From the IMG/VR virus record IMGVR_UViG_3300025669_000181, positions 1 to 24,899 of that record: 24,899 nt of DNA; one strand, given 5' to 3'. This document shows positions 1 to 24,899 of this stretch, piece by piece. A model generated the notes under the pieces. It was not told the DNA's origin. It worked only from the letters and a program-made list of their open reading frames with translations, and did not search any database. Position 1 is the first letter of the stretch. Each line of letters starts with the position of its first letter. The DNA comes from a virus. A program made the translations under genes and the position numbers.

Positions 1-1
1 A

Positions 2-931
2 ACCCTTCGGATAGTTGACGACATTGTCAAGGATGCTGAACAGGCAATGAGCGAAGTAGCACTAGAAAAGATTTGGCGATGGTTTTCAGGTACATTTTCC
101 AGTCGCAACAGTGCAGAAGCTGGGGAGGTAAAAGAAATATTTTGTGCTACTTTGTGGGGTGAACGCGATCCACAGGCTATATTGGAAGAAACCGAGGGGG
201 AGGAGTGGTATATTCTTTCCATGCCTATCTATAACGCTGAAACTGATAAAATGCTATGCGATGAATTGATGGGGCGCGAAGCTTTTGAGAAGCTTAAAAA
301 AAGAATGTTGGTAGATTCACAAACCAGAATGATTTTTTACGCTAATTATATGTGCGAGGCAATTAGCGACAACGAAAATAAAGCATTTCCGATGTCCTCG
401 CTAAAGACTTATAAAAATATCCCTACTGAAATAATTGACGGCAAAACAGTAATGCAAGGTTGGACATTTGCGGTCATCGATACAGCCGATGAGGGTGCGG
501 ATTATTTTGCTATGCCATTGTTACAAGTGGTTGAACCTTATATTTATTTGTTTGACGCAATATTTGATCAGGAAAATTTAACTATTCAAGAAAGCCAAAT
601 ATTGAGCAAAACAAAAGAGCAATCAATTAGAAAGATAGTATGTGAAACAAACTCAGCCGGGGCTTATTTTAAACGGCGCATAACGAAACTTTTGCCTGGT
701 ATCGAGATATACGGACAATGGTCTAAGGGCAATAAAATGGCGCGTATATTAAGCATGGCAGGGATTATTAAATATTTTTTTCGTTTCCCTGAGAACCCAA
801 ACCCTACAACTGAAAAATTTATGAACCAAGTTTATAGGTTATTGAAGACTTCAAAAAAGGAAGATGATGCTCCTGATTCTTTGGCAGGTGGTGCAGCGCA
901 TTTGGAGGCGCATTTTGGAATGTTTAAGTAA
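2..931 (+). CDS. terL: Terminase large subunit, 3' part (5' end outside window)
   Basis: This is the C-terminal part of the DNA-packaging motor, which cuts concatemeric phage DNA and pumps it through the portal. The reading frame is open from base 2, so the Met codon at 47 is internal. The first residues contain IVDDIVKDAEQA, which fits the Walker B/DExx region of TerL followed by the typical 'DD.vkd..eA.s' segment. A short stretch further on (SSR...LWGERDP) fits the family pattern around the coupling motif. The RNase H-like nuclease domain is visible: VIDTADEGADY near 473-505 gives the first acidic site, KIVCETNSAG near 632-661 the second, and DDAPDSLAGG near 863-892 the third. About 310 residues are present; the ATPase Walker A is off the left edge. 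The identification is strong; the packaging type (cos or pac) cannot be read from this. Confidence 0.93.
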   Translation, partial: TLRIVDDIVKDAEQAMSEVALEKIWRWFSGTFSSRNSAEAGEVKEIFCATLWGERDPQAILEETEGEEWYILSMPIYNAETDKMLCDELMGREAFEKLKKRMLVDSQTRMIFYANYMCEAISDNENKAFPMSSLKTYKNIPTEIIDGKTVMQGWTFAVIDTADEGADYFAMPLLQVVEPYIYLFDAIFDQENLTIQESQILSKTKEQSIRKIVCETNSAGAYFKRRITKLLPGIEIYGQWSKGNKMARILSMAGIIKYFFRFPENPNPTTEKFMNQVYRLLKTSKKEDDAPDSLAGGAAHLEAHFGMFK

Positions 932-962
932 TGTTGTCTCAATCCGGTAAAATTACATTCTT

Positions 963-997
963 TTTGTTGTGTTTGTTGTTTGTTTAGTTTATCTTTG
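963..997 (+). promoter_or_regulatory. Bacteroidota-type promoter P1 upstream of portal
   Basis: TATCTTTG at 990-997 is a full match to the -7 consensus TAnnTTTG of the Bacteroidota primary sigma factor. A TTG at 967-969 lies 20 nt upstream and a TTTG at 963-966 lies 23 nt upstream, both acceptable for the -33 element. The region is rich in TTG, so the exact -33 box is ambiguous. Transcription would start about 1003-1006 and run through the portal gene. Confidence 0.55.
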
Positions 998-1093
998 AGA
1001 TGAATTAAAACTAAAAATTTAGAATAGTAGTTATAAAAGGTATGTCATGTGAACTAATATTAAACGTAAAAAAATCATACATCTGTAAAAATA

Positions 1094-1124
1094 TTTGACA
1101 TTTACAGAAATTGTTTTATCTTTG
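1094..1124 (+). promoter_or_regulatory. Bacteroidota-type promoter P2 just upstream of portal
   Basis: TTTG at 1094-1097 is followed after 19 nt by TATCTTTG at 1117-1124, matching the Bacteroidota -33/-7 consensus (TTTG, TAnnTTTG) with normal spacing. The predicted start near 1130 leaves a leader of only about 15-20 nt before the portal ATG at 1148. This is the best candidate for the main late promoter of the structural operon. Confidence 0.65.
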
Positions 1125-1147
1125 TGTAAAATAATTGTACATTTTTA

Positions 1148-2506
1148 ATGTCAAATATCTTTTCATCGTTAATAAATGACTGGAGAATAGGACGTGAAAA
1201 CCGTTTGCATTCTCAATTCAATTCTAGTCAATCTTTACTCAAAAATTACGATTACAACATTGGCAAACCCCGTTGGATTTCATTATCAAAACCACAGGAT
1301 TTTGAAGATGCCGTAAGGTTTAACCCGATTGTAAAAGGTGCAATCAACTTATTAGCAACAGCATCAAGTAACGGAAAGAAAATTGCAGTTGATATAAACT
1401 CAGGCGAAATAATTCCCTGGACAGAAAATAACCCCGCAATAAAACAAGCTTACAAATTACTTGTACAACGTCCAAACCCCTTACAATCAGCCAAGGAATT
1501 TGCATTCCAAGGTACATTCTATTTAAAAACATTTGGTAATCGTTATGTTTATGCAAACATGCCAATCGGGTTTAACTCTAAAATCGATTTATTGAATATC
1601 AATACACTGGTAAATTTACCTAGTCAATTTGTTAATGTTGAACAAACAGGAAAAATATTTGACCAGACAGAAATATCAGGGATAATCAGCAGGTACGCTT
1701 TAAATAATTTTGATCCGATCAAATATTTTTCACCGGAAGAAATACTTCATTTTAATGAGGTAAACATTTCCAGTGAAATGGCTACTGTAATGGGTATTTC
1801 GAAATTAGAAGTTTTAAAATATCCAATCACAAACACACAAAAAGCATTCGAAGCGATGAATACAATTTTGTCGCACCGTGGAGCAGCGGGGGGAATTATT
1901 TCAGTTAAAAAAATGGGTGGCGATGGCGGAACAGTGTCATTAAGTCCTGATGAGAAAAAGAATATTGATAGTGTATTTAAGCGTGATTATGGATTATTGA
2001 GCGGACAAAACCCTTTTTTATTGTCTCCGGTACCGTTAGATTATTTCAAAACTACAATGAATTCGGAAGAAATTGGAATTTATAAAGAGTTTTCAAATAA
2101 TGCAATGTTGATTTCTAATGAATTTGGAATACCCCCGGAACTAATTAAGACATACATCGCCGGGGCAACTTATGAAAATCAAATCCAATCAGTAAGAAGA
2201 TTTTACCAGGACACTGTTATCCCGATGGTCGAAGACGAAGATTCTTACTGGAGTTACAGGTTAAACACTTTTGATTATGGTTTTGAGATTAAAACCACAT
2301 GGGATCACGTCCCTGCTATGCAGGATGCTTTCAAAGAAAAGGCCATTGCATTGAATTTAAAAGGACGGACTGCAAAAGATGCTTACGAAAACGATATAAT
2401 TACACAAAACCAATATTTAGAATTAATAGATTTGCCTATAATTAGCGACGGGGATAAATTAAAAAGCGAAAGAAATGGAAAGGAAACCAACGAAGAAGGA
2501 AATTAA
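1148..2506 (+). CDS. Phage portal protein (HK97 gp3-like)
   Basis: This protein forms the dodecameric ring at one head vertex, the channel for DNA entry and exit and the docking site for terminase and connector. It is 452 aa, within the usual 380-500 range for HK97-type portals. Family features visible are RPNPLQSAKEF followed by a helix and GNRYVYA at about residues 108-135 (the conserved 'PNp.qs..eF......l..GNay'), and LISNEFGIPPELI with a downstream YENQ near residues 322-345, which matches the conserved C-terminal wing/stem segment. The start ATG at 1148 is 24 nt after promoter box P2 and has no obvious Shine-Dalgarno, as is usual in Bacteroidota. It lies directly downstream of terminase, the normal order. 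Confidence 0.93.
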   Translation: MSNIFSSLINDWRIGRENRLHSQFNSSQSLLKNYDYNIGKPRWISLSKPQDFEDAVRFNPIVKGAINLLATASSNGKKIAVDINSGEIIPWTENNPAIKQAYKLLVQRPNPLQSAKEFAFQGTFYLKTFGNRYVYANMPIGFNSKIDLLNINTLVNLPSQFVNVEQTGKIFDQTEISGIISRYALNNFDPIKYFSPEEILHFNEVNISSEMATVMGISKLEVLKYPITNTQKAFEAMNTILSHRGAAGGIISVKKMGGDGGTVSLSPDEKKNIDSVFKRDYGLLSGQNPFLLSPVPLDYFKTTMNSEEIGIYKEFSNNAMLISNEFGIPPELIKTYIAGATYENQIQSVRRFYQDTVIPMVEDEDSYWSYRLNTFDYGFEIKTTWDHVPAMQDAFKEKAIALNLKGRTAKDAYENDIITQNQYLELIDLPIISDGDKLKSERNGKETNEEGN

Positions 2507-2564
2507 GAGGCTAAGTAAATTGAAACAAAAGCAATTCGACAATAGGGAACTGATTAAAAAGTAA
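2475..2564 (+). CDS. Possible 29-aa basic mini-protein between portal and protease
   Basis: A short frame starts with ATG at 2475 inside the 3' end of the portal gene (32-nt overlap) and stops at 2564, four bases before the protease ATG at 2569. The predicted product begins MERKPTKKEIKRL and is very rich in Lys/Arg, with the look of a single amphipathic basic helix. It exactly fills an otherwise empty gap in a packed operon, which favours a real gene or a translational-coupling leader. It is too short to judge by composition, and no family is recognised. Confidence 0.4.
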   Translation: MERKPTKKEIKRLSKLKQKQFDNRELIKK

Positions 2565-2568
2565 AGTT

Positions 2569-3516
2569 ATGGAAACATACAGCGGCGAAAAGTTTGAAAC
2601 TAAAAAGGAATTATTTGAATTTTTATTTAAAAATAAGGATAGTTTGATTGCACAAAAAAAAGCAAATTTAAAGATTGCTGATTGTATTTCATTCGCGCCA
2701 ACTATTTCAATGTTGAAAAAAGATACTGAAAAAGCAAACGAACCTATTGATGTTTCATTTTTGGATGAATTAAAAGTCATTGTTATCATCAACACCACGA
2801 ATTTAATGGATTCTCATTTTGATGTTCATATCCGTGGACTTTGGAATAAAAGTTTAAAAGAGAATAAAATGCTTATGCACCTTCAGGAGCATAAGATGGA
2901 ATTTTCTCATATTATTTCAGAGGGTAAAAATTTAAAAGCTTACGTAAAAGATTATACATGGAATGAATTGGGATTTGATTTTGAAGGCAAAACTCAAGCA
3001 TTAGTTTTTGAATCTATAATTGAGAAAAAGCGCAATAAAAAGATGTTCGAACAATATGCCAATGGTTGGGTAAAAAATCATTCCGTTGGTATGCGATATG
3101 TAAAATATGATATGGCAATAAACGATGAAGATTACCCAAATGAATTTATTGCATGGGAAAAATATTATCCAGAGATTGCCAATAAAAAAGCAGTTGATGA
3201 CAAAGGTTACTTCTGGTATGTCCTGGAAGCTAAAGCGATTGAAGGGAGTGCCGTCCCTTTAGGTAGCAATTTTGTTACACCAACTTTAGAAAATAATAAA
3301 AGTGAGCCGCCAAAACAAGGCACTCATGCCAAAATAGTTGAGCCGCCAAAACAAGGCACTCATGCCAAAATAGTTGAGCCGTTAAAACAAGGCACTCATG
3401 CCAAAATAGTTGAGCCGTTAAAACAAGGCACTCATGCCAAAATAGTTGAGCCGTTAAAACAAGGCACTCAAAAAGAGATGTGGAAATTTTTAATTAAGAA
3501 CATTAAATTATCATAA
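2569..3516 (+). CDS. Prohead maturation protease (HK97-type) with tandem-repeat C-terminus
   Basis: This is a likely serine protease of the HK97/herpesvirus assemblin fold that trims the capsid protein's scaffold-like N-terminus after prohead assembly. Residues that fit the family are His108 in LQEHKMEF, Ser172 in NHSVGM (the conserved 'SvG' block), and EGSAVPLGSN at 225-234, equivalent to the 'E.S.V..pa' strand near the end of the catalytic domain. DSHFDVHIRGLW near residue 82 matches the early 'D...D.i.pG.f' segment. The catalytic part ends around residue 240. Residues 246-300 are five near-identical copies of a 12-residue unit, EP(P/L)KQGTHAKIV, followed by a short basic tail. The gene sits between portal and capsid, the expected place. 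The assignment rests on motif pattern and position. Confidence 0.83.
   Translation: METYSGEKFETKKELFEFLFKNKDSLIAQKKANLKIADCISFAPTISMLKKDTEKANEPIDVSFLDELKVIVIINTTNLMDSHFDVHIRGLWNKSLKENKMLMHLQEHKMEFSHIISEGKNLKAYVKDYTWNELGFDFEGKTQALVFESIIEKKRNKKMFEQYANGWVKNHSVGMRYVKYDMAINDEDYPNEFIAWEKYYPEIANKKAVDDKGYFWYVLEAKAIEGSAVPLGSNFVTPTLENNKSEPPKQGTHAKIVEPPKQGTHAKIVEPLKQGTHAKIVEPLKQGTHAKIVEPLKQGTQKEMWKFLIKNIKLS
3304..3470 (+). repeat. 36-bp tandem repeat, 4 full copies plus a partial fifth, inside the protease gene
   Basis: Units start at 3304, 3340, 3376, 3412 and 3448, the last keeping only its first 23 bases. Units 1 and 2 are identical to each other and carry CCA at the third codon. Units 3 and 4 are identical and carry TTA; unit 5 also has TTA. 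Everything else is invariant, including silent positions. Only the protease frame is open through the array; the other two + frames hit stops in every unit. Each unit contains a small GGCA-CTCA-TGCC hairpin. Confidence 0.95.
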
Positions 3517-3518
3517 AA

Positions 3519-4883
3519 ATGGAAGAGAAAGAGCAAAAGGAATTGCTGGAAAAAGTAAATTCCGAAGCAATAAACGCGGTAACAAAATTCAAAGACGAGT
3601 TTAAGGACATCGCGATAAAAGCAGCCGAAGGTAAAATGACTAAGGGTGAAGTTGATGTTGAACTGGATAAATTGGAGAAAAATGCTAAGGATTTTACTAA
3701 TTTACAACTTAAAGAATTGAGTGATGAATTGGGGAAAGTGAAAAAGTCAATGCAGGATCAAGGTTCTAAATTAAAAGCATTAAGCGAAAACCCGAAATCT
3801 AAAGTTAATGAAAAATTTGGATTTGGAACTATTTTTCGTAAATCACTTGAACGTGATGGATTAATTGACGAAGTTGTTATTGATCAAATTACCGGGAAAA
3901 AAACCACAATAATTAAAGGGTGGGAGCGTAACGATATTAAGATTCAAACAAAGACTGCTATTGATATGACAACTGCTTTAACTCAGTTGCCGGGGTCTAC
4001 GCCAGGGACATCAATTGGAGCTTTGACCGATTATGCGATGCAGGAGGTGCAGATTAACATAAATAAAGACCAGCATGTAAACGTAATTTTCCCTACAGAT
4101 CCAATTAGTGGTGAGTATATGGGAGTTATGGTTGATTATTCCTATGTTGATGGTGCAGATGTTACAGTTGAGGGTGCTGCTCCAGGTCAATCATCTTTAA
4201 AATTAAAGTCTATCGAGTATAAAGTACTTGATTATTCTGCTTTAATTCGTGTTCATAAAAATATGCTTAAAGACGTTCCAAGGCTTGAAAGTAAATTGAA
4301 TCGAATTGTACCGGATTCAATTTTAGGTGCTCTGGATGATGCTGTATTTTCAACAACAGGGGACAATTCAGCAACAGCATGGGGTTTATATTATGCAGGT
4401 AATTACGTTGCATTTTCTTATGATGCTTCTCTAGGTGATAAAGTTGCAAATGCCACTATTATCAATTTGATTGGTAAAATGGTTTTACAGGCAGAATTGT
4501 TAAATCAGGATGTCAATAGTGTTGTTTTAAACCCTGCTCTTTTAAACGGGTTGCGGCATGAAAAAGACGCATTAGGAAATTCACTTAGTGATCGTAATAT
4601 AGTGTTTAATTCAATGGGGCAAGTAGTTTCGATTTGGGGGTTGAATGTCAAATTGACAAAAAAACAAAATGTCAATTATGCAACTGTATTATGGGATCAA
4701 GCTGCTGAAATTGGTATTTTAGAAGATATACAATTTGAAATCGGTACTGATGCAGATGATTTTTCAAAACGATTTCGAACTATACTTTATGTGATGAGAG
4801 CTGCATTTGGAGTTTCAAAACCGGGTGCTATTATATTTTCTGATGATGTTGCTACAGATTTAGATTCAATAACTGCTGTATAA
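3519..4883 (+). CDS. Major capsid protein, HK97 fold, with N-terminal delta-like domain
   Basis: This is the shell protein of the head. It has 454 residues. The first 100 or so are charged, Lys/Glu-rich and helical (for example LLEKVNSEAINAV), resembling the delta/scaffold domain that the prohead protease removes in HK97. After a low-complexity linker (SENPKSKVNEKFGFG) the mature fold begins; the stretch ending VPRLESKLNRIVPD and the following helices fit the spine and A-domain of HK97 coat proteins, and the C-terminus (DADDFSKRFRTILYVMRAAFGVSKPGAI) is the classic closing strand, where coat proteins read 'f....v.~r~~~r~~~~v..p.A'. It follows the protease with two bases between. Its stop overlaps the next start as TAATG. 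Confidence 0.92.
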   Translation: MEEKEQKELLEKVNSEAINAVTKFKDEFKDIAIKAAEGKMTKGEVDVELDKLEKNAKDFTNLQLKELSDELGKVKKSMQDQGSKLKALSENPKSKVNEKFGFGTIFRKSLERDGLIDEVVIDQITGKKTTIIKGWERNDIKIQTKTAIDMTTALTQLPGSTPGTSIGALTDYAMQEVQININKDQHVNVIFPTDPISGEYMGVMVDYSYVDGADVTVEGAAPGQSSLKLKSIEYKVLDYSALIRVHKNMLKDVPRLESKLNRIVPDSILGALDDAVFSTTGDNSATAWGLYYAGNYVAFSYDASLGDKVANATIINLIGKMVLQAELLNQDVNSVVLNPALLNGLRHEKDALGNSLSDRNIVFNSMGQVVSIWGLNVKLTKKQNVNYATVLWDQAAEIGILEDIQFEIGTDADDFSKRFRTILYVMRAAFGVSKPGAIIFSDDVATDLDSITAV

Positions 4884-6589
4884 TGAAAAGGTTAATTATA
4901 TTAATGATCATACTAATTACCGCAGCGGTAATTAGTATGGCAGCGGATCGAGATAATTTAATCATAAAATATGGGATGACTGAATTATCAAGAGATGTTT
5001 CATTAAATGCCAGTGATACTACGAATACAAGTGAAACAACAACTTTTACGATTATAAATCGGCAGAGGTATGCTCAAAATCAAACATTCACAGTTGGGTT
5101 GGAAGATATAAGTGGCACGCCGTCGGTAGTGATTACTGCCTACGGTAAAGTCACATCCGCTGGTTCATGGGTAGCAATTGGTAGCGCGATTACTTGGACA
5201 AGTGACTCGGATGATGGGGACATTACATCAACCACACCAATAAATTATAATTATTTAAAAGTTGAATTTGTCGCGAGCGGGGCAACACAACAGACGTTAA
5301 TTGATGAATTTGAGGTTAAAACGTCGAATGCTTTCGATATTCCTGCTAATAGTGGAACGTTAACAGTTTCGCGGGCAACATCGGGAACGGTGACTATCAC
5401 TAGTGCTGATGACGATGCCAACGCGGCTTTGACTTTGGTGGCTGGTGGCACGGGGGCGTTAACCCTTGGAGATAGTGGAAGTACAACCGCAGTTACTTCT
5501 AGTGATTGGGGGATAAGTGCGACTGGCGTACAGACAGGAATGGGAACTATATCTTCTGGAAAAGTATCAAGTTCAGCGGGTGTTGACTTGGGGACTTCTC
5601 AGGCTTTGACAGGTACAACCGCGTTAACAATTGGCGCGGGAACTGAAACGGTTGCAGTGAATTCCAGTGATTGGGATATTGACGCAACAGGCAACATGTC
5701 AGGAATAGGAACGATTGGAATGAATGACAGGTTAACTGTTACACACGCAACATCAACAGATGTCTCTGCATTGCCGGTTTATCTTTCAGAAACATTAAGT
5801 GCTGATTTTGGTGACGCTTCTGCACCGGCTTATGGGATGACTGTTTATTCTAAAATTGAAGGTGCAAACTTAGCCGCAACCGATGCTTATGAATCTGCCC
5901 TGACCGGGTTATATGGGATTACCGGAACTAATGCGAGTGTATATCCAAAGGCTGGGGTTTTGGCGTGGATTGCAGATAATACAACAACTGCCGATGGTGC
6001 TTTTGTTGCCTTAATTGATGGTGATACCCAGGTTACACAAGCCGGAGCAGCTTATGCAGTCAGGAATCTCAACTCAACCCCTACGAGTGGATTTGGTTAC
6101 GGTTTAGATTTATATAGTGCTGCAATTGGTATTTATGATGCAGTTGAATATAGGACTGCTGATGTGAGGTTTGTTAACGGTGAAACATTTGACAATTCAC
6201 TTGATAAAAATATTATATCAAATGGTAATTTTATCATTCAAACACCTTCGCCAAATGCGATAAATTCAACGGATGCAATAACGGCGGCTCAAATGTTGGG
6301 CGGTGTTATTACTTCGACATCAGGCGCAGCGACTGCATTGACCACTCCTACAGCTACGGCAATAATGGCACTTATCCCAAACGGGGGACGCGGAACTACT
6401 TTTGATTTAATAATTGATAATAGTGCAGGTTCAAGTACGATTACACTGACATTGGACGGTAGTATTTCAGTAAATACTCCAGCTATAACAGGGGGGGACG
6501 CTTTGACAGTATCGACTGCCAACACAGTTGGCTTGTTTAGATTTTATTTTGTCAGTGGAACGGCTGCAAAAGTATTTAGGATTTATTAA
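4883..6589 (+). CDS. Beta-rich virion protein with signal peptide, probable head decoration or fibre protein
   Basis: The 568-aa product starts with a clear Sec-type signal sequence: MKR, a hydrophobic run over about residues 4-18, then an Ala-rich likely cleavage site (SMA-A near residues 18-21). The rest is Ser/Thr/Gly-rich and predicted to be mostly beta strand. Residues 22-150 look like one beta-sandwich. A repeated module with SSDWGISATG near residue 206 and SSDWDIDATG near 261 follows, each ending in a GTI strand. A domain with alternating G-Y and A-V blocks comes next. The C-terminal 100 residues (ATALTTPTATAIMALIPNGG...) resemble a domain that I know from many uncultured-phage capsid-associated proteins. 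Position right after the capsid gene favours a head decoration or head-fibre role. The signal peptide is unexpected for such a protein. Function is inferred. Confidence 0.5.
   Translation: MKRLIILMIILITAAVISMAADRDNLIIKYGMTELSRDVSLNASDTTNTSETTTFTIINRQRYAQNQTFTVGLEDISGTPSVVITAYGKVTSAGSWVAIGSAITWTSDSDDGDITSTTPINYNYLKVEFVASGATQQTLIDEFEVKTSNAFDIPANSGTLTVSRATSGTVTITSADDDANAALTLVAGGTGALTLGDSGSTTAVTSSDWGISATGVQTGMGTISSGKVSSSAGVDLGTSQALTGTTALTIGAGTETVAVNSSDWDIDATGNMSGIGTIGMNDRLTVTHATSTDVSALPVYLSETLSADFGDASAPAYGMTVYSKIEGANLAATDAYESALTGLYGITGTNASVYPKAGVLAWIADNTTTADGAFVALIDGDTQVTQAGAAYAVRNLNSTPTSGFGYGLDLYSAAIGIYDAVEYRTADVRFVNGETFDNSLDKNIISNGNFIIQTPSPNAINSTDAITAAQMLGGVITSTSGAATALTTPTATAIMALIPNGGRGTTFDLIIDNSAGSSTITLTLDGSISVNTPAITGGDALTVSTANTVGLFRFYFVSGTAAKVFRIY
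4909..4939 (+). repeat. Perfect 15-bp inverted repeat within signal-peptide codons after the capsid gene
   Basis: The left arm catactaattaccgc (4909-4923), a single central base, and the right arm gcggtaattagtatg (4925-4939) are exact reverse complements. As RNA it would form a 14-bp stem with a three-base loop, 26 nt after the capsid stop codon and starting at codon 9 of the next gene. No T-run follows, so it is not a standard intrinsic terminator. It may instead block 3' exonuclease, slow ribosomes, or bind a dimeric protein. Confidence 0.75.
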
Positions 6590-6590
6590 C

Positions 6591-6857
6591 ATGGAAAAAA
6601 TATCAAGTTTAAAAGCGAAAGTAAAAGGCAACGGGTCGATCGTAAAAGGTAAACTTGCAGAAGTTTTCATAAAAATCGGAATTGCTGAAAAGATTGAAGA
6701 CACGCCCGATGCTTGGAAAGAGAAACCTATTAACGCAAAACAAACAGCTGAATTAATTACAGAATGTGAAACTGTTAAGGATTTGAAAGAATACGAAACT
6801 GACACAAGACAGGTAGTTAAAGCAGCTTTCAATAAAAGGTTAAAAGAATTGAAATGA
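6591..6857 (+). CDS. Small phage protein of unknown function (88 aa)
   Basis: I chose ATG 6591, directly after the stop of the preceding gene (6589), giving MEKISSLKAKVKGNGS; an earlier in-frame ATG at 6528 would lie deep in the upstream gene. The product is small, Lys/Glu-rich and helical. Its C-terminal half (AELITECETVKDLKEYE...RQVVKAAFNKRLKEL) has the pattern of a short helical hairpin domain common at the ends of small head-region proteins in Bacteroidota phages: a Leu/Ile helix, 'E.R..V..A...R..eL'. It overlaps the next gene as ATGA. Its place between capsid/decoration and connector suggests a head completion role, but I do not know one. Confidence 0.65.
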   Translation: MEKISSLKAKVKGNGSIVKGKLAEVFIKIGIAEKIEDTPDAWKEKPINAKQTAELITECETVKDLKEYETDTRQVVKAAFNKRLKELK

Positions 6858-7429
6858 GTATAATTAGTACATCTTATTTTATAGGACCAATAGCGTTACC
6901 ACCGAATAAGTACGATCTATTGTCTGGTTATATTACCAGATATGAAAATCAAATACTTTATAAACTGTTTGGCTATACATTGGGAAATTTGGTAATTGAT
7001 TACAATATTTCAACTTCTCCACAAAGGATAAAAGACATTGTGGAAGGTAAAGAATACTTAGTTACTGATTTAACAGGTGTTTATATGCCAACATCGGGCG
7101 ACGTTACTATAAAATGGAATGGATTAGTTAATACAGAATTAAAATCTTTAATCGCTTATTGGGTTTTTTATTGGTATTGCCGCGAAAATGAAACCAACAT
7201 AACACCGTCCGGCGGGATTATTCCCAAAGTCGAAGATGCTATTAATGTTGGTTTTAATGGAAAAGCTATATTCTCATGGAGGGAATTATTACAATTATAT
7301 GGATATATCGGGCAACCGAAAATTCAACCTAGTTGTTTTAATTTCATGCAGGAAAATATTGAGACGTATCCAGAATGGACATTTGAGAATATAGGGAGAC
7401 CGGGCGAAGTTAATATTTTTGGAATATGA
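6854..7429 (+). CDS. Probable head-tail connector protein
   Basis: This 191-aa protein most likely stacks under the portal ring as the first neck component. The N-terminal pattern YITRYENQILYKLFGYTL (helix with Tyr/Glu, then 'i...lfG..L') resembles connector-family proteins of Bacteroidota phages. The middle has SLIAYWVFYWYCREN, a hydrophobic helix with many aromatics, and the C-terminus is Pro/Gly-rich. It lies after the capsid block and before the tail terminator candidate, where gp6-like connectors sit. It overlaps both neighbours as ATGA, so translation is likely coupled. The assignment is from position and general pattern, not from a catalytic or binding motif. Confidence 0.6.
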   Translation: MSIISTSYFIGPIALPPNKYDLLSGYITRYENQILYKLFGYTLGNLVIDYNISTSPQRIKDIVEGKEYLVTDLTGVYMPTSGDVTIKWNGLVNTELKSLIAYWVFYWYCRENETNITPSGGIIPKVEDAINVGFNGKAIFSWRELLQLYGYIGQPKIQPSCFNFMQENIETYPEWTFENIGRPGEVNIFGI

Positions 7430-7932
7430 CAGTAGCGAATAAAAGAATATTTCCAGACGTGTTTGGCGACATTGTTGCAAATGTACGCGCTGATTACGAT
7501 GTTGAGAATCTTACTCCTTATTATCTTTTCGGTCAATCATTGGCAATTAAGAATGAGATAATCGAAAAGAAATTAATTGCTCGTTATCCTTTGATAATTT
7601 TAGGGATAGATGGTGATTATGTGGAGACGGATATTAACAGCCGTCAATACGAAGTATTTTTCAATTGTTGGATAGTTGATGAAACTAAAAAGGAATGGTA
7701 CACATCGGACAGGTTCGAACAGGTTTATACTACTGTATTATTCCCGATTTATGAACTGTTAAAAGAAAAGATTCAATTTTCTGAATATGTAGATAGTTTT
7801 GGTATCCAAGGATTTCAACCACAAGTAAGGCTGTTTCCCTATTGGGGGAGTTCAAACGAGCAGGTTTTAGTAGATCCTTTGGATGCTATTGAAATAAAGA
7901 TAAATAATTTATTAATTAAAAATAATTGTTAG
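7426..7932 (+). CDS. Probable tail terminator / tail completion protein
   Basis: This 168-aa alpha/beta protein is the likely hexameric cap that stops tail tube growth and joins tail to head. The segment ARYPLIILGIDGD, followed by QYEVFFNCWIVDETKKEWY, is an alternating strand-turn-strand pattern. After it comes a helix (RFEQVYTTVLFPIYELLKE) ending in the 'L.Pi...l...i..s..F' pattern often seen in terminator candidates of Bacteroidota siphophages. Length fits (130-180 aa). Its place between the connector and the tail tube candidate is typical. It starts with an ATGA overlap and ends one base before the next ATG. Confidence 0.6.
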   Translation: MTVANKRIFPDVFGDIVANVRADYDVENLTPYYLFGQSLAIKNEIIEKKLIARYPLIILGIDGDYVETDINSRQYEVFFNCWIVDETKKEWYTSDRFEQVYTTVLFPIYELLKEKIQFSEYVDSFGIQGFQPQVRLFPYWGSSNEQVLVDPLDAIEIKINNLLIKNNC

Positions 7933-8847
7933 ATGAGTTGTGAAATACAATATTTTGGAGGAGCGGGGGCATGTAAAGAATTGCCAGAATCCATAATCGG
8001 CTTAATGTTCCTTAAAAAGGGACATGCAGATTTGACTAAAGTAAACGCAAAATTAAACTCCGATTTAACGGGGTTAAAATTAATGATAGCACCCGCGACA
8101 ATCGCCGCAATTGAAGGGTTTATTATTGATGCTACAACCGGGGCGACACCTGGAGGGGGAGAAAACGAATATACTACTTCTGATGTAGGTTATGATTTTT
8201 TAACTAATCGTTCTGCCATTGTTTTAGAGGTATCGGCGAACATGAGTTGGGCTGATTATCGAAACTATTTTGCATGGGAAGGCGTATCCATGGAAGTTGG
8301 ACTGTTTGATAAAAATGGCGATTTGTGGAATACTAACAAAAGCGCGGTTAATTTTACAGGTTTCAGGGGGAAATTCTATTTGAATAAGCAATTGCCACCA
8401 TTGGGTGCTGATAAAATCAAAGCTTTTAATTTCCACGTTGTTTTTGAAGATATGAATGAGTGGGGCGAAAATATGGAAAAATTAACAACTTCTTATGGGG
8501 TTGCCGAAGCTTTGGGAGACATCAACCCTGTAGGAATTGATATTTCTGTTAAAACGTTAATGGCTAGTAACGGAGATGTTGTTATGCAGGCATATTTGCG
8601 AAACACGACAATCCCTTACGCGGGACTTACAACAGCCAATGAGTGGGATGTATTAAGTTCTGAACTGGATGTCGGTGTCGTGTTGACGGTAGTCGATTTT
8701 GCTAGTGCCGCGCTTGGGCAATACACTATTAACCTTGTTTTTGGGGAGACTACACCAACGGGCGATAACGTTGTACAGGCTTCGAAAGTAGCCACTACGA
8801 TGACCTATTTAAGCCAGGCTTTAACAATACAAGAATATGTCGCATAA
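7933..8847 (+). CDS. Probable major tail tube protein
   Basis: The 304-aa product is the best candidate for the hexameric ring subunit that stacks to form the tail tube. It begins with MSCEIQYFGGAGACKELPE, then alternates short strands and loops over its whole length, with few long helices except KHIKAF-like segments in the middle. It is the only gene between the terminator and the tape measure long enough for a tube protein, and no sheath-like gene (normally 400-600 aa) is present, which indicates a non-contractile tail. The C-terminal 100 residues (from about ISVKTLMASNGD) could be an added beta-sandwich of the kind fused to many tube proteins. Identification is by position, size and predicted beta content. 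Confidence 0.6.
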   Translation: MSCEIQYFGGAGACKELPESIIGLMFLKKGHADLTKVNAKLNSDLTGLKLMIAPATIAAIEGFIIDATTGATPGGGENEYTTSDVGYDFLTNRSAIVLEVSANMSWADYRNYFAWEGVSMEVGLFDKNGDLWNTNKSAVNFTGFRGKFYLNKQLPPLGADKIKAFNFHVVFEDMNEWGENMEKLTTSYGVAEALGDINPVGIDISVKTLMASNGDVVMQAYLRNTTIPYAGLTTANEWDVLSSELDVGVVLTVVDFASAALGQYTINLVFGETTPTGDNVVQASKVATTMTYLSQALTIQEYVA

Positions 8848-9040
8848 TATTAAAGGTATATCAATACCGGACGAAGTGGGAAAGATGCCATTTAGTACTT
8901 TTAAAAAATATTATATAAAGGTATTGGCGCGCTTCCTTGATGAACCGGCAGAAGATGTTTATAAAATGTTGGGTGGGGAATTACCATCGGTTGACAAACC
9001 AAAGGAAAAGAAATCAAAGGGTAAAAAATCACCTGAGTAA
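8837..9040 (+). CDS. Small tail-region protein (67 aa), unknown
   Basis: The ATG at 8837 overlaps the last 11 bases of the tail tube gene. The product has a folded-looking first 50 residues (FSTFKKYYIKVLARFLDEPAE, two short helices) and a disordered Lys/Ser/Glu-rich tail (KPKEKKSKGKKSPE). Small proteins between tube and tape measure are often tail assembly chaperones, but I see no programmed frameshift joining it to the next gene: two TAA codons lie in the same frame (9038 and 9044). A terminator-like hairpin follows five bases after its stop. Function is unassigned. Confidence 0.6.
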   Translation: MSHNIKGISIPDEVGKMPFSTFKKYYIKVLARFLDEPAEDVYKMLGGELPSVDKPKEKKSKGKKSPE

Positions 9041-9044
9041 AATT

Positions 9045-9073
9045 AAAGGGAGGTGAATATAGCCTCCTTTTTT
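9045..9073 (+). terminator. Intrinsic-terminator-like hairpin inside the tail operon
   Basis: AAAGGGAGG (9045-9053) pairs with CCTCCTTTT (9063-9071) as a 9-bp stem with one G-U pair and a 9-nt loop, and six T residues (9068-9073) follow. This has the standard form of a Rho-independent terminator, with an A-rich 5' side. It lies between the 67-aa gene and the next coding start, and no promoter is visible directly after it, so it is more likely an attenuator letting some transcripts through than the end of the operon. Confidence 0.7.
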
Positions 9074-9085
9074 AAAACTAAAAAT

Positions 9086-9448
9086 ATGGATAAAATTACT
9101 GCAAGGATTGAAAAGGATTTAGTTTCGAAACGTTTTGAATATTTAATGAGATTGCCTCCTGGTATTAGGTTACAATTGAAACGTATCGAAGATATTGTTT
9201 TTGAATTGTGGAAATTGGATAGTGTATTTACCGGGCAAATCAGGATAGATTGTTTGAATTCCTGTTTAAAAAGCCGGTTAACACTTGGACAATTGGAAGA
9301 TATTTTAAAAAGTGAGGGGAAAGATTTGGTTAAATATGAATTTCCACGGGCATTAAAAAGGATTGTAAGGAGCGCAAACAGGGTTAAGCGTGGAAAAGTG
9401 AACAGTTTCGAAACATTAAAACAGTTGTTAAGTGGGAAGGTTGCATGA
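9086..9448 (+). CDS. Helical tail-region protein of unknown function (120 aa)
   Basis: I chose ATG 9086. A GTG at 9053 in the same frame would add 11 residues, but it lies inside the terminator-like hairpin and abuts the GGGAGG with no spacing. The product is almost all alpha-helical and basic (LPPGIRLQLKRIEDIVFELW near residue 24; ALKRIVRSANRVKRGK near residue 88). I do not recognise a family. Its position between the tube gene and the tape measure, together with the next two genes, suggests a role in tail assembly. Its end overlaps the next gene by up to 17 bases. Confidence 0.6.
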   Translation: MDKITARIEKDLVSKRFEYLMRLPPGIRLQLKRIEDIVFELWKLDSVFTGQIRIDCLNSCLKSRLTLGQLEDILKSEGKDLVKYEFPRALKRIVRSANRVKRGKVNSFETLKQLLSGKVA

Positions 9449-9869
9449 TATACGGGTAAAATCGAATCAGTTTGTGGCAAATATGAACGTTCATATTGCA
9501 ATGTCCATTGAATCGGTGGAAAGGGAATTAGTTGATTTAAATAAACGTCAAATGTTAGGTTCGGCAGATTCTGAAAACAAACCGTTAATACATGCAAAAA
9601 CCGGAAGCGAATATTTAAGTAAAGCCTATGCAAAACGAACAAGGAAAAGCAAACCCAACTTATTTGTAGATGGTACTTTTCAAGGTGAAATGTTTATTGA
9701 AGTGAATGAGAATAACAATACATTTTTTATTGATAGCTTTTGGAGCAAAACAAAGCATTTGGTAACAAATTACGGGAAAAAATTATTTGGAATATTCAAT
9801 AAGTCAAGAGCGAAGCAATTGACAGGATTAGCATTTAAACGTAAATATGAATCATTAGTATTGAGATGA
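9432..9869 (+). CDS. Minor tail / gp10-like neck protein candidate (145 aa)
   Basis: The frame can start at GTG 9432, TTG 9441, GTG 9474 or ATG 9483; GTG 9432 gives the full 145 aa and a short overlap with the upstream gene, while ATG 9483 gives 128 aa. The sequence has an N-terminal amphipathic helix (MSIESVERELVDLNKRQM), a linker with YLSKAYAKRTRKSKPNLF, then VDGTFQGEMFIEV, with strands either side of a turn, and TNYGKKLFGIFN near the end. The order helix, 'P.l..tG.f...', beta hairpin, 'kyG..ifgl' is a pattern I associate with small gp10-like/minor tail proteins in Bacteroidota phages. The true start and exact role are uncertain. Confidence 0.55.
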   Translation: MGRLHDIRVKSNQFVANMNVHIAMSIESVERELVDLNKRQMLGSADSENKPLIHAKTGSEYLSKAYAKRTRKSKPNLFVDGTFQGEMFIEVNENNNTFFIDSFWSKTKHLVTNYGKKLFGIFNKSRAKQLTGLAFKRKYESLVLR

Positions 9870-10522
9870 ATTGGATAAAACCATATTGGAAGATTAATAT
9901 CCATGATTATAATATCATGGAAAAGACAGGTTTTATAAGTCAGTATAAAGAGTGGTATAATCCTTTTCCAGTGAAATATTTCACCAAAGGAATCGCCAAA
10001 GAATTAAAAATATTAGCAGGAAAGTTAAACGCGACTTTCGGAGGTAAGGAAGAAATGAAAAAAGAAGCTTTGCGCTGGCAGTTGCAAAGCCATAACCTTA
10101 TAAATGGAATCCGCAATGCGTTTTTAGGGATAACGACAATTTTAGATTATGGGACTCGATTAACAGTATTGACAGAAAACCAAACACGAAGGATAAAAAG
10201 GAAACTAAAATTTAAACCCGGTAACCTGGGGATTTACATTGAAAAAATAAAAGAATTAACACAAATTGAAATTGAATGTTTAGATGATCTTGGAAAAGTC
10301 AATGAGTTTTTACAGTACAAAGTTGACAAATACAATGAAATGATGCGTAAACAACAAAAGGAAACGTCTGAGAATGTTTATTTAATGAGTGTTGTTATTC
10401 CCATTTTAGAGTATTTAAACCAGACTGTAAATGTAAAATTAACCGTTTTAGAATTCATTGATTTTCGCAATAATGCGATGGAAAAAAGCACAAAAGAAAA
10501 AGCTGTAAATGGCAGAAATTAA
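9866..10522 (+). CDS. Helical protein upstream of tape measure, tail assembly chaperone candidate (218 aa)
   Basis: The gene starts in an ATGA overlap. The 218-aa product is mainly alpha-helical, with several basic stretches (ENQTRRIKRKLKFKPGN) and a hydrophobic C-terminal helix pair (VYLMSVVIPILEYLNQTVNV, then LTVLEFIDFRNNAMEKS). The last gene before a tape measure usually encodes the chaperone that coats the tape measure before tube assembly; 'tv.eF......ek' at the C-terminus fits that loosely. I looked for a slippery heptamer and downstream extension and found none convincing. Its last 14 bases overlap the start of the HNH remnant. Confidence 0.5.
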   Translation: MNWIKPYWKINIHDYNIMEKTGFISQYKEWYNPFPVKYFTKGIAKELKILAGKLNATFGGKEEMKKEALRWQLQSHNLINGIRNAFLGITTILDYGTRLTVLTENQTRRIKRKLKFKPGNLGIYIEKIKELTQIEIECLDDLGKVNEFLQYKVDKYNEMMRKQQKETSENVYLMSVVIPILEYLNQTVNVKLTVLEFIDFRNNAMEKSTKEKAVNGRN

Positions 10523-10655
10523 TCAAATTTGGATATATCTGTATAAAAAAATCATGAGAAAGATTAATAATGAGGGTAATTATGAACCTAACAATTTGCG
10601 ATGGGCAACAAGAATACAACAATCAAATAATTCAAGAAGATGGCGAGTGAAGTAA
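10509..10655 (+). pseudogene. Remnant of an HNH homing endonuclease (C-terminal end only)
   Basis: A 48-codon frame from ATG 10509 to TAA 10655 encodes INNEGNYEPNNLRWATRIQQ and then SNNSRRWR. This closely matches the C-terminal block of the phage HNH family that reads 'LDRIDNDGNYEPsNCRWAT..EQ.NNrR'. The N-terminal two-thirds of that family (the 'GRGI.vc..W..sF..F..DMG.rP' region) is absent: upstream sequence is the intact 218-aa gene. The frame's first codons (MAEINQIW) instead resemble the start of the tape measure (MASEVNQIF). So this is a decayed insertion, not a working nuclease. It overlaps the tape measure start at 10640 by 16 bases. Confidence 0.75.
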
Positions 10656-13600
10656 ATCAAATATTTAACGCAAATGAACCAAAGTCAATAGTTGCAGTTG
10701 ACAAAGTTTTAGTTCAGGTTGACGATACCGTATTAAAATTAAATACTGATATTGATACGCTTTCTAAATCTTTGGCAAATAATAATATCACTTTTGCACA
10801 ATTGGCAGAAGCACATAAGAAAGTCGAAGGTACGAGCAAAGTATTAACAGATGCGGAAAAAAAATTAATTGCATCGGAAAAAGCAATTGCGGAAGCGTTA
10901 AAATTAAAAATAGCAGAGGAGAAAAAAGCTACTGCCGCCACTTTAAAAGCGAGTGAAGCCGCTAAAAAATTAACAGTAAGTTATCAAAAACAAATAGTTG
11001 AAAGAGCGAAAATAATTCAGAATTCAAAATTACTGGCGAAAGCACAGGCAGCGGAAAAAGGGAGCACTGCTCAACTCTCTGTTGTGGTAGTAATCCTCGA
11101 AAAAAGATTAAGTGGATTAAATCAAAAGACAGCGGAAGGGGCAAAAAAGGCAGCTTTATTAACTTCCGCGATCGATAAAACAAATAAAAAAATAACCGCT
11201 CAATCGAGCGCGATGAATAAACAGAGAAGGAATATTGGTAATTACGGGAGCGCATTCAGTGGGCTGGGTTCAAAAGTCAAGGGTTTGGCTACACAATTTG
11301 CCGGGGCTTTAGGATTAACAAGTGTGATATTCCTTTTTGTCAATGTTTTAAAAGGCGCATTCAATACTATTCGTGAATTCACTAAACAAAGTGCTGTATT
11401 AGCCGGTGTTTTAGGAGTTACTCGAAAAGAAACAAAACAATTAACAGACCAGTCAATAAGTTTAGGGGCTACTTATCCGGTAACTGCCAGCGAGGTAAAC
11501 AAATTACAGGTTTCTTATGCCCGTTTAGGTTTTACAATGGCTGAAATTAGTGACCTTACAGAAGCTACTATAGTTGGGTCAATTGCATTAAATGCGGGTC
11601 TTGATGAAACTGCCACATTAGTGGGGGCGGTTGTAAAAGCTTATAGTAGTCTAGGGACTTCGGATGCTGGGGAAATTATAGATACGTTAACACTTGCAAC
11701 ACAAAAAAGTTCGTTAAGTTTTGGAAGTTTAGAAAATGCTCTTCCAAAAGTGGCGGGGGCGGCTGATGCACTTGGGTTTTCATTAGCCAAAACCTCTGCA
11801 CATTTGGGTACTGCTATTGATGCAACTTTGGACGGATCAACAGCTGGGACATCGTTAAGAAAAATTTACATATCCCTTGCAAATAAGGGAATAACATTAG
11901 ATGATGCTTTAAATAAAATTAAAGGTTCGACAAATAAACTAAAAACATCATTCGATTTATTTGGTGCAAGGGCGGCAATAGTAGGTTTGGCTTTAGCGAA
12001 CAATTCGGATAAAACAAAAAATTTAGAAATTGAATTAGGTAAAGCCGGAGGTACTGCTGAACGTGTGGCAAAAATTCAAATGGCAACTTTAGACGGGTCA
12101 ATGAAAGGAACTGGGAGCGCGTGGGAAAAATTAATATTGCAATTTAGAAGTAGCGAAGGTTTTTTAAGTTCATTTTTTGATGGATTGACAGTGTTGTTTA
12201 ATTTTATGAGTGGTAGTTTAACAACATCTACTGAAAAGTTTAATGAACAATTAATAGCAGTACAAGGATTACAATCGGGTTTAGTTCCATTGGTAGATGA
12301 ATATGAAACTTTAACGGGGAAAACGGAATTGTCCGTAGAAGAACAAGATAGATTAAAAATTGTAATCGGAGAAATTGCGGATATTACACCCGGTGCAATT
12401 ACCGAAATTAATGAATATGGAGATGTAATAAGTATTTCAGCTGATAAGGCAATACAATTCGTTGAAGCGCAAAAGGAAATGTTAAAACTGAAGAATGTTG
12501 ATGCAATAAAGGATCAAGAAAAAGCATTAAAAAAATTGGATGTTGCAGTAACTGGATTAAACATAAAATTATCTAGGGGTGTTATGGATGATTTTGGTCA
12601 ATGGCAGAAATTAAATCCGAAAGAAATTGCAGCCGTTAATTTAGATTTACAAAATTTAGGAAAAGAAAGACAGCGTTTAGACAATTTACTTTTAGGACTT
12701 AAAGGTGATTTTATGCCAACGGTTGATGATACTAGGGTAGAAAATTTATCAAAGGCAATAACTACGGCTTCAAGGGATGAGATAGATACTATATTAAAAA
12801 AAAATAAAATTTTAATTGATAGCAATGAACGCTATACGGCAATAATAGAAAAAAATGTTGCTGATAGATTGGTTGCAATTTTGAACGCAGAAAACCTTGC
12901 AGGGTTGGCACAGTTAACGAGTGAACAGGAAAAAACTGATAAACGGTTAAAAATACAACAAGATTATGTTGATAAATTAGAAATACTTTATACAGATTTA
13001 GACAATAAGCTTTTAGTTTCAAGCAGTGATTTCTTTGATAAACTTGCGAAAAATTTTGAAGATAAATTCGATAAATTAATAGAAAGGACAAAAGGGATCT
13101 TCGAAGAAACAAGGGATATTCTAAGTAATTTGGATTTTGAGGATGAAGAGGAAGCTGATACTAGTGTAATCTTAGAACGTATAGAGGAAGAAAGACTGGT
13201 GCGGATAAAATCGGAGGATGATGTTAAAGAAGCAAAAAAACAAGCCGCTGCCGCTGCTGTAGAAATTATTAATTTAGGGTTTAATTTTAGAAGAAATAAA
13301 TTAAATCAAGAATTACAAGCTGCCGAAGGTAATGCAGAGAAGGAAAAAGAAATAAGAACAAAATTAGCAAAACAAGAAAAAACACAAGCATTATTTAACA
13401 TAGCAATAAGCACCACACAGGGGATACTGAAAGCAATAGAGATGTTTGGACCCCCACCATCACCAGCGGGAATATTTGGGATCGCAGCGGCGGCTGGGTT
13501 GGGTGCAGCACAGGCGGGCGTAGTAATTGCAACAAAAATTCCTGAATTCGCAGAAGGCGCAGCTAACACTCCAGACAAATATATAGCGGGTGAAAGAGGT

Positions 13601-13912
13601 CGCGAATTAATGGAATTGAATTCTGGTAAATTATTGATGGTAGATGAACCTACATATTTCGAAGGGAACGAATTCAAGGGAGCGACAATCCACAAAAATA
13701 AAGATACTGAAAGGATTATTTCACAAACAAAATACGAAGGGTTCAAAGGAAATTCAATGACAGACACGCGAATCGTGAATGAATTACAACAAACAAGAAA
13801 AGCAATTGAAAATATGCCGCAAACGATAATCTCTGACACGGGAAATCTAATTGCAAAAAGAACACGTTTAAAAAAGGAAAATTATTATTATAACAAATAC
13901 GGTATAAATTGA
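10640..13912 (+). CDS. Tail tape measure protein
   Basis: At 1090 aa this is the ruler that sets tail length and is ejected ahead of DNA. Residues 20-200 are Ala/Lys/Glu-rich coiled coil. A hydrophobic segment (FAGALGLTSVIFLFVNVLK, about 217-236) may span the host membrane. The next 250 residues contain the PhageMin_Tail/TIGR01760-type core: SISLGATYPVTASEV, then LPKVAGAADALGFSL, with GTSLRKIYISLAN and FDLFGARAAIVGLALA after it. A second hydrophobic Gly/Ala stretch lies near 940-965, followed by a GERGRELMEL block typical of tape measure C-termini. Length suggests a tail of roughly 150 nm using the usual ~0.15 nm per residue (an estimate). The ATG at 10640 has AAGAAG just before it. The stop overlaps the next start as TTGA. 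Confidence 0.92.
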   Translation: MASEVNQIFNANEPKSIVAVDKVLVQVDDTVLKLNTDIDTLSKSLANNNITFAQLAEAHKKVEGTSKVLTDAEKKLIASEKAIAEALKLKIAEEKKATAATLKASEAAKKLTVSYQKQIVERAKIIQNSKLLAKAQAAEKGSTAQLSVVVVILEKRLSGLNQKTAEGAKKAALLTSAIDKTNKKITAQSSAMNKQRRNIGNYGSAFSGLGSKVKGLATQFAGALGLTSVIFLFVNVLKGAFNTIREFTKQSAVLAGVLGVTRKETKQLTDQSISLGATYPVTASEVNKLQVSYARLGFTMAEISDLTEATIVGSIALNAGLDETATLVGAVVKAYSSLGTSDAGEIIDTLTLATQKSSLSFGSLENALPKVAGAADALGFSLAKTSAHLGTAIDATLDGSTAGTSLRKIYISLANKGITLDDALNKIKGSTNKLKTSFDLFGARAAIVGLALANNSDKTKNLEIELGKAGGTAERVAKIQMATLDGSMKGTGSAWEKLILQFRSSEGFLSSFFDGLTVLFNFMSGSLTTSTEKFNEQLIAVQGLQSGLVPLVDEYETLTGKTELSVEEQDRLKIVIGEIADITPGAITEINEYGDVISISADKAIQFVEAQKEMLKLKNVDAIKDQEKALKKLDVAVTGLNIKLSRGVMDDFGQWQKLNPKEIAAVNLDLQNLGKERQRLDNLLLGLKGDFMPTVDDTRVENLSKAITTASRDEIDTILKKNKILIDSNERYTAIIEKNVADRLVAILNAENLAGLAQLTSEQEKTDKRLKIQQDYVDKLEILYTDLDNKLLVSSSDFFDKLAKNFEDKFDKLIERTKGIFEETRDILSNLDFEDEEEADTSVILERIEEERLVRIKSEDDVKEAKKQAAAAAVEIINLGFNFRRNKLNQELQAAEGNAEKEKEIRTKLAKQEKTQALFNIAISTTQGILKAIEMFGPPPSPAGIFGIAAAAGLGAAQAGVVIATKIPEFAEGAANTPDKYIAGERGRELMELNSGKLLMVDEPTYFEGNEFKGATIHKNKDTERIISQTKYEGFKGNSMTDTRIVNELQQTRKAIENMPQTIISDTGNLIAKRTRLKKENYYYNKYGIN

Positions 13913-16029
13913 CAGCACAAAGTACTATTGCAGCAGCCGGAAACAGTTTAACGCCAAAGCGTTTTAAATTTGTATTGCAAACCGTTGATACCATCAAAGA
14001 ATTGAAGTACGCTCCGAAAGGTTGGGATAAAATGGAATACACTTTAAAACGCGACAAAGAATGGAAGGGCGTTTTAATATCTATTTCAACAAAAGAATTA
14101 ACTTTTGTAAAAGACGGCAAAGCGTTGATAGTCTCCGCTTATGAGGCGCATGACATTGATTATGAGATAAAAGTCCACATATATTTGCAGGTTAACGGCA
14201 CGTTTCAATATGAAGGTTATTTTTCCGGAAAAACTGATTTAGCTTCTTATAATGTAGATTCAACTGGTGTGACGGTAAAGATAACGAAAACAGGCTTTCA
14301 GGAGACTGTTTTGAACCGTTCATCGATTGAGGTGGATATGATGAACACAAAATATATCGGCGGTGGTGAAAATTCTATGCCAGTGCTGGCAACCGTTCCA
14401 AATTTTGTGACAGTCCCGAAATATTCAGCAAATAAAAATGCAGATTGGCGGTTTTACGGGCAAATTATAGGGGTTTCGAATTATTCCCATTATCTCCCAA
14501 TGACTAATTTTTTTAAGGAATATGATGCTGTAGAAATAAACGATCAGACATTTGCCGGGGCTACCTCTTTTTTTATCCCTACAGATGCTTTTACCGGGAC
14601 TTTAAAAGGCGACTTAAAAATAATAGTTACAGGCACGGGCGCAATCAATGTTGAAATTTGGTTGTATGAACATATCGCAATTAAAAAAACCTATTTAACT
14701 TCTGGCACTGATTCAATAGAACACACTTTTACAGTTGATGAAAATATTGGTTTAGGAGCGGGTCAGGAATTGTATTTTAAGGCATATATTACCGGCAATA
14801 ATTTAACAGTTACTTATTCAGCTTCGAGCGTTTCAATATCTCAGCCATTAGGAACTACATTAGCGGCTATTAATCCATCGATGTTTTACGCTTTTGAAGC
14901 ATTTGCCAGAACAATACAACTTTACACCGGGCAACAGGATACTTTGGAAAGCGATTTATTAGGGCGCACCGATTCCGTCCCCGTGAGTTATGCCAGCGAT
15001 GGAGATGCAAGTTTAGCGGTATTGACCAACGGTAAATTGTTACGAGAGTTTAGTGCTACATTGAATGGGTTGAATTTTTCTTTAGATAATTTATTCGAAG
15101 CTTTTAACGCAATCAGTCCAATAGGTTTGGGGTTTGAAACTATTGGCGGAGTGGAAAAAGTACGGATTGAAGACGAAAAATATTTCTTTGATATTACTGA
15201 AAATCCCGATTTTGCCACTGATGGGAAATATTGGCAAACAAATCAGGTTTTGGATTTATCGGAACATGTAACAAACGAGATTTTAAGTAAGGAAGTCCTG
15301 CCAGAATTATATGCAAATGAAATTGAAATAGGTTATGAAAAGTTTATCGATGAAAATATCCAGGGGTTGAAAGAATTTAATACAAAATCAAGTTATGCGA
15401 TCCCAGTGAACGCGGTAAAAAATAAACTTAGTTTAGTTTCACCATATCAAACGGGTACTCAATCAACTAATAAGTTACGCGCAAAACCATTTTCAACCAA
15501 TCCCACGGAGGATGTTGGCGGTGACAATGATATTTTTATGTACGCTGTAAAACGGGGGGGAGCTTATGATTTTACCGTTAAAACAGATGAAGATTTTGAG
15601 AGCGTAACCGGCGGGGTTGACCCTTCGCAGTGTTATAACCTTAACTGGACACCGGCGCAAAATTTACGAAACCATTCCACTGCAATCAGGGGAATGCAAA
15701 TACAGGAAAGTAAGGAATTGCAATGGTTGAAATCAAGTAAAAATACTTCTTTAATAACAAAAAAGGCGGGTGAAGACCAAATTGTAGAGAATGCTGATAT
15801 ATTAGTAAATGATTTAACTGTTGGCTATTGGAAGCCAGAAGCTTACAATTTTTCTGTCCCTGTTACCGCTGCATCATTAACCGCGTTAAAAGCCAATCCG
15901 TACGGGGTTATAAAATTAGGTACCGATATGTACGGATGGATTGACGAAATCCAAACGAGTGACAAAACGGGGCTGGGAATTTTTAAATTATTGAAAGTAG
16001 ATACTAACAATGTAAAAATCAATACATGA
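13909..16029 (+). CDS. Distal tail / baseplate protein (706 aa), TTG start
   Basis: The frame opens with TTG at 13909, overlapping the tape measure stop as TTGA; the first in-frame ATG comes only at residue 42, inside the conserved N-terminal domain, so TTG is the likely start. Residues 15-140 (FVLQTVDTIKELKYAPKGWD, then YTLKRDKEWKGVLISISTKELTF) match the N-terminal domain of a large tail protein common after the tape measure in Bacteroidota phages: 'P.gw......~kRd....Gv......l.F'. The rest is beta-rich (LGTTLAAINPSMFYAFEAFA near the middle), ending in TVGYWKPEAYNFSVP and GVIKLGTDMYGWIDEIQ. Position is that of the distal tail/hub proteins that connect tube to fibres. Exact role is inferred. 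Confidence 0.65.
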   Translation: MTAQSTIAAAGNSLTPKRFKFVLQTVDTIKELKYAPKGWDKMEYTLKRDKEWKGVLISISTKELTFVKDGKALIVSAYEAHDIDYEIKVHIYLQVNGTFQYEGYFSGKTDLASYNVDSTGVTVKITKTGFQETVLNRSSIEVDMMNTKYIGGGENSMPVLATVPNFVTVPKYSANKNADWRFYGQIIGVSNYSHYLPMTNFFKEYDAVEINDQTFAGATSFFIPTDAFTGTLKGDLKIIVTGTGAINVEIWLYEHIAIKKTYLTSGTDSIEHTFTVDENIGLGAGQELYFKAYITGNNLTVTYSASSVSISQPLGTTLAAINPSMFYAFEAFARTIQLYTGQQDTLESDLLGRTDSVPVSYASDGDASLAVLTNGKLLREFSATLNGLNFSLDNLFEAFNAISPIGLGFETIGGVEKVRIEDEKYFFDITENPDFATDGKYWQTNQVLDLSEHVTNEILSKEVLPELYANEIEIGYEKFIDENIQGLKEFNTKSSYAIPVNAVKNKLSLVSPYQTGTQSTNKLRAKPFSTNPTEDVGGDNDIFMYAVKRGGAYDFTVKTDEDFESVTGGVDPSQCYNLNWTPAQNLRNHSTAIRGMQIQESKELQWLKSSKNTSLITKKAGEDQIVENADILVNDLTVGYWKPEAYNFSVPVTAASLTALKANPYGVIKLGTDMYGWIDEIQTSDKTGLGIFKLLKVDTNNVKINT

Positions 16030-17174
16030 TAATACCGATCGCAAATAGTATTCGATTCAGGAAAGTTGACAGCAACTATACAAACATTGAAAATACTTTA
16101 ATGAAAAACCAAGCGGGTTTTAATCGTTTATATTATCAATATTGCCAGAGATTCCTTACAACGGAAACAAGGAAGATCCAAATAAGAGCGACCTCTGACA
16201 CCCTGCCAACGGTAACGGCTTATCATGCAGATAATACTACAACGGCAATAACTCCAACGGGATCTGCATACGTTTCGAGATACGATACTACAGGAGACGG
16301 AAATTATGATTTATGGTTTTTTGAATTTGACGTTTTAATGTCAAGTTTTTTAACCTCAACTTATATAACAGCGGTGCAAGACGGCGAAACGTGGATAAGC
16401 GAACAATTTAAGGGCGATGCTGATTTATTAACAGAATTGAATGCAGGCGAAGCAATACAAATAGAATATTACAATTTTGATAATGCTTTTTTAATGGATT
16501 ATTCCACTGGGATAGTTGGCGTTTTTTATATCGGCGGTTATATTCCAGACTTTGAAGTCGGGGGTGAGTTTTCCGTATTCGATAATCAAACAGAAAAAAC
16601 AATATTAAAAAGTTCAGCTTTTAAAATAGCTAAATTTGTGAGCGAGAGCGTTCCAATATGGATATACGAATTATTGTCTATTGCATCAAGGATGGATAAT
16701 TTTACAGTAAACGGAATTTCATATATTACAGAAGATGCGCCGGAAATAAAACAACAAGGGCAAACCAATTTATATGAATTAACTTTGAGTTTGACGGATA
16801 AAGAATATTTGGGTGTAAACTCAGACGATACAGGATTTGACATAGAAAGCATAATTGAAACCGAAGGCATGAGCAACTTACAACAATTAGCACAAAGCGG
16901 GAATATTCAGTTTGATATTCCGGCAGGCTGGCAGGTACACACTTTTACAGCATTAAAAACAGCAGGTGTAACAGGTTCGGTAAAAGCAGGGACTACAATC
17001 GGAGCGCAAGACATTGTCTATCCGTTGACTTTAGCAGATGCCAATCCCGCAACGGTAAGTTTACATTTTGATAAAAGCATGAGCGCGGCGAGTGTTTTAT
17101 ATGTTAACATTTCAGGAGCTGGCGTAACAGCTGATATTTATATAATGTTATTAAGAAATATACAAGCGACATGA
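16026..17174 (+). CDS. Baseplate-associated tail protein (382 aa)
   Basis: This gene overlaps the preceding tail gene as ATGA and the following fibre gene by the same kind of overlap. Residues 1-270 form a beta-rich domain starting IIPIANSIRFRKVDSNYTNI, with WFFEFDVLM and IWIYELLSIASRMDNFTVNG as strands; this pairs in gene order with the 706-aa protein in related Bacteroidota phages. A linker (MSNLQQLAQSG) leads to a C-terminal beta-sandwich of about 100 residues: FDIPAGWQVHTFTALKTAG, then VKAGTTIGAQDIVYPLTLA, which looks like a small module often fused to tail and fibre proteins. It probably forms part of the tail tip between hub and fibres. No catalytic motif is seen. Confidence 0.6.
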   Translation: MIIPIANSIRFRKVDSNYTNIENTLMKNQAGFNRLYYQYCQRFLTTETRKIQIRATSDTLPTVTAYHADNTTTAITPTGSAYVSRYDTTGDGNYDLWFFEFDVLMSSFLTSTYITAVQDGETWISEQFKGDADLLTELNAGEAIQIEYYNFDNAFLMDYSTGIVGVFYIGGYIPDFEVGGEFSVFDNQTEKTILKSSAFKIAKFVSESVPIWIYELLSIASRMDNFTVNGISYITEDAPEIKQQGQTNLYELTLSLTDKEYLGVNSDDTGFDIESIIETEGMSNLQQLAQSGNIQFDIPAGWQVHTFTALKTAGVTGSVKAGTTIGAQDIVYPLTLADANPATVSLHFDKSMSAASVLYVNISGAGVTADIYIMLLRNIQAT

Positions 17175-19507
17175 AAAAGATAATTTTATTTATAGGTTTT
17201 ATTTTTTGTTTGACCGTTGCTTTTGGGCAACAAACAAGAGTGGATACCAGGCAATTAATTGTTCGCGATTCTATTAATTTAGTTGGTGAATGGATTAGTA
17301 TTTCAGGTGCAACGAATGACCAGGTAATCGGGCGTGTTGATGGCAGGTGGGTAAATACTACATTGGGGGATAGAAAAGACAGCGTATTTGTAACAATTTC
17401 GGCAGATACATTATTCATCGGAACGGACACAATTATCAGTAATCTATTAACTGATTTTGATACAACTGGTTTTAGTTTGACCATTTCGCAGGTTATTGAT
17501 TTGGCAGATTCTTTATCAACACTCTGGACGGCAATAGACTTAAATACCGCTCGTGACAGTTTAGATAATTTGGCAGATGTACACGTTACAGGGGCGGCGG
17601 TTGACGACATACTTTCTTTCGATGGGATGAATTGGGTACATAGTTCTGGAATAACCCTCTCCGGCGGTATTGGGATTACTTTTTATATGGACGACACCGA
17701 AATAATAGGAACAGGCGTTAATAGCGATTATCCTATAAAAACACTTTCAAAAGTACCTGTATTAACAGCAGAAGATGTTGATGCAATCCCGGTAACCAAT
17801 AACACTGTTCTATATGGTGCTTACCTTTATGATTTTGCCCTTGGTGGGGTTGTTATCGATGCCGGGGACTGGAGTTTTTTGACTTACGCATCGGTTAACT
17901 CTGTTGGAGGAGGCAGGGAATCGAGTATTACACGGAATATTTATATAGTCGAAGTTGGCAGTACAATTACCACAACGGGAACGGGAACAAGCCGAACAGC
18001 CACGGCGGCTAGTGGAACGCCATTTGTCACTGGTGACGCTTCCGCAACAAATACAGATGCGGGATATTTACAAACACCGCAAGGGCTTTATCAAATTACT
18101 GGATATACTTCACCAACGATTGTAACCGTCTTAGTACCTACGACTTACACAAATGAAAGCGGCGTTACTTTTCAAACTTATAAAAAGCAGTTCGGTTCAT
18201 CTACGGGGGAAATTACATCAATTGGAACGAACTACACTCTATATTCAGTAAACGCGGTACATGCTGAAATAATTATTAATAATACTGATAAATTAGCAGA
18301 ATTGGTTTTCGGTATTTCGAACAATACAACCACTGTTTCATTTGTTCATAACGGGAATTTACATTATAGTCATTTCGTTACACCGTTGGCAGTTGCCCAC
18401 AATGATTTAAAAGGGTTAAATGCTGGTGACAGCTACGAACATTTGACACAGGCGCAAAAAAATATAAATCTTAATTTTGCGGATTCTGTTTCTTTGAATT
18501 CCGCAGTTGCTGCCAACACGGGCAAAGACACAACAGGAATATATCACGCAAACCGAACTGATTTAAATTTGGTTTCAGGTTCAAATACAGGCGATCAATC
18601 GCTAACAGGATATTTACAAGACAATGTTGGAATTGCAGGCGGAACTACTTTAATCGGTGGCACGAGTGTAACGGATACATTAGTACTCCAGGGAACTTCT
18701 GGAAATGGTACATTAACCTCACCAGCCGTCCGAGTGGATGTTGGAAATGACGGGGCTACCGAAGCAATTACTGTTTTGAATAACGGGAAGGTGGGCATCG
18801 GGACGACGAGTCCAGATTATCTATTACATGTAATAGGTGATATGGAACTTGAAGGTGTTTTATTAGTAGATGAATATATTTATCATAATGATGATTTTCA
18901 TACAAATATACGGTTTGTTTCTGACCAAATAATATTTAATGCTGGCGGTGTTAGTATGCTTGGGTTAGCCGAAGGCACTCAAGATGTATTCAGAATAAAT
19001 CCTAATTTAGTAGATATAGATTTTAATGTTTTTAGTAGTTTAAGTTCGGGAGCATTATTTGTAGAAGGAAGTTCAGGCAACGTCGGCATCGGTACAATCG
19101 CCCCCACAGCGGCACTTCACATAAAAGCCGGAACAGCAACAGCCAGTACCGCCCCTTTAAAATTCACAAGTGGAACATTAAACACAACACCAGAAGCGGG
19201 GGCGGTTGAATTTTTAACAGATGCTTATTATGGAACTATAACAACAGCAGCAGAAAGGAAACAATTTGCTTTTACAAGCGATATTGCAACCAATATTTAT
19301 AACGAAGTGCCAACGGGGTTAATAAATAGTTCAAACGATACTTATACAACAGCCAGCACTTTTGTAACCAATTCAACACAAACATATTTGAACGGAATAA
19401 GGCAAAAATTAAACGTTCATTATATCGAAAGTGGAAGTACAATTGTATTTCAGGCGAGTTATATCCCACAAACCGGGGACATTTTATTTCTCGATTATCA
19501 AAATTAA
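17171..19507 (+). CDS. Modular tail fibre protein with signal peptide (778 aa)
   Basis: The N-terminus (MKKIILFIGFIFCLTVAFG, then QQTRVD) is a strong signal peptide with Gln at the predicted +1 position. The body is a string of fibre modules: HNDLKGLNAGDSYEHLTQAQ (about 412-431, a known tail-fibre motif), NTGKDTTGIYHANR, SNTGDQSLTGYL, then NDGATEAITVLNNGKVGIGT and NVGIGTIAPTAALHIKAG of the 'VGIGTtsP...L.v' type. The last 70 residues (TYLNGIRQKLNVHYIESGST to DYQN) match a widespread fibre-tip domain: 'N..F......~vylNGirq..g.~Y...g.~i.f...p..gd.l...Y'. It is likely a receptor-contact or tip-scaffold protein. Why it needs a signal peptide is unclear. Confidence 0.7.
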   Translation: MKKIILFIGFIFCLTVAFGQQTRVDTRQLIVRDSINLVGEWISISGATNDQVIGRVDGRWVNTTLGDRKDSVFVTISADTLFIGTDTIISNLLTDFDTTGFSLTISQVIDLADSLSTLWTAIDLNTARDSLDNLADVHVTGAAVDDILSFDGMNWVHSSGITLSGGIGITFYMDDTEIIGTGVNSDYPIKTLSKVPVLTAEDVDAIPVTNNTVLYGAYLYDFALGGVVIDAGDWSFLTYASVNSVGGGRESSITRNIYIVEVGSTITTTGTGTSRTATAASGTPFVTGDASATNTDAGYLQTPQGLYQITGYTSPTIVTVLVPTTYTNESGVTFQTYKKQFGSSTGEITSIGTNYTLYSVNAVHAEIIINNTDKLAELVFGISNNTTTVSFVHNGNLHYSHFVTPLAVAHNDLKGLNAGDSYEHLTQAQKNINLNFADSVSLNSAVAANTGKDTTGIYHANRTDLNLVSGSNTGDQSLTGYLQDNVGIAGGTTLIGGTSVTDTLVLQGTSGNGTLTSPAVRVDVGNDGATEAITVLNNGKVGIGTTSPDYLLHVIGDMELEGVLLVDEYIYHNDDFHTNIRFVSDQIIFNAGGVSMLGLAEGTQDVFRINPNLVDIDFNVFSSLSSGALFVEGSSGNVGIGTIAPTAALHIKAGTATASTAPLKFTSGTLNTTPEAGAVEFLTDAYYGTITTAAERKQFAFTSDIATNIYNEVPTGLINSSNDTYTTASTFVTNSTQTYLNGIRQKLNVHYIESGSTIVFQASYIPQTGDILFLDYQN

Positions 19508-19512
19508 AAATT

Positions 19513-19914
19513 ATGAAAACGTTAATTATTTTAGTATTATTATTTTTCAGCTTCGCGGCAAACAGGCAGGAGAATTATAAAATTTCCCGTTATGAACAAA
19601 GTTCTATACAATTATTTATTTGCATAAACCACATCGATAAACCGGTGTATGTTGAACATTTTTTCACCGAAGGCGAAAGGTCAACAGCGGATTCGATAAA
19701 ATTAACTATTGAAGGGTTGCTGGCGGATTTGGAAATTAAAGCAGATGAATATTTCGCACCGGAAATTATAACTAAAAAAGAATCTAAGGGAATGGTATTT
19801 TCAAAAGAGAATATTGTAGTAATAAAAGCCAGGAAATTATTGAAAATTGACAGCTTAAAAATTATACCGAAAGATATTAAAATTACAACAGAAATTTTAA
19901 AAATAGAAAAATGA
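19513..19914 (+). CDS. Small protein with signal peptide, unknown (133 aa)
   Basis: The N-terminus MKTLIILVLLFFSFAANRQ is a signal peptide; cleavage could fall after the Phe-Ala or Ala-Ala near residues 15-16. The mature part is about 115 residues, with a probable mixed strand and helix fold (IQLFICINHIDKPVYVEHFF; then helix TADSIKLTIEGLLADLEIKA) and a Lys-rich C-terminus. I recognise no family, no lipobox and no catalytic motif. It sits between two fibre genes, five bases after one stop and overlapping the next start as ATGA. Possible roles are a fibre assembly factor or a periplasmic/envelope protein; neither is supported beyond location. Confidence 0.6.
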   Translation: MKTLIILVLLFFSFAANRQENYKISRYEQSSIQLFICINHIDKPVYVEHFFTEGERSTADSIKLTIEGLLADLEIKADEYFAPEIITKKESKGMVFSKENIVVIKARKLLKIDSLKIIPKDIKITTEILKIEK

Positions 19915-22900
19915 AAAAATTAATATTTTTACTTTTATTATTTGTTTCAATAAATAGTTACGGTCAATTAATCCGACAAACGCAAACAGAGGTATTGGAT
20001 ACGTTAATTACTCAGATTATTGATGCTAATTGGCAAACATTTATATCGAATAATACTGCCGTTTTAATAAATACCGGCAAAGACACAACTGGAATTTATC
20101 ATTCAAACCGTGCTATTTTAGACGCTACAACGGCGAGTTTTACAACAACAATTTCATCTGCAATAAGTGCTAACACTGGCAAAGACACAACGGGTATATA
20201 TCATTCAAATCGAACAGCGTTAAATAGTGTTTCCGGAACAAATACCGGGGACCAGGATTTGAGTACTTTCCTTTTAAAAGCAAATTTCGGGGATAGTTTA
20301 CAAGCACATTTTTTAATAGACTTGGATAGTGCCGGGTTTATAATCGACACTACACAGGTCAAAGATTTATTATTGTTCGTACAGAACAACGGCGGCACGG
20401 CTTCCATGGTTTATCCCGGTGCAGGGGTTGCTGTTTCTACAAGTACGGCGTGGGGGACTTCGTTAACAAATACAACCGTTGGAAGCAATTTGTTAGAACT
20501 TCCAAATCCCGATGCAAACACTTTTTTAAAATTAAATTCCAACAATACGGTTTCTGCCTTAGATTTTAGAGATTTTCAGGCAGCTATTGGAATACAAGCG
20601 CATGGAAGGTCAATCGTTGGGCAAATACCAGCGGCGGGGATTACTTTTTTGAAAATGAATAATAACGTTGCATCATGGCGTTCGGCAGCTTTATTTTTAA
20701 GTGATATTGGCGCGGGCGATGTTTCATTTACAGATACCGTTTCGATTATCGCAACAAAGTACGATATTGATACAATTAGCGCGGCGGAGTTAACACTTCA
20801 AGAGGTTACCGATTTTGGGGCAACCTCGACAAATGATGTAACTGTTAATAGTATTGACATTGCAAAAGACCAATATTATAAAATTAATGCAATACCTGCT
20901 TTTACTATTAATGAAGGTACTGCAACAGGAACGTATCCTAATACATACGGGGGTCAAGGTGCCGGAAATGATGCAGCAAATAGTCAAACATCTTACGGAC
21001 AAAATGCAGGAAACAATGCCACGGGTAAAAGAAATACACTAGGGGGGTCAGCTACTGGAATCAACAGCACAGGAGATGATTCAGACTTTTGGGCGTACCA
21101 AGCAGGTCGGGATAACACAGGGCACAAAGTATCGGCACGAGGTACAAGGGCAGGAAAAGATAACACAGGGGATAACAGTGTCTTTGATGGATACGAAGCT
21201 GGCGAAGGGAACACCTTGGATAATCAATATATTTTAAAACATTCCGCCGCAAATGCAAACCCATTAATAACCGGGGATTTTTTAAGCAGGAATTTATGGT
21301 TTGGGAATTCTATTTACATAGCAGAACAGGCAACGCCGGATGCAGACAGCACGGGACAATTCCAGTTATGGGTAAAAAATACAACTCCAAATGAATTGTG
21401 GGGTACAGATGACGCGGGATCTGATTTTCAATTAGGAACAGCCAGCGCGACTAATTTAAGCCTTGGAACTGTCACAGCTACGACAATGGATGTAAATTCC
21501 AGTGCTGGGACAAATGCAACATTGATTGCGGCAGATACCGATGATGCGGGTCTTTTGACAGCAGCGGGGTTTGATGCCATTGCTGCGAACACTGGCAAAG
21601 ACACGACAGGAATTTATCATTCAAACCGTGCTATTTTAGACGCTACAACTGCAAGTTTTACAACAACTTTATCCTCAGAAATAAGTGCAAATACAAGTAA
21701 AACAACAAACGCGACACACACCGGGCAAGTGACAGGTGCAACGGTGTTAACGTTAGATAAAACGGCAATAACCGATCAGACATTAGCGACTGCCACAAGT
21801 GCAGATACTGTTTTGATAATTGATGCAACGGACGGATTGACTAAAAAAGCTGCTATTGCTGATTTTGCCAGTGCAGGGGGAGATATGTCGGCAGCTGTTT
21901 ACGACCCCGCGACAATTACAGAACAGTTAATAGGGTTAACAGCGATTCAAACATTAACAAATAAAACGCTTACAACCCCAACAATAGGAGATTTTACAAA
22001 TGCCACACACGCACATACGGCTAATGCAAGCGGTGGGACTTTGGCGGCTGCTGCTATTTCTGATTTTGATACAGAGGTGGGCAATAATACAGCGGTTGCA
22101 GCCAATACCGGCAAAGATACAACCGGAATTTATCACAGTAACCGTAGTATTTTAGATGCCACGACCGCGAGTTTTACAACAACAATTTCTTCTGCAATAA
22201 GTGCAAACACTGGGAAAGACACCACAGGGATTTATCACAGTAATCGAAGTATTTTAGACGCGACAACTGCTAGTTTCACGACAACTTTATCCTCAGAAAT
22301 AAGTGCAAATACAAGTAAAACAACAAACGCGACACATACTGGAGAGGTAACAGGTTCGGGATCTTTGACATTAGATGAAAGTGCAATTGAAAATCAGCCA
22401 TTAGTAACAATAGTAGGTTTAGATACTGTTTTAATAAGAGATGCAACGGACGGGAATTTTAAAAAAGGTTTAGTTTCCGATATTGTCGCAATCGGTACAA
22501 GCCCGACATTTGCAGATATTTCAGGATATTCAACAACCGAAGCAGATTATACAATTCAAATGGAATCAGATGTTGATATGTTTATAAAAGGAGCTGGCCC
22601 CGTTACGAATTGGAAGTTTGAAGAATCAACAGCTACTTTATTTGGTAGTATCTTTTCAGGTACCGACTTTTATCTCGAAAGTTCGGCAACGAAAATTGAA
22701 AAAGATGGTTCTGGTAATATGCTGTTTACCGATGCTGTGACAGGTGCAAAAACGCTTGCAGAATTATCAGCGGCAGGCGGCACCCCTGGGGGATCTAATA
22801 CGCAAATTCAATATAATAATGGAGGTGCTTTTGGTGGAAGTGTTAATTTAACATTTGACGGTACGGATGTAACAGTGCAAGGAGATGTAACTGTTGCAAA

Positions 22901-24128
22901 TATTGCCTACGGTGAAGGGTGGGACGGTAATAATAAAGCAACAACACAAAATTCAATTTTTGATAAATTGGAAGCTGTTTTATTAACAATTCCACCGATT
23001 AATTCGCCATTTATAACAAGGACTTTAACATCCGCCTTAACAAATGAACAGGCTTTGAGTGAGTTGGCTACTGGTTTTATGAAGTCCGATGGTTCTACTG
23101 GAATTGTAACTACACAAGCGCAAATTGCTTTAGCTTCCGATGTATCGGGAAATTTACCGGTTGCAAATCTTAATTCTGGAACGAGTGCAAGCGGTTCTAC
23201 ATTTTGGCGCGGGGACGGGATTTGGGCAACACCAGCGGGGAGTGGTGATTTTTTAGCAGACGGAACTATTCCAATGACAGGAAATCTAAATTTAGCTGGC
23301 AATAATTTAATTGGGGGAACGGCAACAAGTTCAGACCTGAATTTTAAAACAACTACAGGCGAAGGGACATCGGGTGCAGATATGCACTTTTTAACAGGAA
23401 ATGACGGAGCTACCGAAGCAATGACAATTTTAAACGATGGAAAAGTGGGGATAAATGAAGCCGCGCCAGAATATGAACTTGAGATAAATGGTGATTTAGG
23501 TACATCTGGAAGTATTTTTAAAAATGTCGATAATTCATCTATAATAACATCTGGAGGAACATCGGTCGCCACTGGAGCTTATTCAATATTCAGTGGTTCA
23601 ACTCGGACAAATCAAAAAGGGAATATTGCTTTTTGGGTAAACACAGCAGAAGCTTACGTTGGAGGTAATGACCATATGATCTCTTTTGGGCATTATAACG
23701 GAGCATCGACATGGAGCAAAAAATTAATAATTAGTAAAGACGGATATGTCGGAGTTTTAAATGAAACCCCATCGGTTGAATTCGATGTGACGGGGGCGGG
23801 ATTATTTTCGAGTACTGTTACAGCTACGAATTTTATATTAAGTTCAGATAGGAGATTAAAGGGAAATATTAAAAAAATCAAAAATCTTAATTGGGTCGAT
23901 AATGTAAAATTCAAATCCTTTTCGATGAAGAATGATAAAACTCATTCACTGAGATACGGGATTATTGCTCAGGACATTAAAAAGATTAATCCTGAAATGG
24001 TAACTACAAATAAGGACGGAATGATGGCAGTTAAATATATTGATGTTTTAATTGCTAAAGTAGCGAGACAGGATGAAATTATAAACAATTTAATCAAACG
24101 GATTGAAAAATTGGAAGATGAAAAATAA
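19911..24128 (+). CDS. Long tail fibre with signal peptide and C-terminal S74 chaperone domain (1405 aa)
   Basis: The N-terminus MKKLIFLLLLFVSINSYG, then QLIRQT, is a signal peptide obeying the Bacteroidota Q-rule. Several copies of a 34-residue module beginning NTGKDTTGIYHSNR follow. Residues about 346-440 carry Gly-Ala-Asn repeats of about 16 residues (YADA-head-like: QAGRDNTG, RAGKDNTG). Then come fibre modules THTGEVTGSGSLTLDESAI, NTQIQYNNGGAFGGS and NDGATEAMTILNDGKVGI. The last 94 residues are an S74 intramolecular chaperone: SDRRLK at 1312-1317 carries the catalytic Ser1312/Lys1317 pair, then YGIIAQDIKKINPEMV and KYIDVLIAKVARQ with a closing coiled coil. It trimerises the fibre and then cuts itself off just before Ser1312. 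Likely a main receptor-binding fibre. Confidence 0.8.
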   Translation: MKKLIFLLLLFVSINSYGQLIRQTQTEVLDTLITQIIDANWQTFISNNTAVLINTGKDTTGIYHSNRAILDATTASFTTTISSAISANTGKDTTGIYHSNRTALNSVSGTNTGDQDLSTFLLKANFGDSLQAHFLIDLDSAGFIIDTTQVKDLLLFVQNNGGTASMVYPGAGVAVSTSTAWGTSLTNTTVGSNLLELPNPDANTFLKLNSNNTVSALDFRDFQAAIGIQAHGRSIVGQIPAAGITFLKMNNNVASWRSAALFLSDIGAGDVSFTDTVSIIATKYDIDTISAAELTLQEVTDFGATSTNDVTVNSIDIAKDQYYKINAIPAFTINEGTATGTYPNTYGGQGAGNDAANSQTSYGQNAGNNATGKRNTLGGSATGINSTGDDSDFWAYQAGRDNTGHKVSARGTRAGKDNTGDNSVFDGYEAGEGNTLDNQYILKHSAANANPLITGDFLSRNLWFGNSIYIAEQATPDADSTGQFQLWVKNTTPNELWGTDDAGSDFQLGTASATNLSLGTVTATTMDVNSSAGTNATLIAADTDDAGLLTAAGFDAIAANTGKDTTGIYHSNRAILDATTASFTTTLSSEISANTSKTTNATHTGQVTGATVLTLDKTAITDQTLATATSADTVLIIDATDGLTKKAAIADFASAGGDMSAAVYDPATITEQLIGLTAIQTLTNKTLTTPTIGDFTNATHAHTANASGGTLAAAAISDFDTEVGNNTAVAANTGKDTTGIYHSNRSILDATTASFTTTISSAISANTGKDTTGIYHSNRSILDATTASFTTTLSSEISANTSKTTNATHTGEVTGSGSLTLDESAIENQPLVTIVGLDTVLIRDATDGNFKKGLVSDIVAIGTSPTFADISGYSTTEADYTIQMESDVDMFIKGAGPVTNWKFEESTATLFGSIFSGTDFYLESSATKIEKDGSGNMLFTDAVTGAKTLAELSAAGGTPGGSNTQIQYNNGGAFGGSVNLTFDGTDVTVQGDVTVANIAYGEGWDGNNKATTQNSIFDKLEAVLLTIPPINSPFITRTLTSALTNEQALSELATGFMKSDGSTGIVTTQAQIALASDVSGNLPVANLNSGTSASGSTFWRGDGIWATPAGSGDFLADGTIPMTGNLNLAGNNLIGGTATSSDLNFKTTTGEGTSGADMHFLTGNDGATEAMTILNDGKVGINEAAPEYELEINGDLGTSGSIFKNVDNSSIITSGGTSVATGAYSIFSGSTRTNQKGNIAFWVNTAEAYVGGNDHMISFGHYNGASTWSKKLIISKDGYVGVLNETPSVEFDVTGAGLFSSTVTATNFILSSDRRLKGNIKKIKNLNWVDNVKFKSFSMKNDKTHSLRYGIIAQDIKKINPEMVTTNKDGMMAVKYIDVLIAKVARQDEIINNLIKRIEKLEDEK
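20070..22307 (+). repeat. Dispersed and tandem fibre modules (34-aa unit)
   Basis: A 102-bp unit encoding NTGKDTTGIYHSNR followed by 'xxLDATTASFTTT' and 'SS.ISA' starts at 20070, 20172 (only the first 14 residues kept), 21588, 22104 and 22206. A sixth copy of the 14-residue head lies at 18514-18555 in the other fibre gene. The pairs 20070/20172 and 22104/22206 are in tandem at exactly 102 bp. After units at 21588 and 22206 the sequence continues into a shared NTSKTTNATHTG block. Confidence 0.85.
21663..21718 (+). repeat. 56-bp exact direct repeat, copy 1 (copy 2 at 22281-22336)
   Basis: The segment from acaactttatcctcagaa to gcgacaca is identical at 21663-21718 and 22281-22336, while flanking codons for the same amino acids differ at silent sites. 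That mixture of identical and diverged stretches points to recent gene conversion or recombination inside the fibre gene, not only selection on protein sequence. Confidence 0.85.
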
Positions 24129-24899
24129 ATTATTTATATTATTTATACTTTTTAGTTTAAAGGGGTTCTGTCAAGTTCCCGATACGGAAACATTTACTCT
24201 TGACACCGTTGTAACGGTTGTAAATCCAACAACGGACGATTTAACTGATTGCTTTTCAGATGCTGTTGCTGATTTGTTTGACCCTGAATATACAAGTTAC
24301 ACGGCAAACAGTTTGTTGAGATTTAGAAATTATGCAACTCCATTCCCTGAATATGGCGGCACTGGTGGAATTGGTACATCGACCAGTAGTACTACAGTTG
24401 ATGTTGACTATCCAAGTACAAGTACAAACGGGTTGTTAATATTGCAAGTAGCTACAAAAACAAATACAACATTTACCGACCCTTCGGGATGGACACGTAT
24501 CGGCGGTTGGGTTGGGACTAATTCATACGCATGGTATTATAAAATTACAACTGGTTCAGAAACGGGCAATTTAACAGTAACGGCAGATTCATCTTCAAAT
24601 ATGGGTGGAATAATGTATTTTTATAAATATGTAAATCAAACAACATCCACGGGCGGTGAAGTTAGTGGGTCTGTAGTCAAGGCAGTTTTTACCGGTAATG
24701 CAGTAGATGGTATATTAAACGATTTATGTGGTATGTATTGTATCGTGTTTGGCGAAATATCAGCATCAACAAATGATGCAGTTGGTTGGGTTACTGATAG
24801 TAATTTAAACACATCTAGCGGCGGCGGTTACACTTTTATGGCAGTTAGCTATTTATATGAAAGTACTGAAACATCTTCATTATTGGCAATGCCATACGC
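24118..24899 (+). CDS. Fibre-like protein with signal peptide, 5' part (3' end outside window)
   Basis: The ATG at 24118 overlaps the last 11 bases of the long fibre gene, and the frame stays open to the window end (260 codons). The N-terminus MKNKLFILFILFSLKGFC, then QVPDTE, is a signal peptide with Gln at +1; the Cys at -1 does not sit in a lipobox. After an acidic linker (TDDLTDCFSDAVADLFDP) comes a Ser/Thr/Gly-rich domain with LLILQVATKTNTTFTDPSGW, then YYKITTGSETGNLTVTAD and GGIMYFYKYV. This matches a frequent phage/virion module reading 'L.v.v......t.~~P.GWt......~~~~~~yk.a.g.E.g..t.t.s.s......~~~y.~v'. It continues the fibre cluster. The total length and C-terminus are unknown. Confidence 0.7.
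   Translation, partial: MKNKLFILFILFSLKGFCQVPDTETFTLDTVVTVVNPTTDDLTDCFSDAVADLFDPEYTSYTANSLLRFRNYATPFPEYGGTGGIGTSTSSTTVDVDYPSTSTNGLLILQVATKTNTTFTDPSGWTRIGGWVGTNSYAWYYKITTGSETGNLTVTADSSSNMGGIMYFYKYVNQTTSTGGEVSGSVVKAVFTGNAVDGILNDLCGMYCIVFGEISASTNDAVGWVTDSNLNTSSGGGYTFMAVSYLYESTETSSLLAMPY

Follow-up and report, generated by a model that had tools for sequence, protein, structure and literature searches.

The window, which is the whole 24,899-nt stretch of viral DNA analysed here, contains an HK97-type major capsid protein gene (3519-4883, + strand; phrog_10, PF05065), followed by a gene encoding 568 aa (4883-6589, + strand). The start codon of the second gene (ATG, 4883-4885, + strand) overlaps the capsid stop codon (TAATG). 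The N-terminus of its product is signal-peptide-like (MKRLIILMIILITAAVISMAA, called by eye), the middle is a beta-sandwich at approximately residues 20-150, and the C-terminal part is variable and fibre-like. The 140-aa domain was predicted as a beta-sandwich with high confidence (pLDDT 93), and its weak fold matches were carbohydrate-binding, CUB, and phage fibre domains. The protein had no Pfam or PHROG match. A small gene (6591-6857, + strand) lies after the signal-peptide gene. Secretion signals are unusual on phage virion genes. Three further genes in the tail/fibre region of the window (17171-19507, 19513-19914, and 19911-24128) also begin in a signal-peptide-like manner, and one of them ends in a Peptidase_S74 chaperone domain. 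Two sets of repeats were also seen. A 36-bp tandem repeat (GTHAKIVEPLKQ, 4.7 copies, 98% identical) occupies 3303-3470, at the end of ORF 2569-3516, and adjoins the capsid gene. Repeat units of 102 bp (KDTTGIYHSNRAILDATTASFTTT) occur in the long fibre gene (ORF 19911-24128), at 22113-22309 and elsewhere.

An earlier note on this DNA had described a perfect palindrome just after the capsid stop, within the signal-peptide codons, and this was confirmed. The inverted repeat at 4909-4939 is exact (15+1+15), with arm 1 (CATACTAATTACCGC, 4909-4923) and arm 2 (GCGGTAATTAGTATG, 4925-4939) complementary around A4924. No other short-spaced inverted repeat in the window is perfectly complementary over such a length, and no second copy of the arm was found in the window with up to 3 mismatches allowed. 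The palindrome begins 25 nt past the capsid stop codon (TAA, 4881-4883) and lies within codons 9-19 (I-I-L-I-T-A-A-V-I-S-M) of the signal-peptide gene. An RNA loop needs at least 3 nt, so the corresponding mRNA hairpin, H1, was drawn as a 15-bp stem (4908-4922 with 4926-4940) closed by the loop CAG (4923-4925). H1 spans 33 nt on the + strand (4908-4940), and its stem consists of 14 Watson-Crick pairs and an outer U·G pair (4908·4940). Relative to gene 4883-6589, H1 occupies +26 to +58 and the DNA palindrome +27 to +57; the base of H1 begins 25 nt downstream of the A of the ATG at 4883.

The local RNA fold was more stable than expected (z = -3.5 in a 121-nt neighbourhood), and none of 200 shuffled sequences was equally stable. 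The earlier note held that exact pairing over these codons was unlikely without selection and that a T-run was lacking. Both statements are borne out, as none of 500 synonymous recodings of the peptide reached the helix score of H1, and no T-run was present downstream of it. For an identical copy in a second locus (L034), scored in a second scoring window, 1 of 200 synonymous recodings reached its score. Hydrophobic codons do permit pairing in this register, and random recodings had an average helix score of 6-8, so that chance or a by-product of signal-peptide composition deserves consideration. Against this stand the recoding tests, the covariation described below for the main and held-out sets, and the finding that the other signal-peptide genes of the window carry no such hairpin. 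The probability of a chance origin is negligible.

A search of viral contigs found the exact palindrome in only two near-identical contigs, and homology through the protein was therefore needed. Homologues were collected by protein and capsid searches in IMG/VR, which gave approximately 30 distinct usable ones. Most of them form a hairpin of different sequence in these codons, and their mature domains are mostly 40-86% identical. The alignment register was ungapped, with a 3-nt loop, third codon positions pairing with third positions, and first positions pairing with second positions. The compensatory changes in the two arms that the earlier note had asked for among related phages were found in abundance. 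In 17 sequences, 91.8% of the cells were paired, compared with 29-56% when the partner was slid by 1-3 nt. Doubly changed, compensating cells numbered 62, compared with 19.5 after shuffling, and 0 of 500 shuffles reached this number. RNAalifold recovered the same 15 pairs. The held-out set of 14 sequences behaved similarly: 86.7% of the cells were paired (26-52% when slid), with 49 double changes compared with 14.6 after shuffling (0/500). Disjoint sister pairs remove most shared ancestry. Among 15 such nearest-neighbour pairs, 39 double changes kept the pairing and 9 broke it, while slid registers of the same pairs gave 4 kept versus 23 broken and 6 kept versus 30 broken. The pairs between codon positions 1 and 2 held 30 of the 62 double changes in the 17-sequence set, which means that amino acids change along with the stem. 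Covariation thus supports one secondary structure across diverged homologues, as would be expected of a conserved cis-regulatory RNA element. The hairpin is selected on top of the protein code, across diverse uncultivated tailed phages, and the proposal of an mRNA hairpin under selection is upheld by the relatives.

A perfect inverted repeat such as that in the window could also be a DNA-level palindrome, that is, a site for a dimeric regulator, a recombinase site, or a cruciform. The mismatches at third codon positions speak against it. A G·U pair in the sense strand corresponds to an A·C mismatch on the other strand and breaks the symmetry in duplex DNA. Among the synonymous third-position pairs, where codon choice is least constrained, 142 of 155 cells were paired, and there were 18 G·U cells and 1 A·C cell, where shuffling gave 33 and 19. 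A DNA palindrome predicts that, once composition is taken into account, G·T and A·C would be affected equally. This indicates that the selected object is the sense-strand mRNA and not the DNA palindrome. In addition, the sequence is not conserved between phages. The DNA site for a dimeric regulator that had been offered in the earlier note is contradicted by these data, and a DNA-level explanation is extremely unlikely.

The hairpin is specific to its gene. With a covariance model, each related record gave a single copy, on the sense strand, and no convincing hit at any other place; the held-out locus L026 was recovered as well. No Rfam match above the gathering threshold was found near the window site or in ten relatives. 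Early-ORF hairpins were then compared with synonymous recoding at 489 gene starts over all loci, in 12 protein clusters of at least 5 members. Only two clusters clearly exceeded the synonymous expectation. For the signal-peptide gene, the mean z was 2.38, with 57% at p ≤ 0.05; for the small gene next to it, where the excess is seen in some lineages, the values were 1.79 and 41%. The portal, capsid, connector, and other clusters had mean z values of -0.2 to 0.9. The hairpin was present in 21 of 29 long forms of the signal-peptide gene and in 7 of 21 short forms of 145-155 aa (p = 0.009). The hairpin is weak in a few of the long forms (L054, L055, and L091). In certain short forms (L111, L125, L152, L093, and L130), it sits in a different register, which suggests that the hairpin as such is selected. 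The second early-ORF hairpin, H2, lies in the small gene of relatives (e.g., GTTGCAACCCTGATG/CATTGGGGTTGCAAC) and shows some covariation. H2-bearing small genes occur in L099 (4910-5086), L051 (3451-3777), L091 (5063-5557), L098 (4298-4519), L082, and L104 (1665-1865). The window copy of the small gene is without H2, and in L111, L125, L141, and L152 the small-gene hairpin is in another register. Scans of bacterial genomes with the protein of the signal-peptide gene and with the capsid yielded no relative, and the comparison therefore includes neither host genomes nor prophages. When the capsid of a relative was used as the query, the closest cultured capsids were those of Flavobacterium phages, with 23-25% identity.

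The position of the hairpin was measured from both neighbouring landmarks. Its loop centre lies at +40.3 from its own ATG, with an SD of 3.2 nt, and 38-107 nt past the capsid stop, with an SD of 18.5 nt. Among carriers, the gap from the capsid stop to the next ATG ranges from -1 to 62 nt, and in most it is -1 to 20 nt. As the hairpin lies inside the ORF, part of the constancy of its spacing from the ATG is inherited. These measurements bear on the idea that the hairpin is a barrier to decay: once the downstream portion of the polycistronic mRNA had been degraded, 3'-to-5' exonucleases would stop at it, and the capsid mRNA would persist (segmental stability). The capsid gene is the upstream gene in nearly all loci, hairpin scores after capsid stops have a median of 10.8 compared with 6.35 after other genes (p = 7e-15), and the lack of a T-run also fits. 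Strong hairpins without a T-run lie between the capsid and the next gene in L006 (5243-5315; = L078) and L089, where the in-ORF hairpin is weak or absent, and L100 and L102 have long-loop intergenic stems without a T-run in addition to the in-ORF hairpin. In the first 20 loci, the combination of a weak in-ORF hairpin and an intergenic one made a capsid 3'-end hairpin seem compelling. Loci without the signal-peptide gene also fed this reading; in several of them, the gene in question proved to be the small gene, which carries a hairpin itself.

However, it is the distance to the capsid stop that varies and not the distance to the ATG. In L043, the gene lies two genes away from the capsid and keeps its hairpin (with two mismatches), and no hairpin of comparable strength follows the capsid there. 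Nor does one follow the capsid in L122, L141, L146, and L129, in which the next gene is short; a hairpin is thus not present at the capsid 3' end whatever the next gene. An analogous hairpin also occurs in the small gene after the signal-peptide gene, and translating ribosomes would melt a hairpin placed inside an ORF. For these reasons, the capsid 3'-stability hairpin suggested by the earlier note is not favoured, and we consider that a decay barrier is an unlikely function of H1. Because of the post-capsid intergenic hairpins, a capsid 3'-end element is still conceivable as a distinct feature in addition to H1. In another locus, L153 (10124-13543), the gene order is capsid, an 81-aa gene, connector, and the signal-peptide gene with its hairpin.

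Stems scoring at least 10 were followed by a T fraction of 0.16 in the next 12 nt, and the stem followed by a T-run that characterizes an intrinsic terminator was not found. Phage ctLpZ231 (L157) has a GC-rich hairpin followed by TTTATT right after its capsid gene (3750-3800), which is terminator-like and unlike H1. Occlusion of the start codon was not seen: the start region is as open as in other genes, with an opening energy for -18 to +15 of 8.0 compared with 7.5 kcal/mol (p = 0.18). The ATG in the 3' arm was rejected as an internal in-frame start, many relatives having ATT or ATA there. Ribosomal frameshifting from the capsid gene was rejected because the gene starts at a codon of its own and the hairpin is unchanged even where the gap reaches 62 nt.

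Two further roles were also considered. An RNase III-type processing site between the capsid and the next gene would agree with the long stem and with its repetition where the following two genes meet in some phages. However, most stems measure 11-15 bp, are rich in G·U pairs, and are shorter than classical sites, and cleavage would destroy the gene's own message; such a role is very unlikely. In the other case, the hairpin would be an operator at which a phage protein (the capsid protein, the product of the same gene, or a small protein that binds RNA) represses translation. In most members the register is constant and the loop tight, which is consistent with an operator, as is a weak motif at the base of the stem (AUrCUGr / yCAGyAU). 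On the other hand, the loop and most of the stem vary freely, related genes have hairpins of another register or sequence (L111, L093, and L130), and there is no candidate binder. We regard a protein-bound operator as improbable. The coat-protein operator hairpins of the RNA phages MS2 and Qbeta lie near the start codon, control translation, and need a specific loop and bulge. H1 resembles them as a virion-gene mRNA hairpin near a start codon, but its sequence is free and it is placed after the start codon, which it does not cover.

The anchoring to the ATG, the retention on relocation, the lack of a T-run, and the open start favour cis translational control over a capsid 3'-stability hairpin, a terminator, or a DNA operator. 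We suggest, with slightly less than even confidence, that H1 is a putative throttle, acting in cis to control the translation of its own gene. The signal-peptide gene presumably shares a transcript with the capsid gene, whose expression is very high. By the general value for the ribosome footprint, the base of the stem, at +20 to +30 from the AUG, would lie just beyond the initiating ribosome, and initiation would be left free. Each ribosome would then reach the helix while decoding approximately codons 4-6, where pausing may easily abort synthesis. As a result, the output of the secreted or surface, carbohydrate-binding-like protein could be lowered or paced relative to that of the capsid protein. 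A ribosome pause in early signal-peptide synthesis is possible and is close to this translational reading. The effect could also have the opposite sign, with the downstream hairpin favouring initiation. Against a throttle, ribosomes unwind hairpins, and the precision of a 3-nt loop in one register may not be needed for it.

Studies in E. coli have shown that early-elongation stalls and drop-off at codons 3-5 set the yield (PMC6920384), and that the ORFs sharing an operon mRNA are each translated with an efficiency of their own, which is linked to structure (Burkhardt et al. 2017, PMC5318159). H1 is similar to these effects in that features within an ORF set the output of one cistron and early codons are sensitive. 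The reported effects are diffuse or peptide-driven and belong to E. coli, whereas H1 is a single covarying hairpin in a fixed place. Ribosome termination structures (RTS) are structures after stop codons that limit re-initiation (Chemla et al. 2020, PMC7518266). They resemble H1 as stable mRNA structures within an operon that are proposed to limit the translation of the next cistron. RTS lie shortly after a stop codon, while the centre of the hairpin, at 38-107 nt past the capsid stop, is tied to the next ATG. RTS are also generic, with no tie to a gene family. RTS are enriched at intergenic distances of at least 25 nt and depleted at shorter gaps and overlaps (PMC7518266), a spacing that most H1 carriers, with gaps of -1 to 20 nt, do not have. 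H1 is therefore not counted as an RTS, as it occurs at short gaps or overlaps and follows the next start.

Segmental mRNA stability hairpins, such as those of Rhodobacter puf and the malE-malF REP, are intercistronic and lie where a highly expressed gene adjoins a weakly expressed one. H1 shares the boundary position; the difference is that it is coding and follows the downstream gene. H1 is of a kind that is already known, an in-ORF cis-regulatory mRNA hairpin, and what is unusual is its strong covariation, its signal-peptide position, and its effect on the protein sequence. To our knowledge, covarying conserved RNA structures within coding sequence have rarely been shown for double-stranded DNA phages. 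No published precedent for signal-peptide or capsid-junction hairpins in phages was found in the literature covered, which was incomplete.

At 33 nt, the element is small; it is specific to its gene and coincides with the coding sequence of a functional peptide. Because approximately half of the compensatory changes are at codon positions 1 and 2 and mostly alter amino acids, the RNA and protein constraints are experimentally separable. It is conceivable, if rather doubtful, that these hairpins make up a novel type of dual-coding RNA element, with signal-peptide residues shaped by a translational-control hairpin that is reused at post-capsid gene boundaries in a large group of uncultivated phages and possibly bound by a phage regulator setting the ratio of capsid to decoration protein. 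If H1 does set the dose of the capsid-adjacent protein, virion stoichiometry would be tunable within the operon, with no promoter or terminator between the genes.
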